Source of the DNA: Acidobacteriota bacterium
GTDB taxonomy: Bacteria > Acidobacteriota > Vicinamibacteria > Vicinamibacterales > SCN-69-37
Reading direction: 5' to 3'
Length of the DNA: 64,000 bases
Assembly (NCBI GenBank): GCA_009694745.1
Contig: SHUF01000002.1
Coordinates: forward strand, 62,001 to 126,000
Numbering within the stretch: the stretch's first letter is position 1; every line of letters starts with the position of its first letter. Below, piece by piece: positions 1-64,000 of this stretch. Made by a program: the position numbers and the translations under genes. Under the pieces are notes generated by a model. The model searched no databases. It saw only the letters and a list, made by a program, of their open reading frames with translations, and was not told where the DNA came from.

Positions 1-1
1 A

Positions 2-1801
2 GTGGTGGTCATGCTCGACCGATCGGCCAGCATGGGCTACGGCGATCACTGGCAGCGCGCGAAAGACGAAGCCAAGAAAGTGATCGACGGGCTCGGCAAC
101 GGCGACCAGGCCACGCTGGTGTTGTTCGATCGCAGCGCGGAGGAAAATGTGCGCGCCACCGGCGACAAGACGCGGCTGCGCGCGGCGGTGGATGCTGCAG
201 AACTTTCGGCCGCCGGTTCCCGGTACGCGCCGGCGTTGCGGCTGGCGCAGAGCCTGCTCTCGCGATCCACGCTCGGACGCAAGGAAGCGGTCGTCGTCTC
301 CGACATGCAGCGCACCGGGTGGGTCCGTCCCGAGCAGATTCAGTTTCCGGAAGGGACGGCGTTTACGCCGGTGTCGGTGGCTGCCGTGAATCCCGCGAAC
401 GTCTCGGTGACCTCGGTCACGTTCAACCGCACGCGTTTTGCCAACGAAGAGCGCGTCATCGTGACGGCGGCGATTGCCAATCGCGGACCCAAGCCGGTGG
501 AGGGCGTGCCCGTGGTGCTCGAGATCGACGGGTTGGAGGTGGCAACCTCGCGAACCACGCTGACGCCAGGCGTCACGAACGCCGTGGTGTTCCCGGCGTT
601 CACGCTGGCGCAGTCATTTGTGCGCGGTCGGGTGAAAGCCGGCACCGATAGTCTGGCGGCCGACAACGTCTTCCAGTTCGTCTTGTCGCCCGCGCGACCG
701 ACGCCGGTCATCATCGCCGTGCGCGATGGCGCCGAAGCCGCCGAGAGCCTGTATCTGGCGGCCGCGCTCGAAGTCGGGTCACCCAGGCAGTTCGACGTGC
801 AGGTCGTGCCGATGTCGAAGCTCACCGCGCCTGCTATCTCGCGCGCCGGCGTGCTCATCGTCAGCGATGCGAGCATGCCGGGCACGCTCGGGCCGGCGCT
901 CAAGAGATTTGTTGAACGCGGAGGCGGCGTCCTCACCATCGTCGGATCGCGAGGCGGGCCGCTTGATGGCGAAGGCGCCCTTCTGCCCGGAACACTGGCT
1001 GAGCCGAAGGACGCCGCGGGTGGACGGGCCGAGACGCTTGGCGTGATCGACTTCAGCCACGTGGTGTTTGAGTTGTTCAAGACGCCCAAGAGCGGCGACT
1101 TTTCCGGCGTGCGGTTCTTCCGATATCGGCCCATTTCGCCCGCGGCCGGAGACCTCGTGCTGGCCCGGTTTGCCGACGGTTCGGTGGCCATGGCCGAGCG
1201 TCGTGTAGGCGCTGGAAAAGTGATTGCCTTTGGGTCCACACTGGACAGCAACTGGAACGATTTGGTCCTCAAGCCCGTGTTTGTGCCGATGCTGCATCAG
1301 GTGGCGCGGTATCTCGGGCAGGTGGAAGTGCAACCGGCCTGGCAGAGCGCCGGGCAGGTGGTGGACGTGTCGCAGCGTGTGGCGGCGCTCACCGCCGGCG
1401 GCACCGACGAACGTGTGACGTCGGCGCTTGTCGTCTCGCCTGGCGGCAGCCGGCAGACCGTCGGCGGTCAGGTCGGGATGTCGGTGGAGTTGCGCGAGCA
1501 GGGGTTCTACGAAGTGCGGCCGCAGGGCGCGGCGTCTTCGGGACGGCCATTTACGCTGGCGGTGAACATCGACCCGAGCGAATCGGATCTCGCGTCCATG
1601 GACGCGCAGGAGTTTACGGCCGGAGCCACCGGCAAGGCGTCGTTGGTTGGGACGAGCGTGCCCACCGACATTAAACCGACGGAGAGCGAACGGCGTCAGT
1701 CCATCTGGTGGTTCCTGTTGCTCGTCGGGTTTGTCTTACTCGTCGCTGAAAGCATCATCGCGAACCGGCTCTCGCAGAAGCCGGCGTTCGGTATTCGGTA
1801 G
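2..1801 (+). CDS. BatA-like von Willebrand factor A domain membrane protein (5' end outside window)
   Basis: The visible 599 residues begin inside a VWA domain. The MIDAS motif DxSxS (Asp6, Ser8, Ser10) sits at the left edge, so the N-terminal membrane anchors of a BatA-type protein are probably cut off by the window. The middle is a long extracytoplasmic region with a second Rossmann-like segment around residues 235-320. One hydrophobic helix near residues 565-590 ends the protein. Such proteins usually lie in MoxR-DUF58-VWA operons. The next gene starts 14 bp downstream after a GGAGA ribosome site, which fits that arrangement. The metal-ion-dependent adhesion role is inferred from the family; the ligand is unknown. 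Confidence 0.75.
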   Translation: MVVMLDRSASMGYGDHWQRAKDEAKKVIDGLGNGDQATLVLFDRSAEENVRATGDKTRLRAAVDAAELSAAGSRYAPALRLAQSLLSRSTLGRKEAVVVSDMQRTGWVRPEQIQFPEGTAFTPVSVAAVNPANVSVTSVTFNRTRFANEERVIVTAAIANRGPKPVEGVPVVLEIDGLEVATSRTTLTPGVTNAVVFPAFTLAQSFVRGRVKAGTDSLAADNVFQFVLSPARPTPVIIAVRDGAEAAESLYLAAALEVGSPRQFDVQVVPMSKLTAPAISRAGVLIVSDASMPGTLGPALKRFVERGGGVLTIVGSRGGPLDGEGALLPGTLAEPKDAAGGRAETLGVIDFSHVVFELFKTPKSGDFSGVRFFRYRPISPAAGDLVLARFADGSVAMAERRVGAGKVIAFGSTLDSNWNDLVLKPVFVPMLHQVARYLGQVEVQPAWQSAGQVVDVSQRVAALTAGGTDERVTSALVVSPGGSRQTVGGQVGMSVELREQGFYEVRPQGAASSGRPFTLAVNIDPSESDLASMDAQEFTAGATGKASLVGTSVPTDIKPTESERRQSIWWFLLLVGFVLLVAESIIANRLSQKPAFGIR

Positions 1802-1815
1802 CTCTGGAGAAACGC

Positions 1816-5475
<3,660 letters not shown>

Positions 5476-5484
5476 GTGCTTGCG

Positions 5485-5580
5485 TAATGGCGAAATGACA
5501 CAAATATCCGAAATGGCGAAATGTCTGCAATTGAGGAATAGCAGAATTTCGGAATGTCTTGCAATGAGGGGAATGGCTGA
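5485..5580 (+). repeat. Partial copy of the 208-bp TAATGGCGAAATG element (left arm)
   Basis: The stretch starts TAATGGCGAAATG and continues through the ACACAAATATCCGAAATGGC arm found at the ends of the full elements at 25107-25314 and 40775-40981. It then decays into AATG-rich degenerate words instead of reaching the right arm. The start codon of the next gene at 5581 lies in a final degenerate unit of the same motif. Confidence 0.7.
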
Positions 5581-6042
5581 ATGTCACGACTGATTTGCGG
5601 ATTCATCGTGCTCCTCGGAATCGCATTCGCGACGGGCGTAGAAGCTCAGCAGAAGCCGGACTTCACTGGTACCTGGGTCGTCGTCACGCCGGCTGACTCG
5701 GCGGGGCAGGAACAGTTCGTGCGCCACACGCCGACGACACTCTCCACGGGCCATGCGTCGGAGGGCGACGGTCACAACGCCTCATACAAACTCGACGGCA
5801 GCGAAAGCCGCAACGAGCTCGGCTCTCACGGCCAAGTAATCGTCACTATCTCCAAGGCCGTGTGGGAAGGCGCCACGCTCGTCATCACCAGTTCGACCAC
5901 CTATTCTAATGGTGGAAAAATGGACTCAAAACAGATCTGGTCCATGGACTCTGAGGGTCGCCTCGTAGTCGAGCACACTCAGACGGAGGCCGGACAGCCC
6001 ACTCGGTCGGGCACCGTGGTGCACACAAAGAAGACCACGTAG
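5581..6042 (+). CDS. Small secreted protein of unknown function
   Basis: The 153-residue product has a clear Sec signal peptide, hydrophobic to about residue 20 and ending VEAQQ. A compact beta-rich domain follows, beginning PDFTGTWVV, a pattern common in lipocalin-like or other small periplasmic beta proteins. I do not recognise the family. The ATG lies inside a degenerate copy of an intergenic repeat and has no convincing Shine-Dalgarno sequence. The stop codon is also within a hairpin repeat (6038-6085). The signal peptide and coherent domain still argue that the gene is real. Confidence 0.6.
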   Translation: MSRLICGFIVLLGIAFATGVEAQQKPDFTGTWVVVTPADSAGQEQFVRHTPTTLSTGHASEGDGHNASYKLDGSESRNELGSHGQVIVTISKAVWEGATLVITSSTTYSNGGKMDSKQIWSMDSEGRLVVEHTQTEAGQPTRSGTVVHTKKTT

Positions 6043-6085
6043 CTCGGGCTGGTACGTAGCTCGGGCTGGTTCTCAAGCCCGAGTT
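6038..6085. repeat. CTCGGGCT hairpin repeat, convergent gap, copy 1
   Basis: Two tandem CGTAGCTCGGGCTGGT units are followed by TCTCAAGCCCGAG. The second unit can fold CTCGGGCT with AGCCCGAG, giving an 8-bp stem. The same motif occurs near 39418-39516 and 59146-59224. All three copies lie between genes that converge, so a bidirectional terminator role is likely. The stop codon TAG of the upstream gene is part of the repeat. Confidence 0.65.
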
Positions 6086-6112
6086 CTGCTGCAGGCAATC
6101 AAAAACACGCCG

Positions 6113-7717
6113 CTATCGCGAGCGAGCCAGATACGCGAGCGCTCGTTCCACGACCGCGTCCACCTGCGCGCTGGTCGCGGTGAAGTGATTGGCGATCATC
6201 GAGAAGACCAGCCGCTCGCCGGATTCTGTGACGAGGAATCCCGAGAGCGATCGCACGTTCGAGATCGTCCCCGTCTTGGCCTGCACGCGCCCGGCCAGCA
6301 CCGTGTTGCGCATCCGCAGGCCGAGCGTGCCGTCCTGTCCGCCCACCGGTAAGGCCGCGAGGAACGGCCCGCGCTGGCGCTCATCGTTCCACACATGCTT
6401 CAAGAGGAGAACGATGGCGTCGGCGGAGACGTAGTTGTAGCGCGAGAGACCGGAGCCGTCGTACATGAGGTACGAGTCTTCGGGAATGCCCCAGGCGGTG
6501 AGCGTCTCGTTCACCACACGTTTGCCGGCGGCCGTGCTGCCGGCGCGGTCGACGCGCTGCCCAAGCGTCTTGAGAATCGCCTCGCCGTAGAAGTTCTGGC
6601 TCTCTTTGAGAAAGTACGCACCGAGCGACGAGAGCGGCAGGGAACGCCGTGTCGCGAGTGTTCGGCGACCGGTCGAGGTCGGTGGCGTCGAGAGCGCATC
6701 AACGTCCCAGGCGCCACCACGAACGGCGATGTCGCGCGCTTCAAGCGCCGCCTTGAATCCGTTCACGAAGAACTGCGTCGGGTTCTCGATCGCCGCTGTC
6801 CGCACGACCACCGCGCGATCGAGAGGAATGGTCCCGTTCAAGGCAAGGGCGTCACTGCCCGGCTGACGGAACTGCGATATCGACGGGGTTCCACCGGCGG
6901 CGGCCGTGGTGACGGTGGACGTGAGCGTCAGGCCGTGGCCGGGCGGGCTCAGTTCAACGCGCGCGGGCGCGCCCAACGTGGCCCCGGGCCAGATGCGAAT
7001 CACGGCCGTATTCTCGTTGTAGTTGAGAGCGCTCGACCCGGCCGCGTAGCCGTCGCCCAGGTAATCCCAGGCCCAACCCGGCCCGACGATCGTGTCGTCG
7101 AACACGTTGTCGTCGCCGATGAGTCGGCCCTCGACGCGCCGGATACCGGCGGCCCGCAAGCTTTCCGCCCACTCGTCAAACAGCGGCGAGGCGCCGAAGT
7201 TCTGCGAATCAATCGACGGGTCACCGCCGCCAACCACGATGAGGTCACCGGTGAGTGTGCCGTCGGCCACCGTGCCGGCCGCGTCCAGTTGGGTCTCGAA
7301 CACGAAGTCCCAGCCCAACTTCTCGGCCGCCACCGACATCGTCAACAACTTCATGTTGGACGCCGGCACGACGAGCTTCTCGCTGTTGCGCGTGTAGAGC
7401 ACGCGGCTATCGGCGAGCGATTCGACACGCACGCCGAAGGTGGCGCGGGCGAAGAGGGGGTCGTTGAAGATCGCGTCCAGCGCCTCGTGGACTGGCGGAA
7501 CTGGCGGAACTGACGGCTTGTCCGCCGTAGCTCCGACAGGAGCGAAGGCGGAAACTGACGGAGGTCCGGTGGCGCACCCAGCGAGGAGCACGAGTGCGAG
7601 GAAGACCGGCGGCCTTGAGACCCAGGCCGCCCTACGAGGACCCGCCTTCGCCGCGCTGCGGCTACGGCGAGGCAAGCCCTTGGACCCTGAACTCTGGACC
7701 CTGGACCCTGGGCTCAC
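6113..7717 (-). CDS. dacB: D-alanyl-D-alanine carboxypeptidase/endopeptidase, PBP4 class
   Basis: This is a peptidase S13 family enzyme that trims or opens peptidoglycan peptides in the periplasm. The three penicillin-binding signatures are visible: SNMK (Ser120-Lys123), SRYN inside SGLSRYN (about 430) and KTG (about 485). A lipobox, LLAG followed by Cys48, indicates an outer- or inner-membrane lipoprotein. The GTG start at 7717 overlaps the stop of the DUF4340 gene as GTGA, suggesting translational coupling to the ABC exporter operon. The first 35 codons come from dispersed repeats (TGGACCC words and a CTTCGCC/GGCTACGGCG module), so the N terminus looks replaced. A TTG at 7675 is an alternative start. 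Confidence 0.88.
   Translation of the reverse strand: MSPGSRVQSSGSKGLPRRSRSAAKAGPRRAAWVSRPPVFLALVLLAGCATGPPSVSAFAPVGATADKPSVPPVPPVHEALDAIFNDPLFARATFGVRVESLADSRVLYTRNSEKLVVPASNMKLLTMSVAAEKLGWDFVFETQLDAAGTVADGTLTGDLIVVGGGDPSIDSQNFGASPLFDEWAESLRAAGIRRVEGRLIGDDNVFDDTIVGPGWAWDYLGDGYAAGSSALNYNENTAVIRIWPGATLGAPARVELSPPGHGLTLTSTVTTAAAGGTPSISQFRQPGSDALALNGTIPLDRAVVVRTAAIENPTQFFVNGFKAALEARDIAVRGGAWDVDALSTPPTSTGRRTLATRRSLPLSSLGAYFLKESQNFYGEAILKTLGQRVDRAGSTAAGKRVVNETLTAWGIPEDSYLMYDGSGLSRYNYVSADAIVLLLKHVWNDERQRGPFLAALPVGGQDGTLGLRMRNTVLAGRVQAKTGTISNVRSLSGFLVTESGERLVFSMIANHFTATSAQVDAVVERALAYLARSR
7637..7717. repeat. Dispersed repeat forming the 5' end of dacB
   Basis: The DNA is a run of GGACCCTGGACCCTGG words followed by a module reading CTTCGCC...GGCTACGGCGAGGCAAG on the plus strand. 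A diverged second copy of that module lies at about 7514-7557, also inside dacB. TGGACTCTGGAC words recur at 55274-55303 and 55785-55812. The module encodes the lipoprotein pre-region without breaking the frame. Confidence 0.6.
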
Positions 7718-9081
7718 TTCGCGCTCGTGAGTTCCTTGAACAGCCCAAGCGCGCGGTCGAAGTCGGCCGTGGAGACGACCGCCGCGCCTGGTTCACCTGC
7801 GCGAATCGCATGCACGACGGTGCCGACCTTGCGCAGGGTGACGGTTTCCGTCTGGGGGGGGGCGGCGTCGCCAAACCGCGCCGTGATGGTGATCGCCTCG
7901 CCGCCGGTGTGCGCCGTGGCCGCAAAACTCTCGGCCCGCAGGTTCGACATCGTCATCAGGAAGTCGTCGAACTTCGCGGACTCGAGTTCCTTCGACGCCG
8001 GAGCGGTCTGCCACCACTTCTCGAGGGAGGTCTCGCCCTCGGCCTTCTTTTTGGCAAAGGTGTGCGTCTGGCCGGCGAAGGCCACGTCCATGCCGGTCGC
8101 CGTGAAGGAGCGGTACGCGAAGACGTCTTTCACGCGGAAGTCATCGGCCTTCTTCAGCAGCTCGTCCAGCAGCGTCTTGTCCACGCCGAACACAAGCGGC
8201 CGCGATAGATCGCGCGCAAAGAAGTGTGTGTCGTCTTCCTTCTTGCCGATGGCGATTTCCGCCTTGGTGGAGCCCGCGCCGATGGTGGCCACCACCTGAG
8301 GTTTGTCGAGGCCGTATTCCGCGGGCTTTGCGGTTGAGGCGGCGGCCGCAGCGATGCTCGTCATCCGCGCCTGGGCGAGCTGGCCGATCAGGGCGTCCAC
8401 GGCCGCAGCGTCCGCACGTGCGCCGTTGGGGCCGGAGAAACGCCAGTCGCTGCCGGTCTTCGCCAGCGTCACTCGCGTCGTCCCCTGCGCGAGCGTGATG
8501 CTGTCAACGGCCTCGCGTGTGAACTTCAGCGCGGTCTTCTCGCGCAGGTCAAAAGACTTGCGATTGAAAGTGTCTTCGAGAAACGCACCGATGAGGAAAA
8601 CTCCTGGTGCGTTGTCGAGCTTTGCGTAGAGGTCTCCGCCGGTGGGCGTCTTGTTGCCGATGAGGAGCACCTTCTGGGTGGCATCGCCGGCCGTCTTGAA
8701 CGCCACCTTGATACGCGCCGGCGCCAGGCCAAACGGCGCGACAGTGGCGGGGTTCTCATCAATGACCTTCACACGTTCGAGTGATTCCAACGACGAAATC
8801 ACCGTGGTCACTTCTGCGGTGTCCGCTTCTTCAATTCCTAAGGGGGCCTCAGGGGCGACGAGCGACCACACAGCGTCCTTGCGCGAGACGCGCACGACCT
8901 GGGAGGTGGCATTGGTGATTTCCACATCCTCAATGGTGCCCGCCTGGATCGTAAACACCTTCTCGCGCGCGGTCGTGGCGGTGTCGGCCGCCGGGTCGCG
9001 TTTCATCTCCACGAAGTAGATGTAGCCTCCGAGGCCTGCGGCCACCACGAGCATGAGCAGAAAAGACCGGCCGCTGCGCAT
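7714..9081 (-). CDS. DUF4340 domain protein
   Basis: One N-terminal membrane helix (residues about 5-25) ends in YFVEMKRD. A large periplasmic region with repeated beta modules follows, as typical of DUF4340 proteins. These are habitually encoded immediately after GldG in Gld-type ABC loci, as here. I chose ATG at 9081, 5 bp after the GldG stop and preceded by GAGG. An upstream GTG at 9105 would overlap gldG by 19 bp. The family has no established biochemical activity; it is presumed to work with the exporter at the inner membrane. Confidence 0.82.
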   Translation of the reverse strand: MRSGRSFLLMLVVAAGLGGYIYFVEMKRDPAADTATTAREKVFTIQAGTIEDVEITNATSQVVRVSRKDAVWSLVAPEAPLGIEEADTAEVTTVISSLESLERVKVIDENPATVAPFGLAPARIKVAFKTAGDATQKVLLIGNKTPTGGDLYAKLDNAPGVFLIGAFLEDTFNRKSFDLREKTALKFTREAVDSITLAQGTTRVTLAKTGSDWRFSGPNGARADAAAVDALIGQLAQARMTSIAAAAASTAKPAEYGLDKPQVVATIGAGSTKAEIAIGKKEDDTHFFARDLSRPLVFGVDKTLLDELLKKADDFRVKDVFAYRSFTATGMDVAFAGQTHTFAKKKAEGETSLEKWWQTAPASKELESAKFDDFLMTMSNLRAESFAATAHTGGEAITITARFGDAAPPQTETVTLRKVGTVVHAIRAGEPGAAVVSTADFDRALGLFKELTSAK

Positions 9082-9086
9082 GGCGC

Positions 9087-10655
9087 CTATCGCCTCGTCC
9101 ACCACACGCGCACGCCGACACCGATCAGCGCGAGCGGGATGATCACCAGGGCCAGCCAGAAGACGATGCTGCCCTGGTCCTCGGTCAGTTGAATCCGCCG
9201 GTCTTCGGGATCCTTGGCGCGGATGGCGATCAGGTTCTCCTGCTGCGCCAGCCAGTTGGACATGTTCAGGAACAGGTCGCGGTTGCCCTGGATGCCGAGC
9301 GCGCCATTGGAGCCGAAGTCGGCGTCACCCACCACCACGAGCCGCGCCTCAGGCTTCGGCGCATCGGGCTCGGTTGGGGCAGGAGCAGCGGGTGCTTCAC
9401 CCGTGACGGCAGCGGCGATGGAAATCGGACCCGCCTTATCGCCAGCTTCGGCCGGCGCCGGTTTGCCGGTAGCGAAGAGCGCCTTGATGTCGCTTTCCGC
9501 CCAACTACGCGGGCTGGTCTGCACCAGGCTCTGCGCCGTTTTGCCCGCTGTGCCGCCTTCAACCGGCGTCACCGATCGGGTCATCGGGAATGCGGTCATC
9601 ACCCGGAATCCGTCTGTGATCGGGTGCGCGGGATAACTCATCGCGAGCGGTACTTCCGGCCCCGCGCCAATCGCGCGACCCATGCCGCTGGCATCCAGCA
9701 CGATGTCTGTACCGACGGTGATACCCCATTCATTCGCCAGTGCCACCAGGTTCGGCACGGTCATGCCGCCGGTTGCGTCGGGCGGATCGATCAGGAGCAT
9801 CACTTTGCCCGCCTTGCCGAGGTAGCCCCGGAGCAGCTCCATTTCACCCGCCATGTAGTCGCTGGTTGGCCCGGCGATCACGAGCATCGTGGCGTCTTCG
9901 GGTACCGCCGCGTCCTGCGCAAGCGCGAGCGGAGCCACCTCGAAGTTGTCGCTCTTGAGCGCTTCGGCAATCTGGCTGTAGCCGCGCGGGTCCGCACCGG
10001 CCGAATCACGTTCGCCGTGACCCTGGATGAAGTACACCTTCTTCGCTTTGCCCTCCACCACCTTGATCAGGGCGTTGGTGATCTCCTGCTCGGTGTCGGT
10101 GTTGGCGCGTTCGCGCCGCCCGGCGTATTCAAAGACGATGGTGCCGAATTGCGCCACTTCGTACTTTTGCGCTTCGAGCGGCTGCTTCTCAACGTCGAAG
10201 AATTCCACCTTCAACTGCGACGAGAGGTACTGATACTCGGCGAGCCGATCGCGGAACCGCTGCACGTCGGCCGTGCTGTGGAATACCCTGACCGCCACCG
10301 GCTGGGTGAGTGACGACACGACCTTTTTGGTTTGGTCCGAGAGCTCGAACTGTTTGGTCGAGGTGACGTCCCAGCGCTTGTTCTGGCGATTGCCGATCCA
10401 GTTGACCGCGATCAGGATGCCGAGAAACACCACCACGCTGCCGGCCGCGATGGTGCCGTACTTGACGTTGCGCCCCTGGAACGAGCGGGCGATGTCGCGC
10501 CACTGGCCCAGCGTGTAGAAGAGGGTGACGACGAGACCCGCGATGGCCAGGCGCTGCGACCATTCCATCAATTCGGGTTGCGTGAAGCGAATGACAACGG
10601 CGCCGGCGACGAGCGCCACGCCAAACCATCCGAGGAATCCAATGAGTTTTTTCAC
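9087..10655 (-). CDS. gldG: GldG-type ABC transporter auxiliary protein
   Basis: This protein of about 522 residues has two or three N-terminal membrane helices, a large periplasmic domain and a final C-terminal helix ending in Arg. The periplasmic part holds the GldG/ABC-auxiliary region (VAVRVFHSTADVQRFRDRL) and a DUF4350-like stretch ending in a gas-vesicle-like VVVGDADFGSNGAL segment. GTG at 10655 is preferred: GGAGGGG lies just upstream, and the spacing to the permease stop is only 2 bp. It sits between the permease and DUF4340 genes. In Bacteroidota GldG belongs to the gliding/secretion-associated ABC complex; here the substrate is unknown. Confidence 0.83.
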   Translation of the reverse strand: MKKLIGFLGWFGVALVAGAVVIRFTQPELMEWSQRLAIAGLVVTLFYTLGQWRDIARSFQGRNVKYGTIAAGSVVVFLGILIAVNWIGNRQNKRWDVTSTKQFELSDQTKKVVSSLTQPVAVRVFHSTADVQRFRDRLAEYQYLSSQLKVEFFDVEKQPLEAQKYEVAQFGTIVFEYAGRRERANTDTEQEITNALIKVVEGKAKKVYFIQGHGERDSAGADPRGYSQIAEALKSDNFEVAPLALAQDAAVPEDATMLVIAGPTSDYMAGEMELLRGYLGKAGKVMLLIDPPDATGGMTVPNLVALANEWGITVGTDIVLDASGMGRAIGAGPEVPLAMSYPAHPITDGFRVMTAFPMTRSVTPVEGGTAGKTAQSLVQTSPRSWAESDIKALFATGKPAPAEAGDKAGPISIAAAVTGEAPAAPAPTEPDAPKPEARLVVVGDADFGSNGALGIQGNRDLFLNMSNWLAQQENLIAIRAKDPEDRRIQLTEDQGSIVFWLALVIIPLALIGVGVRVWWTRR

Positions 10656-10657
10656 GA

Positions 10658-11419
10658 TCAGCCCCTCCACCGTTCAGTGTCTACGGACTTCAGGGTGAGG
10701 AAGAGTCCGAAGGTGATGAAACTCAGGTAATAGATCACGTGTTTGGTGTCGATGACGCCCTTGCCGAAGTCATCGAAGTGCCAGACGATCGACAGGTAGT
10801 CGAGCAGGCTCGCCACCGCCGGGCCGGCACTCTGTCCGAGCCAGCTGATGATCCACAGCAGCAGGAAGATCACGAAGGTGGCCGCGCCGGCCACCACCTG
10901 ATTCTTCGTCGTGCTCGAAATGAAGAGGCCCACCGAGAGGAAACATCCGCCCATGAGCAGCAGGCCGAAGTAGCCGGTCAGCACCGGTTTCCACTCGGGG
11001 TTGCCGAACCAGAACAGGATGCCGATGTAGAGCATCGTCACTCCCAGCAGCGCGGCGTAGAAGCCCAGCACGCCGAGGAATTTGCCCAGGATGATCTGCA
11101 CGTCGGTCACCGGTGACGTCAGTAGCAGCTCGATCGTGCCCGACCGTTTTTCTTCTGCGTACGCCCGCATCGTGATCATCGGCAGCAGGAAGAGGTTGAT
11201 GAGCGCCACGTTCTGCAGAAGAGGCCGAATCATGAACTGGTTCACATTGATCGGCCCGCCACCCTGCTGCGCCTGCATGCTCTGGCCGACGAAGTAGTCC
11301 AGGTGCGCCAGGAAGAAGTAGCCGAAGAGCAGGGCAAACAGGCCCATGACGGTCCAGCCCATCGGCGAGGCGAAGAAGCCGCGCAATTCCTTGCCGGCGA
11401 TGGTGAAGACATTACGCAT
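10658..11419 (-). CDS. gldF: ABC-2 type permease, GldF-like
   Basis: The product of about 253 residues has six hydrophobic segments. It begins MRNVFTIAGKELRGFF, the usual ABC-2 permease opening (KEL near the N terminus followed by the first helix). RSGTIELLLTSPVTD in the middle is a family hallmark of the cytoplasmic loop. ATG at 11419 overlaps the end of the ATPase gene by 8 bp. The reading frame remains open upstream, but that extension is shadow sequence from the ATPase. It should form the membrane channel with the ATPase at 11412-12455. Confidence 0.88.
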   Translation of the reverse strand: MRNVFTIAGKELRGFFASPMGWTVMGLFALLFGYFFLAHLDYFVGQSMQAQQGGGPINVNQFMIRPLLQNVALINLFLLPMITMRAYAEEKRSGTIELLLTSPVTDVQIILGKFLGVLGFYAALLGVTMLYIGILFWFGNPEWKPVLTGYFGLLLMGGCFLSVGLFISSTTKNQVVAGAATFVIFLLLWIISWLGQSAGPAVASLLDYLSIVWHFDDFGKGVIDTKHVIYYLSFITFGLFLTLKSVDTERWRG

Positions 11420-12455
11420 TGGGAGTCGCCTCGCTTTCCGACGCGGCTTCAGCCGCGTCGCCCTGAGCCCCGTCGAAGGGGGAAGCCGGGTCTTTGGACC
11501 CGGCGGCCAGCTGATTCTCATCCGTCGTCAACTGCAGGAAGATGTCTTCCAGGCTCAGACGCAGGGGCCGCAGTTCAATCAGGCCCCAACCCTTGTCCAC
11601 GACCATCCGCGCTACGTCGCGCCGGATGTCGCGCTCGGTGTCGGAGGCCACTTCGAAGCCCACCAACTGTTCGTGACGGTCGTGCTCAGACACCTGCCGC
11701 ACGCCGGTGATGGTCGAAAGGGCCGCAGCGGCGTCAGCACCGGCGGCGTCCACCTGCACATACAGCGTGGCCGATCCCTTGAGCTGATTCGTCAGGTTGT
11801 CGGGCGTATCCACGGCCACCACGCGTCCGCGGTTGATGATGACCACGCGCTGGCAGGTCTGCGACACCTCGGGGAGGATGTGTGTGCTCAGCACCACCGT
11901 GTGATTGCCTGCGAGCGCGCGAATCAGATCGCGCACTTCGATGATCTGTTTCGGGTCGAGGCCCGCAGTCGGCTCATCGAGGATGAGCACTTCCGGGTCG
12001 TGAATCAGCGCCTGCGCCAACCCGACGCGCTGCTTGTAGCCCTTTGAGAGCTTCGCGCAGTGCCGATTGGCCATGTCGGTGATGTTGGTCTTCGTCATCA
12101 CGCCGTTGATTCGCGAGATCCGTTCGGACTTCGACACCGAGGCCGGCAACTTGAGCTTCGCCACAAACGTGAGGTACTCGCGCACCGTCATGTCTGGATA
12201 GAGCGGCGGCGTTTCGGGAAGGTAGCCGACCCTGCGTTTCGCCTCGATAGGGTTCGCGAAGACGTCATACCCGGCAACCGTTGCGGTGCCTTCGGTGGCC
12301 GGCATATAGCCCGTCAGTACCCGCATTGTGGTGGTCTTGCCCGCGCCGTTTGGCCCGAGCAACCCGAGGATTTCGCCCTTCTCGGCGCGGAAGCTCACAT
12401 CGTCCACCGCCGTGACAGGCCCGTAGCGTTTCGTGAGGTGTTGAACTTCGATCAT
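11412..12455 (-). CDS. gldA: ABC transporter ATPase, GldA-like
   Basis: The ATP-binding subunit drives the Gld-type exporter. Walker A is GPNGAGKTT (about residues 35-43). The signature is LSKGYKQRVGLAQAL, and Walker B is VLILDEPTAGLD. The C-terminal third is the DUF4162-like region common in ABC-2 ATPases. The last 25 residues (ASPFDGAQGD...) are encoded by a dispersed repeat and a perfect 10-bp hairpin (11439-11460). This tail is probably not part of the ancestral protein. It is the first gene of a five-gene minus-strand operon ending with dacB. Confidence 0.9.
   Translation of the reverse strand: MIEVQHLTKRYGPVTAVDDVSFRAEKGEILGLLGPNGAGKTTTMRVLTGYMPATEGTATVAGYDVFANPIEAKRRVGYLPETPPLYPDMTVREYLTFVAKLKLPASVSKSERISRINGVMTKTNITDMANRHCAKLSKGYKQRVGLAQALIHDPEVLILDEPTAGLDPKQIIEVRDLIRALAGNHTVVLSTHILPEVSQTCQRVVIINRGRVVAVDTPDNLTNQLKGSATLYVQVDAAGADAAAALSTITGVRQVSEHDRHEQLVGFEVASDTERDIRRDVARMVVDKGWGLIELRPLRLSLEDIFLQLTTDENQLAAGSKDPASPFDGAQGDAAEAASESEATPNA
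11439..11485. repeat. Dispersed repeat and hairpin in the gldA 3' end
   Basis: CGACGCGGCT and AGCCGCGTCG form a perfect 10-bp stem with a TC loop (11439-11460). They are followed by CCTGAGCCCCGTCGAAGGGG. The latter looks like a widely scattered high-GC bacterial repeat, which I know only by resemblance. It extends the ATPase C terminus in frame. Confidence 0.5.
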
Positions 12456-12553
12456 CAGTGCTCTCCGCGTTGTCCGACGCGACGGCGAGACCGTCGGCCA
12501 GTGAATTAAGAGGTTGATCGTAGTCGCGGAAGGCCTTTGCGTTCAACTTGACG

Positions 12554-12618
12554 AAAACGACCTCTGAGGTAGTTTATTTTTCCCCTCTGAAGAAAAGAAC
12601 TACCTCAGAGGTCGTTTT
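12554..12618. repeat. CCTCTGAGG inverted repeat, copy 1 (divergent gap)
   Basis: Two 21-bp arms (12554-12574 and 12598-12618) are perfect reverse complements with core ACGACCTCTGAGGTAGTT and a 23-nt A/T-rich loop. The element lies between the divergent gldA and arsR genes. It therefore cannot serve as a simple terminator for either gene. Copies occur at 27180-27243 and 46254-46275. Confidence 0.85.
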
Positions 12619-12629
12619 AGGTACCCATG

Positions 12630-12658
12630 TTGACATATGAGTAGTGGCTCATATATCA
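12630..12658 (+). promoter_or_regulatory. Promoter and ArsR/SmtB operator of the metal-efflux operon
   Basis: A perfect -35 box TTGACA (12630-12635) is followed 16 bp later by TATATC (12652-12657), or 17 bp later by ATATCA. The spacer holds a 7-6-7 dyad, ATATGAG and CTCATAT (12635-12654). This arrangement is typical of operators bound by ArsR/SmtB repressors. The downstream GTG at 12663 lies about where transcription should begin, so the mRNA may be leaderless. The regulator is presumed to repress its own operon and to release on metal binding. Confidence 0.75.
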
Positions 12659-12662
12659 ATAG

Positions 12663-13046
12663 GTGGTGAACATCGCCTGCGCCGAGCCGCACACTTCCGA
12701 TCCCGAGCTGCTTGAGCGCATCCGGGCCAAGCTGCTGACAGGCCCTGTCCTGATGTCCGTGGCCGAGGTGTTCAAGCTGCTCGGCGACCCGACCAGGGTT
12801 CGAATGCTCGACGCCCTATCGCATGGCGAGCGTTGCGTCTGTGACCTGGCCGCGCTCGTCGTTCTCTCGGAGTCGGCCGTCTCGCACCAGTTGCGGCTCC
12901 TGCGGACCGCCAGGCTCGTGCGGGTCCGCCGCACCGGACGCCTGGCCTTTTATTCACTGGATGACCACCACGTCATTGGGCTGCTCCAGGACACCCAAAA
13001 ACACGTGATGGAACCCTCGCATTCAAAGAGGGCATACCGTGAGTGA
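12663..13046 (+). CDS. ArsR/SmtB-family metal-responsive repressor (CadC/ZiaR type)
   Basis: This 127-residue winged-helix repressor contains GERCVCDLAA, a helix-3 metal-site motif of the CadC type, and the recognition helix SAVSHQLRLLR. An N-terminal CAEPH segment and a C-terminal DDHH...H cluster could add ligands, as in Zn/Cd/Pb sensors. A dyad overlaps the promoter immediately upstream, and the P-type ATPase gene overlaps the end of this one by 8 bp. GTG is the likely start, with a second GTG directly following. Response to Cd/Zn/Pb rather than As is inferred from the cysteines and the neighbour. Confidence 0.88.
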   Translation: MVNIACAEPHTSDPELLERIRAKLLTGPVLMSVAEVFKLLGDPTRVRMLDALSHGERCVCDLAALVVLSESAVSHQLRLLRTARLVRVRRTGRLAFYSLDDHHVIGLLQDTQKHVMEPSHSKRAYRE

Positions 13047-15003
13047 CGCCTGTTGCGGTGGGGACGTCTGTACGCCCGCAGCGCCACCGCCACCGCCCGC
13101 GCGCCTGACCGCCACCATGGCCGGGGCGGGCGCCGCCATCGCCCTCGGCGGCGGCCTCTCGTGGCTGGGATATGAAGGCTGGGCCTTCGCGCTTTACGCC
13201 CTCGCCATCACCTTCACCATTCCCGGGCCAGCCCGCAACGCGCGGCGCTCGGTGCAACGACGTGTTCTCGACATACATGTGCTCATGGTCATTGCCGTGG
13301 CCGGCGCCCTCATCCTGGGCGAGTGGCTCGAAGCCGCCACCGTCATATGGCTGTTCAGCGTGTCCGAATGGCTCGAGTCACGAACCATAGCAAGTGCCCG
13401 CCGCGCGATTCGCGACTTGATGACGATGGCGCCCAGCGAGGCACTGGTGCGCAGGGCCGGAACGGTGATCACGGTGCCTGTTGCGCAACTCGTGCTCGGC
13501 GACATCGTGCTCGTGCGGCCAGGCGAAAAGGTTCCCGTTGACGCCATTGTCGTTTCAGGCGAATCCGCGCTGAACCAGGCTCCAGTGACCGGAGAATCGT
13601 TGCCCATCAAAAAGGTGGCTGGTGACAACGTGTTCGCCGGCAGCATCAACGGCAACGGCTCACTCGATGTGCGAGTGACGCGCCTGGCGCAGGACAGCAC
13701 CATCGCCCGCATCGTCCATATGGTGGAGCAGGCGCAAGCGCAACGTGCGCCCACGCAAACGCTGGTGGAAACCTTCGCGCGACGATACACGCCCGCTGTG
13801 GTTGCGTTGGCTGTCCTGATCGCAGTGGTGCCGCCGGTGATTGGCTCGGTGGAAGCGCTGTCGCTTGCGGGCGGTGAGTGGGGCACCTGGGCGTATCGCG
13901 CACTGGTTCTGCTCGTCGTATCGTGTCCCTGCGCGCTTGTGATTTCTACACCTGTGACGGTAGTGTCGGCGCTGACGGTGGCGGCGCGGGCCGGTGTGCT
14001 CATCAAAGGCGGCGCGAGCCTCGAACGGCTGGCCGCAGTCCGCTGCGTGGCCTTCGACAAAACCGGCACCTTGACCGACGGTCGCGTGGCCGTGACGGAT
14101 GTGCTTGGCGTCAACTGCGCCAGCGCGGAAGATGTGCTGTCGGTGGCCGCTGCGCTTGAGGCGCGGTCGGAACATCCCATCGGCCGCGCCATTGTCGACC
14201 GTGCGCGCGACGCCGGCCTGGATGTCACTGCGGGAGAGCGCTTCCGTGCGCTGCCGGGCCTTGGTGCTGAGGCGCTGGTGGCCGCTTCAATGGCGGTCAT
14301 CGGTAGTCACAGGTTCTTTGAATCGCGTCAACTCTGCACCGATGCCGTGCACGCGCGCATGGCTGAGATTGAGGCGGGTGGCAGCACGCCGGTGTTCATC
14401 GGGCGCGACGGCGCGGCACTCGGCGTGATCGGGCTTGCCGATCAGCCGCGCGCCGGCAGCACTTCGGTAGTGCAGTCGTTGCGCGACGCGGGCGTGGAAC
14501 ACGTGGTGCTGCTCACTGGCGACACGCGGCGGTCGGCCGAGACCATTCGCAAGGCGTCCGGCGTGGACGAGGTGTACGCGGACCTGATGCCGGCCGACAA
14601 GGTCACGCTTGTGCAGATGCTGCAGCGCGAGCATGGCACGGTGGCGATGGTTGGCGACGGCATTAACGACGCGCCGGCGCTGGCCACCGCCGACGTTGGC
14701 ATCGCCATGGGTGCCGCGGGCACCGACGTCGCTCTTGAAACTGCGGATGTGGCGCTGATGTCCGACGATCTGTCAAAGCTGCCGTTCGCCGTCCGGCTCG
14801 GTCGCGCCACGGTGCAGACCATTCGAGTGAACGTCGCCATCGCGCTCGGCCTCAAACTGGCGTTTGTCGCACTCGCCGCGCTGGGCCTCGCCACGCTCTG
14901 GATGGCCGTGCTCGCCGATACGGGCGCGTCCCTGCTGGTCGTCGCCAACGGCCTCCGCGGCACCGGCCTGCTGTCACGACTGGTTACGTCAACCCGTCAA
15001 TAA
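13039..15003 (+). CDS. P1B-type heavy-metal ATPase (Zn/Cd/Pb exporter)
   Basis: This ATP-driven metal exporter of the inner membrane has CPC in the sixth helix (Cys296-Cys298), TGES, the phosphorylation motif DKTGT (Asp340), an SEHP motif and GDGINDAP. The last helices carry LGLKLAF and ADTG, the Lys and Asp signature of the Zn/Cd/Pb (P1B-2) subgroup. At 654 residues it is shorter than typical ZntA because there is no folded N-terminal HMA domain, only a Cys-rich start CCGGDVC and a poly-Pro linker. The GTG start overlaps arsR by 8 bp. The gene's end overlaps the convergent PilZ gene by 20 bp. Confidence 0.93.
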   Translation: MSDACCGGDVCTPAAPPPPPARLTATMAGAGAAIALGGGLSWLGYEGWAFALYALAITFTIPGPARNARRSVQRRVLDIHVLMVIAVAGALILGEWLEAATVIWLFSVSEWLESRTIASARRAIRDLMTMAPSEALVRRAGTVITVPVAQLVLGDIVLVRPGEKVPVDAIVVSGESALNQAPVTGESLPIKKVAGDNVFAGSINGNGSLDVRVTRLAQDSTIARIVHMVEQAQAQRAPTQTLVETFARRYTPAVVALAVLIAVVPPVIGSVEALSLAGGEWGTWAYRALVLLVVSCPCALVISTPVTVVSALTVAARAGVLIKGGASLERLAAVRCVAFDKTGTLTDGRVAVTDVLGVNCASAEDVLSVAAALEARSEHPIGRAIVDRARDAGLDVTAGERFRALPGLGAEALVAASMAVIGSHRFFESRQLCTDAVHARMAEIEAGGSTPVFIGRDGAALGVIGLADQPRAGSTSVVQSLRDAGVEHVVLLTGDTRRSAETIRKASGVDEVYADLMPADKVTLVQMLQREHGTVAMVGDGINDAPALATADVGIAMGAAGTDVALETADVALMSDDLSKLPFAVRLGRATVQTIRVNVAIALGLKLAFVALAALGLATLWMAVLADTGASLLVVANGLRGTGLLSRLVTSTRQ

Positions 15004-15649
15004 TCTGCTGGTCGCTCGCCGACATGTGGTCGAACTGAATACCCATGCCGACCGAGCGGTCCGACCACACCACGCGTCCGCGCGCTTCAATCTCGGACTT
15101 GCTCGGCACTCTGAACTTCAAGTCAACCAGCGTCCTCGGATTGAGCGGACTCAGCGTTCGTACGGCGAGTCCCCCTCGTCCAAGGTTCAGCGTGACAGCC
15201 GTCGCAATCGTCTGGCCGGCGCGGTACGACACGGGGATACCCAGCGGCACCCTCGGGCTCAGACGACGATCGAAACTGGCGGGGAACAGATGGGGCGCGA
15301 GCGCCGGTAGAATTTGCGCCGGTGACGCATGTTCATTGATGTAACCGGCGATGGGCACGGCCAGCAGGGCGCGGGCGTCGGCCGACGACCCCACGCTGCC
15401 CGCAAACACCAGCACCGGACGCGCCATGTCTCCGCGCAGCGTCAGAATCCACGCCGGCGCGTCTTCCCGTAGGCCCGCATCAATCAGAGCCAGGCTGACG
15501 GGCAGGACCGTATCCCGCGCGGCCAGGTCGGCCGCCGCCGCCGTGGCCGCCGTGACGGGCGTATGACGCGCCTCAGCCAACGCCGAGGAAAATCGGTGGC
15601 GCACATCGGCATCGCGATGCGCGATCAGAATAATCTTGTCCGGCATCAT
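14984..15649 (-). CDS. REC-like plus PilZ domain protein
   Basis: The N-terminal half (about residues 5-120) resembles a degenerate response-regulator receiver, beginning KIILIAHRDADVR. The C-terminal half is a PilZ domain with RLSPR (about 133-137) and a later NLGRGG segment, corresponding to the RxxxR and (D/N)xSxxG motifs that bind cyclic di-GMP. The Asp/Ser of the second motif is only partly kept, so binding is plausible but not certain. A typical phospho-acceptor environment is not obvious in the REC part. It is transcribed away from the LysW-like gene, 33 bp apart. Confidence 0.75.
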   Translation of the reverse strand: MMPDKIILIAHRDADVRHRFSSALAEARHTPVTAATAAAADLAARDTVLPVSLALIDAGLREDAPAWILTLRGDMARPVLVFAGSVGSSADARALLAVPIAGYINEHASPAQILPALAPHLFPASFDRRLSPRVPLGIPVSYRAGQTIATAVTLNLGRGGLAVRTLSPLNPRTLVDLKFRVPSKSEIEARGRVVWSDRSVGMGIQFDHMSASDQQIIDGLT

Positions 15650-15650
15650 T

Positions 15651-15656
15651 TATAAT
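15651..15656 (+). promoter_or_regulatory. -10 box of the LysW-like gene
   Basis: A perfect TATAAT lies 26 bp before the ATG at 15683, inside a 33-bp divergent gap. It is followed by the strong ribosome site GGAGGAGAG. No good -35 box is apparent. Confidence 0.5.
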
Positions 15657-15682
15657 CGCGGTCTGAAGTCGGAGGAGAGTTT

Positions 15683-15949
15683 ATGGTGACCTGCCCGGAA
15701 TGCGATATCGAAATCAAGATCGACGAAAGGGACCTCGAAGAGATGGAGGTTGGCGATCCGTGGGTCTGTGACGGCTGCGCCAGCAACCTCCGGCTCGCGT
15801 CCCTCGACCCGCTTGAACTCGAGTCGGATGATGAAGAAGACGGCGACGAAGAAGAAGAGGCAGAGGAAAAGGCCGACGCCGCTGAGGGTGACGACGACGT
15901 TGTCGAGGATGAAGACGATGACGCCGACGGTGACGACTGGGACGAATAG
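15683..15949 (+). CDS. LysW-like zinc-ribbon protein with acidic tail
   Basis: The 88-residue product starts with a zinc ribbon (Cys4-Pro-Glu-Cys7 and Cys29-Asp-Gly-Cys32) followed by LASLDPLELE. This is the arrangement of LysW, the amino-group carrier protein of lysine/arginine biosynthesis through alpha-aminoadipate or glutamate. The known carrier is about 54 residues and ends EDWGE, with the last Glu as attachment residue. Here about 40 almost purely Asp/Glu/Ala/Gly residues are inserted and the end reads DDWDE. It could be a true carrier or a relative recruited elsewhere. No LysX, LysZ or LysY gene lies nearby. Confidence 0.65.
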   Translation: MVTCPECDIEIKIDERDLEEMEVGDPWVCDGCASNLRLASLDPLELESDDEEDGDEEEEAEEKADAAEGDDDVVEDEDDDADGDDWDE

Positions 15950-15959
15950 CCGATCGGGT

Positions 15960-16724
15960 TCAGCTTTTGTGCGCCAGGCACATCAGTGAAGTGCCCACAG
16001 GCAGGTTTACGTAGCGCATGACCTGAGCCTCGGCCGCAAGCGCCAGGTCCAGGGTCCGGTTGATGGGCGGTGACGGCACCCGCAGGTCGGCGTCCGACGC
16101 CTGTGCCGCGCGGCCCGACCATCGATCGAATGCCCGCACGGCGAGCGTCGCGGGGAACGTCGAGAAGTTCGTGAACGACATTCGGTCAATCGTGAATCCT
16201 GCATCCTCCAGTCGGCTGCGAAGCCGTGCCCGGCTGTAACGCCGCAACTCCCGCGTCAGCGTGGAATGCGCGCCGTGCAGCACGTCCAGCGCGGCCACAT
16301 TGACCAACGCCAGCCCGCCGGGCCGAAGGACTCGAGCCATTTCGGCAAGCGCCGCGCGCTCGTCGGCTTCCGGCAGGCAATAGAGCACATCAAATGACGT
16401 GGCCAGGTCCACCCATGCGGACGGCAGCGGGAGGGCCGCCACGGTGCCCTGCACGATGGGACGGCCGTGCGCCCGTGCCACCCCAAGGCCCGTCGGCGAG
16501 CGCTCGATGCCCACAACCGGCCCGTACTCGCGAAGCCAGTCGAGGTTGCGGCCGGTTCCCGCGCCACAGTCCACGATTTGTCCCAATCGGCGGCCTTTGA
16601 GGGCCGCGTCGAGCATGACTTGCGCTGAGCGTCGCAGGCCCCTGAACCAAAAATGGTCATCCTCGGCACGCGCCGTGGCCTCGAGCATGGCGTCCATGGC
16701 GTCCATGGGGTCCGTCGCGTGCAT
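15960..16724 (-). CDS. Class I SAM-dependent methyltransferase
   Basis: The 254-residue enzyme begins a few residues before EDDHFWFRGLRR, a recurring N-terminal motif of one methyltransferase group. The SAM-binding motif VDCGAGTGRN comes next, then an acidic residue in VVGIERSP and the post-motif AEMARVLRPGGLAL. ATG at 16724 is preferred over an in-frame ATG 31 codons upstream, which would run through the promoter of the divergent Pal gene. The substrate is not predictable. It ends 10 bp from the convergent LysW-like gene. Confidence 0.83.
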   Translation of the reverse strand: MHATDPMDAMDAMLEATARAEDDHFWFRGLRRSAQVMLDAALKGRRLGQIVDCGAGTGRNLDWLREYGPVVGIERSPTGLGVARAHGRPIVQGTVAALPLPSAWVDLATSFDVLYCLPEADERAALAEMARVLRPGGLALVNVAALDVLHGAHSTLTRELRRYSRARLRSRLEDAGFTIDRMSFTNFSTFPATLAVRAFDRWSGRAAQASDADLRVPSPPINRTLDLALAAEAQVMRYVNLPVGTSLMCLAHKS

Positions 16725-16771
16725 TGGGCTCCATTGTAGGGGGGCGGCGCAGATTTCGCTTTCGTTCGTCG

Positions 16772-16800
16772 TTGACACATTTGGCGGGGGTTTGTAAGCT
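16772..16800 (+). promoter_or_regulatory. Sigma70-type promoter of the Pal lipoprotein gene
   Basis: TTGACA (16772-16777) and TAAGCT (16795-16800) are separated by exactly 17 bp. The start codon at 16847 is about 40 bp beyond the expected transcription start, preceded by GGGAG. Confidence 0.65.
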
Positions 16801-16846
16801 CGGCAGGTGTGAGACACTGGAACGACGGCGTCACGGGAGAATATAG

Positions 16847-17437
16847 ATGTATCGAGACTCTTTGAGAATCACTTCGGGCGTGCTCGCTGCGGGCGCATTG
16901 TCCGTCACCGTTGCCTGCGGCGCCAAGGTTGTGCCGCCAGCGCCTGCACCGCCTCCTCCGCCGGCCGTCGTCGCGGCCCCGCCGCCTCAGGCGCCACCGC
17001 CCATGACAATGCGGCCACCGGTGGTGGTGCCGCAGGCCGCGCCTGTGCCCACCGAGGACGAGGTGTTTGCGAGTTGGACGCTCGATGCGTTGAACCAGCA
17101 GAAACCGCTGGACACGGTGTTGTTCGCCTACGACAGCGCCGACTTGAGCGACGCCGGCAAGGCCAGCCTCCAGAAGAACTCCGCGTGGCTGATGCGCTGG
17201 ACGTCAACGCGCGTCACGGTGGAGGGGCACGCCGATTCGCGCGGCACGAACGAATACAACCTTGCGCTGGGCGAGCGCCGTGCGGCGTCAGTGCGCGACT
17301 ACCTCGTCGGCCTGGGCGTTGCCACCGCGCGCGTGAGCATCGTGAGCAAGGGCGAAGAACAGCCCACGTGCATGGACGAGACCGAAACCTGCTTTCAGCA
17401 GAACCGGCGCGGGCAGTTTGTGATCACGGCGAAATAG
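16847..17437 (+). CDS. pal: OmpA/Pal-family peptidoglycan-associated lipoprotein
   Basis: A signal peptide ends in the lipobox TVAC (Cys24), followed by a Pro/Ala-rich linker (about 30-65). The OmpA-like peptidoglycan-binding domain occupies about residues 85-196. VEGHADSRGTNEYNLALGER holds the Asp and Arg that bind diaminopimelate. It should tether the outer membrane to the cell wall; the other Tol-Pal genes are not in this window. The stop codon lies in a 15-bp perfect hairpin. Confidence 0.9.
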   Translation: MYRDSLRITSGVLAAGALSVTVACGAKVVPPAPAPPPPPAVVAAPPPQAPPPMTMRPPVVVPQAAPVPTEDEVFASWTLDALNQQKPLDTVLFAYDSADLSDAGKASLQKNSAWLMRWTSTRVTVEGHADSRGTNEYNLALGERRAASVRDYLVGLGVATARVSIVSKGEEQPTCMDETETCFQQNRRGQFVITAK

Positions 17438-17457
17438 GCTCGGCCTATTTCGCCGTG
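17425..17457 (+). terminator. Hairpin overlapping the pal stop codon
   Basis: CACGGCGAAATAGGC (17425-17439) and GCCTATTTCGCCGTG (17443-17457) form a perfect 15-bp stem with a 3-nt loop. The TAG stop is within the left arm. There is no T-run, so it may stabilise the 3' end rather than terminate intrinsically. Confidence 0.6.
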
Positions 17458-17763
17458 CCTCCATTGAGGATTGAGGATGGAGGACTGAGGATCGGGATGT
17501 TCGCGCATTGCTGATTTCGGATTGCTGATCGGTATTGGGGGATTGGCTGGATTGCACGGGGGTGCGATCCAGCCAATCCTAATTAACCATTCGGCCAATC
17601 CAATCCCACCATCCGGCGATCCCCATCCGGCCATCCCAATCCGACAATCGCCCCATCCCCACAATCTCGCGACCCCACAATTGCCCCATGGAGCAATTGC
17701 CATCAGCGATCGGAAGATCAGCAATCCGTCCCATCCCGATCCTAAATCACCCAATCCTCAACC
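17458..17763. repeat. Long imperfect palindrome made of GATTGAGGAT/ATCCCCATCC words
   Basis: The left part is rich in GAGGATTGAGGATGG words, the right part in their complements (CCCGATCCTAAATCACCC and CAATCCTCAACC). The whole 306 bp can therefore fold back on itself. A strong internal hairpin, GGATTGGCTGGATTGCAC against its near-perfect complement (17540-17579), sits off-centre. No gene is supported here, although weak open frames exist on both strands. It lies between convergent pal and pyrF. A similar architecture with unrelated sequence occurs at 22061-22222. Confidence 0.75.
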
Positions 17764-17764
17764 C

Positions 17765-18496
17765 TCAATTTAGATTGGTGACACTCGCCACGGCCTCGGC
17801 GGCGATGTCCTGAGCGGCCCGCCGGGGATCGCTCGCCCCAGTGATCGGCCTGCCCACCACCAAATAGCTCGCCCCTGCGCGCATCGCGTCGCCTGGTGCC
17901 ATCGTGCGTGACTGATCCTGGCGACCGCTTGTCTGTTCCGCGCTGCCTCCGCGAATTCCGGGCGTGACGATGAGGAAGTCGGGGCCACAGGCGTCGCGAA
18001 TCGCGGCCGTCTCGAGTGGCGAGGCCACCACCCCGTCCATCCCGGCGGCCTTGGCCATCAACGCGAGATACACAACCTGTTCGGCGGGTGACCGGTGGAC
18101 GCCCACACTCGCCAGGACTTCCGCGCTCATGCTCGTGAGCACCGTCACCGCAATCATCAACGGGCGTGGACGCCCGGCAGTCGCCGCGCGGTCTGCGGCC
18201 TCGGCGGCCGCGCTCATCATCGCCTGGCCGCCCGACGCGTGCACGTTCATCATCCACGCGCCCAGATGGCTCGCAGACTCGACGGCTCCCGCGACGGTGT
18301 TCGGAATGTCGTGGAACTTGAGGTCAAGGAAGATCTTGTCGCCGCGCTCCGCCAGCGTGCGCACGATTGACGGTCCCTCTGCCGTGAACAGCTGGCTGCC
18401 GATCTTGTAGCCGCCCACGCTGCCGCGCAGCGTGTCAGTCAACGCCAATGCCGCGGCGGCCGAGGGCACGTCCAGCGCAATCAGGATGGGATTCAT
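17765..18496 (-). CDS. pyrF: Orotidine 5'-phosphate decarboxylase
   Basis: This enzyme catalyses the last step of UMP synthesis, OMP to UMP. The short 243-residue bacterial type shows the catalytic motif FLDLKFHDIPNTV and the phosphate-binding TPGIR and VVGRPIT segments. ATG at 18496 overlaps the pyrD stop as ATGA. The in-frame extension upstream is shadow of pyrD. It is the third gene of the minus-strand operon pyrK-pyrD-pyrF. Confidence 0.95.
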   Translation of the reverse strand: MNPILIALDVPSAAAALALTDTLRGSVGGYKIGSQLFTAEGPSIVRTLAERGDKIFLDLKFHDIPNTVAGAVESASHLGAWMMNVHASGGQAMMSAAAEAADRAATAGRPRPLMIAVTVLTSMSAEVLASVGVHRSPAEQVVYLALMAKAAGMDGVVASPLETAAIRDACGPDFLIVTPGIRGGSAEQTSGRQDQSRTMAPGDAMRAGASYLVVGRPITGASDPRRAAQDIAAEAVASVTNLN

Positions 18497-19404
18497 CGCT
18501 CCATCTTTCCGACGAGATCGGCCACACGTGCAATGCCATGCCGATCGAGGTAATTGTTGATGCTGTCGATCATCTCGGTCCACAGTGTGGGATACACAAA
18601 ATTAGCGGTGCCCACCTGCACGGCATCAGCGCCCGCGATGATGAACTCCAGCGCATCGGTCGCATTGGCGATGCCGCCCATGCCGATGATCGGCAGCTTC
18701 ACCGCTTGACGACATTCCCACACCATGCGAACAGCGATGGGCCTGATCGCTGGTCCCGACAGGCCGCCCATGACGTTGGTGAGTTTCGGCTTGCGTGTCT
18801 CCACGTCGATGGCCATGGCCAGAAACGTGTTGACCAGCGAGATGGCGTCGGCGCCCGCATCTTCAGACGCGCGCGCAAACGACGCCGGGTCCGTCACGTT
18901 CGGCGTGAGCTTCGGCACGAGCGGCAACGATGTGACTTTCCGCACCGCGCTCACGACGTCGTACGTGCCCGTGAGGCTGCAACCAAACTGGATGCCGCCC
19001 TCCTTGATGTTCGGGCACGAAATATTGAGCTCGATCGCACCAACCCCTTCGGCGTCTGACAGCACCCGGGTAACTTCGCAGTACTCGTCGATGGTCGACC
19101 CGCAGACGTTGACGATGGTCGTCACGCCAAGGCGTCGGAGCTCGGGCAGCTTCTCCTTCACGAACCGGTGCACGCCGATGCCCTGAAGGCCGATGGCGTT
19201 GAGCATGCCGGCCGGAGTTTCGACAATGCGCGGTGGAGCGTGGCCTTCGCGCTCGTTGAGGAAGAGCCCCTTGACGGCGACGCCCCCCAGGGCGGAAATG
19301 TCCACCGCTGACGCGTACTCAAGGCCGTAGCCAAAGCACCCGGAGGCGGCGATGACGGGGTTCTTCAGTGTGAGCGAACCGATCTTGACGGAGAGGTCGG
19401 CCAT
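18493..19404 (-). CDS. pyrD: Dihydroorotate dehydrogenase class 1B, catalytic subunit
   Basis: This FMN enzyme oxidises dihydroorotate to orotate and passes electrons to PyrK. The family opening KNPVIAASGCFGYG, a central NISCPN motif with the class 1 catalytic Cys region, and GMGGIANATDALEF near the C terminus are all visible. ATG at 19404 overlaps the pyrK stop as ATGA. Pairing with an adjacent PyrK supports class 1B (NAD-linked) rather than the quinone-linked class 2. Confidence 0.95.
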   Translation of the reverse strand: MADLSVKIGSLTLKNPVIAASGCFGYGLEYASAVDISALGGVAVKGLFLNEREGHAPPRIVETPAGMLNAIGLQGIGVHRFVKEKLPELRRLGVTTIVNVCGSTIDEYCEVTRVLSDAEGVGAIELNISCPNIKEGGIQFGCSLTGTYDVVSAVRKVTSLPLVPKLTPNVTDPASFARASEDAGADAISLVNTFLAMAIDVETRKPKLTNVMGGLSGPAIRPIAVRMVWECRQAVKLPIIGMGGIANATDALEFIIAGADAVQVGTANFVYPTLWTEMIDSINNYLDRHGIARVADLVGKMER

Positions 19405-20234
19405 CAGTGGTGCCCTCCCTTCAGCGCATCCCACACGACCGTGGCCGCATCAAACACGGGGCCCTCGATACACGAGCGCACGAAATGTGTGCCGCCCGGT
19501 CGCGCGACCCGCACCACGCAGCTGTAGCAGCCGCCCATGCCGCAGCCCATCACGGGTTCGAGCGAGACAAACGTTGGCCGCGCGTGCGTGGCGCCCAGAT
19601 CCGCCACGGCGCGCATCATCGGGGTTGGCCCGCACGCGTACATCGTGACCGGCTGGTTGGCTGCGCGCGCCGCAAGCGCGCGTTCGAGCGGCAAGGTCAC
19701 GCGTCCGCGCTCGCCGCGACTGCCATCTTCGGTCGTGATGACCAGCTTCGCGCCGAGGCCGGTAAAAAACGCCTCGTGGAACAGGTCTGTCGCGCCGCGT
19801 CCGCCGTAGAAGAGCGTCATCGACGTGCCGCGTGCTGCCAGTGCCTGGGCCAACGTGGCGAACGGCGCCAGGCCCACGCCGCCGGCCACCATCCACGCTT
19901 CCGCAGGTGGATCAACCGGCTCAAATGGTTTGCCGAGCGGACCCAGGCAGTCGATGCGATCACCGTCGCGCGCATCGTAGAGCAGGGATGTGCCGACGCC
20001 CACACGTTTGTTCAGGAGGCTGATTCCCACGGGCGCGCCCGTGGCGTCGCGCAGGATTTCGAAGATGGAAAACGGTCGCCGCAGCAGCGGGTCCAGGCCC
20101 GGTGCGGTTTTCACCATGACGAACTGTCCAGGGGCGGCGTGAGCAGCCACACCGGGCGCGGCCAGTGACAACACGTTGTATTCGGGTGTCAGCCGCGTGT
20201 TGCCAATCACTGCGGCCGGGATATCAACAGGCAT
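19404..20234 (-). CDS. pyrK: Dihydroorotate dehydrogenase electron-transfer subunit
   Basis: The 276-residue FAD and 2Fe-2S subunit carries electrons from PyrD to NAD. The FAD region contains LLRRPFSI, and the NAD region GGVGLAPF. The cluster ligands are CGMGGCYSC plus a fourth Cys 16 residues later (RSCIEG). It is first in the pyrKDF operon. A TATACT box lies only 9 bp upstream of the ATG, so the transcript may be nearly leaderless. Confidence 0.93.
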   Translation of the reverse strand: MPVDIPAAVIGNTRLTPEYNVLSLAAPGVAAHAAPGQFVMVKTAPGLDPLLRRPFSIFEILRDATGAPVGISLLNKRVGVGTSLLYDARDGDRIDCLGPLGKPFEPVDPPAEAWMVAGGVGLAPFATLAQALAARGTSMTLFYGGRGATDLFHEAFFTGLGAKLVITTEDGSRGERGRVTLPLERALAARAANQPVTMYACGPTPMMRAVADLGATHARPTFVSLEPVMGCGMGGCYSCVVRVARPGGTHFVRSCIEGPVFDAATVVWDALKGGHH

Positions 20235-20285
20235 CAGCAGGAAAGTATACGACCATGGGTTCCGAGACTAAAATTGGTAAGGCCC

Positions 20286-22049
20286 ATGCGCTACCTGAGG
20301 ATGTTGACCAACGCCATACTCGGTGGCGTACTCGGCGCAGTCTACCTGGCGGTGGTCGTCCTCCTGATCAACCCGCAGGTACCCCTGTTTTCCCGAACAT
20401 CCGGCCAGTGGTTTTTGGCTCTGGTGGCGTACTACGGACTGCCTCTGACGGTGGCCGTGTATCTGCTGATCCTGGTGCGCGAGGTGCTGGCGTCGCGACC
20501 GCTGCAGCCCGGCTGGTTGAGTGTGCGCATGCTGGCATGGCTTGGCGCCGCGTTTGCGGCGGCGACGGCACTCGTGATCTGGGGCAACCTGCAGGGCTTC
20601 AGGGCTGTGCTCGGCGAGTTGACTGCCGCGCGCATGTGGAGTGCGGCCGTGGCGCAAACCGTGATTGCCGTGGTCCTCGTCGGTGTCGTGGCGCTGCGTT
20701 ATTCTTTCGGGAGGTCGGGCACCCGTGCGGCGAGCGTCCTTCTCACCGTGACGCTGACCGCGTCAGTGGTGGTTCCGCTCTGGTTCCGCGGTCCTGGTGA
20801 CTTGCCCGTGCCGGCAGTACCTCGTACCTCGCCGCCGCCGCAGCGGGGCACCGTACTCGCGCAGATGGGCCCCCGCGTCCACATGCTCCTGCTCGACGGC
20901 GCGTCGTTGAGCCTGGTGCGCGAACGCGTGGCGGCCGGACAGTTGCCGAACTTCGGCCGCATCCTCGATCGTGGCGCGGTCATGGACCTGGCCACGCTCA
21001 AACCGACGCAGGCCGAGCCGGTGTGGGCCGCAGCGGCCACAGGAAAGTACCCGTCCAAAAACGGCGTGCGCTCGAATGCCGTGTTTCGCATCGAACCCGA
21101 CGAAGAAGACCCGGTGGACCTGCTGCCCGACTATTGTTTTGCGTACGGCCTCATTCAACAGGGATACGTGATCGAAGGCGCCGCCACCGCCGAGTCGGTA
21201 CGCGCGCGCACGTTCTGGGACATTGCCGCCGACTATGGCTTTGCGTCGGGGATTGTCCGCTGGCCGCTCACCTATCCCGCCAGGCTCTTGCAAGGGTACC
21301 TCATTTCCGATCGCTTTCATCGCGGCACCAGTTCGCCGCTGCGGCTTGCCGACGCGCGCGCCGGTGTGCCGTCAAGCGCCGTCGAAATCGCCCGCGAGGT
21401 CTTTGATGCCGAGGAGTTTTCGGGGTGGGCCAGCGCCGACTCGCCCGTGACGCCCCAGGCTGAAGTTAAGGCCGACGGCGGACTACCTGCGCGGTGGGAT
21501 CGCGTGTACCGCGATGTGGCCAGGCGCCTGGAGCCGCAGTTCGCGCCTCGGGTGACTGCGCTGCGATATCAGGGTATCGACCCGCTCTCGCATCAGCACT
21601 GGGGCAGTGCCGGCCCGGGGTGGCCCGCGCGCGTCACTCCAGAGGCCGCCGCCGGCGTGGCGCTCCTCGATGCCTACTACGACGAGATTGATGCGGACAT
21701 CGGGCGCGTGATCGATCGCCAGGCGCCCGGCGACCTGCTTCTGGTCGTGTCGGGCTTCGGCATGGAGCGCGTGAGTCTGTCCAAGCGTTTGCTCGCGCGT
21801 GTCCTTGGACAGGCGGACCCGACGGGCAGCCACGAAGGCGCACCCGACGGCTTCATCATCGCGCACGGCTCGCAGGTCTTTCACGCCGAACTGTCCCGCG
21901 GCGCCATCGTCGACGTCGCGCCCACGGTGCTCTACTACCTCGGCCTGCCGGTGGGGCGTGACATGGATGGCTTCGCGCGCTCGGACATGTTCGTCCGTTC
22001 TTTCAGGCGAGAACATCCGGTGACCTATATTTCCACGCATGAACGGTGA
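20286..22049 (+). CDS. Membrane-anchored alkaline-phosphatase-superfamily protein with degenerate metal site
   Basis: The product is about 587 residues. It has four or five N-terminal membrane helices (to about residue 165) and a periplasmic domain like type I phosphodiesterase/nucleotide pyrophosphatase. The first metal Asp is in MLLLDGASLS, the nucleophile region is PTQAEPVWAAAATGKYP, and an Asp/His pair appears in GIDPLSHQHW. The canonical SDHGM motif is replaced by SGFGM, removing two usual ligands. A later His in GSHEGAPDG is kept. It may be a binding or transfer protein rather than a hydrolase. It is divergent from pyrK. Confidence 0.72.
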   Translation: MRYLRMLTNAILGGVLGAVYLAVVVLLINPQVPLFSRTSGQWFLALVAYYGLPLTVAVYLLILVREVLASRPLQPGWLSVRMLAWLGAAFAAATALVIWGNLQGFRAVLGELTAARMWSAAVAQTVIAVVLVGVVALRYSFGRSGTRAASVLLTVTLTASVVVPLWFRGPGDLPVPAVPRTSPPPQRGTVLAQMGPRVHMLLLDGASLSLVRERVAAGQLPNFGRILDRGAVMDLATLKPTQAEPVWAAAATGKYPSKNGVRSNAVFRIEPDEEDPVDLLPDYCFAYGLIQQGYVIEGAATAESVRARTFWDIAADYGFASGIVRWPLTYPARLLQGYLISDRFHRGTSSPLRLADARAGVPSSAVEIAREVFDAEEFSGWASADSPVTPQAEVKADGGLPARWDRVYRDVARRLEPQFAPRVTALRYQGIDPLSHQHWGSAGPGWPARVTPEAAAGVALLDAYYDEIDADIGRVIDRQAPGDLLLVVSGFGMERVSLSKRLLARVLGQADPTGSHEGAPDGFIIAHGSQVFHAELSRGAIVDVAPTVLYYLGLPVGRDMDGFARSDMFVRSFRREHPVTYISTHER

Positions 22050-22060
22050 GGCGTGGAAAA

Positions 22061-22222
22061 GGGTCCGTGGGTCCGCAGGTCCGTGGGTCCCAAGGTTCGT
22101 CGCGCGCGCTTCGCGCAGATTTTCTTCTTAAACGACCCCAGGATTCTGGGACCCCAGGACTTCGAACACGAGAAGAAAGACCGCGCAGAGCGCGCACCGA
22201 GAACCCACGGACCCGCGGACCG
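22061..22222. repeat. Long imperfect palindrome made of GGGTCCGTGGGTCC words
   Basis: The left arm (GGTCCGTGGGTCCGCAGG...GCGCGCGCTTCGCGC...TTTCTTCT) pairs with the right arm read backwards (...AGAAGAAAG...GCGCAGAGCGCGC...ACCCACGGACCCGCGG). The centre reads CCCCAGGATTCTGGGACCCC. The total is about 160 bp. It lies between the phosphatase-like gene and the pyrR leader, and no gene is supported in it. Confidence 0.75.
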
Positions 22223-22259
22223 TCTGCAGGCCCGTGTTATGCTGGGCCTGCTCTTTAAC

Positions 22260-22277
22260 GCGGTCCCGAGAGGCCGC
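22260..22277 (+). promoter_or_regulatory. Predicted PyrR-binding RNA hairpin in the pyrR leader
   Basis: The leader RNA reads GCGGUCCCGAGAGGCCGC. It closely matches the known PyrR anti-antiterminator loop consensus (ARUCCNGNGAGGYU), apart from the consensus A at its 5' end and the closing pair, which is G-C here instead of A-U. GCGG and CCGC close the stem. It ends 3 nt before the ribosome site GAGGGG (22281-22286) of pyrR. UMP-bound PyrR would thus be expected to block translation initiation of the pyrRBC operon. Confidence 0.7.
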
Positions 22278-22291
22278 AAAGAGGGGAAGAC

Positions 22292-22837
22292 ATGCCTATT
22301 GTGATGGATGCCGACCGCGTCGGGCGAAGCCTGACGCGCATCGCGCACGAAATTCTCGAACGAAATCGTGGCGCCGATAACCTGGCCCTGATTGGGATCC
22401 GTGCCCGTGGTGTGCCGCTCGCCGAACGGCTGGCCGCGAATCTCAAAACCGCCGGCGGCCAGGACGTGCCCACCGGTTCCCTCGACATCACCCTGTACCG
22501 CGATGACCTGATGAAACATCAGGTCGGGCCGCAGCCGATTCTCCGGTGCACCGACATTCCATTTTCGATCGACGGACGCACCATCCTGCTCGTGGATGAC
22601 GTGCTCTACACCGGACGGACGATTCGCGCCGCCCTCGATGCGCTCATCGACTTTGGCCGGCCCAACGCCATCCAGTTGGTGGTCCTTGTAGACCGCGGCC
22701 ATCGCGAACTGCCAATTCGCGCCGACTACGTCGGCCGGAACGTGCCGACCTCGCGTCAGCAGAGCGTGCAGGTCCGACTGCTGGAGATTGATGGTCGCGA
22801 CGAAGTGGAAGTAGACGAAGTGGAAGGTGCGTCATGA
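22292..22837 (+). CDS. pyrR: Bifunctional pyrimidine operon regulator / uracil phosphoribosyltransferase
   Basis: This 181-residue type I phosphoribosyltransferase contains the PRPP loop [14 protein letters not shown] (about residues 98-111) and [16 protein letters not shown], both typical of PyrR. It binds pyr leader RNA in response to UMP and can also make UMP from uracil. A matching RNA hairpin sits directly upstream. The end overlaps pyrB as ATGA. Confidence 0.95.
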
Positions 22838-23772
22838 CCGCCGCCACCAAACTGCGCAGCCGCCACCTCCTGGGGATCGCCGAACTCGATCCCGACGAGA
22901 TCGAACTTATCCTCGACACCGCGGTGGCGATGAAAGAAATCGGCACTCGGACCATCAAGAAAGTACCGGCACTGCGCGGGCGCACGGTGGTGAACCTGTT
23001 CTTCGAGGCCAGCACCCGCACACGGCTGTCCTTCGAACTCGCAGAAAAACGACTGAGCGCCGACACGATGGGCATCACCGTGGCCGGCTCGAGCGTGACC
23101 AAAGGCGAGACTCTGGCCGACACGGCCCGCACACTTGAAGCTATGTCGCCCGACCTCATCGTCATTCGCCACGCGGCGTCGGGCTCGCCGCATCTGCTGT
23201 CCACCATCTGCAAGGCGGGTATTGTGAACGCCGGCGACGGCACGCACGAACATCCCACGCAGGCTCTGCTCGATGCGCTCACTATGCGCGAGCGCAAAGG
23301 ACGGCTGGCGGGCCTCAAGGTCGCCATCGTCGGAGACCTGCTGCACAGTCGGGTGTTGCGGTCCAACGTGCTGCTGCTGACGAAGATGGGCGCCGAGGTT
23401 CGCGCGTGCGGCCCGGCAACGTTGATTCCGCTGGGACTCAAGGCGCTGGGCGTACATGTCACGACTTCGATCGACGAGGCAGTGAAAGACGCCGACGTCG
23501 TCATGATGTTGCGTGTTCAGCACGAGCGCATGCATGGGCTCTTCCTGCCGTCGCTGCGTGAATACTTCAGCTTGTTCGGTCTCACGCCCGCGCGACTCGA
23601 ACACGCGGCTTCAAACGTCATCGTGATGCACCCAGGCCCGATGAACCGGGGTGTGGAAATTGACTCAGCCGTGGCGGATGGGCCGTGGTCGGTGATTCTG
23701 GATCAGGTGGCCAACGGCGTGGCCGTGCGCATGGCCGTGTTGTACCTGCTGGCAGGCGAGGAACTGACGTAA
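22834..23772 (+). CDS. pyrB: Aspartate carbamoyltransferase, catalytic chain
   Basis: This enzyme condenses carbamoyl phosphate and aspartate in the second step of UMP synthesis. [13 protein letters not shown] is the carbamoyl-phosphate site, SVTKGET the 80s loop, and HPTQALLD a further signature. At 312 residues it is the normal length. No PyrI regulatory chain is adjacent, so a class B or DHOase-associated form is likely. The stop overlaps the pyrC start (TAATG). Confidence 0.95.
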
Positions 23773-25109
23773 TGGCTCACGCAACAGACGCGTACGTGCT
23801 CAAGGGTGGCCGGGTCGTGGATCCCCGAGCGGGTCGCGACGGGCACTTTGATATCCGCATCGAGAACGGCCTGGTCGCGGCGATTGGCAAGGACCTGCCG
23901 CTCGACGACGCGCGTGTTGTGGAGGTGCCCGCCGGGTTCGTGAGTACGCCCGGGCTCATCGACATGCACGTGCACTTGCGCGAGCCAGGGCAGGAGCACA
24001 AGGAAACGATCGCTACCGGCACGTGGTCGGCGGTCGTCGGCGGGTTCACCGGTGTCGCGTGTATGCCGAACACGGATCCGGTGAACGACTCGGCATCGGT
24101 GACCCAGTTCATTCTGAAACGCGCCGCTGAAGCGGGATTCGCGCGTGTGTATCCCATCGGCGCTGTCTCGCTCGGCTCCATGGGCGATCAGATGACCGAG
24201 ATGGGTGACTTGCGCGCGGCCGGGTGCGTGGCGTTTACAGACGATGGCAAGCCGGTGGCGACGGCGTTGCTGATGCGCCGGGCGCTGGAGTACGCAGGGA
24301 TGTTTGACGTGCCGATTATCGAACACTGCGAAGACCCTTCGCTCAAGGGCGATGGCGTGGCGCACGAGGGCGCCGTGGCCGCGATGCTCGGCTTGCGCGG
24401 CATTCCCGGAGTGGCCGAGTCGATCATGGCCGAGCGCGACATCAGCCTGGCTGAAGTCACCGGCGGCCGCATCCATGTGGCCCACATGAGCGCGAGGCAG
24501 ACGATGAGAGCGGTGCGGGATGGGAAGTCGCGCGGTGTGCGGGTGACCTGCGAGGTGGCACCGCATCACTTCACGCTCACCGATGAGGCCCTCAAAGACG
24601 GCGCAGGCTACAACACGAACCTGAAGATGAATCCGCCCCTGCGCGAGGAAGCGGATCGCCTGGCGATGATCGAAGGGCTCAGAGACGGTTCCGTGGACAT
24701 CATTTCCACCGACCACGCCCCGCATCACGCCGACGAAAAGGCACTCGAATTCGACCGTGCCCCCTTCGGCATCGTCGGTCTTGAAACATGTGTCCCGCTG
24801 TGCCTAGACCGGCTTGTGCACGCCGGTGTGATCTCACTGTCGCGCCTCGTTGAATTGCTGTCATCGAACCCGGCGTCGCTGCTGAAGATTCCGGGCGGCA
24901 CGATCGCGGTCGGCGCGCCAGCGGACCTCACTGTGCTGGCGCCGGACGCGCCGGTCACCGTTCGGACAGCCGCGCTCGTTTCGAAGTCGAAGAACTCACC
25001 CTTTGACGCCTGGCAGCTCCGCGGAGCCACCGCCGCGACGATTGTTGGCGGCCGCGTGCTCTACGCGAACCCAGCCGTCGCTGACGCGGCGCGATTCGTC
25101 GCGACGTAA
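23772..25109 (+). CDS. pyrC: Dihydroorotase
   Basis: This zinc amidohydrolase of 445 residues is of the long (type I, PyrC/AllB-like) class. The metal site [10 protein letters not shown] and STDHAPHH near the C terminus are clear. ATG at 23772 shares its first base with the pyrB stop; the open frame further upstream is shadow. The TAA stop (25107-25109) forms the first bases of a 208-bp inverted-repeat element. Confidence 0.95.
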
Positions 25110-25314
25110 TCGCGAAATGTCACAAATGCCCGAAATGGCGAAATGCCGGACAAACCAATGCAGGGAAGAATGTTCGAATGTCTTTGCCCTCCAATGGTTG
25201 AATCTGCTGCTCCAAGGTCATTCGCCAATTGCGCGCCTTGGACATTTGGGCATTTTGCCATTCCCGCACTGCTGACATTTCGCCATTTCGGACATTTGCG
25301 ACACTTCGCCATTA
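25107..25314. repeat. 208-bp element with about 40-bp terminal inverted repeats, copy 1
   Basis: The left end starts TAATCGCGAAATGTCACAAA. The right end, reversed, starts TAATGGCGAAGTGTCGCAAA, and the arms match for about 40 bp through CCGAAATGGCGAAATG. The interior shares CCAATGCAGGGAAGAATG and CAATGGTTGAATCTGC with copy 2 at 40775-40981. It begins and ends with TA, contains no gene, and supplies the pyrC stop codon. It resembles a MITE in architecture. The ribosome-site region of the downstream phosphoribosyltransferase starts just after it. Confidence 0.85.
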
Positions 25315-25332
25315 CAGGGATCTCCAAGCCTC

Positions 25333-25932
25333 ATGACGACATCGCTTAATGAACTCAAATCTCTCGGGGTACTAATGGTCGATAGCCATTTCGACTACGG
25401 GAATGGCTACCACGGCACGGTGTATCTCAATCCCCACCGGCTGTTCCAGCAGCCAGGGACGATCTGGCGCGTGGCGCAGGATTTGATCGCGAAGCTCCCG
25501 GTCGATCTGGTGAGCGCGACCGAGGTGGTGTCGGGCCCAGTGATGGGCGGTACGCTGCTCGCGCACACGATGGCTGGGCTGCTGGACGGCCACCGGCCCC
25601 TCAGCCACCCGGCGTGTTTCTTCGCGCCATTGTCGATGGACCACACGGGGTCGCTGGTGCTGCGCAGGTTCTATCGGGACGTGGTGCGTGGCAAGAAGGT
25701 GTTGCTCGCTGATGACGTCCGGAATACCGGCACCACCTTCGGGCGCGCGAAGGCGCTCATCGAGGATGCTGGAGGCATCGTGATTGCCACGGTTCAGATC
25801 TGCGATCGGCTCGAGGCGATGGTCGAGCTTGGCGTGCCGAACATCGCGCTCGCGGAGTACCCAGCCCCGGAGAACTACCCGGCAGCGGATTGTCCGCTGT
25901 GTAAAGCGGGCGTGGCCGTGGCCGCCTTCTGA
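25333..25932 (+). CDS. Orotate phosphoribosyltransferase-like protein
   Basis: This 199-residue type I phosphoribosyltransferase has the PRPP loop VLLADDVRNTGTTF. Its N-terminal region (VDSHFDYGNGYHGTVYLNP) is arranged like the substrate flap of orotate phosphoribosyltransferases. The C terminus ends PAADCPLCKAG, similar to the CPLCAAG end of the canonical PyrE at 33467. Its place after pyrRBC suggests pyrimidine metabolism. The PRPP loop lacks the usual TTGGS form, so the substrate could be a different base or orotate. It may be a second PyrE. Confidence 0.75.
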   Translation: MTTSLNELKSLGVLMVDSHFDYGNGYHGTVYLNPHRLFQQPGTIWRVAQDLIAKLPVDLVSATEVVSGPVMGGTLLAHTMAGLLDGHRPLSHPACFFAPLSMDHTGSLVLRRFYRDVVRGKKVLLADDVRNTGTTFGRAKALIEDAGGIVIATVQICDRLEAMVELGVPNIALAEYPAPENYPAADCPLCKAGVAVAAF

Positions 25933-25943
25933 ACGTGCGCTTG

Positions 25944-26014
25944 TAATGTTGAAATGCCACAAGTGGCCGAAGTGGCGAAATGTCTGCAGGGTATGAATGC
26001 ACGAATGGTCGAAT
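25944..26014 (+). repeat. Partial copy of the 208-bp element (left arm)
   Basis: TAATGTTGAAATGCCACAAG continues as a diverged left arm up to GCGAAATGTCTGCAGGG and then an AATGCACGAATGG tail. The right arm is missing. The candidate start codons of the TIGR02757 gene lie inside it. Confidence 0.65.
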
Positions 26015-26850
26015 GCCGGACGCGCCTCGACCGTCTCTACGCCGACTTCAATCATCCTGAGTCGGCGTTTGATCCCATTCAGGTTGTGCGGCGGTACGAG
26101 CGGCTCGACGATCGTGAAATCGTCGCCTTCATCGCGGCCGGACTCGCGTTTGGCCGCGTGGCGTCGATCGTCGCGTCCATCGAAGCCGTGTGTCAGGTGT
26201 TGGGGCCCTCGCCAGCAAAGGCCGTGCGCAGATTCGAGCTCGCGCGCGATGGCGCCGCACTGCTGCCGCTGGTGCACCGGTGGATCAAAGGCCGCGACCT
26301 CGTCGCGCTTTTGTGGATGCTCCGACGAATGCTCGATGAGGCCGGGTCGCTCGAAGCGTACTTCGCACAGGGGTGGTCGGCAGACGCGGCCGATGTGGCT
26401 GAGGCACTGGAGTCGTTCTCCACTCGTGCGCGCGCGATCGACCTGAAGCCCGCCTACGGCAAAGTGCCGAAGGCGCCCGGCGTGTACTTCTTCTTCAGCC
26501 GTCCGTCGAGCGGCGGCGCCTGCAAGCGGCTCAACCTGTTTCTTCGCTGGATGGTGCGTAAGGACGGTGTCGATCCGGGCGGATGGAAGACCCCGCTGCC
26601 GGGCCAACTCGTGATTCCTCTCGATACGCACACTATTCGCGCCGGGTCGTGTCTGCGCTTGACCAGGCGCGCGTCGCCGGGCTGGAAGATGGCCGCCGAC
26701 ATCACACAGTCGCTGCGCGCCATCGATCCAATCGACCCTGTGCGGTATGACTTTTCACTCTGTCACCTCAGCATGATGGGCGCGTGCGGTTACAAGACGA
26801 AGCAGCGCGACACACAGTGTCCGCTTCAGGGCATTTGCCGCCCACGGTGA
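25993..26850 (+). CDS. TIGR02757 (DUF2400) family protein
   Basis: The core DDREIVAFIAAGLAFGRV and later TPLPGQLVIPLDTH and SLRAIDPIDPVRYDFSLCH segments fit TIGR02757 proteins. These are all-helical proteins with HhH-GPD-like DNA glycosylase resemblance and a terminal Cys cluster (CPLQGICRPR). Function is not established. Starts at 25993 or 26005 give N termini of family-like length. The frame is open back to 25954, but that part is repeat DNA. Confidence 0.75.
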   Translation: MNARMVECRTRLDRLYADFNHPESAFDPIQVVRRYERLDDREIVAFIAAGLAFGRVASIVASIEAVCQVLGPSPAKAVRRFELARDGAALLPLVHRWIKGRDLVALLWMLRRMLDEAGSLEAYFAQGWSADAADVAEALESFSTRARAIDLKPAYGKVPKAPGVYFFFSRPSSGGACKRLNLFLRWMVRKDGVDPGGWKTPLPGQLVIPLDTHTIRAGSCLRLTRRASPGWKMAADITQSLRAIDPIDPVRYDFSLCHLSMMGACGYKTKQRDTQCPLQGICRPR

Positions 26851-26876
26851 GTCAACTGGATCGCGTTTCCGGTCGA

Positions 26877-26937
26877 TCGGAGGTCCCGGGCTTCAGCTCG
26901 GGACGTGTTGGCACGGGCTAAAGCCCACGCCGCCCGC
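26877..26937. repeat. Double-hairpin repeat GGTCCCGGGCTTCAGC, copy 1
   Basis: GGTCCCGGGCTTCAGCTCGGGAC is followed by GGCACGGGCTAAAGCCCACGCC. Each forms a stem-loop. A better preserved copy is at 54949-55010. It lies between two plus-strand genes. Confidence 0.6.
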
Positions 26938-26954
26938 AGTTTCAGTCAGGCCTG

Positions 26955-27200
26955 TTGGCGTTTGACCTGGTGTTCGGCGTCATCCTGGTCGTGATCATCC
27001 TCGGCGTGATCTTCCGCTTCGGTCTCTGTGCCGGCTTCGTCGGGTTCTTCTGTCACTTCTGGACATGGGGCGTGGCCATCACGCTCGAGTCTGACCGGCC
27101 GTACTTCGAGACGGGCCTCGTCGCTCTCGCGCTGGTGGCCGCCATCGCCGTCACAGGTTGTGTGATGACGCGATCACGTCAAGAACGACCTCTGAGGTAG
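26955..27200 (+). CDS. Small two-helix membrane protein, uncertain
   Basis: This open frame of 81 codons starts at a TTG. It encodes two strongly hydrophobic segments (about residues 4-36 and 50-70) separated by a short polar loop. The last six codons and the stop come from the adjacent inverted repeat (27180-27243). No family is recognised and no clear ribosome site precedes it. It could be a real membrane peptide or chance coding. Confidence 0.35.
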   Translation: MAFDLVFGVILVVIILGVIFRFGLCAGFVGFFCHFWTWGVAITLESDRPYFETGLVALALVAAIAVTGCVMTRSRQERPLR

Positions 27201-27243
27201 TTTTTTCTTCCCGTGAGGAAAACTACCTCAGAGGTCGTTCTTG
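27180..27243. repeat. CCTCTGAGG inverted repeat, copy 2 (convergent gap)
   Basis: Two perfect 25-bp arms (27180-27204 and 27219-27243) share the core ACGACCTCTGAGGTAGTT and a 14-nt loop. A T-rich stretch at the loop and convergent neighbours make it a plausible bidirectional terminator. The arms are longer than in copy 1. Confidence 0.85.
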
Positions 27244-27248
27244 CAGGT

Positions 27249-28349
27249 CTACCGCCTAGCCGCGAGCCGGTGTTCGTAGACCGCAAGCGTGCCTTCCACC
27301 ATCTTGTCGAGACTGAACTCCTGCTCCACGCGGCGGCGGCCGGCGGCGCCCAGTTGCGCGCGCAGCGAGGGGTTCTTCAGCAGGTCGATGAGCGCCGCCG
27401 CCATTTCGTCTGCGTGGGTGGGACGGACGAGCAATCCGCTCGTGCCGTGTTCAATGGCCTCAGGAATGCCGCCGGCGCGGGTGCCCACCACGGGAACGCC
27501 GCAGGCCATGGCGTCGAGCATGGACGAGCCCAGGCCTTCGGTCACCGAACTCATCGCGAAGATATCGAATGACTTCTGCAGCGCGATCACATTGGACCGG
27601 AAGCCCAGCAGGAACACATGACGCTCGAGTCCCGCGTGCTTTACCTGGCGTTCGAGCGCATCGCGGAGCTCACCTTCACCAAGAATCACGAACCGCGCAT
27701 CGGGCACCTGGCGTGTGACCAGCGCGGCGGCCTCGATCAGGACCTTCTGGCCTTTGTGCGGCACCAGTGCCGCCACGTTGCCCACGATCGGCGCGCCGTG
27801 CGGAAGGAAAAATGCCTTGTGGACGTCCTCAACTTCGATTTTGTCGATGGCGCTGATATTGACGCCGTCATGCACCACCTCGATGCGTTCAGCGGGAATC
27901 CCGTCCTCCACCAGCATGCGCGCGATGACTCCAGACACCGCGATGAACACGTCAATGTGCCGGTACTTCCAGCGGGAAAAGGCATTGCGCTTCAGGTGAA
28001 AATCCACGCGTCGCGACGCCACGATGAGCGGCCGGGGCGCGAGGCGCGGCTGCATCTTCAGCGCCATGGCGATGAGCGCCACACCCATCGGATCATGGAC
28101 ATGCACCACATCCGGCTTGATCGTGCGCAGCGCCCGGTGCAGCTGCCAACCCGCCTGCACGTCGAATTCGCCGGCCGGGTTCAGCGCCACCGTGCGCAGG
28201 CCTTCGTGCGCGCGGCGTGACAATTCGCCGCTGCCCTGGGCCACAAGCACCGCCGGATGTCCCAGCTCGCAGAGGCCGGTGACCGTCAGCAGCACCTGAT
28301 TCTGCCCGCCTCGCCAGGTCCGGGCCGTGTCGAGGTGGACGGAGGTCAA
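27249..28349 (-). CDS. Glycosyltransferase family 4
   Basis: This GT-B fold glycosyltransferase begins near HLDTARTWRGGQNQVLL, the usual GT4 opening. The nucleotide-sugar segment contains GNVAALVPHKGQ. The C-terminal SSVTEGLGSSMLDAMACG is an E(x)7E-like donor site. I prefer TTG at 28349, which overlaps the upstream stop as TTGA and follows GAAGAAGGA. A GTG at 28388 is possible but overlaps the neighbour by 43 bp. Together with the family 2 enzyme it probably builds a surface glycan or LPS core. Confidence 0.85.
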   Translation of the reverse strand: MTSVHLDTARTWRGGQNQVLLTVTGLCELGHPAVLVAQGSGELSRRAHEGLRTVALNPAGEFDVQAGWQLHRALRTIKPDVVHVHDPMGVALIAMALKMQPRLAPRPLIVASRRVDFHLKRNAFSRWKYRHIDVFIAVSGVIARMLVEDGIPAERIEVVHDGVNISAIDKIEVEDVHKAFFLPHGAPIVGNVAALVPHKGQKVLIEAAALVTRQVPDARFVILGEGELRDALERQVKHAGLERHVFLLGFRSNVIALQKSFDIFAMSSVTEGLGSSMLDAMACGVPVVGTRAGGIPEAIEHGTSGLLVRPTHADEMAAALIDLLKNPSLRAQLGAAGRRRVEQEFSLDKMVEGTLAVYEHRLAARR

Positions 28350-29113
28350 TCCTTCTTCACTCCCTGCCGCGTCACTTGCAGTGCCCACAACTTCGCAAAT
28401 TTCAGGAAGACGTAGTGCGCGTTCATGGCCGAGATGATGAGGCCCGGCATGCCGTCGAGGAAGCCGGCCTTGAGCACGTAGTTGCGCAGGAACGCCGCCG
28501 GTGGGTGGAAGAGCACGCTGAAGAGCCCCGCCGTGCGGCCCTCACTGGCCATCTGCGATGCCGCCAGCGTTGTATACCGCTGCATCGTCTCGTAGTGATG
28601 GCTGATGTCGCGGTACGCGTAGTGCTGCAGGTCGTGCGACAACTGGCCAACCGGGCCGCGCGCGGTGACTGACTCGTGAACGAGCCGCATCGCCCAACTG
28701 GCATGACGCCGGTCGTAGAGCCGAAGTTGGTAGTCGGGATACCAGTCGGTGTGGCGAATCCAGCGGCCCAGGTGGAAGGTGATGCGCGGCACTCGGTAGC
28801 CGACGCGGTCCGAAGACTGCTCGATCGTGCGCCGAATCTCGGCGGCCAGTTCGGGCGTCACCCGTTCGTCGGCATCCACCGACAGGAGCCAGTCGTGGGT
28901 CGCCTGCGCCGCCGCGAAGTCTTTTTGCGCCGCGTACCCCGGCCATTCGCGCACGATGACCCTGGCCCCCGCCATCCGCGCCAGATCCGCCGTGCCGTCC
29001 GTGCTGTCGCTGTCAACGACGAGAATCTCGTCAACCCAATCCAAGGCCGCCAGGCACTCGCGGATGTTCGCGGCTTCGTTTAGCGTGATGACCGTGGCCG
29101 AGAGCTTTGGCAC
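28346..29113 (-). CDS. Glycosyltransferase family 2 (LPS-core type)
   Basis: The 255-residue GT-A enzyme has an N-terminal VITLNEAANIRECLAAL, VDSDSTDGT and the DxD-like LLSVDADERVT. The C-terminal region with YRDISHHYETMQRY and a hydrophobic tail is like WaaE/KdtX-type inner-core glucosyltransferases. It is coupled by a 4-bp overlap to the GT4 gene downstream. The acceptor sugar is not predictable. Confidence 0.87.
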   Translation of the reverse strand: MPKLSATVITLNEAANIRECLAALDWVDEILVVDSDSTDGTADLARMAGARVIVREWPGYAAQKDFAAAQATHDWLLSVDADERVTPELAAEIRRTIEQSSDRVGYRVPRITFHLGRWIRHTDWYPDYQLRLYDRRHASWAMRLVHESVTARGPVGQLSHDLQHYAYRDISHHYETMQRYTTLAASQMASEGRTAGLFSVLFHPPAAFLRNYVLKAGFLDGMPGLIISAMNAHYVFLKFAKLWALQVTRQGVKKD

Positions 29114-29139
29114 AGACGCATTTTAGTCACTGTGCTTGA

Positions 29140-29187
29140 GCATTAGCGACCCCGGGACTCCGGGACCCCGGGACCCCGATCACGGAG
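29140..29187. repeat. GGGACCCC word cluster
   Basis: The short stretch GACCCCGGGACTCCGGGACC repeats CCGGGACCCC words between the TolC-type and GT2 genes. It is a small member of the simple-word palindromic intergenic sequences in this window. Nothing else is seen in this gap. Confidence 0.4.
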
Positions 29188-29194
29188 TCTCGCC

Positions 29195-30775
29195 TCAGCG
29201 AACAGGTGCTTTCTGAATCGCTTCGAAGGAAATCAGCGAGCGGCTGTAGTCGATGATGGCCTGCAGTTCGCGAATCTTCGCCGTCGCGAGGTCGCGCTGG
29301 CGTGACTGCAACTGGAACGTCGTCGAGAGGCCCACGCCGAAGCGCTTCTGCTCAGCGTCGAGCTGGCGCTGGGCGCGCTCGCGTGCCACCTGCGTGACCT
29401 GCACGCGCTTGAAGTTGGTTGAGACCTGGCGACCCGCATCGCGCACCGAGGTGGTGACCTCCAACTCCGCGTCACGCAGTTCAATCTCCGCGCGCTGCTT
29501 CTCGAGCCTGCGTGTGGCCAGCGCCGCTTCCGTGCCACTCTTGCCGATGGGGTAGCCGACGTTGACGCCGATCGTCCACGCTGGATTCGTGTTGCGGAAG
29601 GCGTCACCGAGCACGGGGCCGAAGCCACGTTCACTGCTGCTGATCAGGACCGGCGGAAATTCATTGGAGAAGTTGTTCTGCGTGCCACCTGTGCCTGATG
29701 CCGAGTAGCTGAGTTGCAGGTCCACTGACGGCAGCGTCTGGTTTCGCAGAAGGTCGAGGTTGAGGTCGGTGTTCTCGAGCTGGCGCTTGGCCACCAGCAG
29801 GTCCGTGCGGTTGGCGAGGGCGTTGGTGATGGCCGCATCCACGTTCACGTCCACGGCCTGCATCTGAATCGTGTCGGTCGGCTGGATGCGCACCTGCCAG
29901 TAGCCGGGGCGGGTCGGCTCGAAGATGAGCGCGCGCAGCGCATCTTCAGACGTGGCCACCGACGACTCGGCGATGATGACGGCCTCTTCGTTGCTCGCCA
30001 CCTCGGCCTCCGCCTCGATGACGTCGATGGGCGCCATGGTGCCCACTTCCACGCGAGACTGGTTGTTGCGCAGCGATTCACGCGCGAGGTCCAGGTTCTG
30101 CTGGGCCACCTTCAGGCGTTCAATCGCGCCAATCAGCGTCAGGTAGGCCGACTGCGCCTGCACCCGGGTGACGACGACCGCTTGTTCGAGTTGGATATCG
30201 GCAATGACCCGGTTGCGCTCAGCCGTGCGGACGCCTGCTCGGGCGCTATCGATCTTGAACCCTTCGAGCAGCGGCTGATTGAAGCCCAGGTTGATGCCCG
30301 AGTTGAGCGTGGGGTTGAACCGCGAGAACGCCTCGGACGACTCATTGCGACCCGCGTTCCACCGCACCTGAAAACTCGACCCATACCAGGGGAGGAACTG
30401 GTTCAAAGTGGTGTTAATCGACACGCCCTTGTTCGTCACTGAGGTTGCGCTGCCTTCAAACACGTTGATGGAGGCGCGTTCACTCGAACTGCGCGAGAAG
30501 GCCGAGCTGAGGATCGGAACAAAGGCCGACCGCGCGCTGGCCAGGTTCTCCGACGCGATGTCGGGCGCAAGCCGGTCTGCCTTCAGGCCCAGATTCGATT
30601 CAAGCGCCATGGCCTCGGCCTGGCTCATCGACAACGGCAGCACCGGTCCCTGAGGGGCCGCCGCGGCCGACGTCGTCTGCGCCAATGCCACTTCGGGCGT
30701 CAGTCCCAGCTGCCCGATGACGGCCAAGCCCACGATACCGCTGCGAATCAAGAAAAACGGGCTGCGAGTCATCAT
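29195..30775 (-). CDS. TolC-family outer-membrane efflux protein
   Basis: The product of about 526 residues has a signal peptide ending VALAQ and two long helical/beta repeats typical of TolC channels. Repeated ARxxLR/LxxQR coiled coils appear around residues 190-270 and 400-500. ATG at 30775 follows GGAGAG; the open frame upstream is non-coding promoter DNA. The RND or ABC partners are not adjacent. It is divergent from the S9 peptidase. Confidence 0.87.
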   Translation of the reverse strand: MMTRSPFFLIRSGIVGLAVIGQLGLTPEVALAQTTSAAAAPQGPVLPLSMSQAEAMALESNLGLKADRLAPDIASENLASARSAFVPILSSAFSRSSSERASINVFEGSATSVTNKGVSINTTLNQFLPWYGSSFQVRWNAGRNESSEAFSRFNPTLNSGINLGFNQPLLEGFKIDSARAGVRTAERNRVIADIQLEQAVVVTRVQAQSAYLTLIGAIERLKVAQQNLDLARESLRNNQSRVEVGTMAPIDVIEAEAEVASNEEAVIIAESSVATSEDALRALIFEPTRPGYWQVRIQPTDTIQMQAVDVNVDAAITNALANRTDLLVAKRQLENTDLNLDLLRNQTLPSVDLQLSYSASGTGGTQNNFSNEFPPVLISSSERGFGPVLGDAFRNTNPAWTIGVNVGYPIGKSGTEAALATRRLEKQRAEIELRDAELEVTTSVRDAGRQVSTNFKRVQVTQVARERAQRQLDAEQKRFGVGLSTTFQLQSRQRDLATAKIRELQAIIDYSRSLISFEAIQKAPVR

Positions 30776-30932
30776 CTCAATCTCTCCAAAAATCACGTTA
30801 CCGTCTATACTACGCGGCCAAAAGAGTTGTTCCCGCTTCCGGGACAACCGCGTCCCGGATCGCGGAGCCCTTGGGGACGTATCATCAATATTCGCAAGCA
30901 ATTGCCACTGATTGCCATTGAGAATGCAAACC

Positions 30933-33470
30933 ATGCGCCGACTGACAGCCCTCACCGCCCTTATTCTTTTGACCGGTACTTGGCTCGCCGCCGATCAACG
31001 TGCCGCTGGCCCCGTCGCCCCTTCCGCCAAGCCCGCCGTGATGCCCATGACCGTGGATTCCATCATGCGCGGACCGGCCCTCGTGGGGGCCTCGCCCTCT
31101 GCCGTACGATGGTCCAAAGACTCATCGAAGGCCTATTTCACCTGGCAGAAGGCCGGCGAAGCACTGGCCTCAACCTACGTCGTGAATCGCGATGGCTCCG
31201 GCCTGCGCCAGTTGACCGAAGAAGAGGGCCGCAACCTGGACGTGCCGCAAGCCGGCCGCCCCGATCGGGCGGGCCGGCGTTTGCTGAACGCCGAGGACGG
31301 CGACCTTGTGCTGTATGAAGTCGCCTCGGGTGCCCGCAGTCTGCTGACCCGCACCGCGGTCGCCGAATCGAATCCCCGCTGGGCGCGAAACGACACAGCC
31401 GTGACCTTCCAGCGCGACGGGAATCTCTTCATCATGTCCCTGGCGGCCGGGTCCGGGCCCACCATCCAGCAACTGACCGACATCGTGGCCGCGGGTGCGC
31501 CAGGTGCGGCCGTGGCGACTCCCGATGCTGCCGGTGGTCGCGGCGGCGCCGCCGGTCAACGAGGCGGAGGGGCAGGCCGGGCCGGTGGTGGCGGGGGTGG
31601 TGCCGCCGCCGCGCTGACCGAGGCACAGCGGCTGCTCCGCGAACAGGAACTGGCGCTGATGGACTACCTGCGCGCGCAGGCCGAAGGCCGGCAGGGTGGT
31701 CGTGGTGGTCGCGGTGGAGGTGCCGCCGGTGCTCAGCCTCCAGTAGCGCCAATCGCGCGCTTCACGCTGGCGGAGCGGCAGACCACAGCGGGTCTGCAGC
31801 TGTCGTCTGATGAGCGTTACGTCTGGATTGGCGTCAACGAAGCGCCGGCGTTGCCGGCCCGCGGCCAGGACACGCCGAACTACATCACGCAGTCGTCGTA
31901 CCCCGAGATGATTCCGGGCCGGACCAACGTGGGCGACGTGGCGCCTGTGCGCAAGCTGGCGATTCTCGACGTGAAAGAAAACAAACACGTGTGGGCGGAC
32001 GCCGCGCCGATTGCCGGCCGCGAATGGTCCGTCCCGGGCGCCACACTCGGACCCCGCATCGTGAATTGGGGTCCGCCCGATATGTCGGACGATGGGGCGC
32101 ATACGGTGATTGCGGTTCGCGCCGCAGACAACAAGGACCGCTGGTTCGTGAAGGTGGATCCGGCCACAGGCGCAGCGATTGTCATCGACAATCAGCGCGA
32201 TGACGCGTGGATTCGCGAGCAGGGCATCGGCGGCGGCTTCGGCGGTGGCGCCGGCATCGCCTGGCTCGCCGACGGCAAACGTTTCCTGTTCCTCTCAGAG
32301 AAGACCGGATACCTGCAGCTCTACTCGGTGGACATGAGCGTGTCGAAACCCACTGCCACCGCACTCACGAGCGGCAAGTGGGAAGTGACCAACGCCGTGC
32401 TGTCTCGCGACCGCAGCAACGTGTTCCTGCAGACCAATGAAGTGCATCCGGGCGAACGGCACTTCTATACGATGTCGGTGGACGGCGGTGCGCGCACCAA
32501 GGTCACCACGATGACCGGGTCGAATGACGCCACCATTTCGCCCGACGAACGCTCGCTCGCCATCATCCACTCCTACAGCACCAAGCCGCCCGAGTTGCAC
32601 ATGATGCCGTTCACCGCCGGCGCTCCGGCCGTGCAGGTGACCACGACGCCGTCGGAGGAATTCCTGGCGTTCAAGTGGATGGACCCCAAGGTCATCACCT
32701 ACAAGGCGCGCGATGGGCAGGACGTGTACGCCCGCCTCTACACGCCCGAGATGATGGGCGCGAAACGCGACCCGAAGAAACCCGCAGTGATCTTCGTGCA
32801 CGGCGCGGGTTACCTGCAGAACGCGCACAAGTACTGGTCCACGTACTGCCGCGAGTACATGTTCCATCACATTCTCGCCTCCAAGGGCTACGTCGTCCTC
32901 GACCCCGACTACCGCGCGTCGTCAGGCTACGGCCGCGACTGGCGCACGGGGATCTATCGGTTCATGGGCGGCAAGGATCTGGAAGATGTGGTGGATGGCG
33001 CGAAGTTTCTCGTGGCTTCGGAGAAGGTGGACGCGAAGCGTATTGGCGTCTACGGCGGCAGCTACGGTGGATTCATCACGTTGATGGCGATGTTCACCAC
33101 GCCGGATGTGTTTGTGGCCGGCGCGGCGCTGCGGCCGGTGACTGACTGGTCGCACTACAACCATGGCTACACGTCGAACATCCTCAACACGCCGCAGACA
33201 GACCCCGAGGCGTACAAGAAGAGCTCGCCTATTTTTCATGCGTCCGGCCTTAAGAACCGCCTGCTCATCCTGCACGGCATGGTGGACACCAATGTGTTTT
33301 TCCAGGATTCCGTGCGGCTGGCGCAGCGGCTGATCGAATTGCGTAAAGAGAACTGGGAGCTGGCCGGGTATCCCGTGGAGAACCATGCGTTCACGGAAGA
33401 GACCAGTTGGGCGGACGAATACAAACGCATCCTGAAGCTGTTTGAAGCGGAACTGCGTGGCGTGCGGTGA
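30933..33470 (+). CDS. Secreted prolyl-oligopeptidase-family (S9) serine peptidase
   Basis: This protein of about 845 residues has a signal peptide (cleavage near LAADQR), an N-terminal beta-propeller and a C-terminal alpha/beta hydrolase. The catalytic triad is visible: Ser in GGSYGGF (about 710), Asp in HGMVDTN (about 785) and His in ENHAFTEE (about 817). A Gly/Arg/Ala-rich insert around residues 190-270 is probably a flexible loop of the propeller. It likely degrades peptides in the periplasm. The end overlaps pyrE as GTGA, an unexpected partner. Confidence 0.9.
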   Translation: MRRLTALTALILLTGTWLAADQRAAGPVAPSAKPAVMPMTVDSIMRGPALVGASPSAVRWSKDSSKAYFTWQKAGEALASTYVVNRDGSGLRQLTEEEGRNLDVPQAGRPDRAGRRLLNAEDGDLVLYEVASGARSLLTRTAVAESNPRWARNDTAVTFQRDGNLFIMSLAAGSGPTIQQLTDIVAAGAPGAAVATPDAAGGRGGAAGQRGGGAGRAGGGGGGAAAALTEAQRLLREQELALMDYLRAQAEGRQGGRGGRGGGAAGAQPPVAPIARFTLAERQTTAGLQLSSDERYVWIGVNEAPALPARGQDTPNYITQSSYPEMIPGRTNVGDVAPVRKLAILDVKENKHVWADAAPIAGREWSVPGATLGPRIVNWGPPDMSDDGAHTVIAVRAADNKDRWFVKVDPATGAAIVIDNQRDDAWIREQGIGGGFGGGAGIAWLADGKRFLFLSEKTGYLQLYSVDMSVSKPTATALTSGKWEVTNAVLSRDRSNVFLQTNEVHPGERHFYTMSVDGGARTKVTTMTGSNDATISPDERSLAIIHSYSTKPPELHMMPFTAGAPAVQVTTTPSEEFLAFKWMDPKVITYKARDGQDVYARLYTPEMMGAKRDPKKPAVIFVHGAGYLQNAHKYWSTYCREYMFHHILASKGYVVLDPDYRASSGYGRDWRTGIYRFMGGKDLEDVVDGAKFLVASEKVDAKRIGVYGGSYGGFITLMAMFTTPDVFVAGAALRPVTDWSHYNHGYTSNILNTPQTDPEAYKKSSPIFHASGLKNRLLILHGMVDTNVFFQDSVRLAQRLIELRKENWELAGYPVENHAFTEETSWADEYKRILKLFEAELRGVR

Positions 33471-34030
33471 TTGACGTCCTGTCGTTGTTCCGTCAATCCG
33501 GTGCCCTGCACGAAGGGCACTTCCGGCTGTCGTCGGGTCTGCACAGTTCGGGGTACCTGCAGTGCGCGCTGGTGCTGCAGCATCCCGAACATGCGGCGCC
33601 ACTTGGCAGCGCGCTGGCCGACGCGCTTCGCGATCTGAAGCCAACGGTGGTGTTGTCGCCCGCGCTCGGCGGGTTGATCATTGGGCACGAGGTGGCGCGT
33701 GCCCTGGGTGTGCGCGCGATCTTCGCCGAACGTCAGGACAGTGTCCTCACGCTCCGCCGCGGCTTCACGTTGTCGGCCGACGATCGCGTGGTGGTCATCG
33801 AAGACGTGGTGACCACTGGTGGGTCCACGCGCGAGACGATGGTGGTGGCCCGGCAGGCGGGCGCCACGGTGGTGGGCGCGGGATCGATCATCGATCGCAG
33901 CGCCGGTACGTCCTCGCTCGACGTGCCGTTCCGCGCGCTCGTGGCCCTGTCGTTGCCCACCTACGACCCCGCGTCGTGTCCGCTATGCGCTGCAGGGCAG
34001 CCCGTGACCAAGCCCGGCTCAAGAGCCTGA
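33467..34030 (+). CDS. pyrE: Orotate phosphoribosyltransferase
   Basis: This enzyme converts orotate plus PRPP to OMP. FRLSSGLHSSGYLQC is the orotate flap, and VVVIEDVVTTGGST is the standard PyrE PRPP loop. The C-terminal CPLCAAG tail is shared with the paralogue at 25333. It is coupled (GTGA) to the S9 peptidase and abuts truA, so it lies outside the pyrRBC and pyrKDF operons. Confidence 0.93.
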   Translation: MIDVLSLFRQSGALHEGHFRLSSGLHSSGYLQCALVLQHPEHAAPLGSALADALRDLKPTVVLSPALGGLIIGHEVARALGVRAIFAERQDSVLTLRRGFTLSADDRVVVIEDVVTTGGSTRETMVVARQAGATVVGAGSIIDRSAGTSSLDVPFRALVALSLPTYDPASCPLCAAGQPVTKPGSRA

Positions 34031-34795
34031 ATGAGGGTCCTGCGGCTGCTCGTCGCGTACGACGGCACGCGCTTTTGCGGGTGGCAGCAGCAGGAAAACG
34101 GTCCCACCATCCAGGCGGCGATTGAAGACGCCATGCAGCCGTTTTCGGCGCGGCCGTTGTTCGGCGCGGGGCGCACGGATGCCGGCGTGCACGCGCTCGG
34201 GCAGATCGCGTCAATCGAGTGTGACACCGAGCATTCTGTTGACGTGATTCGACGGGCCCTCAACGTCAAGCTCGACCGCGACATTCGCGTGCTTGACGTG
34301 GCCGACGCGGCGGAAGGGTTCAACGCCCGCTTCGACGCCACAGGCAAGACCTACCGTTATCGCATTGCCACCGGCGAAGTGGTGTCGCCCTTCGCGCATC
34401 GATACGTGTGGCAGGTGCCGCAACCGCTCGATGTGCCCGCGATGCAGGCCGCCATTCCGGCGCTCCACGGGAAACATGACTTCTCGGCGTTCATGTCCAG
34501 CGGATCCGATGTGCTCGACACGGTTCGGACGGTGGACCGCGCCGAGCTGCGCGTGAGCGGCGACGAACTGGTGTTTGAGGTGCACGGTGACGGGTTTCTG
34601 CGACACATGGTGCGCGCCATTGTCGGCACACTGGTGGAGGTGGGGGCTGGCCGCAGGGATCCCTCGTCCATGGCGGCACTCATCGAGTTGCGAGACCGTG
34701 GGCAGGCGGGTGATACGGCCCCGGCGCAGGGGCTGACGCTCGTCTCGGTGGACTATCCGCGGTCGGTCGTGGCTTTAGCCGCGCCATCGGGCTAA
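34031..34795 (+). CDS. truA: tRNA pseudouridine synthase A
   Basis: This enzyme isomerises uridines 38-40 of the tRNA anticodon arm. It opens with LLVAYDGTRFCGWQ, and the catalytic Asp lies in GAGRTDAGVHALGQ. FLRHMVRAIVGTLVEVGAG is near the C terminus. The ATG directly follows the pyrE stop. Confidence 0.95.
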   Translation: MRVLRLLVAYDGTRFCGWQQQENGPTIQAAIEDAMQPFSARPLFGAGRTDAGVHALGQIASIECDTEHSVDVIRRALNVKLDRDIRVLDVADAAEGFNARFDATGKTYRYRIATGEVVSPFAHRYVWQVPQPLDVPAMQAAIPALHGKHDFSAFMSSGSDVLDTVRTVDRAELRVSGDELVFEVHGDGFLRHMVRAIVGTLVEVGAGRRDPSSMAALIELRDRGQAGDTAPAQGLTLVSVDYPRSVVALAAPSG

Positions 34796-34804
34796 ACTCC
34801 CTCT

Positions 34805-35593
34805 ATGGCGCTCGCTGATGTGCTGGCCGGCGTGCCGAAGGGATCGCCCGAAGAGGCCATTTCGCGTCGGCTCGACTTCGACCGTTTACCCAAACATGTG
34901 GCCATCATCATGGATGGCAACGGCCGGTGGGCCGCCGAACGGCATTTGCCTCGTGTGGAAGGGCACCGCGCCGGCATTGATTCTGTGCGCGATACCGTGG
35001 AGACCTCGGCGCGGTTGGGGCTCTCGGTCCTGACCCTCTACGCATTTTCGGTGGAGAACTGGAAGCGCCCCGTGCCGGAAGTGTCGGCCCTCATGGGTTT
35101 ACTTCGGCATTACCTGCGGGCCGAACTCAAGACCCTACTCAAGAACAACATCCAGTTCCGCGTGATCGGGCAACTCGACCGCCTGAGCCCCGACGTGCGC
35201 GAGGAACTGGAAGCGGCTGTCGCGCGGACCGCGACGAATACCGGGATGGTGTTCAGCATCGCGCTCAGCTATGGCGGACGAGCCGAGATTGTGGACGCGG
35301 CGCGGCAGGCGATCATCCGCGGCATCGCGCCCGAGGCGCTTGACGAAGACGTGTTCTCGTCGTTCCTCTATACGGCCGGGCAGCCCGATCCCGATCTGTT
35401 GATTCGAACCAGCGGCGAGATGCGGGTCAGCAACTTCCTGCTCTGGCAAATTGCGTACGCGGAAATCTGGGTGACCGATACCTTCTGGCCCGACTTCCGC
35501 GCGCGACATCTCCTTGAAGCCGTGGCCGACTACCAGCGGCGCGATCGGCGCTACGGCGCAGTGTCGTCCGACCCGGTTGGAGCAACCAACTAA
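34805..35593 (+). CDS. uppS: Isoprenyl transferase (undecaprenyl diphosphate synthase)
   Basis: This cis-prenyltransferase makes the lipid carrier for cell-wall and glycan synthesis. HVAIIMDGNGRWA carries the catalytic Asp, and LYAFSVENWKRP, FSIALSYGGRAEI and PDLLIRTSGEMRVSNFLLWQ are all family motifs. It is the first of the uppS-cdsA-dxr-rseP run. Confidence 0.95.
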   Translation: MALADVLAGVPKGSPEEAISRRLDFDRLPKHVAIIMDGNGRWAAERHLPRVEGHRAGIDSVRDTVETSARLGLSVLTLYAFSVENWKRPVPEVSALMGLLRHYLRAELKTLLKNNIQFRVIGQLDRLSPDVREELEAAVARTATNTGMVFSIALSYGGRAEIVDAARQAIIRGIAPEALDEDVFSSFLYTAGQPDPDLLIRTSGEMRVSNFLLWQIAYAEIWVTDTFWPDFRARHLLEAVADYQRRDRRYGAVSSDPVGATN

Positions 35594-35596
35594 CGC

Positions 35597-36391
35597 GTGA
35601 CCCGCGTCCTCAGCGCCGTCGTACTCGTCGCGGTCGTCGGCGGGGTCCTGTGGTTCGGGCCCTGGTGGGCCACGTTGACCCTGGCGGCCCTGGTCGCCGC
35701 ACTGGCCGCAGGCGAGGTGGCCGGCCTCTCGCGCGCCGTCGGCGCTCCGGTCCCCGTCCTCTTTGTCGCTGTGGCGGCCATGGCTGCATGTGCGGTGGTG
35801 CCCATCGGCATGGCGAATGGCGCGGCGATTGTCGTGGTGTTGCTGGCTCTGGTCGTTGGCGCCGGGATTGTGACGATGGCTGGAGGGCCGCCGTCGCCGG
35901 CCATGATTACGGCAGCGGCGGTCACGGTGATGGCGCCGCTGTATGTGGGCCTTCCGCTGGGCGCGCTCGTGTGGATTGACGTGGTGTTTGGCCCACGGCC
36001 GATGATCTTCCTCATCGCGACCATCGCAATCAGTGATTCAGCGCAGTACTTCACCGGCCGCGCGTTTGGTCGCCGGAAGCTGGCGCCTGCGATCAGCCCC
36101 GCCAAGACGATTGAAGGCGCGGTTGGAGGGATGGTGGCGGCCGCCATCACCGGCGCCCTTCTGGGGCCCGTGTGGGGGCAGGTGGTGTCGCCTCTCGAAG
36201 GGGTCGCGCTGGGCCTGACGTTGTGCGTCATCGGCATTACGGGCGATCTCTTCGAGTCGCTGCTCAAGCGCAGCGCGGGCGTCAAGGACAGTTCGGCGCT
36301 GATTCCCGGACACGGCGGCGTGCTCGATCGCATCGACGCGTATCTGTTTGCCGTCCCTGCGTACCTGCTGTTCCTGCGGTACGCCGCATGA
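35597..36391 (+). CDS. cdsA: Phosphatidate cytidylyltransferase
   Basis: This integral membrane enzyme forms CDP-diacylglycerol. It has about seven hydrophobic segments. SDSAQYFTGRAFGRRKLAP and the terminal KDSSALIPGHGGVLDRID are the CdsA signatures. The GTG start is 3 bp after uppS. The end overlaps dxr as ATGA. Confidence 0.93.
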   Translation: MTRVLSAVVLVAVVGGVLWFGPWWATLTLAALVAALAAGEVAGLSRAVGAPVPVLFVAVAAMAACAVVPIGMANGAAIVVVLLALVVGAGIVTMAGGPPSPAMITAAAVTVMAPLYVGLPLGALVWIDVVFGPRPMIFLIATIAISDSAQYFTGRAFGRRKLAPAISPAKTIEGAVGGMVAAAITGALLGPVWGQVVSPLEGVALGLTLCVIGITGDLFESLLKRSAGVKDSSALIPGHGGVLDRIDAYLFAVPAYLLFLRYAA

Positions 36392-37563
36392 TTCGCATCG
36401 CCATTCTCGGCTCCACCGGATCGATCGGCCAGAGCGCGTTGTCGGTGGTGGACGCGCACGCCGATCGCCTGCAGGTGGTGGCCCTGGCCGCCGGTCACAA
36501 TACCGCGCGCCTCGCCGAACAGGTGAGCAAGTACCGGCCGTCGCTCGTCAGCGTGGCCACAGAGAGCGGCCTGGCCGACCTGCAGGCGCTGGTCCCGGCC
36601 GGTGCGCGGCCCGCGGCGCTCGAAGCGGGACCGCAGGGGTTGCTCTCGGCGGCCACACATCCCGATGTGGACGTCGTGCTCTGTGCGTCATCAAGTGCGG
36701 CTGGCCTCGAGGCCGCGCTCGCGGCCATCGACCATGGCAAGACCGTGGCACTGGCCAACAAGGAAGTGCTCGTGATGGCCGGCGCCCTCATGGTGGATGC
36801 GGCGCGGAGCCGCGGCGTGTCGCTGTTGCCGGTGGACTCCGAACACAACGCCATCCACCAGTGCCTGCACGGCCGCACGGCGGGCGAACTGCGGCGGTTG
36901 ATTCTCACCGCATCGGGCGGCCCCTTCCGTGAGTGGACCGCCGAGGCGCTTGCACGAGTGACGCCCGCCGACGCGCTGCGCCATCCCACGTGGCAGATGG
37001 GCAGGAAGATCACGGTGGATTCGTCCACGCTGATGAACAAAGGCCTTGAAGTGATCGAGGCGCGGTGGCTGTTTGATGTGACGCCGCAACAGATTGCCGT
37101 GGTCGTCCACCCGCAGTCGATCGTGCATTCGATGGTGGAGCTGCGCGACGGGTCGGTGATCGCGCAACTGGGCGTCACAGACATGCGGCTGCCGATCCAA
37201 TACGCCTTCTCGTATCCCGATCGCTGGGATGCGCCCGTCCCCGCGCTCGACGTGACGCGCATGGGGCAACTGGACTTCATGCCGCCCGACCCGGACCGGT
37301 TCAGGTGTCTGCGGCTGGCGTATGAGGCGCTCGAGCACGGGGGCGCATGGCCCGCCGTCCTGAATGCCGCAAACGAGGTGGCCGTAGAAGCCTTCCTGGC
37401 CGGGCGGCTCGGCTTCCTGCAGATTCCCGTGGTGATCGAACGCGCGCTCGAGGCAGCCGGCCGTGAAACGAGCGTGCCCCGCTCATTGGCCGATGTCAGG
37501 GCCACGGATGCCTGGGCCCGGCGGCATGCAGCTGAAACCGCCGGTCTGCTACCATCGTCATAG
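36388..37563 (+). CDS. dxr: 1-deoxy-D-xylulose 5-phosphate reductoisomerase
   Basis: This enzyme catalyses the committed step of the MEP isoprenoid pathway. The NADPH site IAILGSTGSIGQSAL is at residues 4-18. The family segments LTASGGPFREW and KITVDSSTLMNKGLEVIEA are clear in 391 residues. It feeds the same pathway as UppS. Confidence 0.96.
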   Translation: MIRIAILGSTGSIGQSALSVVDAHADRLQVVALAAGHNTARLAEQVSKYRPSLVSVATESGLADLQALVPAGARPAALEAGPQGLLSAATHPDVDVVLCASSSAAGLEAALAAIDHGKTVALANKEVLVMAGALMVDAARSRGVSLLPVDSEHNAIHQCLHGRTAGELRRLILTASGGPFREWTAEALARVTPADALRHPTWQMGRKITVDSSTLMNKGLEVIEARWLFDVTPQQIAVVVHPQSIVHSMVELRDGSVIAQLGVTDMRLPIQYAFSYPDRWDAPVPALDVTRMGQLDFMPPDPDRFRCLRLAYEALEHGGAWPAVLNAANEVAVEAFLAGRLGFLQIPVVIERALEAAGRETSVPRSLADVRATDAWARRHAAETAGLLPSS

Positions 37564-37581
37564 CCCTACAGGGTTTCACAT

Positions 37582-38901
37582 ATGGCCAACATCATCGGGT
37601 TCTTCGAGACGATTCTGCCGTTCCTGTTTGTGCTCGGGGTCCTGGTCTTCGTCCACGAGCTGGGGCACTTTCTGGTGGCGCGGTGGTACGGCGTCAAAGT
37701 GCTCGCCTTTTCGTTGGGATTCGGACCCAAGCTGGTCAAGGTCACCCGGGGCGATACGGAGTACTGCATCAGCATCATCCCGCTGGGCGGCTACGTGAAG
37801 CTGGCTGGCGAAACGTCTGAAGACGGGCCGTCCGGGGACCCGACCGAGTTTCTGTCCAAGAGCAAATGGATTCGGGTCCAGGTGTACCTGGCGGGCCCGA
37901 TCATGAATATCGCGTTGGCCTTCATCCTGACCACCGCGATCCTCACGCAGGGCGCGGACGTGCCCTTGTACCGATCGTCGCCGCCGGTCATCGGCGTGGT
38001 GGCGGCCGACGGCGCCGGTGCGCGCGCGGGCCTGCAGGTGGGCGACCGTGTGCTGCGGGTTAATGGCGCTGCGGTGGAGACCTGGGACCAGTTCGACATG
38101 GCCGTGATGCCGAAGGCCAACAGGGAACTCACGTTGGCCATCGAGCGCGGCGGAGCGTACCTGGATGTCAAGGTCACCCCCGAGTTGGTGGGCGACATCG
38201 TTGACATCGGCGAACTGAAAGTCGGGCCAAAACACCGGCCGCAAGTGGCCCAGGTGATGCCCGACCAGCCTGCGCAGCAGGCCGGCCTGCTCACCGGCGA
38301 CGTGCTCCTCGCTGTAGGGGGCGAGCGTGGGCTGACGCGCGAGCAAGTCGTCGAGCGCATCCAGAAAAGTACCGGTGTGTCCATCACGTTCACGATCGAG
38401 CGCGATGGCGTTCCGCAGGACGTGGCCGTCGTTCCCGAGAAGAGCGGCGACATCGGCGTGATTGGCGTGTCGATCTCAGGAGCGGAGACCCGCCGCGTGG
38501 ATCCGAATCTGCTGATGGCCATGAGCATGAGCGCGACCCAGACGTGGGAAGCCTCCGTGTTGACCGTCACCACACTGGCAGGACTGCTTACGACCGAGAC
38601 GCCGGTCAACAACCTTGTGGGACCAGTCGGCATCGCGCGGATGTCTGGCGCCACGGCTCAACTCGGCTGGCTTCCGCTGCTGGGACTGATGTCGATGATC
38701 AGCCTGCAACTCGGCCTGCTCAACCTGATGCCCATTCCCATTCTCGACGGCGGCCACATCACGATCATCGCCCTCGAGGGGCTGGCTCGCCGCGACTTCA
38801 GCGTCAAGGTCAAGGAGCGCATTCTCTTCGCGGGCTTCGCGCTTATCCTGATGTTGATGGTTACCGTGGTCTTCAACGACGTGGTGCGGCTGATCCGGTA
38901 G
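37582..38901 (+). CDS. rseP: RIP metalloprotease, RseP-type
   Basis: This site-2 protease cleaves membrane-bound anti-sigma factors or signal peptides. The zinc motif HELGH is His25-His29. Two PDZ domains (about 125-190 and 210-280) follow, and LMPIPILDGGH is in the third helix. It comes 18 bp after dxr in the classic order. Confidence 0.94.
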   Translation: MANIIGFFETILPFLFVLGVLVFVHELGHFLVARWYGVKVLAFSLGFGPKLVKVTRGDTEYCISIIPLGGYVKLAGETSEDGPSGDPTEFLSKSKWIRVQVYLAGPIMNIALAFILTTAILTQGADVPLYRSSPPVIGVVAADGAGARAGLQVGDRVLRVNGAAVETWDQFDMAVMPKANRELTLAIERGGAYLDVKVTPELVGDIVDIGELKVGPKHRPQVAQVMPDQPAQQAGLLTGDVLLAVGGERGLTREQVVERIQKSTGVSITFTIERDGVPQDVAVVPEKSGDIGVIGVSISGAETRRVDPNLLMAMSMSATQTWEASVLTVTTLAGLLTTETPVNNLVGPVGIARMSGATAQLGWLPLLGLMSMISLQLGLLNLMPIPILDGGHITIIALEGLARRDFSVKVKERILFAGFALILMLMVTVVFNDVVRLIR

Positions 38902-38947
38902 AACCGTACCCATGGCCCCCTAGCGTTCGAACGTACTGAAGCTGGCG

Positions 38948-39409
38948 GTGATCGCCATGGGGTCGATGCCGCAGTACGACTGCGACCCCTTCTCAGACCC
39001 GGCCACGCGGCTGGCGACCTGCCTGGAACGCTCGATCAAGGCTGCGGCAGGCAGCCGGGCGATGGTGCACGCCAGTTGCGACATCAAGATCGAGGGCCGC
39101 TACATTGTCGTGCTCCATCCGGCAGGCGAATTGAGCAGTGATGAATTGGTGCCGGCCGGCCTGCCAGATGCGCTGGTGCCGGAGCTTCGTGCGATGCGGA
39201 TGCGGGGCAACCCCGCGATCTATGTAATTGCCGCGGACAAGAACGTCTCGGGTTACGGCGCCGGCCGATCGGTGATGAGCAGCCGGACGTCGGTCCAGAG
39301 CGCCTTCGTGCAGATCAACACCTTGATGGTGGTGACCAAGAACAAGCAGCCCGTCGCCGTCGCGGTCGGCGGATCACCCAAGGTGCGCGTGATCGAAAGA
39401 ATCCGCTGA
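38948..39409 (+). CDS. Hypothetical protein next to rseP
   Basis: The 153-residue soluble protein has no signal peptide or recognised family. It has alternating alpha/beta character, a Cys in the N-terminal half and a basic C terminus (KVRVIERIR). The start is uncertain (GTG 38948 or ATG 38957). It is 46 bp after rseP on the same strand and precedes a convergent hairpin repeat. Confidence 0.5.
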   Translation: MIAMGSMPQYDCDPFSDPATRLATCLERSIKAAAGSRAMVHASCDIKIEGRYIVVLHPAGELSSDELVPAGLPDALVPELRAMRMRGNPAIYVIAADKNVSGYGAGRSVMSSRTSVQSAFVQINTLMVVTKNKQPVAVAVGGSPKVRVIERIR

Positions 39410-39417
39410 AGGGCGGG

Positions 39418-39516
39418 CCTCGACCTTGAAGACTAGGCCGAGCTACGCACGGAAAGATGCCGAGTCGGTACGTAGCTCGGGCCCGGTACGTAGCTCAGGC
39501 TGTTCCTCAAGCCCGA
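39418..39516. repeat. CTCGGGCT hairpin repeat, convergent gap, copy 2
   Basis: GGCCGAGCTACGCACGG and GTACGTAGCTCGGGC units are followed by CCTCAAGCCCGAG. The arrangement parallels copy 3 at 59146-59224 and, in part, copy 1 at 6038-6085. It lies between genes that converge. Confidence 0.65.
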
Positions 39517-39522
39517 GTATCC

Positions 39523-40437
39523 TCACCGCGCTTCGGCTTCCGCAGCCAGGTGGCCGAACGACGGCCAGTCGGATCCTCCCAGAATCGTCGCCCACAGCTG
39601 CTGCGCCTCGCGCCGCTTGCCGTTGATGAGATACCAGGCGCTGACCCCGTACCGCGCCGACGTGCCACTGGCCTCTTCACCGGCAGCCTTCAAGACTTCT
39701 TCCGGCGTGCGTTCGCCCTTGTACATCAGCAGCAGTGAGTGATAGCTGCCGTTTTCGATGACGTCCAGCCGCGCGTCGATGGGCAACAGTACCGCCGCCG
39801 CTTCCTCGGCCTTGCCGGCTCGGCGCAGCGAGAGGTAGAGCCAGTTGCTCGCGGCCACCAGGTTGTCCGCGTTGCGCACCACATCGCGGGCCTTCCTCCA
39901 GTTGTCGGCTGCGCGAGAGAAGTCCTTCTTGATGTAGTAGCCTAGGGCCAGGTGGTAATAGATGTTCGAGTGCAGGGTGCTGGTGGGGGTGTTGCGCGCG
40001 TTGGGCTGCCCATCGGGTTCCACCTGATCCGGCTGGTCGGCGATGAGCGTCACGGCCTTTTCGAAGTCAGCGACTGCGAGGTCGATTTCGCGAATCGTGA
40101 GGTAGCGATGGCCACGATGACGATAGAACCGCGCATCGGTGGGGTGGCGCTTGATGCCTTCGGTGAAGATCCCGATGGCCTCGCGGAACCGGTAGAGGTA
40201 CCCAGTGCGGCGCCCGACCCAGATCAGCGCATCAGCGTCCTCGCGATTGGCCTCGAATACCTGCACGGCTGTCGCAAGCTGCGCCTCCATGCGCGCCCGC
40301 GCCTCGGGCGCAATATCGGGCGTGGAGAGCTTCCGGCCCAGCAGGGACGTGGCTTCCGCATTCTGCATGCTGGCTGTGAGTACGGCCGAGAGCCCGCCAA
40401 CTACGAGCGTCAGTAGGAGAAAAAGTATGCGCGCCAT
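39523..40437 (-). CDS. Signal-peptide-bearing tetratricopeptide protein
   Basis: The 304-residue product has an N-terminal hydrophobic segment (about 5-23) that may be a signal peptide or anchor. Several TPR-like helices follow (about 50-150 and 165-285), such as REAIGIFTEGIKRHPTDARFY. No enzyme motif is seen. It probably mediates protein contacts in the periplasm. Confidence 0.7.
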   Translation of the reverse strand: MARILFLLLTLVVGGLSAVLTASMQNAEATSLLGRKLSTPDIAPEARARMEAQLATAVQVFEANREDADALIWVGRRTGYLYRFREAIGIFTEGIKRHPTDARFYRHRGHRYLTIREIDLAVADFEKAVTLIADQPDQVEPDGQPNARNTPTSTLHSNIYYHLALGYYIKKDFSRAADNWRKARDVVRNADNLVAASNWLYLSLRRAGKAEEAAAVLLPIDARLDVIENGSYHSLLLMYKGERTPEEVLKAAGEEASGTSARYGVSAWYLINGKRREAQQLWATILGGSDWPSFGHLAAEAEAR

Positions 40438-40484
40438 GCGCGCGATCCTATCCCACCGGGAAGATCCTCTGCTATGTTTGAGGT

Positions 40485-40742
40485 ATGGGTGATTCGGGCG
40501 AAGGCCTTATTGACGCGGACGCGAGAATTCAGGAACTGGCCGATGAGCGAGAGGCCGCCAGACGCGAGAAACGGTCGCCGCAGGCGCCGGTTGACCCGGT
40601 GAAAAAGGCGCAGGTGACCTCGCTCACGCTGGGGCTGTCGGAACTGCGCCGCCAGCTCGAGGCCACCGAACATCCCGTCCGGCAGAAGCAGCTCAAAGCC
40701 GCGATTGCCGACGTCGAGAAACGCCTAGCGACGCTAGGCTAG
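40485..40742 (+). CDS. Small coiled-coil protein
   Basis: The 85-residue acidic/basic protein is predicted largely helical (ELADEREAARREK and LSELRRQLEATEHPVRQKQLK), suggesting a coiled coil. There is no recognised family. The ATG is preceded by a plausible AGGT. It is followed by the second full 208-bp repeat. Confidence 0.5.
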   Translation: MGDSGEGLIDADARIQELADEREAARREKRSPQAPVDPVKKAQVTSLTLGLSELRRQLEATEHPVRQKQLKAAIADVEKRLATLG

Positions 40743-40774
40743 ACGCGACGGCGCGAGCCATTGCTCGCCGTTTG

Positions 40775-40981
40775 TAATGGCGAAATGCCACAAATGTCCG
40801 AAATGGCGAACTGCGGACAAACCAATGCAGGGAAGAATGCCCGAATATCCTTGCCCTTCAATGGTTGAATCTGCAGCTCCAAGGTCACTCTTTCATTGAG
40901 CGCCTTGGACATTCACGCATTGGGCCATTTGCGCATTGCAGACATTTCGCCATTTCGGACATTTGTGACATTTCGCCATTA
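40775..40981. repeat. 207-bp element with about 40-bp terminal inverted repeats, copy 2
   Basis: The element starts TAATGGCGAAATGCCACAAA and ends with the reverse complement (...CATTTCGCCATTA). The arms match for about 40 bp. The interior shares several 18-bp words with copy 1 at 25107-25314 and has the same length within 1 bp. No coding capacity is seen. The full gap 40743-41023 holds only this element. Confidence 0.88.
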
Positions 40982-41023
40982 CACCGACGATGAGTCCGAC
41001 GACACCACACGTCGGCGTCAATG

Positions 41024-42736
41024 TCAGCGCCGACGAAGTATCGGATACACCTTGGCTCCCTCGACGCCCAGTGCGTCGTCGAGGTAATTCCAAGCCGTGA
41101 GTCCGTCGTCGGATTTCGGTTCGAGCAGGTAGAACACGAGCCGCGCGAGTTTCTGGTTCATCGCCACGGCGAATGAGCCGATGGGCGCGGTGACGTCGGT
41201 GGCCGCCCAAGTGCCGTCGAGGCTGCGGAGTTCGTGGCTACCGGTGTCGATCGAGTTGGTGGCCGCACGCTGGGTGTTGGCCGAGATGGCGAACTGCTCC
41301 AGGCCTTTAGTGGCGATGGTTGTCTTTCGCATCTGCACGCCGTGGGTGCGCAGCAACTCAAGCGCCTTGGTGGCGCCGGCAGGAATGTAGTACTCGGTCG
41401 GCGCGGTTTCGGTGGTCGTGGGCTCGAACCACAGGCGGTCGGTCATCTGTTCCGCCTTGATGACATCCTTGCGGCGGTTCATGTTCCGGCCGTTGATGGG
41501 GTTCTTTTCGTCCTCAACCTCACCCATCAGAATCTCGATCATGCCGCCGTTGCGAATTTGCGCGCGCGAGGCGAGGGTTTTGCCCGCCAGTGTTTCCCGG
41601 TCAGCCGAATCCACTGCGGTTCGGATCTTCGCCACGTTCTGGTGCGCGAAGTTCATCGCCTCTTCGATGAAATAGTTCGTGGCCAAGATGCGGTCCTTGA
41701 ACGTGGCGTACGCGTACGCCTCACTGAGGAGCGCGAAGCGGTTGCGCATGCCGACATAGTTGTTGTGGAAGCGGGGCACATGCTCGAAGGTGCCCCATGC
41801 ACGGGGACCGGCGGGGACCGCCGGCGCCTGCGGCTGCGCCACAGGAGGTGTGGCTGGGGCGCCCTGGCCCCCACCACGGCCGCCGCGGCCGCCGCCGGGG
41901 TTGCTCGCGTTGCCGTAGTAGAACGTCTCCCACTTGTACTTCTCGCGAATGGCCTTGGTCACAAACGGGAACCACTCGTCCTTCATGATCGACATGATGC
42001 CGATGTTGGTATTCGGGTTGAGCGGCGGCGAGTACGTGAGGTGGTAGCCGTGGGCGGAGCCGTCGGAGGTATGCAGGTCCATCCCGACGTACGGGTCGTA
42101 GTCGTTCCAGAGCTTCGCAAACGCACGGCCTTCCGGCGTTTCGAGCTTCATGAAGTCGCGATTGATGTTGATGTTCTGGCCGTTGGCGCGTGTGCCTTGG
42201 CCGTTGATGGGGCCGTTCTGCACGCCGCGATTGGTCAGCGAAAAACGCTCGTTGCCGTCGGCATTAAAAATCGGCGTGATGAGAAACACCATCGTCTCGA
42301 GCCAGTCGGCGTGTTTGCCTTGCGCGAACTCGCGCAGCAGGACCAGCGCCGCTTCCTTGCCCTCCACCTCACCCGCGTGGATGTTGCCCTGGATGTGCAC
42401 GCGCAACTTGCCCGAGGCTTTGACCGAAGCCGCACTGGCGTCCTTGAGGCCCGTGCCGACCACAGCCAGCGGCATCATCCTGCCCTCGTAGGTGGTGCCG
42501 TAGCTGATCACCCGGATATTCGGCGACGCGTTGTCGACGATGGTCATGAACCCGAGCACTTCAGCGTAGGTCGAGGTCGTTCGGTAGTCCGACGACTCGG
42601 CCACGGTCTTGAGGCTGTCGAGTTGTGACGTGGGCTTTGCCGGTTGCGGTTGCGGTGCCGGCGGCGCTGCCTGCTGCGCCTGCCCCGGAAAGGCCAGGGC
42701 GGCGACGATGGCGAGTGAGAGAAGTGATCGTGACAT
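41024..42736 (-). CDS. Secreted M14-family zinc carboxypeptidase
   Basis: This exported metallopeptidase of about 570 residues has a signal peptide ending GQAQQ. The zinc ligands appear in HAGEVEGKE (HxxE, about residue 118) and in MDLHTSDG. A Gly/Arg-rich loop (GGRGGRGGGQG) lies around residue 290. ATG at 42736 fits the signal peptide. It is divergent from the M24 peptidase with only 40 bp between them, suggesting coordinated peptide scavenging. Confidence 0.85.
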   Translation of the reverse strand: MSRSLLSLAIVAALAFPGQAQQAAPPAPQPQPAKPTSQLDSLKTVAESSDYRTTSTYAEVLGFMTIVDNASPNIRVISYGTTYEGRMMPLAVVGTGLKDASAASVKASGKLRVHIQGNIHAGEVEGKEAALVLLREFAQGKHADWLETMVFLITPIFNADGNERFSLTNRGVQNGPINGQGTRANGQNININRDFMKLETPEGRAFAKLWNDYDPYVGMDLHTSDGSAHGYHLTYSPPLNPNTNIGIMSIMKDEWFPFVTKAIREKYKWETFYYGNASNPGGGRGGRGGGQGAPATPPVAQPQAPAVPAGPRAWGTFEHVPRFHNNYVGMRNRFALLSEAYAYATFKDRILATNYFIEEAMNFAHQNVAKIRTAVDSADRETLAGKTLASRAQIRNGGMIEILMGEVEDEKNPINGRNMNRRKDVIKAEQMTDRLWFEPTTTETAPTEYYIPAGATKALELLRTHGVQMRKTTIATKGLEQFAISANTQRAATNSIDTGSHELRSLDGTWAATDVTAPIGSFAVAMNQKLARLVFYLLEPKSDDGLTAWNYLDDALGVEGAKVYPILRRR

Positions 42737-42763
42737 GACGGTGGGGAACCTCTGGGCCACGAT

Positions 42764-42769
42764 TATAAT
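42764..42769 (+). promoter_or_regulatory. -10 box of the M24 peptidase gene, near-leaderless
   Basis: A perfect TATAAT ends 7 bp before the ATG at 42777, so transcription should start at or next to the start codon. The divergent gap is only 40 bp. Confidence 0.55.
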
Positions 42770-42776
42770 CGCGCGT

Positions 42777-44210
42777 ATGCCCCGAACCTTCATCCGAGTG
42801 AGTGTGGTCCTGTCGCTGGTCGTGCTGGCCTGGTTGCCGCTGGGCGCCGACAAGCCGCTGTTCACCCAGGCGTTCTCCACTGGCGAGTTCAAGGCACGCC
42901 GCGCCAAGGTGATGGACGCCATCGGGAATGGCGTGGCTATCCTGGCCGGCGCCACCGAACCGGCGGCGTATACAAAGTTCCAGCAGGGCAAGCAGTTCTT
43001 CTACCTCTCGGGCGTTGAAGTTCCGCGCGCGATTCTGCTGATTGACGGGCGCACAAAGACATCCACGCTCTTCCTGCCGGCGCGCAACTCGGCCTCAGAC
43101 CGCTCTGAAGGGCCCCTGCTGGCTCCTGGAGACGAGGCGGCTCGACTGACGGGCATCGAGCAGGTGGCGGATCGCGACACGTTCGACGGCGTGGTGAAAG
43201 CGGTGGCGGCTGAAGGACGGTCAATCTACTTTCCGTTCCGGAGCGAGTCACTCGGCGCGGCGGCGCCCGACCGCATCTCCAACCACGAGCGCGCGGTGGC
43301 GGCCGACCCGTGGGATGGCCGCGCGTCGAAAGACGCCGTGTTCCGCGAGAAGCTGCGGGTGGCGGCGCCCCGGTCCGAGATCCTGAACCTCGATCCGTTC
43401 GTGGACCGCATGCGCATGATCAAAAGCGCCGAGGAGATCAAGATCATGCGCGAGACCACGCGCCTTTCGAGCCTGGCGATTCTCGAGTCCATGAAGTCGG
43501 CGAAGCCGGGGATGTACGAGTACGAGATCGAGGCGATTGCCGACTACATCTTCAAGCGCCACAACGCGCAAGGTATCGGGTACTACGCGCTTGTCGCGAC
43601 AGGTACCAACGCCTTCTGGCCGCACTACCACGCGGCGCAGAGCCGGCTTGAAGACGGTGACATGGTGCTGATGGACTACGCGCCGGACGTGTCGTACTAC
43701 ACCACCGACGTCACGCGCATGTTCCCGGCCAACGGTACGTTCTCGCCGAGGCAGCGCGAGATGTACGGCATCTATCTCAAGTTGTACCAGGCGCTGATGT
43801 CGTCGATCCGGCCAGGGCCGGCGGCCGAGTCTCTCGCGAATGCTCACAAAAAGATGATCGCGATCATGGAGACGTTCCCGTTTACCGACCCCAAGATCAA
43901 GGAAGCGGCCGAACGGTTTGTGGCCGGCTACGCGCGGCCCCGCAATTCGTTTGGTCATTGGCTTGGGATGGAAGCGCACGATGTGGCCGGCGCCAACTTC
44001 GACGGCGTCTACCTGTCGGGCATGATGCTGACCATCGAACCCGCGCTCACCATTCCCGACGAACGCATCTACATCCGCCTCGAGGACGCGATTCTGATCA
44101 CGGCCACAGGCTACGAAAACCTGTCGGGCTCGCTCCCGATGGAAATGGCCGACATCGAGAAGGTGATGAAAGAGCCAGGGCTGAGCGACCTTTGGAAAAT
44201 TGGGAAGTGA
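42777..44210 (+). CDS. Secreted Xaa-Pro aminopeptidase (M24B)
   Basis: The 477-residue protein has a signal peptide (to about GADK), an N-terminal AMP_N domain and the C-terminal pita-bread fold. Metal-ligand regions are MDYAPDVSYYTTD, FGHWLGMEAHD, TIEPAL and LEDAIL. It removes N-terminal residues before proline, probably in the periplasm. The stop overlaps the next gene as GTGA. Confidence 0.9.
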   Translation: MPRTFIRVSVVLSLVVLAWLPLGADKPLFTQAFSTGEFKARRAKVMDAIGNGVAILAGATEPAAYTKFQQGKQFFYLSGVEVPRAILLIDGRTKTSTLFLPARNSASDRSEGPLLAPGDEAARLTGIEQVADRDTFDGVVKAVAAEGRSIYFPFRSESLGAAAPDRISNHERAVAADPWDGRASKDAVFREKLRVAAPRSEILNLDPFVDRMRMIKSAEEIKIMRETTRLSSLAILESMKSAKPGMYEYEIEAIADYIFKRHNAQGIGYYALVATGTNAFWPHYHAAQSRLEDGDMVLMDYAPDVSYYTTDVTRMFPANGTFSPRQREMYGIYLKLYQALMSSIRPGPAAESLANAHKKMIAIMETFPFTDPKIKEAAERFVAGYARPRNSFGHWLGMEAHDVAGANFDGVYLSGMMLTIEPALTIPDERIYIRLEDAILITATGYENLSGSLPMEMADIEKVMKEPGLSDLWKIGK

Positions 44211-46252
44211 CGCGCTGGCTGACTGCGGCCCTATGCGCAGCGCTGGTGCTCGGCGGCGCTGTCGCCTGTGGGCGCGACACCGCCGCGCCGCAGTCAGCCG
44301 TAGCGCCGCGGCCCTCCATCCTGCTCGTCACGCTTGATACCACGCGCGCCGACGCGATCGGACCGGGCGCGATTGGGGTGGAGACGCCGGCGTTCAACCG
44401 ACTGGCCGCTCGCGGGCGCGTGTTCTCGCAGGCGTACGCGACTGTGCCAGAGACGCTGCCGTCGCACAGTTCGATGATGACCGGCGCGTACCCTGGTGGC
44501 CACGGTGTCCACGAGAACGCGCGATTCCTTGCGGCCACGCATCCGGTGGTGGCCGAGGCGCTCAAGTCCGCCGGTTATCGCACGTCTGCCTTTGTGTCTT
44601 CGTTTGTGCTCGCTCGGCGGTTCGGACTCCCCCGCGGGTTCGATGTGTACGACGATGAGCTGTCGGGCGGACGGGCAGAGCGCACGTCGCGTGAGACGAC
44701 TGACCGAGCGCTGGCGCATCTGGCGCAGGCGGCTGGCCAGGAGCCGTTGTTTGTGTGGGTGCATTACTTCGATCCCCATGCGCCGTACGAACCACCCGAG
44801 CCGTATCGCAGCCGTTACCCGAAAGACCCGTACCGCGCGGAAGTGGCGGCAATGGATGAGCAGTTGGGCCGTCTCGTGGAGGCGTTTGAGGCGTGGGTTG
44901 CAGCTCGTGGTGGCACGGCCGCGGTTGTTGTCGCAAGCGATCACGGTGAGGGGTTGGGTGATCACGGCGAGCCGCAACATGGCCAACTCCTCTATCAGTC
45001 CACGATGCGAGTGCCGCTCGTGGTTGTGGGGCCAGGCGTGCCCCCTGGTGTGGCGGACACGCCGGTGAGCACGCGCCGGATCTTTCATACGCTCACTGGC
45101 TGGGCAGGACGTCCGTCGAGTGAAAGTTTGAGCGCGGCGACGCCATCCGCCGAAGTGGTGATTGGCGAAGCGATGAAGCCGTTTCTGCAGGCGGGATGGC
45201 AGCCGCAGATCATGGCGGTGTCGGGCTCGCTCAAGGCCATCCTGTCGGGGCGCATCGAGGTGTACGACGTGGTGGCCGATGCCGGCGAACTGCGCGACCT
45301 CGGCGCGTCGGCGTCACTGCCGGCTCCGGTGCGGGCGGCGCTGGACGACTATCCCGTGCCGACGGTGGACGCTGCGGGATCAGCGTCCACCACGCCGCTC
45401 GACAACGAATCGCGCCAGAAACTGGCGAGTCTCGGTTACGTGAGCGGCTCCACCGCGCCGTTGGTGCGACGTGATGCGCCCAGGCCGGCGGACATGGTCA
45501 AGCTTTTCCCCGTGATTGACGCCGCGTCCACACTCTTTGTGCAGGGCCGCTACGAACAGGTGGTGCCGCTGCTGAAGCAGATCCTCGCCGCCGACCCCTT
45601 CAATCTGGATGCCACGATGCGTTTGGCGACGGCGTATTCATCGCTCGGCAAGGATGCACTGGCGGTGCAGACGTTTGGCAAGGCGGCCACACTCGCGCCG
45701 AAGTCGCAGGATGTGCGCCTGTACCTGGCGCTGCACTACGCGCGCGGCGCCGAGTGGCGCCGCGCGCTGCCGCTGCTTGAGCAGGTGCTGGCGGAGTCGC
45801 CCGAGCGCGTGCCGGCGCTTGAGGCGCTGGCCCTCGCGCGGGAGCGCGAGGGCGGGCTCGCCGACAGCGTGGCGCTGCGCCAGCGCCTGTTCGCCCTGCG
45901 CCCGGCGTCACCGGCCGAGCTGGTGCAGCTCGGCCAGGTGGCGATGGGCGCGCAGCAGACGGATGTGGCGATTGGGGCGTTTGAGCGCGCGAGCGCCGCG
46001 CAGGGCGCGGCGTTCGCGCAGCACCTGGAGCTCGGCGTCCTGTACCTCGCCGCGCGTCGTCTGGACGACGCGCGGCGGGTGCTGGACCTGGTGCCGGCGA
46101 CGCATCCGGCGAGGGCGATGGCGCTGTTCAAGCGCGCGCAGGTGAGTGTGTTGCTCAACGAGCCGGACCGGGTGGCGAGGATTGAGGCGGCGCGTCGTGG
46201 CGCAGATGCCACGACGCGCGGCCTCATCGCCACCGAGCGCCTGTTCAAGTGA
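44207..46252 (+). CDS. Sulfatase/alkaline-phosphatase-superfamily lipoprotein with TPR domain
   Basis: The 681-residue protein has lipobox AVAC (Cys21). The AlkP-superfamily domain (about 40-400) has LLVTLDTTRAD, TLPSHSSMMTG and VVASDHGEGLGDHG, keeping the metal ligands. The nucleophile is Ser/Thr in that motif, with no Cys for formylglycine visible, so phosphohydrolase activity is as likely as sulfatase. Several TPRs fill residues 430-670. The GTG start is coupled to the M24 gene. Substrate unknown. Confidence 0.83.
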   Translation: MTRWLTAALCAALVLGGAVACGRDTAAPQSAVAPRPSILLVTLDTTRADAIGPGAIGVETPAFNRLAARGRVFSQAYATVPETLPSHSSMMTGAYPGGHGVHENARFLAATHPVVAEALKSAGYRTSAFVSSFVLARRFGLPRGFDVYDDELSGGRAERTSRETTDRALAHLAQAAGQEPLFVWVHYFDPHAPYEPPEPYRSRYPKDPYRAEVAAMDEQLGRLVEAFEAWVAARGGTAAVVVASDHGEGLGDHGEPQHGQLLYQSTMRVPLVVVGPGVPPGVADTPVSTRRIFHTLTGWAGRPSSESLSAATPSAEVVIGEAMKPFLQAGWQPQIMAVSGSLKAILSGRIEVYDVVADAGELRDLGASASLPAPVRAALDDYPVPTVDAAGSASTTPLDNESRQKLASLGYVSGSTAPLVRRDAPRPADMVKLFPVIDAASTLFVQGRYEQVVPLLKQILAADPFNLDATMRLATAYSSLGKDALAVQTFGKAATLAPKSQDVRLYLALHYARGAEWRRALPLLEQVLAESPERVPALEALALAREREGGLADSVALRQRLFALRPASPAELVQLGQVAMGAQQTDVAIGAFERASAAQGAAFAQHLELGVLYLAARRLDDARRVLDLVPATHPARAMALFKRAQVSVLLNEPDRVARIEAARRGADATTRGLIATERLFK

Positions 46253-46253
46253 G

Positions 46254-46275
46254 AAACGACCTCTGAGGTCGTTTT
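46254..46275. repeat. CCTCTGAGG palindrome, copy 3 (convergent gap)
   Basis: AAACGACCTCTGAGGTCGTT is a near-perfect palindrome carrying the same CGACCTCTGAGG core as copies at 12554 and 27180. Here it is reduced to one self-complementary arm. It starts right after the stop of the TPR lipoprotein gene and abuts a strong terminator. Confidence 0.7.
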
Positions 46276-46277
46276 GT

Positions 46278-46333
46278 GTACACACAAAAAAAGGCCCGGC
46301 GGGGGGAAACCCCCGCCGGGCCTTCGTGTGTAC
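46278..46333. terminator. Strong bidirectional hairpin terminator
   Basis: AAGGCCCGGCGGGGG (46291-46305) and CCCCCGCCGGGCCTT (46310-46324) form a 15-bp stem capped by a GAAA tetraloop. An outer 8-bp stem, GTACACAC/GTGTGTAC, encloses it. Seven A residues (46286-46292) give a U-run for minus-strand transcripts of the TonB receptor gene, making an intrinsic terminator. It also separates the convergent plus-strand gene. Confidence 0.92.
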
Positions 46334-46348
46334 CTTGACTGCGGCTGT

Positions 46349-49279
46349 CTAGAACTGGAACCGGGCCGCCACTTCCAGCCGTCGCGGTGAGAAGTACGAC
46401 CGCGGCGTGTTGAACAGGGAACTGTTCTTGGAGGGTTCGAAGTTGTAACCGGTCTGCTTGTCCATCAGGTTGAACAGGTCTGCCGCCAGTTGCAGGTTGT
46501 ACCGTCCGCCAAACCGGAAGTTCTGCGTGTAGTTCAGGTCCATCTGCCAGTGCGACGGCGCCCGGCGCGTGCCTGTGGGCTCCGCGTTGCGGATGGTGTC
46601 GCTCGTGCTCGTGCCCACGATGGACGCGGGATACGCCTTGTAGTCCCAAGCTTCCCACGGCTGTCCCGACTGCGCGATGGCATAGACACCCGCGGTGGCC
46701 TGCCACGGCAGCGTGTAGAAGCCGTACACCTTCATCATGTGACGCCGGTCGCCGCGCAGGTCGCCTTCCTTGTTGTCCCACACCTGACGCCCACCGCCGT
46801 CGGCCACGTTCGACGAGCCAATGAAGATGGCCGCGTCGTTGCCCACCGTGGTGTTGTCCTGGTCGAAGTTGCCGAAGTAGTGACTCCACGTGTAGGAGCC
46901 ACGCACGAATACGTTGCCCGACCGGTACTCGGTCTCGGCCGTCGCTTCGTAGTACTTCGTGAAGGCCCCGTCCAGTTCGGCAATCACGTACGACGAGCCC
47001 AGCGCCACGGCGCCGCCGCTGCCGATCTGTGTGCGCCTCGCATCGAGATCGGGAATGTACAGCTCACGCGGTACTCCGGCCGGTGGGTTGAACGCCACGC
47101 GCGCGTTGTTGTTGGTGTCTTCCCAGAAGTGGGTGCCCGAGCGGTACCGGCCGTAGACGCGCGCCGTGAGCTTGTCGCTCATCTGCATGCTGGTGCCGAT
47201 CATGTATTCGTCCGTCCGGCGGGGCGTCATGTCCTCGACGAACAGCTTGCCCGACGACGAGCCGACCGGAACCGCGGCGAACAGGTTGCCGTTGGCATCG
47301 AAGTGCGCGTCAACGAACGTGCCGGTCAGGTTGCGGTCCCACGACGCGGCGCGCGGCAGTGAACTGGCTGCCGGATTGTACCGAGCGAAGCTGGCGAAGA
47401 TCGTGTCGCCGTTCTCGAAGGCCCGCACCGCGCTCACGCGGGGCTGGATCATCTTCTTCCACGGAATGTTGTACATCTCGTACTCGGTTCCGGGTGACGA
47501 CACGTATTTGGACAACGTGTACGGCGCTTCCTGGAGGCCCTGCCCGAACAAGGTGTCATTGCTGACCACCGCGCCCAGGTTGAACGACCAGTTGTTCCAA
47601 CGAATTGTGTCGTTGAGCTCGATGTTCTGTGACCGGTACTTCGACTTGATCGGCGCCGCCGCACCCGTCGACTGCGCCTGGTAGCGGGCCGTGAAGTAGA
47701 TCGGCACGCCGTTGAGCGACGTGCGGGCGCCCGGAATGGTGATTTCACCCCAGCCGTTCGACCCGCGCAGCAGGTCTTCGCGGTCTTCATACCACTGGTA
47801 TCCGGCATGCAGTTCGTGCGTGACCGTGTTGCCGAACGAGATGTTGTACGCCAGCTGAATCTGGTCACGGAAGAAGTCCTGGTCGTTGAACTGGCTGGCG
47901 TAGCCGTTGATGCCCGCCGTTCGCACACCGCTCGCATTGACGTAGCCGTACTTGTCGAGGAACGGCTGCAGAAATGCGTTGAACGCGGCGTTGCCGGTGA
48001 CCGGAGTCGGGAGGCTGAGCCGGCCCTGTGTGTCCAGGTTGGCCACGTCCAGCCGCGATCCAATCGTGCTTGACGCCTGCGCCGCCGACAGGAAGTCGGG
48101 CTTGCTCAGACTCTGGTTTTCGAAGCGTGTGTACTTGGCGGTCGCGACGCTGCGCGAGCTGATGACCCACGATCCTTCCGCGATGGCAATTGTCTGCGAG
48201 GCTTCTTCGCCAGACCCGGTGGTGCTGGACGCGTTGGACGAGAACAAATTGCTCACATCCGCGCGCTTCGAGTCGCGATAGCTGACGTTGAGCAGCAAGT
48301 CGCGCACCGGCGTCAGCGTGATCTTGCCGAAGTATTCGTTACGCACCCGCTCGAACTGCGGCAGCGGGCCATACAGGTTCGCCCGGTTCTCGCGCGAAAT
48401 CTCCGGCTGGTAATACGACCCGTAGAAGAACGCCTTGTTCGGGAGGAGCTGGCCGCCGAGGCTACCGGTCATCCACGTGCGCTTCTGTTCGAACTGCGAG
48501 ACCTGGCCGCTCTTGAGGTCGGCCGACATCGCATCGTTCTGCAACTTGTAGCTCAGTTCGCCGATCAGCCGACTGGTGCCCGACTTGCTGACCGAGTCAA
48601 TCGTGAAACCGCCCGACCGGTCGAAGTCCACGGCCCGCGCGCCGCCCTTGATCGTGGTCACCTGCGCGATGTCATGCGACGACGGCTCGGTGGACAGCGT
48701 GCCGAAGAGCGGCAGGGTCACGTTGACGCCGTCGAATTGGTAGACGTTGTCCTGGCCGCTGCCGCCACCGCTGGGGCCGCGCACGGCGTCCTGCGAGTAC
48801 TGCACGCCGGGAATGAGCTTCAGCAGGTCGCGATACTCGTTGCCCACCGGCAGTGAGGCAATCTGCGCGGCCGTGACGCCGCTTTTGATGGTGGCCGCGC
48901 CCGGATCCACGAGGCTGGCGGTTGCGGTGACCGTGACGGTCTCGCTGACGCCCTGAATGGACAGCGTTGCGTTGACAAAGGTGTCGGTCGACAACTGGAC
49001 CTGCGCCATGCGGGTCACCGTTTGCATGCCCGACAGCGTGAACGTCACTGTGTACGTGCCCGGGGGCAACGCCGACAGCCGGTAGTCACCGTTGGTGCCC
49101 GTCACCGCCATGCGACCGCCAGGCAGCACATCGCCCGTGGCTTCCACGGTGACGCCGGGCAACAATGACCCGTCGGTGGCCGCGACGCGGCCGGTGATCG
49201 CGCCGGTCGACTGGGCGAGGGCGGTGACCGGGGCAATCAACAGTCCCAATACCGCGAGGATTACGAACTTGTGACGCAT
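46349..49279 (-). CDS. TonB-dependent receptor with carboxypeptidase-regulatory domain (Oar-like)
   Basis: The 976-residue outer-membrane receptor has a signal peptide (VTALAQS), then a carboxypeptidase-D regulatory-like beta domain with GAITGRVAATDGSLLPGVTV (about 26-110). A plug domain and a 22-strand-type barrel ending in VAARFQF follow. The C-terminal Phe and alternating pattern fit barrel assembly. The ligand is unknown. ATG at 49279 follows GGAGGAC. It lies downstream of glucokinase on the same strand. Confidence 0.9.
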   Translation of the reverse strand: MRHKFVILAVLGLLIAPVTALAQSTGAITGRVAATDGSLLPGVTVEATGDVLPGGRMAVTGTNGDYRLSALPPGTYTVTFTLSGMQTVTRMAQVQLSTDTFVNATLSIQGVSETVTVTATASLVDPGAATIKSGVTAAQIASLPVGNEYRDLLKLIPGVQYSQDAVRGPSGGGSGQDNVYQFDGVNVTLPLFGTLSTEPSSHDIAQVTTIKGGARAVDFDRSGGFTIDSVSKSGTSRLIGELSYKLQNDAMSADLKSGQVSQFEQKRTWMTGSLGGQLLPNKAFFYGSYYQPEISRENRANLYGPLPQFERVRNEYFGKITLTPVRDLLLNVSYRDSKRADVSNLFSSNASSTTGSGEEASQTIAIAEGSWVISSRSVATAKYTRFENQSLSKPDFLSAAQASSTIGSRLDVANLDTQGRLSLPTPVTGNAAFNAFLQPFLDKYGYVNASGVRTAGINGYASQFNDQDFFRDQIQLAYNISFGNTVTHELHAGYQWYEDREDLLRGSNGWGEITIPGARTSLNGVPIYFTARYQAQSTGAAAPIKSKYRSQNIELNDTIRWNNWSFNLGAVVSNDTLFGQGLQEAPYTLSKYVSSPGTEYEMYNIPWKKMIQPRVSAVRAFENGDTIFASFARYNPAASSLPRAASWDRNLTGTFVDAHFDANGNLFAAVPVGSSSGKLFVEDMTPRRTDEYMIGTSMQMSDKLTARVYGRYRSGTHFWEDTNNNARVAFNPPAGVPRELYIPDLDARRTQIGSGGAVALGSSYVIAELDGAFTKYYEATAETEYRSGNVFVRGSYTWSHYFGNFDQDNTTVGNDAAIFIGSSNVADGGGRQVWDNKEGDLRGDRRHMMKVYGFYTLPWQATAGVYAIAQSGQPWEAWDYKAYPASIVGTSTSDTIRNAEPTGTRRAPSHWQMDLNYTQNFRFGGRYNLQLAADLFNLMDKQTGYNFEPSKNSSLFNTPRSYFSPRRLEVAARFQF

Positions 49280-49336
49280 TTGTCCTCCATCTGTAAAGAT
49301 CCCAAGAATTCCTTTTGTTATTCGCAGAAGATGCTA

Positions 49337-50320
49337 CTACATCCCCGACGCGCGAACGGCCGCCCCAAGCAGCCCCGCAGCCGGGTTGAGGATCACCGAA
49401 ACGGGCATGGTGCGGAGCAGGTCCGACAGCGGGGCTTTTCCGCAAAAAGCGTCAAGAAACGGCCCTGACTCGAGCGCAGCCAGCACCTTGGGCGCAATGC
49501 CGCCTCCGATGTACACCCCGGCCGTGGCCACCGACCGCAGCGCCAGATTGCCGGCCTCGGCCCCATAGGCCTCCACGAACATGTCCAGCGCTTCCGCGCA
49601 CTGTTCGCACTCGCCCGAGAGCGCGCACGCGCTGATCGCCGCCGGCATCTCGCCACTCCCCACATCCGCCCCGATGGCAGGGCAGACGACAGCCGCGGCG
49701 GTGGCGCCGTGCGTGAACCGGAAGATATTCACCAGGCCCGGGCCCGAAATCACCCGGTCGTTGTCCACGCGGCCATGGATGGCAGTCAGTTGCTCCACCA
49801 GCGCCAGTTCGCGGGGCGTCCGCGCGGAAAAGTCGGCGTGGCCGCCTTCCGACGCCGACGGCACAAACCGCCCATCCACGTAATGCAGCAGCGCCTCACC
49901 CAATCCCGTGCCGGCGGCAATGATGGCCGCGTTGCCACCCGGCACCCGCACGCCATCCTGCAACACGGCGATCTCGTGCGGCTCGAGCACGGTCACGGCA
50001 TGCGCCATCGCTTCCAAGTCGTTGAGCAACTGCACGGGACAATCGCCCAGGCGGTCGGCCAGCGTGGAAAGGTCGGCCAGCCACGGCACGTTGGTGAGTC
50101 GCGCCACCAGGCCCGTCGCCGGTCCCGCCACACCAATACATACCGCCGTGAGCGACGAGGCGGCACGCGTGTCGTCGAGGAACACCTGCGTCAATTCATC
50201 GAAGCTGTCGAAGTCGAGCGTGGCGTATTCGCGCACCACCAGGGTTCGCGGACGACCCCGGTCACGCTCGAAAAGTCCGAGGAGCGTCTTGGTTCCACCG
50301 ATGTCACCCGCGAGGAGCAT
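49337..50320 (-). CDS. glk: Glucokinase
   Basis: This 327-residue ROK-independent Glk-family kinase has ATP site LAGDIGGTKT (residues 3-12). VAGPATG, PGNAAIIAAGTGLGEALL and EGGHADFS are sugar-site motifs. It phosphorylates glucose in the cytoplasm. It diverges from the TPR gene with a 31-bp gap. Confidence 0.92.
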   Translation of the reverse strand: MLLAGDIGGTKTLLGLFERDRGRPRTLVVREYATLDFDSFDELTQVFLDDTRAASSLTAVCIGVAGPATGLVARLTNVPWLADLSTLADRLGDCPVQLLNDLEAMAHAVTVLEPHEIAVLQDGVRVPGGNAAIIAAGTGLGEALLHYVDGRFVPSASEGGHADFSARTPRELALVEQLTAIHGRVDNDRVISGPGLVNIFRFTHGATAAAVVCPAIGADVGSGEMPAAISACALSGECEQCAEALDMFVEAYGAEAGNLALRSVATAGVYIGGGIAPKVLAALESGPFLDAFCGKAPLSDLLRTMPVSVILNPAAGLLGAAVRASGM

Positions 50321-50351
50321 GGGCAGATGCTAACATCGGGCCAGACTGCCC

Positions 50352-51428
50352 GTGAGCATGCCCGCGCCAATTCCTGTCGATCACCCGTTTGCCGCAGAGC
50401 ACGTCTCGGTGGTAGGCAAGGGCGGTGTGCTCTCGCGCCGAGACCTGCGCTCGGTCGTCGAACGCCTCGGCGGCACCTGCGCCTTCACCCCCAATCCCAA
50501 CACCACCATCATCGTCACCACCGGGGACTCGTTGCCGGCTGAGTGGCCGGCCTCGGTGCGGCGTGTGATGACCGAAGACGAGTTGTGCCGCCTTGCGGGC
50601 CTCCCGGATCTGGAGACCCTGCGCGCGCAGTATTATTCCCCGCGCGATTTGCAGGGCATGTACCCGGGGCTGCGCGACGATCACCTCCGGTACCTGGAGA
50701 AGTGGGGACTCATTCGCACGGTCGCCGGGCGCTATTCGTTTGCCGACCTACACGTGGTGAAGGCCGCGGCCGCCGATCTGGAGCGCGGCCTCTCGTTCCA
50801 CGCCATCCTGCGCGCGATGCTCGCCGAACGCACGGGCCAGATGGCGTTCGACTTCCAGCCGCCGCGCTCCGATCGCCCGCACGCGCGCGTTGTATCGCTG
50901 CCCGAGCGCCGTAAGTCGGCAACATCGTTGTTCCCCAGCGATCGCGCCGAGGCGATCCAGTCGGCGAACTACACGCTGGCCGCCAAGTACTTCCTCGAGG
51001 GCGCTGAACTCGACGATGGGGATGACCGGAGCCTGGAGGGTGCGGCGGCCGCCTATCGACGGGCGTTGTTGTTCGACCCGATGCTGGTGCCCGCGTTGGT
51101 CAACCTTGCCAACATCCACTACGAGCGCGACGAGTTGGTGGAAGCCGATGCGATCTACGAAAAGGCGATCCGCATCGACCCCGAGTGTTTCGAGGCGTAC
51201 TTCAACCTCGGCAACATCCACCACGATCTGGCGCGGTACCTCGATGCGGTGCTCGCCTATCGCGAGGCGCTCGCGATCAACCCCGCGTATCCCGAGGCGC
51301 ACTTCTATCTGGCGGTGACGCTCGAGAAGCTCGGACGGTCAGCCGAGGCGCGCGCGCATTGGAAGCAGTATCGCGACCTCGATCCGGACGGGGAGTTTGT
51401 GGAACTCGCGAAAGAATTTTCGGACTGA
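50352..51428 (+). CDS. BRCT-like / MerR-like HTH / TPR fusion protein
   Basis: Residues about 15-75 look like a BRCT fold (SVVGKGGVLSRRDLRSVVERL, then NTTIIVTTGDS). Residues 85-165 resemble a MerR DNA-binding domain (YSPRDLQGMYPGLRDDHLRY ... YSFADLHVV). Residues 205-345 hold TPRs (FDPMLVPALVNLANIHYERD). Such a combination could couple DNA or protein recognition to scaffolding. Function unknown. The GTG start sits in a 31-bp divergent gap. Confidence 0.72.
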   Translation: MSMPAPIPVDHPFAAEHVSVVGKGGVLSRRDLRSVVERLGGTCAFTPNPNTTIIVTTGDSLPAEWPASVRRVMTEDELCRLAGLPDLETLRAQYYSPRDLQGMYPGLRDDHLRYLEKWGLIRTVAGRYSFADLHVVKAAAADLERGLSFHAILRAMLAERTGQMAFDFQPPRSDRPHARVVSLPERRKSATSLFPSDRAEAIQSANYTLAAKYFLEGAELDDGDDRSLEGAAAAYRRALLFDPMLVPALVNLANIHYERDELVEADAIYEKAIRIDPECFEAYFNLGNIHHDLARYLDAVLAYREALAINPAYPEAHFYLAVTLEKLGRSAEARAHWKQYRDLDPDGEFVELAKEFSD

Positions 51429-51536
51429 CTGAGATCACGCTGCATCAACGATCACGACGGATCACAGGAGGCGCTGAGGTCGGGAGGTTCTTTCCGAAGG
51501 GCCTCTCGTCACGCTCGTAGACGCCAGCTCCCCAGC

Positions 51537-52148
51537 TCACCGCTTGACGGCCACCGTCGCCTTCTCGCCTGCCCTCAGCCGCACGGTCGCTGCAGTCTTT
51601 GCCCACTCCGTCATACGCTCGTGCGAGAGCTCGGTGTTGGTCGGCATGAGCGCCACGTAGTAGTCGCCTACTGGAACGTTCGTGAATGTGACGGTGCCGT
51701 TGGTGGTGACCCAGGCGGGAATGAACCGTCAGATCGCCACGGCCTCCGGTATGTCTCCCAGGGGAATCAACCAGATCGCATTCGCCGTGAAGTTGCCGTT
51801 CGGCATGCCCATGACCAAGCCGGTAACGCGCGATGCGGGAACGAGGGTGACGTCGATGTCGATCGCCGTCTGTGGTTGTGCTCCCGACACCTTGACCCGC
51901 GTGGCTCTGCCGGCGAGTGTGGTGTTCGGATGGAACGTTGGTGCGAATGTCCGAAGCGTGGTGTCGAGGCTCGCGGTGTCCGCGCCGGCCTTTGCCGCGC
52001 GGCCTGCCACAGCCAGCAACTCGAGGGGCCGCGCGGCCAAGGTGGTCAGCAACTGGCCGTTAAATGGAATGGGCTCCCGGCTGCACGCACAGAAGTAGTA
52101 CTCGCCTGGTGGCAGATTCGTCAGGCGATAGAGAGGGGCCGTTCGTGA
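51537..52148 (-). pseudogene. Remnant of a carboxypeptidase-regulatory-like protein
   Basis: Reading the minus strand in one frame gives a start-less fragment with YRLTNLPPGEYYFCACSREP. It continues through TTLAGRATRVKVSGAQPQ and an in-frame TGA at 51729-51731 to TVTFTNVPVGDYYVALMP and a terminal AVKR. The repeated xxNxPPGxYY motifs are typical of acidobacterial carboxypeptidase-regulatory-like proteins. The 5' end is cut by the rhlE stop. It is probably the decayed 3' end of a larger gene. Confidence 0.7.
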
Positions 52149-53411
52149 TCAGCGAAGGAGTTTGAGGCCGAACGCCTTTTCGATGTCTTCGAGGTACGAG
52201 CGCTCGTGTTCGTCGGCCAGCGTCAGGGCGTGGCCCGTGGCGTCGTTGCGGCCGGTGCGGCCCACACGATGGACGTAGCTGTCCACAGACCGCGGCACTT
52301 CGTAATTTACCACCAGCGCCACATCGTCAATATCCAGGCCGCGCGCGGCGACGTCCGTCGCCACCAGCACCTTGACGCGACCAGATCGGAACGCCTCGAT
52401 GGTCTCGGTCCGTTCTTTCTGCGGCCGGTCGGCGTGCACCGCAGCCGCGCGCAGACCGGATCGATGAAGCTCACGCGCGAGCCGGTCGCACCCGATCTTG
52501 GTGTTCACGAAGACGATCGCCGTGCCTCGTTCGCGCCGCAGTTCTCGTGCGAGGGCCGCGGGTTTTTCGCGCGACGACACAATACGCGCTTCATGTGTAA
52601 TCGTCGCCGCCGGGCCGCGGCTCGACCCCACCTGGATGAGCGCGGCATCGGGCGACAATTCATCCGCAAATCGCATCACCTCTTCCGGCATCGTCGCCGA
52701 GAAAAGCATGGTTTGTCGATTCGAAGTGGCCGGCATCATCTCACTGATGCGACGGACGTCGGGCCAGAAGCCCATGTCCATCATGCGGTCCGCTTCGTCG
52801 AGCACGAACACTTCCACCTTGGAGTAGTCGCCCACGTTGCTGCGCATATGGTCCAGCAATCGTCCCGGCGTAGCGACGACGATGTCGACGCCGGCTTTGA
52901 GGGCGCGTTCCTGCGGCTCCATCGGGACGCCGCCGTAGACGGCCACGCTTGCGACGGGCGCGTGGTACGCGAAGCCCTGAATCTCATCGTCAATCTGCGT
53001 GGCGAGTTCACGCGTGGGCGCCAGGATCAGCGCGCGAATCGTATTGTGGGAGCCCTTGTGGCCTGCCGCCATGAGCTTGACGAGGATGGGGAGCAAATAC
53101 GCAGCCGTCTTGCCGGTGCCGGTTTCCGCGCACCCAATCACGCCGCGGCCCGTCAGGGCGTACGGCAGGACGGCGCTTTGGATCGGCGTGGTCTGCACGT
53201 AGCCGCGCTGCGCGAGTGCGTCGAGCACGGCCGGCTCAGTGATGAGGGATGTGAACGGGACGGGCGCTGGGTCAAATGGTTGCGAGACGCGCGTCGTGGA
53301 CATCGACTTGGCGCTGCCGGTGGAACGGTGGGCCGGACGCGCGCCGCCGCCACCCCCTCCACCGCTTCGCCTGCGCCGTTGTGGTCTGGGAGCTTCTGAA
53401 TGTGTGGACAA
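52149..53411 (-). CDS. rhlE: DEAD-box RNA helicase, RhlE type
   Basis: The 420-residue helicase has a Q motif, AETGTGKT (95-102), the DEAD box, FSAT and HRVGRTGR. An N-terminal Arg/Gly tract replaces the usual C-terminal extension. A second Met at residue 37 could be the start. It unwinds RNA in ribosome assembly or decay. Its neighbour infA is consistent with translation-linked expression. Confidence 0.92.
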   Translation of the reverse strand: MSTHSEAPRPQRRRRSGGGGGGGARPAHRSTGSAKSMSTTRVSQPFDPAPVPFTSLITEPAVLDALAQRGYVQTTPIQSAVLPYALTGRGVIGCAETGTGKTAAYLLPILVKLMAAGHKGSHNTIRALILAPTRELATQIDDEIQGFAYHAPVASVAVYGGVPMEPQERALKAGVDIVVATPGRLLDHMRSNVGDYSKVEVFVLDEADRMMDMGFWPDVRRISEMMPATSNRQTMLFSATMPEEVMRFADELSPDAALIQVGSSRGPAATITHEARIVSSREKPAALARELRRERGTAIVFVNTKIGCDRLARELHRSGLRAAAVHADRPQKERTETIEAFRSGRVKVLVATDVAARGLDIDDVALVVNYEVPRSVDSYVHRVGRTGRNDATGHALTLADEHERSYLEDIEKAFGLKLLR

Positions 53412-53443
53412 AACAGTCTGGTGCGAGGCTTTGACTAGGTACG

Positions 53444-53662
53444 CTAGCGAGCGCGGAAGGTGATGATGCCTCTGACGGGGTCGTAGGGCGAGACGCCCAC
53501 GGTGACCCGGTCTCCCGGCACGACCTTAATGCGGAAGCGGCGCATCCGGCCGCTCAACTGGGCCAATACTTCGTGGCCCGAATCCACTTGCACACGATAC
53601 AGGCCGCCGCTATGCACGGCGACCACGGTGCCCTGGACATCAATCAGATCGTCCTTACTCAA
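53444..53662 (-). CDS. infA: Translation initiation factor IF-1
   Basis: The 72-residue OB-fold protein is the normal length, with VQGTVVAVHSGGLYRVQVDS and LSGRMRRFRIKVVPGDRV. It binds the 30S A site during initiation. It lies upstream of rhlE on the same strand, rather than in a ribosomal protein cluster. Confidence 0.95.
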   Translation of the reverse strand: MSKDDLIDVQGTVVAVHSGGLYRVQVDSGHEVLAQLSGRMRRFRIKVVPGDRVTVGVSPYDPVRGIITFRAR

Positions 53663-53701
53663 ATTCGCATCCCTTTCAAGCTTTCAAGTATAGCCGAAGG
53701 C

Positions 53702-54358
53702 CTATTTGAGCGAAATTCCAAGGGACAGGAGGAAGACGCGCTCGCGCTCCCGGGCGGCCGTGACCGCTGTGGCCACTGCGGGCCGGGTCAGGTAGAACCG
53801 CAGGTCCACGGCAAAGGCCAGGTGGGCATTGGTGAACCACCGGGCGCCGCCCCCATAGTTGAGCGTGGTGGAACCCACGCCGTCGGGGGTGGCCTCATCC
53901 AGATAACTCTCGAATTTGAGGGGGCCGCCGCCTGCGGTGAAGTAGCTCCAGCCCTCGCCCTTGCCGAAGTTTAATGAGATCTGGCCTGAGACGGCGTTAA
54001 GGCGCCGACGGATGACCGGGCCCACGGCTTTGCCGGTCGTGTCTTTCTTCTGGCCGGCCGCGGAGCCGAGCAGCAACTCGCCACCGAAGCCCAGCTTGAA
54101 CCCGCCGCGTCGGAATGGGTAAACGTGCAGCCCGACCACCGCCGAACGCAGGCGCCCGGGTATGTCGGTGGGCGCCACCTTCAGTCCCGCAGCCGTGGTG
54201 CCGTCCTGACCGCCGGACGTGAATCCGCCCCTGACATCGAACACCAGCACAGGCAGCGGTGTGATGGGCAGCGGCGCCACAGGTGACTGCACAGGTGTTT
54301 GTGCCGCCACCGGGACCGAAAGCAGGACCAGCAGGGCGGCGACGAAGGCGGCTCGCAT
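53702..54358 (-). CDS. Outer-membrane beta-barrel-like protein
   Basis: The product of about 218 residues has a signal peptide ending VAAQT and a series of beta strands with aromatic belts (FKLGFGGELLLGS, ISLNFGKGEGWSYFTAGGG, LAFAVDLRFYL). It ends in ISLK. This suggests an 8- or 10-stranded barrel. No family name is certain. It diverges from yaeQ with a 36-bp gap. Confidence 0.65.
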   Translation of the reverse strand: MRAAFVAALLVLLSVPVAAQTPVQSPVAPLPITPLPVLVFDVRGGFTSGGQDGTTAAGLKVAPTDIPGRLRSAVVGLHVYPFRRGGFKLGFGGELLLGSAAGQKKDTTGKAVGPVIRRRLNAVSGQISLNFGKGEGWSYFTAGGGPLKFESYLDEATPDGVGSTTLNYGGGARWFTNAHLAFAVDLRFYLTRPAVATAVTAARERERVFLLSLGISLK

Positions 54359-54394
54359 GCGCCAAGCGTACCGCAAGGGATAGAGTTACGGCCA

Positions 54395-54934
54395 GTGGCG
54401 CAGACATCCACCATCTACAACTTCGAGATCGATCTCGCCGACAGCAATCGCGGGGTGTACGAACACCTTGAGCTGCGCGTGGCCCGGCATCCGTCGGAGT
54501 CTGAGGACTATCTGGTCACGCGGGTGCTCGCGTATTGCCTGGAGTACACCGATGGGATCGCATTCTCCAGGGGCATTTCCGATCCGGACGAGCCCACCAT
54601 TGCTGTGCGCGACCTGACGGACACGATTGGGGCGTGGATTGAGATTGGCACGCCCGACGCGGCGCGCGTGCACAAGGCTGGGAAGGCCGCGTCGCGCGTC
54701 GCAGTCTACGCGCACAAAGACACCACGCAGATGCTGCGGCTCTGGGCGAATGAACGCATCCACCGGATTGAAGCGCTCGAGTTGTATCGCGTGGACCGCG
54801 CCGTGATCGACGCGATGGTTGAGGCCCTCGACCGCCGCATGACGTTTTCGCTGTCAGTGAGCGACGACGATCTCTACATCGCGCTTGGTGATCGAACGAT
54901 CGAAGGGCGCGTCACGCGCGTGGCGGTCAGCTAA
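54395..54934 (+). CDS. yaeQ: YaeQ family protein
   Basis: The 179-residue product begins TSTIYNFEIDLADSNRGVY. LTRVLAYCLEY-like and WIEIGTPDAARVHKA motifs are typical of YaeQ, a PD-(D/E)XK-fold protein reported to affect RfaH-related expression in Escherichia coli; its biochemistry is unclear. GTG at 54395 has a TAGAGT box 8 bp upstream. Confidence 0.85.
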   Translation: MAQTSTIYNFEIDLADSNRGVYEHLELRVARHPSESEDYLVTRVLAYCLEYTDGIAFSRGISDPDEPTIAVRDLTDTIGAWIEIGTPDAARVHKAGKAASRVAVYAHKDTTQMLRLWANERIHRIEALELYRVDRAVIDAMVEALDRRMTFSLSVSDDDLYIALGDRTIEGRVTRVAVS

Positions 54935-54948
54935 GAGAGCGTTGTTGT

Positions 54949-55010
54949 CCGGAGGTCCCGGGCTTCAGCCCGGGACGCGCGGCACGGGCTCAAGCCCGTG
55001 CCCTCCGAAC
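54949..55010. repeat. Double-hairpin repeat GGTCCCGGGCTTCAGC, copy 2 (convergent gap)
   Basis: GTCCCGGGCT/AGCCCGGGAC and GGCACGGGCT/AGCCCGTGCC form two perfect stems in series, enclosed by CGGAGG and CCTCCG. It is likely a bidirectional terminator between yaeQ and the convergent pseudogene. Copy 1 at 26877-26937 has point changes. Confidence 0.75.
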
Positions 55011-55019
55011 GTCATGCCC

Positions 55020-55770
55020 TCATGTGAGCCGTCGTAGGTCCTGGGCCGCCTGGGTGCGGACGTTCGAAGCGTCCTGCAGCTCTCGTGCGCGGCGGTGGGC
55101 GTCCTGTTCCACATCTGAGCGCTGCTTCTCGAGGAACTGCATCCGATCGCGCACGGCGGCGTAGTCGCGTTCGACTTTCGCGACCGCCTTGCGCGCTTCA
55201 TTCATCGTCGCCTCGGCCTCGCGCTCTGCAGCCTCCGCCGCCTCCTTCTTCGCCGCGGCTGTCTTGGCTCCCGGACTCTGGACTCTGGACTCTGGACATT
55301 AATTGTTCGGAGCGCCTCCATCCCAGTGGCTTCAGCGGGCGGGCGAGCTGACCGGGCGGGTCGTCCGTGGGCAGCGACCGCAACGTATCGGCGATGGCTT
55401 CGAGCGTTCCACCCGACAGGCTCTCGCCGGCGGCCTGAGCGACTTCTCGAATTGCCAGCGTGGCGGCACACATCGCGTCGCGATGCGCGGCTTCCGCCTG
55501 GGCGACATCCGCCTTGCGGCCCGAGAGCATCTGCGCATGCGCCTGGCGCATCACGCCGGCAGCTTTGATCAGGGCGTCGTACGCCGGCCGCCGTTGCCAG
55601 TACAGCTGGTTCACCGCCCACGCCGCAGCCTGGGGCTTCTCGAGCGTGCGCACCTCCGCGCCAGCGGCTCCCATCTGTTTCGCCAGCGCATTCCGCGCCG
55701 CCGTGAACTCACCGGGTAGAAGCCGATACAGTGCCGCTACGTGGCCATCCATCTTCGACATTGTCACCAT
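55020..55770 (-). pseudogene. Frameshifted helical coiled-coil protein gene interrupted by a tandem repeat
   Basis: The first 150 codons (MDGHVAALYRLLPGEFTAAR ...) read well to PLKPLG. The frame then shifts just before a TGGACTCTGGACTCTGGAC repeat (about 55274-55303). The reading resumes in another frame as AKTAAAKKEAAEAAER and a coiled-coil tail to RRLT. Two frame changes within 60 bp indicate decay caused by repeat expansion, or a sequencing error there. The product was probably a soluble helical protein of about 245 residues. A second repeat copy lies near its start. Confidence 0.65.
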
Positions 55771-55821
55771 TCTCCGCGAACGCTGGACTCTGGACCCTGG
55801 ACCCAGGACTATCATGGTGCT

Positions 55822-56322
55822 ATGTCTCCTCTGACTTCTATCCTGACCACCCAGATCGTCCGTGAGCTGCAGGGCTTCATCCGCGAGATCGAGGCGTTTC
55901 CGAGTGACGACAGCGTCTGGCACACGCGACGCGGCGTGACGAACTCCACCGGGAATCTGGCGCTGCATGTGTGCGGCAACCTTCAGGACTTTGTTGGGCG
56001 CGTGCTTGGCGGCACCTCGTACGTGCGTAACCGTGAACTGGAATTCAGTCAGCGCGAGGGGACCCGCGCCAGCCTGGTGGCCGAACTCAGGTTCACGATC
56101 GGTGTCATTGAAGCCGTGCTGCCGGAGCTCGCCGACGAGGTGATGGCGGGGAACTACCCGATGCAGCTGGCCGGCAAGACGGTCAACACCATCGCGTTTC
56201 TCGTCCATCTTGCCGCGCATCTGGCCTTCCACCTTGGACAGGCGGGCTATCTTCGGCGCGTGATCACGGGCGACAACACCAGCACCAGTCCGCTTCCCCT
56301 GGCAGCGATCGCGGCCCCATAA
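55822..56322 (+). CDS. DinB-superfamily (DUF1572) protein
   Basis: The 166-residue four-helix protein has GNLALHVCGNLQDFVG, HLAFHLGQAGYLRRV and other His positions. These match the metal-binding DinB fold seen in many damage-inducible or thiol-transferase proteins. The exact reaction is unknown. The ATG at 55822 follows a TGGACCC repeat. Confidence 0.78.
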   Translation: MSPLTSILTTQIVRELQGFIREIEAFPSDDSVWHTRRGVTNSTGNLALHVCGNLQDFVGRVLGGTSYVRNRELEFSQREGTRASLVAELRFTIGVIEAVLPELADEVMAGNYPMQLAGKTVNTIAFLVHLAAHLAFHLGQAGYLRRVITGDNTSTSPLPLAAIAAP

Positions 56323-56341
56323 TGGGAGTACGGAGGCGGTG

Positions 56342-56581
56342 ATGATCGACCGAGCCTTGGTAGTGGTGCGCACGTTCCTCACTGACGTTGAAGCGGAACT
56401 GGCGCGCAGCGTTCTTGAGGCCGCCGAAATCGAATCGCTCATCCGGGCCGACGATTGTGGAGGCGTGGGGCCCAACCTTGGGTTGACCGGCGTTGACCTT
56501 CTCGTCGCCGCCGACGATGCCGCCCGCGCTGATGAGGTCCTGAGTACCTCAGCCGCGACGCCCGACCCCTGGGTCGAGTAG
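56342..56581 (+). CDS. DUF2007 domain protein
   Basis: The 79-residue product has the DUF2007 pattern VVVRTFLTDVEAELARSVLE followed by a short beta region, LTGVDLLVAADDAARADEVL. The family is described as a putative signal-transducing domain without known ligand. Its 3' end overlaps the convergent cca gene by 33 bp. Confidence 0.75.
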   Translation: MIDRALVVVRTFLTDVEAELARSVLEAAEIESLIRADDCGGVGPNLGLTGVDLLVAADDAARADEVLSTSAATPDPWVE

Positions 56582-57931
56582 CTGCGCGAGGGCTGCCAGC
56601 GCTTCCTCCAACGTTGTCACCCCTCCGTCGAGCTGCTGTTCGTAGACCGCCTTCAACAGTGTCCCGACCACCGGACCAGGAGCCACTCCACGTTCCAGCA
56701 CATGGCGTCCGAGCAGCAGCGGCGCCGGCGGCTGGTGCTCCACGCCGAGCGCGCGCGCGCGTTCAATGAACCAGTCCATCGCCGCGCAATCAAATGTGCC
56801 GCGCCGTCCGTGACAATCGGCCTTGGCGAAACGCGCGAGGAGTTCCGGGTCCACCTTTTGTGCCAGTCGCCGGAACGCCCCGTCTCCCACCGGCGACGCC
56901 GACTTGAAGAACATGGTCGGCTTCAGGTGATGCGCCACGATGCCGAGCACGGTGTGGCGGACATCGTAGCCGCCAATCGTCTGGATGTTGAGGCGATCGA
57001 GGAATCGGGAGGCCGGCGCCACGCCCGCTTCTTCGTGGCCCTTCGAACGAATGCGGCCGTCTTCGAACTTCGTGGTCGCGGGCTTGCCCATGTCGTGGCA
57101 GAGCGCGCCCAGCATCATCACCACCGCGCGCGGATGGTCCAGACCGTCGATGCGCTTTCGCGCTTCGTCGGCCACCATCAACGTGTGCACCCACACGTCG
57201 CCCTCCGGATGCCACTCAAACTCTTGCTCGCAGCCGCGTAGTGCGAGCAGTTCGGGCCACAGTCGATCGACCACGCCCAGGTCCATCGCGAGCGCGAGGC
57301 CGACCGACGGCCGAGCAGCGCGAAGCAACAGCTTCTCGACTTCACTCCAGATGCGCTCGGCGGGCAGGTCGTCGAGGGGTAGGGACCGGCACAGATCTTT
57401 GGTGCCATCCTCGACAGTCAGGTCGAACCTCGCCGCGAATTGCAGCGCACGCAGCACGCGAAGACTGTCTTCGGCAAACGTCGTGTAGTCCACCGCACGA
57501 AGGACGCGCGCCTGGAGGTCGGCGGCCCCGTTCCACGGGTCGATGACCTCTGCCGTGAGCGGGTCGAACGACATCGCGTTGATCGTGAAGTCGCGCCGGC
57601 GCGCGGCGTCCTTGAACGACAATCCCGGGTCGCCTTCTACGACGAAGCCTTTGTGGCCGCGCCCGGTTTTTGATTCGCGACGCGGCAGCGACACATCGAG
57701 GTCGCCGAGTTTGTACACGGTGAAACTCTCGCCGACGGTATTAACCTGGCCGAATGCGGCCAGCGCGGACTTGAGCGCGCCCGCCTCGAGACCGAACACT
57801 TCCAGGTCCAGGTCTTTCGCATCGCGCCCCAGCATCTGGTCGCGCACCCAGCCACCAACCACGAGCGCGCGCCCGCCGCGGTCACGGACCGCACGAGCGA
57901 TATCGATGGCGAGTGGCGGCGGGCTATGCAT
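56549..57931 (-). CDS. cca: CCA tRNA nucleotidyltransferase (class II) with HD domain
   Basis: The 460-residue enzyme has the nucleotidyltransferase core VVGGWVRDQMLGRDAKDLDL, with catalytic carboxylates DLDLE. The RRRDFTINAM motif and an HD domain (LCHDMGK) follow. It adds or repairs the 3' CCA of tRNA; the HD part may give 2',3'-phosphatase activity. A poly(A) polymerase is a less likely alternative. Confidence 0.9.
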   Translation of the reverse strand: MHSPPPLAIDIARAVRDRGGRALVVGGWVRDQMLGRDAKDLDLEVFGLEAGALKSALAAFGQVNTVGESFTVYKLGDLDVSLPRRESKTGRGHKGFVVEGDPGLSFKDAARRRDFTINAMSFDPLTAEVIDPWNGAADLQARVLRAVDYTTFAEDSLRVLRALQFAARFDLTVEDGTKDLCRSLPLDDLPAERIWSEVEKLLLRAARPSVGLALAMDLGVVDRLWPELLALRGCEQEFEWHPEGDVWVHTLMVADEARKRIDGLDHPRAVVMMLGALCHDMGKPATTKFEDGRIRSKGHEEAGVAPASRFLDRLNIQTIGGYDVRHTVLGIVAHHLKPTMFFKSASPVGDGAFRRLAQKVDPELLARFAKADCHGRRGTFDCAAMDWFIERARALGVEHQPPAPLLLGRHVLERGVAPGPVVGTLLKAVYEQQLDGGVTTLEEALAALAQLLDPGVGRRG

Positions 57932-57978
57932 GAATAGTTTCGACTGACCGATGTTAATACTTCGCCCGATCTGAGATC

Positions 57979-59133
57979 ATGCCAACTGCAATGACGACCC
58001 TGTCCCTGCTGTCTGATCTCGTCTCGGTCAATTCCATCAATCCATCGCTCGTGCCAGGCGCGCCGGGCGAGGCCGCCGTCGCCGAGGTGGCCGCGCAGGC
58101 GCTCAAGGCCGGCGGCCTCGAGGTGGTGTTTCAGGAGGCGGCGCCTGGCCGGCCGAACGTCATCGGTGTGCTTGAGGGCCGTGAGGCCGGGCCGGCCGTG
58201 ATGTTGTGCGGGCACCTCGACACCGTCGGCGTTGAAGGCATGACGAACCCATTTACGCCTCGCGTGGCTGACGGACGCCTCTACGGGCGTGGCGCGCAGG
58301 ACATGAAAGGCGGCGTGGCCGCGATGATTGCAGCGGCCGTGGAGCTCGCCCGCGATTGGCGGCGCGGACGGCTCATCGTGGCCTGTGTGGCCGACGAGGA
58401 ATACGAAAGCGCCGGCGCGGATGCGCTCGTGAAGGAATGGACCGCCGATGCGGCCATCGTCACCGAACCGACCGACCTCGCCATGGCCGTGGGGCACAAG
58501 GGCTTTGCGTGGATCGAAGTCGTGACCACGGGCCGGGCAGCGCATGGCAGCCGTCCCCTGGAAGGCCGGGACGCCATTGTGGACATGGCGCGCGTGTTGA
58601 TGGCCCTGGAAGCGACTGACCAGCAACTGCAGGCCCAACTTCCATCCGAGCATCAGGGCACGCCGTCGCTGCACGCGTCGATCATCACCGGCGGCCGTGA
58701 ACTCAGCGTGTATCCCGATCGATGTGTGTTGCAGTTCGAACGCCGCACGGTGTCAGGGGAAGACGATGGGGTGGTGGTTGGCGAGGTGCAGGCGATCCTG
58801 GCGCGTCTACGCACCGCCGACCCGGCGTTCCGCGGTGAGGTGCGACTGATGACGTCCCGGCCGCCGTACCGGCTCAGCCCAGCCGCTCCGTTGCCCGTGG
58901 CGCTCGCGGCTTCGCTTCAGGCGCGTGGTCTGTCTTCTGCGCCCATTGGTATGTCGTTCTGGACCGACGCCGCCATCCTTGCCGGCGCCGGCATCCCATC
59001 CGTGTTGTTTGGTCCCGGCGGGGCGGGGCTTCACAGCATCGAGGAGTACGTCACCCTCGCAGACGTCGATGTCTGCCGAGATGTGTTGATTGAGACCGTG
59101 AGACGTCTTAACAGAAACACTACACGCACTTAA
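57979..59133 (+). CDS. M20-family metallopeptidase / deacylase (ArgE/DapE type)
   Basis: The 384-residue amidohydrolase has zinc ligands in MLCGHLDTVGV, GRGAQDMKGGVAAM and the catalytic Glu in ADEEYESAGAD. A late His in GLHSIEEYV completes the site. Acetylornithine deacetylase or a related N-acyl amino acid hydrolase is plausible. It diverges from cca with 47 bp between them. Confidence 0.83.
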   Translation: MPTAMTTLSLLSDLVSVNSINPSLVPGAPGEAAVAEVAAQALKAGGLEVVFQEAAPGRPNVIGVLEGREAGPAVMLCGHLDTVGVEGMTNPFTPRVADGRLYGRGAQDMKGGVAAMIAAAVELARDWRRGRLIVACVADEEYESAGADALVKEWTADAAIVTEPTDLAMAVGHKGFAWIEVVTTGRAAHGSRPLEGRDAIVDMARVLMALEATDQQLQAQLPSEHQGTPSLHASIITGGRELSVYPDRCVLQFERRTVSGEDDGVVVGEVQAILARLRTADPAFRGEVRLMTSRPPYRLSPAAPLPVALAASLQARGLSSAPIGMSFWTDAAILAGAGIPSVLFGPGGAGLHSIEEYVTLADVDVCRDVLIETVRRLNRNTTRT

Positions 59134-59145
59134 CACCCGTCGCGC

Positions 59146-59224
59146 AGGCCTCGGCCTTGACAACCAGGCCGAGCTACGTACGGGAAGAGAGGAACGTAGC
59201 TCGGGCTGGTCCTCAAGCCCGAGT
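59146..59224. repeat. CTCGGGCT hairpin repeat, convergent gap, copy 3
   Basis: CCAGGCCGAGCTACGTACGG is followed by ACGTAGCTCGGGCTGGTCC and TCAAGCCCGAG. CTCGGGCT pairs with AGCCCGAG, and GCCGAGCTACGT pairs with ACGTAGCTCGGG, giving two alternative stems. It lies between convergent M20 and DctQM genes. Confidence 0.7.
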
Positions 59225-59246
59225 GTCGGCTACGCGCAATAAATGA

Positions 59247-61055
59247 TTACTGACCGCGCCCGAACCACTCGAGTGGCGCAAGGGTGAGCCACGGGACATA
59301 GGTGATCAGCAGCACGCCGATGGCGAGGATGATCAGCATGGGGATCGTCGCCCACATCACGTCCAGGACCGGCCGCTTGAATCGCACCGACGCCAGCAGC
59401 AGGTTCAGTCCCAGCGGGGGATGCAGGTAGCCCAACTCGAGGTTCGCCACGAAGATCACACCCAGGTGGACGGGGTTGATGCCATATGCGGCCGCGACTC
59501 CGGAGATCAGCGGCACGACGACCACGATGGCCGAGAAGATGTCCATGAGGCTGCCGACGATGAGCAGGAAGGCGTTGAGCGCCAGCAGGAACATCAGCTT
59601 CGATTCGACGTGCGTCGTGGTCCAGGCGATCAAGGCGTCAGGGATCTGCGCGTTGACCATGTAGTTGGTCAGTCCGACGGCCACCGCCAGGATGACCAGC
59701 ACGCCGCCGACCAGGCCCACCGAGTCTGCAGTCACGCGCACCACATCCTTCATCGCCGGCAGGTCGCGGTGCACGAAGCGCTGCATGATGAACGCGTAGA
59801 GGGCCGCGAGTGCGGCGGATTCCACCGGTGTGGCATATCCACCAAGCAGCGCCGTCATGACGACCAGCGGAAGGCCGATCTCCCACTTGGTGTTCCACAA
59901 CGCCGCGCCGGCTTCGCGAGCCACAAACGGCGTGCGCGCAGCGCCCGTCCGAATGGCCTCGCGCACGCTGTAGGCTGCGAGCATTCCGAGCATCAGCATG
60001 CCCGGGAGCAGGCCGCCGATGAACAGGTCTTCCATCGCGATGTTCGCGATGATCGAATAGAGAATTAGCGGCAGCGACATCGGGAACAGCAGGCCGAGCG
60101 AACCCGATGCCGTGAGCAGACCGATGGAGAAACGTTCGCGGTACCCCTCTTTGAGCATCGCCGGCAGCAGCAGGCCGCCGAGCGCGAGGATGGTCACGCC
60201 CGAGCCGCCGGTAAGCAAGGTGAAGAACGCGCAGAGCGCGATGCAGGCCACGGCCGTGCCGCCAGGCATCCAGCCGACCAGCGCGCGGAACATCCGAAGC
60301 AGCCGTTCGGATGACCGGCCTTCGGCCAGCAGGTATCCCGCCAGCGTAAACAGGGGGATCGTCGCCAGGCCGGCCGATCCCGTCAGCTCCTGATACGCCG
60401 TGATCAGCAGCACCGTGGGTTTGCTGCCCTGCACCATGAAGAGCACGGCCGCGCAGCCGCCAAGCAACACGAAGATCGGCGCGCCCAGAATCGCCGCGAA
60501 GATGATCACGCTGAGCCACGGCAGCGCCGACTGGCCGTCGAGGAGTTCCGGGTGTGTCGCGATCCAGTAGCCGGCGATGGGGCCGATGACGGCGACGCCC
60601 CGCAGAACCCAGTTGGTGGACGCGTTCCACACCATGCGCAGCGCAATCAACGCGAAGCCGAACGGCAATACGAGGTCGGCCACCCAGACGGGGACGCCGG
60701 CCGCGATCTCCGCGCCATCGAGCCGGTCGATCTTGACCAGGTTCACGCCGCCCACGGCGAACAGTGTCGAGACGGCGGCCCCCACGAGCGCCGCAATGAA
60801 CTTGGCCACGCATGCCGTCGCGCTGTGCGCAAGGAACTCGCCCGTCGCCAGCGACAGCAATTTGCCGTCGCGGGCGGCGATCGCCGCTCCCAGCATCCCC
60901 ACCCACATCGTCAAATGCTGCGCAAAGGGCGCGGCCCCTGGAATGCCCGTGGCAAACCACTTGCGCAGGACGATTTCCCCGAGAGGCAGCACCACGATGC
61001 CTGCCATCGCGAGGAGGGCGACGGAATTTTCGAAGCGAATCGCCGACTGTTTCAC
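59247..61055 (-). CDS. TRAP transporter fused permease (DctQ-DctM)
   Basis: In this 602-residue membrane protein, the first about 160 residues carry the four-helix small permease (WFATGIPGAAPFAQH) and the rest the twelve-helix large permease. GGSGVTILALGG and MSLPLILYSI are typical DctM. Fusion of the two subunits is known in the family. It moves an organic-acid type solute with Na+ or H+. It is directly after the binding-protein gene (1 bp). Confidence 0.93.
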   Translation of the reverse strand: MKQSAIRFENSVALLAMAGIVVLPLGEIVLRKWFATGIPGAAPFAQHLTMWVGMLGAAIAARDGKLLSLATGEFLAHSATACVAKFIAALVGAAVSTLFAVGGVNLVKIDRLDGAEIAAGVPVWVADLVLPFGFALIALRMVWNASTNWVLRGVAVIGPIAGYWIATHPELLDGQSALPWLSVIIFAAILGAPIFVLLGGCAAVLFMVQGSKPTVLLITAYQELTGSAGLATIPLFTLAGYLLAEGRSSERLLRMFRALVGWMPGGTAVACIALCAFFTLLTGGSGVTILALGGLLLPAMLKEGYRERFSIGLLTASGSLGLLFPMSLPLILYSIIANIAMEDLFIGGLLPGMLMLGMLAAYSVREAIRTGAARTPFVAREAGAALWNTKWEIGLPLVVMTALLGGYATPVESAALAALYAFIMQRFVHRDLPAMKDVVRVTADSVGLVGGVLVILAVAVGLTNYMVNAQIPDALIAWTTTHVESKLMFLLALNAFLLIVGSLMDIFSAIVVVVPLISGVAAAYGINPVHLGVIFVANLELGYLHPPLGLNLLLASVRFKRPVLDVMWATIPMLIILAIGVLLITYVPWLTLAPLEWFGRGQ

Positions 61056-62087
61056 TTACTTGCCCTTGGTCTTGCGAAAGGCCGTACGGGCCTGCATCGC
61101 CGCGTCGTACACATCGGTCGGGACGGTGGTGCCCCGCATCGAGCTCACGAGCGCCTCGGCGGTCTTGCGGAATTCCACCATGGCGGCGGGCGTGAGTTTG
61201 GTGACCTTCAGGCCCCGGGCCGACATCGTGGCCACGGCATCGGCGTCCATCTTGGGCGCCTCGCCCATGAAGCGCTGTTCGAGCGCAGACGCGGCGGCCA
61301 TCACCCTGGGTTGGTCGGCCGCGTCGATCTTGCTCCACGCGGCAGTGGTCAGGACGGTGGCGCCAAGAAGCGGCCCGAGTTTTACGTCGAGCAGGTACGG
61401 CGCATCACGGAAGATCTGGAGCATCGAGGCGCCATAGGCCGGGCTTGGCGCGGCGTCGATCATGCCGCGCTTGAGGCCGCCCACCATGTCGTTGAACGAG
61501 AGGGGAATCGGCTGGAAGCCGTTGCTCTTGTACCACTGCACCGACTTGTCATCACCTTCCGTGGTGTAGAGCTTCACGGCTTTGAGGTCGGCCAGCGTGC
61601 GAATTTCTTTCTTCGAGAAAAGCTGCACCCAGCCGGCGTTGCCCCAGTGGAGCACCTTGAATCCTGCCCCCTCGATGCGCTGCGTCATCAGAGGCCGCAA
61701 CGCGGCAAACACGGCGCGCATTTCTTCCTCGGACTCCAGGAAAAACGGCATGCCGAAGACTTCAACGGCGTCGTTGATTCGGGCCAGCCCGGGTGGCAGG
61801 AGCAGCGCAGCCTGAAGTTCCCCCACGGCCGGGCTCATCATCTTGACGGTGGAGGCTTCCGTCCCCAGCGTGCCGCCGGGATATACGCGAAGAGTGACGC
61901 GGCCTTCGGTGGTTTTCGTCCAGGCGTCACCCATGTCGAGCAGCGCCTTATGCCACGCCGAGTTGGCGGGCGCGAACGTGGCGAGCTTGACTGTGAGCGG
62001 CGCGAGTGCCTGCACGGGCAGTGTAATGACGAGTGCGGCAATCACCAGCGCAGCGGCGCCAAGGACACGGGTCAGAGGTTTCGACAT
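61056..62087 (-). CDS. dctP: TRAP transporter periplasmic substrate-binding protein
   Basis: The 343-residue DctP-type protein has a signal peptide ending VQALA, then VKLATFAPANSAWHKALLDM. The usual Arg region near residue 150 is replaced by segments like GNAGWVQLFSKKEIR and LKAVKLYTTEG. It captures the solute for the fused permease. The TatT neighbour suggests a TatT-dependent (TPAT) variant. Substrate not predicted. Confidence 0.9.
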   Translation of the reverse strand: MSKPLTRVLGAAALVIAALVITLPVQALAPLTVKLATFAPANSAWHKALLDMGDAWTKTTEGRVTLRVYPGGTLGTEASTVKMMSPAVGELQAALLLPPGLARINDAVEVFGMPFFLESEEEMRAVFAALRPLMTQRIEGAGFKVLHWGNAGWVQLFSKKEIRTLADLKAVKLYTTEGDDKSVQWYKSNGFQPIPLSFNDMVGGLKRGMIDAAPSPAYGASMLQIFRDAPYLLDVKLGPLLGATVLTTAAWSKIDAADQPRVMAAASALEQRFMGEAPKMDADAVATMSARGLKVTKLTPAAMVEFRKTAEALVSSMRGTTVPTDVYDAAMQARTAFRKTKGK

Positions 62088-62112
62088 GGCTATCTCCCTA
62101 TCAAATACGTGC

Positions 62113-63021
62113 TTACTTCAAAAAATAGTAGTCGGCCTGGTCCAGGAAGTGCCTGGCCCGGCGCTGCAAGAGAAGGGTGGTCAGGCGCTCGGGTGGGTTG
62201 GCATCCGGGTTCACGGCCAGCGCCATGTTCAGCAGTTTCTCGAACTCGGCCCGATCCTGCCGCGCCACAGACACGCCCATGGCGAAGGAAATGTACGGGC
62301 CCGGGGACAGGCCCTTCTGGATCTCTACCGCGCGCTCGAAATGTTTGCGCGCGCGCTCCTGCGAGCCGCCGAGCAGTTCCACGCTGTCGAGCACGACCAT
62401 CAGTTCATGGAGCGCGCCGTTCCACCAGGTTTCATCCAGTTCCAGGCCACGCTGGGTCAGTTCGCGGACCGCGGGGAAATCGATCGCCAGCGTATCGGGA
62501 CTGAGTGCCATGGCCAGACCCCACGAGGCGGCAGACCAGTAGAGCAGTTCCACGTCGGTCTTTTTGGCCTTCGCCAGCGCGCCTTCGGGATTCTGGAGCA
62601 GCCGTGTGGTCACACCCTTGAACCGCTCCTCGAGCGCACGGGCACAGTAGCCGTGTGCGCGCAGATACAGGTTCAGCGTACGTTCGTCGATGGCCTTGGC
62701 GGCCGGCCGGTCAGTGTTGCGCACGGCGGCGGCATCCGTGGCCAGGAAGCCATACGCATAGGAGGCGTACCCACTGCAGGTGGCGGTCAGCAGCGGGACG
62801 TAGGTCGGCATCGACTCGAGCAGGGACTCGTACGTCTTCAGGCCAAACGGGACGGCCGCGCGGATGAGTTCGGGATCGTTATCCGAACTGATCGACGTGC
62901 CGCCCGCCGACAGCGAGTCGGCCACCATCTTCATCGCCTTGTTCGAGACGAGCGAGCAGCCCGACACGGTGACTGCCAGCACCACGCACTCGATCCCACG
63001 CACCCATCGCTGTTTCAACAC
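62113..63021 (-). CDS. TatT-family TRAP-associated lipoprotein
   Basis: The 302-residue lipoprotein (Cys22 in VTVSGC) has helical TPR-like repeats (FGLKTYESLLESMPTYVPLL, ALAVNPDANPPERLTTLL), as in TatT (Tp0956-type), which partners with TRAP binding proteins. It probably oligomerises and handles hydrophobic or large ligands at the membrane. It lies between the proline dehydrogenase gene and dctP. Confidence 0.87.
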   Translation of the reverse strand: MLKQRWVRGIECVVLAVTVSGCSLVSNKAMKMVADSLSAGGTSISSDNDPELIRAAVPFGLKTYESLLESMPTYVPLLTATCSGYASYAYGFLATDAAAVRNTDRPAAKAIDERTLNLYLRAHGYCARALEERFKGVTTRLLQNPEGALAKAKKTDVELLYWSAASWGLAMALSPDTLAIDFPAVRELTQRGLELDETWWNGALHELMVVLDSVELLGGSQERARKHFERAVEIQKGLSPGPYISFAMGVSVARQDRAEFEKLLNMALAVNPDANPPERLTTLLLQRRARHFLDQADYYFLK

Positions 63022-63039
63022 CGCGCTCTCCTGTCGAGG

Positions 63040-63981
63040 CTACTTGCTCTTGTCTTTCAGGATACTGCCCACCACAAACCCGACGTTGGCCGGGCGTTCG
63101 CCGAGGCGCCGCATGAAGTAGGGGAACCATTCTCTGCCAAACGGCACGTAGACCCTGAAGGGGTGCCCGTCACCGGCGAGCGAGGCCTGCAGGTCGCGCC
63201 TGATGCCGTACAACATCTGGAATTCGTACCGGTCGTTCGCAATGCCGTTCGCTTTGGCAAACGACGTCGTGGCGTCGATCATCACAGGGTCGTGCGTGGC
63301 AATCGCCGGATACGTCCCCTCGGTCAACAGCAACTTCATCTGCTCGATGAAGGCGGCGTCCACCTCCGCCTTCTGCTGAAAGGCGACGGCGGCCGACTCG
63401 CGGTACGCGCCCTTGACCAGACGAATGCGCGCGCCGAGCGCATTCACACGTTTGATATCGGCCGTCGATCGCTTGAGGTACGACTGAATGACCACGCCCG
63501 CCTGGCGATACCCGATGCCCCAGAGCGTCTCGAAAGTGTCGAGCGTACGATCGGTATACGGAGAATTCTCCATGTCGATGCGCACGAAAAAATCAGACTT
63601 GGCGGCGATGTCGACAATCCGCCGCAGGTTGTCCACGCAGGTGGCCTGGTCGATGTCCAGGCCGAGCTGTGTGAGTTTCAGCGAGATATTGCGACCAACC
63701 CCGGCCCGTTCGATGGCCTCCATCACCGCGATGTAGGCAAACGTCGCGGCGTGGGCTTCCTCGTGAGACGCCACGCTTTCGCCCAGCAGGTCCAGCGTAA
63801 CCATCAGGCCCTGACGTTCCACCTCGCGGGCCGCTTCGATGGCCTCGTCGACCTGTTCCCCCGCAATGAAGCGCCGCGCGAAGCTGTTGGTGCTGCGCAT
63901 GCCGTACTTCGAGGCCAGCGACTTGAGCGTGGAACTCCCGGCGAGAACAGAAAACGCGGCTTTTGGCAGTGCAGCGAACAT
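63040..63981 (-). CDS. Proline dehydrogenase (monofunctional)
   Basis: The 313-residue FAD enzyme oxidises proline to pyrroline-5-carboxylate. The catalytic C-terminal motif YFMRRLGERPAN (YxxRRxxE) is complete. DLLGESVASHEEAHA and YEFQMLYGIRRD are family signatures. The start at 63981 leaves 18 bp to the window end, so the upstream promoter is not seen. It heads a cluster with the TRAP system. No P5C dehydrogenase is visible. Confidence 0.92.
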   Translation of the reverse strand: MFAALPKAAFSVLAGSSTLKSLASKYGMRSTNSFARRFIAGEQVDEAIEAAREVERQGLMVTLDLLGESVASHEEAHAATFAYIAVMEAIERAGVGRNISLKLTQLGLDIDQATCVDNLRRIVDIAAKSDFFVRIDMENSPYTDRTLDTFETLWGIGYRQAGVVIQSYLKRSTADIKRVNALGARIRLVKGAYRESAAVAFQQKAEVDAAFIEQMKLLLTEGTYPAIATHDPVMIDATTSFAKANGIANDRYEFQMLYGIRRDLQASLAGDGHPFRVYVPFGREWFPYFMRRLGERPANVGFVVGSILKDKSK

Positions 63982-64000
63982 GAGAGTTCAGTTGATAGTA

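Follow-up and report, generated by a model that had tools for sequence, protein, structure and literature searches.

Paired 208-bp palindromes in an Acidobacteriota genome as probable gene-less copies of a mobile IVP cassette

Based on the anatomy of a dispersed repeat family and on comparisons to congeners, to other Acidobacteriota and to plasmids, we propose that the paired 208-bp palindromes in the analysed stretch of DNA (the window, 64,000 nucleotides in full) are probably gene-less, non-autonomous copies of a mobile IVP cassette, of which C67:6887-7570 would be the gene-bearing form. The genes of IVP (23S rRNA intervening-sequence protein) considered here appear as single-gene cassettes, in which one gene lies between mirrored arrays of 7-9-bp units with repeat words of their own. 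Such cassettes occur in many Acidobacteriota and in cyanobacteria and may reveal the role of a long-unexplained protein family.

The element family in the window and the host genome

The window holds the following members of the family:
25107-25314, + strand: full element of 208 bp, flanked by genes for a dihydroorotase-like amidohydrolase (23772-25109) and a phosphoribosyltransferase-domain protein (25375-25932)
25107-25145, + strand: left terminal arm of this copy, with AATG units at 8-9 bp spacing
25276-25314, - strand: right terminal arm of this copy, inverted
40775-40981, + strand: full 207-bp element, between the convergent predicted genes 40485-40742 and 41024-42922
40775-40813, + strand: left terminal arm of this copy
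40943-40981, - strand: right terminal arm of this copy, inverted, with further AATG units inward of it
5485-5583, + strand: solo arm, the last AATG of which gives the ATG of the predicted ORF 5581-6042
25944-26015, + strand: solo arm, whose unit at 26004 contains an ATG (26005) in frame with a DUF2400 gene

The two paired elements had been reported in a sequence-only reading of the window, and their coordinates proved right: the copies, 208 and 207 bp long, are 87% identical end to end and, as that reading held, contain no gene, the longest ORF being 45 aa in one and 67 aa in the other. The inverted ends that it described are likewise present, but the 25107 copy starts TAATCGCG and not TAATGGCG. 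The solo arms at 5485-5583 and 25944-26015 were absent from its list, and it had missed the array nature of the arms, in which AATG recurs every 8-9 bp, reading AATG in the left half of an element and CATT in the right half. Within the window, the pattern TAATGGCGAAATG with at most two mismatches has 13 matches versus 0.60 expected, a number reached in 0 of 100 shuffles. The first TAA of the 25107-25314 element is the stop codon of the amidohydrolase gene; the start of the DUF2400 gene is 25954 in the gene model used, as opposed to the alternative ATG at 26005.

The array pattern extends to a sample of about 399 kb, picked because it holds family members. In its intergenic DNA, AATG autocorrelation peaks at 8, 9, 17 and 26 bp, and chains of at least three units number 42 for AATG versus 0-5 for sixteen other 4-mers, in a sample selected for the family. 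Arm matches (at least 27 of 39 positions) also number 42 in this sample versus none in one mononucleotide shuffle; two lie inside predicted genes, three over a predicted gene start and the remainder in intergenic DNA. Throughout the host genome (2.79 Mb in 81 contigs, 83% complete), a BLAST search for the family gave 77 rows, in which both strands of each palindrome are counted; they include 15 places of 146 bp or more, and many solo arms of about 40 bp are present as well. Single-copy occurrence, named in the earlier reading as a refuting result, was therefore not seen. Two arm types are distinguishable by eye and are combined in either order. Of 13 aligned copies, 8 have the same interior of about 130 bp, parts of which lack any AATG unit; these copies therefore descend by copying, and the others recombine parts of that interior. 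Among the 11 copies with both ends placed, 9 have TA at each end. The 208-bp family, being short, multi-copy, bounded by terminal inverted repeats and without a gene, has the form of a bacterial MITE.

A role as a start-codon device was rejected: although both window solo arms run into start codons, AATG chains favour neither direction (of 42, the downstream gene is codirectional for 18 and opposed for 23). A stop-codon preference in the host genome likewise found no support, with a stop no more than 15 bp away for 13 of 27 elements versus 11.0 expected (p 0.16). Palindromic target flanks are pronounced in L002 and clear in L003; over 10 copies, however, p is 0.33. Constraint on the AATG core was discarded for the interior, where the difference is gone on comparing A/T positions alone (p 0.52); the terminal arms give p 0.002 in a comparison made without composition control.

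Occurrence in congeners and fold of the element

Absence from congeners is the rule for both window copies: the 25107 element is lacking from 6 of 6 congeners with both flanks aligned, and the 40775 element from 4 of 4, one further genome having no flank pair. Conserved orthologous positions, which the earlier reading had named as a refuting result, were unseen for the 208-bp element: of the 25 slot-by-species comparisons in which both flanks align, none has it. One of these (in G002) has an inverted arm pair with a different interior, and arm remnants persist in G001 at three slots, so that some absences are losses. Some solo arms are apparently kept in place in congeners, as judged by eye (e.g. 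L069 10435 and L032). A clean empty site for the AATG family was found in no congener, the sites being too diverged for a target duplication to be read. When 100 genomes were searched for the element, three matched, namely its own genome and two congeners; the exact arm patterns had no match in genome-contig and viral-contig collections, scans from which near records may be missing.

Another hairpin or arm pair occurs in 6 of the 25 slot comparisons, three of them at one slot. The hairpin background is 3/31, 3/20, 6/25, 1/18 and 0/3 intergenic regions in small, partly chosen samples, and hairpin hot spots at element slots are suggestive only. At the C44 slot (L077 9731-9939 and its orthologues L191, L194 and L196), each of four species has a large hairpin, and the four fall into about three kinds.

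As RNA, the 40775-40981 copy folds at -105.5 kcal/mol (z -11.0), equalled by 0 of 200 shuffles. So stable a fold would suit a conserved structured RNA or a regulatory hairpin kept in place, e.g. a terminator or RNA-stability element, an option the sequence-only reading had allowed, and the hairpins of four species at the C44 slot, the solo arms that look kept in place and the resemblance of paired arms point in the same direction: over 12 pairs of 39-bp arms, identity within a copy is 0.85-1.00, and arm agreement is 0.915 within copies versus 0.897 between copies (permutation p 0.01). However, an Rfam search of the window gave no match, 1 of 42 predicted pairs shows a double change over 13 copies, the window copies are missing from congeners and the gene context of the elements is mixed; we regard a conserved RNA as distinctly improbable.

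Candidate movers and the gene-bearing cassette

The earlier reading had suggested a dispersed MITE-like family moved by a transposase outside the window. The dispersed family and a mover that likely lies outside the window are retained; the gene-bearing relative found encodes an IVP, not a recognised transposase. The transposase search covered RAYT (PF01797) and IS630 (PF13358). RAYT-family genes have 11 matches in 7 of 7 genus genomes, the host included, and REPs pair as inverted units, so that REP/BIME-type repeats moved by RAYT (Y1) transposases, in line with the REP-like label given earlier, had to be weighed. Against this, another palindrome flanks the gene on both sides in four of six loci tested, with no AATG arms, the motif GGGGACGGG recurs in three RAYT loci, and a scan of 11 loci for AATG chains yielded two chance two-unit matches, one within a GGGGAC hairpin. 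On the loci examined, the RAYT mover was rejected, and the REP-like label is not supported; the chance that it is correct is, in our view, exceedingly small. The genus RAYT genes (L205, L204, L207, L203; L211, L208, L206) form groups with palindromes or motifs of their own (AAAAAGACGTCGGGTGTC, GAAAATGAGCTCGGAGGCG and GGGGACGGGTGTG).

IS630 has 8 matches in four of the seven genus genomes, three genomes being above the cut-off and the host genome below it. No arms were found at the 8 loci scanned, which gave a single chance two-unit match, and IS630 was rejected as the mover.

The gene-bearing relative, C67:6887-7570 (684 bp), is an inverted arm pair around an intact ORF, its arms carrying the consensus base at 37 and 36 of 39 positions. 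The ORF is a TIGR02436 four helix bundle protein (54.5 bits versus a cut-off of 24), and in Pfam it is PF05635 23S_rRNA_IVP (34.7 versus 33.8 bits); a profile of 16 IVP proteins matches the solved structures 2gsc (XCC0516) and 2rld. Among 15 proteins compared, the nearest are two IVPs of G004 (52% and 48%), one of them in AATGRGSC arrays. Like the window copies, the cassette sits between predicted protein genes, outside 23S rRNA genes. Since this relative with AATG arms encodes an IVP, we file the 208-bp elements as IVP-cassette derivatives. Its interior has little in common with the 208-bp interiors (5 copies tested), as is usual for a MITE and its source. It counts against the assignment that only a single gene-bearing cassette with arms of this kind turned up, and that its periodicity scores, 0.55 and 0.53, are below threshold. 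The low scores come from the alternation of its units between 8 and 9 bp, and the link between the 208-bp elements and the IVP cassette therefore rests on arm sequences.

Alternatively, the family may be an ordinary MITE of a TA-target DDE transposase (IS630-like or other) that is now lost or unassembled, the C67 IVP gene having landed between two arms. TA at both ends of most copies would agree with this, the size, non-coding interior and long terminal inverted repeats fit Correia and RUP as presented in the accessible part of one account (PMC2229807), and the genome is 83% complete, with the DDE search limited to IS630. On the other hand, the IS630 match of the host is sub-threshold, the 8 genus loci are without arms, and the association of IVP genes with arrays, laid out below, covers many words and plasmids of other phyla, which makes C67 no lone coincidence. 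A conventional MITE thus appears unlikely.

IVP cassettes in other genomes and known systems

PF05635 has 21 matches in 6 of the 7 genus genomes, the host among them (19 above the cut-off), and 147 of 297 phylum genomes match (139 above the cut-off). The words flanking genus IVP genes include GGTTCATG, GGACCCTG, AGCACCC, GATTGGGG, ACATCTGA and AATGRGSC, among others. Flank periodicity in the genus is 0.70 near the gene versus 0.48 at 1 kb (38 flanks each, 20 of 21 loci, p 2.8e-10). It is 0.64 versus 0.48 (60 versus 57 flanks, p 3.4e-12) in a phylum set of 30 loci from 30 other Acidobacteriota genomes, taken as the best match, one per genome, and 0.81 versus 0.50 (28 flanks each, p 4.7e-10) on 14 plasmids (13 from cyanobacteria and one from Gemmatirosa), a subset of the 30 records found. 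At least six inverted 8-mers are common to both sides in 15 of 18 genus loci versus 4 of 18 far-stretch pairs, and in 18 of 30 phylum loci versus 0 of 27. Compared to 177 control genes, one flank reaches a periodicity of at least 0.65 in 17 of 19 genus loci (controls 15.3%) and both reach at least 0.6 in 13 of 19 (controls 1.1%), counts from which L224 was left out owing to its contig-edge start, its two flanks being one stretch. The measure of at least three common 8-mers is uninformative, 53.7% of control genes having them. Besides the C67 cassette, the genus locus L226 fails the periodicity measure. In the phylum set, one flank is below 0.6 in 10 of 30 loci and both are in 7 of 30, and the plasmid loci L275 and L277 are weak, which speaks against the IVP-cassette reading.

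Two gene-less hairpins of G003 match IVP loci of the same genome, L239 strongly (100 bits) and L237 weakly (32.5 bits). Over 51 loci, IVP distance and common repeat words give a Mantel r of -0.24 (0 of 2000 permutations), i.e. the repeat word weakly tracks IVP relatedness; the correlation shrinks to r -0.08 (8 of 2000) when only pairs with less than 70% identity are taken, which tells against our reading. L254 and L262, of different families and with 49% protein identity, have one common word. At the genome level, of the 15 genomes that have AATG octad arrays, 14 carry an IVP gene, versus 133 of 282 others (p 3e-4, hand tally), an association that may be inflated by common ancestry and genome size. 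The reversed-pattern control is poor, being itself an octad array in other lineages, with an IVP gene in 14 of its 18 genomes (p 0.01). In favour of an IVP cassette as the source, neither an IVP gene with AATG arrays nor a full element copy was found in G001. Against it, G002 (85% complete) contains an inverted arm pair yet no IVP match, and G005 has AATG-type arrays, but the AATG word at 0 of its 5 IVP loci. The phage records gave no IVP match.

Filled and empty sites were identified for other IVP cassettes. On the Nostoc plasmids L284, L290, L291 and L292, two ORFs are parted by three bases; in L276 and L289 this junction is filled by an array, an IVP gene and an inverted array, a disrupted version being present in L288. 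The junction that follows is occupied by a different IVP cassette in L284 and by no cassette in the remaining six records. In the upstream part of the same backbone, gene-less arrays of the first word occur as inverted pairs (L289, L290) or single arrays (L288, L291), and L276, L284 and L292 have 15-22 bp where related plasmids have gene-less arrays. Gene-less arrays of a cassette's word thus also come and go on Nostoc plasmids. In Picosynechococcus PCC 7003, a cassette lies between cas10 and cmr3 that PCC 7002 is without, the edges being somewhat diverged. From these filled and empty sites it follows that array and gene arrive together. In addition, L285, L281 and L283 are IVP cassettes inside CRISPR-Cas operons (cas10/cmr3; cas6/cas4), and cassette insertion may explain the IVP genes that the accessible part of one study reports in cas loci (PMC3936711).

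The bare three-nucleotide Nostoc spacers also bear on whether arrays might grow in place by slippage and template switching, with no mobile element involved and IVP genes simply favouring such loci. Words do vary between lineages, and one locus (L064 347) has a long tandem run of CCCGAAATG units, as slippage would produce. The joint arrival of array and gene and the interior common to 8 of 13 copies, partly without AATG units, both oppose growth in place, to which we assign very little probability.

Under the preferred reading, that of a mobile IVP cassette with gene-less copies, the IVP protein would recognise the repeat word cognate to it, in DNA or in hairpin RNA, and could act in trans on gene-less copies that retain arms, probably together with a host or other enzyme. 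RNase III may cut the hairpin out of RNA, by analogy to what is reported for the 23S rRNA IVS, in which case insertions would be tolerable. The solo arms and remnants would have arisen by decay, and some of them now form the 5' edges of genes. We know of no catalytic activity of IVP, a point against this scheme.

IVP cassettes resemble the 23S rRNA intervening sequence (IVS), of which they would be relatives located outside rRNA. According to the accessible part of one report (PMC4990558), the IVS of Coxiella and Leptospira is an S23p/IVP ORF within terminal inverted repeats that fold to a long stem, is called selfish, with a mobile origin proposed in the 1990s, and in Coxiella has tandem heptamers directly before the ORF and is excised by RNase III in vitro; IVP/S23 proteins are described there as without known function since their discovery inside the IVS. 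A PF05635/TIGR02436 ORF between inverted repeats is found in C67:6887-7570 and not in the gene-less 208-bp copies. In contrast to the IVS, the cassettes here are intergenic to protein genes, have array-type arms of many words, and occur in several copies per genome with gene-less dispersed relatives. The MITEs Correia/NEMIS, RUP, RPE and Nezha, so far as the accessible portions of PMC2229807 and PMC3733652 describe them, are likewise short, non-coding and intergenic, with terminal inverted repeats, often TA ends and a stable hairpin; here, however, the terminal repeats are arrays and the gene-bearing partner encodes an IVP rather than a recognised transposase. REP/RAYT systems, from what is accessible of PMC3733652, also comprise a single-gene source and short repeats of its own scattered genome-wide, but with another protein, and the arm of about 40 bp here is an array and not a palindrome.

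The Beggiatoaceae TAACTGA heptads (PMC4679880) and cyanobacterial STRR heptads (PMC2670836) are, in the accessible text of both sources, degenerate 7-bp direct intergenic arrays too, with no known function; the former mostly adjoin start codons, and one STRR can form a hairpin. That text mentions no link of these arrays to an IVP gene, and they differ from the present arrays, which bound an element and have a unit of 8-9 bp. In the literature searched, with most subscription papers outside its reach, no earlier report of an IVP-array link was found.

More broadly, and only tentatively, as a proposal that we think has a fair way to go before it reaches even chances, PF05635 IVP/S23 proteins could be mobility factors of widespread minimal elements, each clade reading its own 7-9-bp word in inverted arrays and moving the cassette and gene-less copies into gene junctions without a known recombinase, perhaps via hairpin RNA and a borrowed reverse transcriptase, as with the homologue Avd in diversity-generating retroelements. 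Avd resembles PF05635 proteins in sequence and structure, as stated in the accessible part of PMC10053308. If this were true, orphan arrays such as cyanobacterial STRRs would be debris of IVP elements, and a common origin could follow for many unexplained degenerate heptad and octad arrays and hairpins in bacterial intergenic DNA. The filled and empty pairs in culturable cyanobacteria (Nostoc; Picosynechococcus PCC 7003 versus PCC 7002) allow both mobility and the protein's role to be tested directly.

Other repeats share the window with this family. Positions 12554-12619 and 27183-27242 belong to a further family of dispersed palindromes (ACGACCTCTGAGGTAGTTTT...AAAACTACCTCAGAGGTCGT), which also has copies at other sites in the genome. 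At 26877-26931 lies a repeat of about 50 bp (GGCTTCAGCTCGGGAC...GGGCTAAAGCCC) that has many G002 matches among those listed. A repeat of about 100 bp with GTACGTAGCTCGGGC, at 39415-39518, has many copies in the host genome and in G001, where a similar repeat occupies the slot of the window solo arm at 25944.
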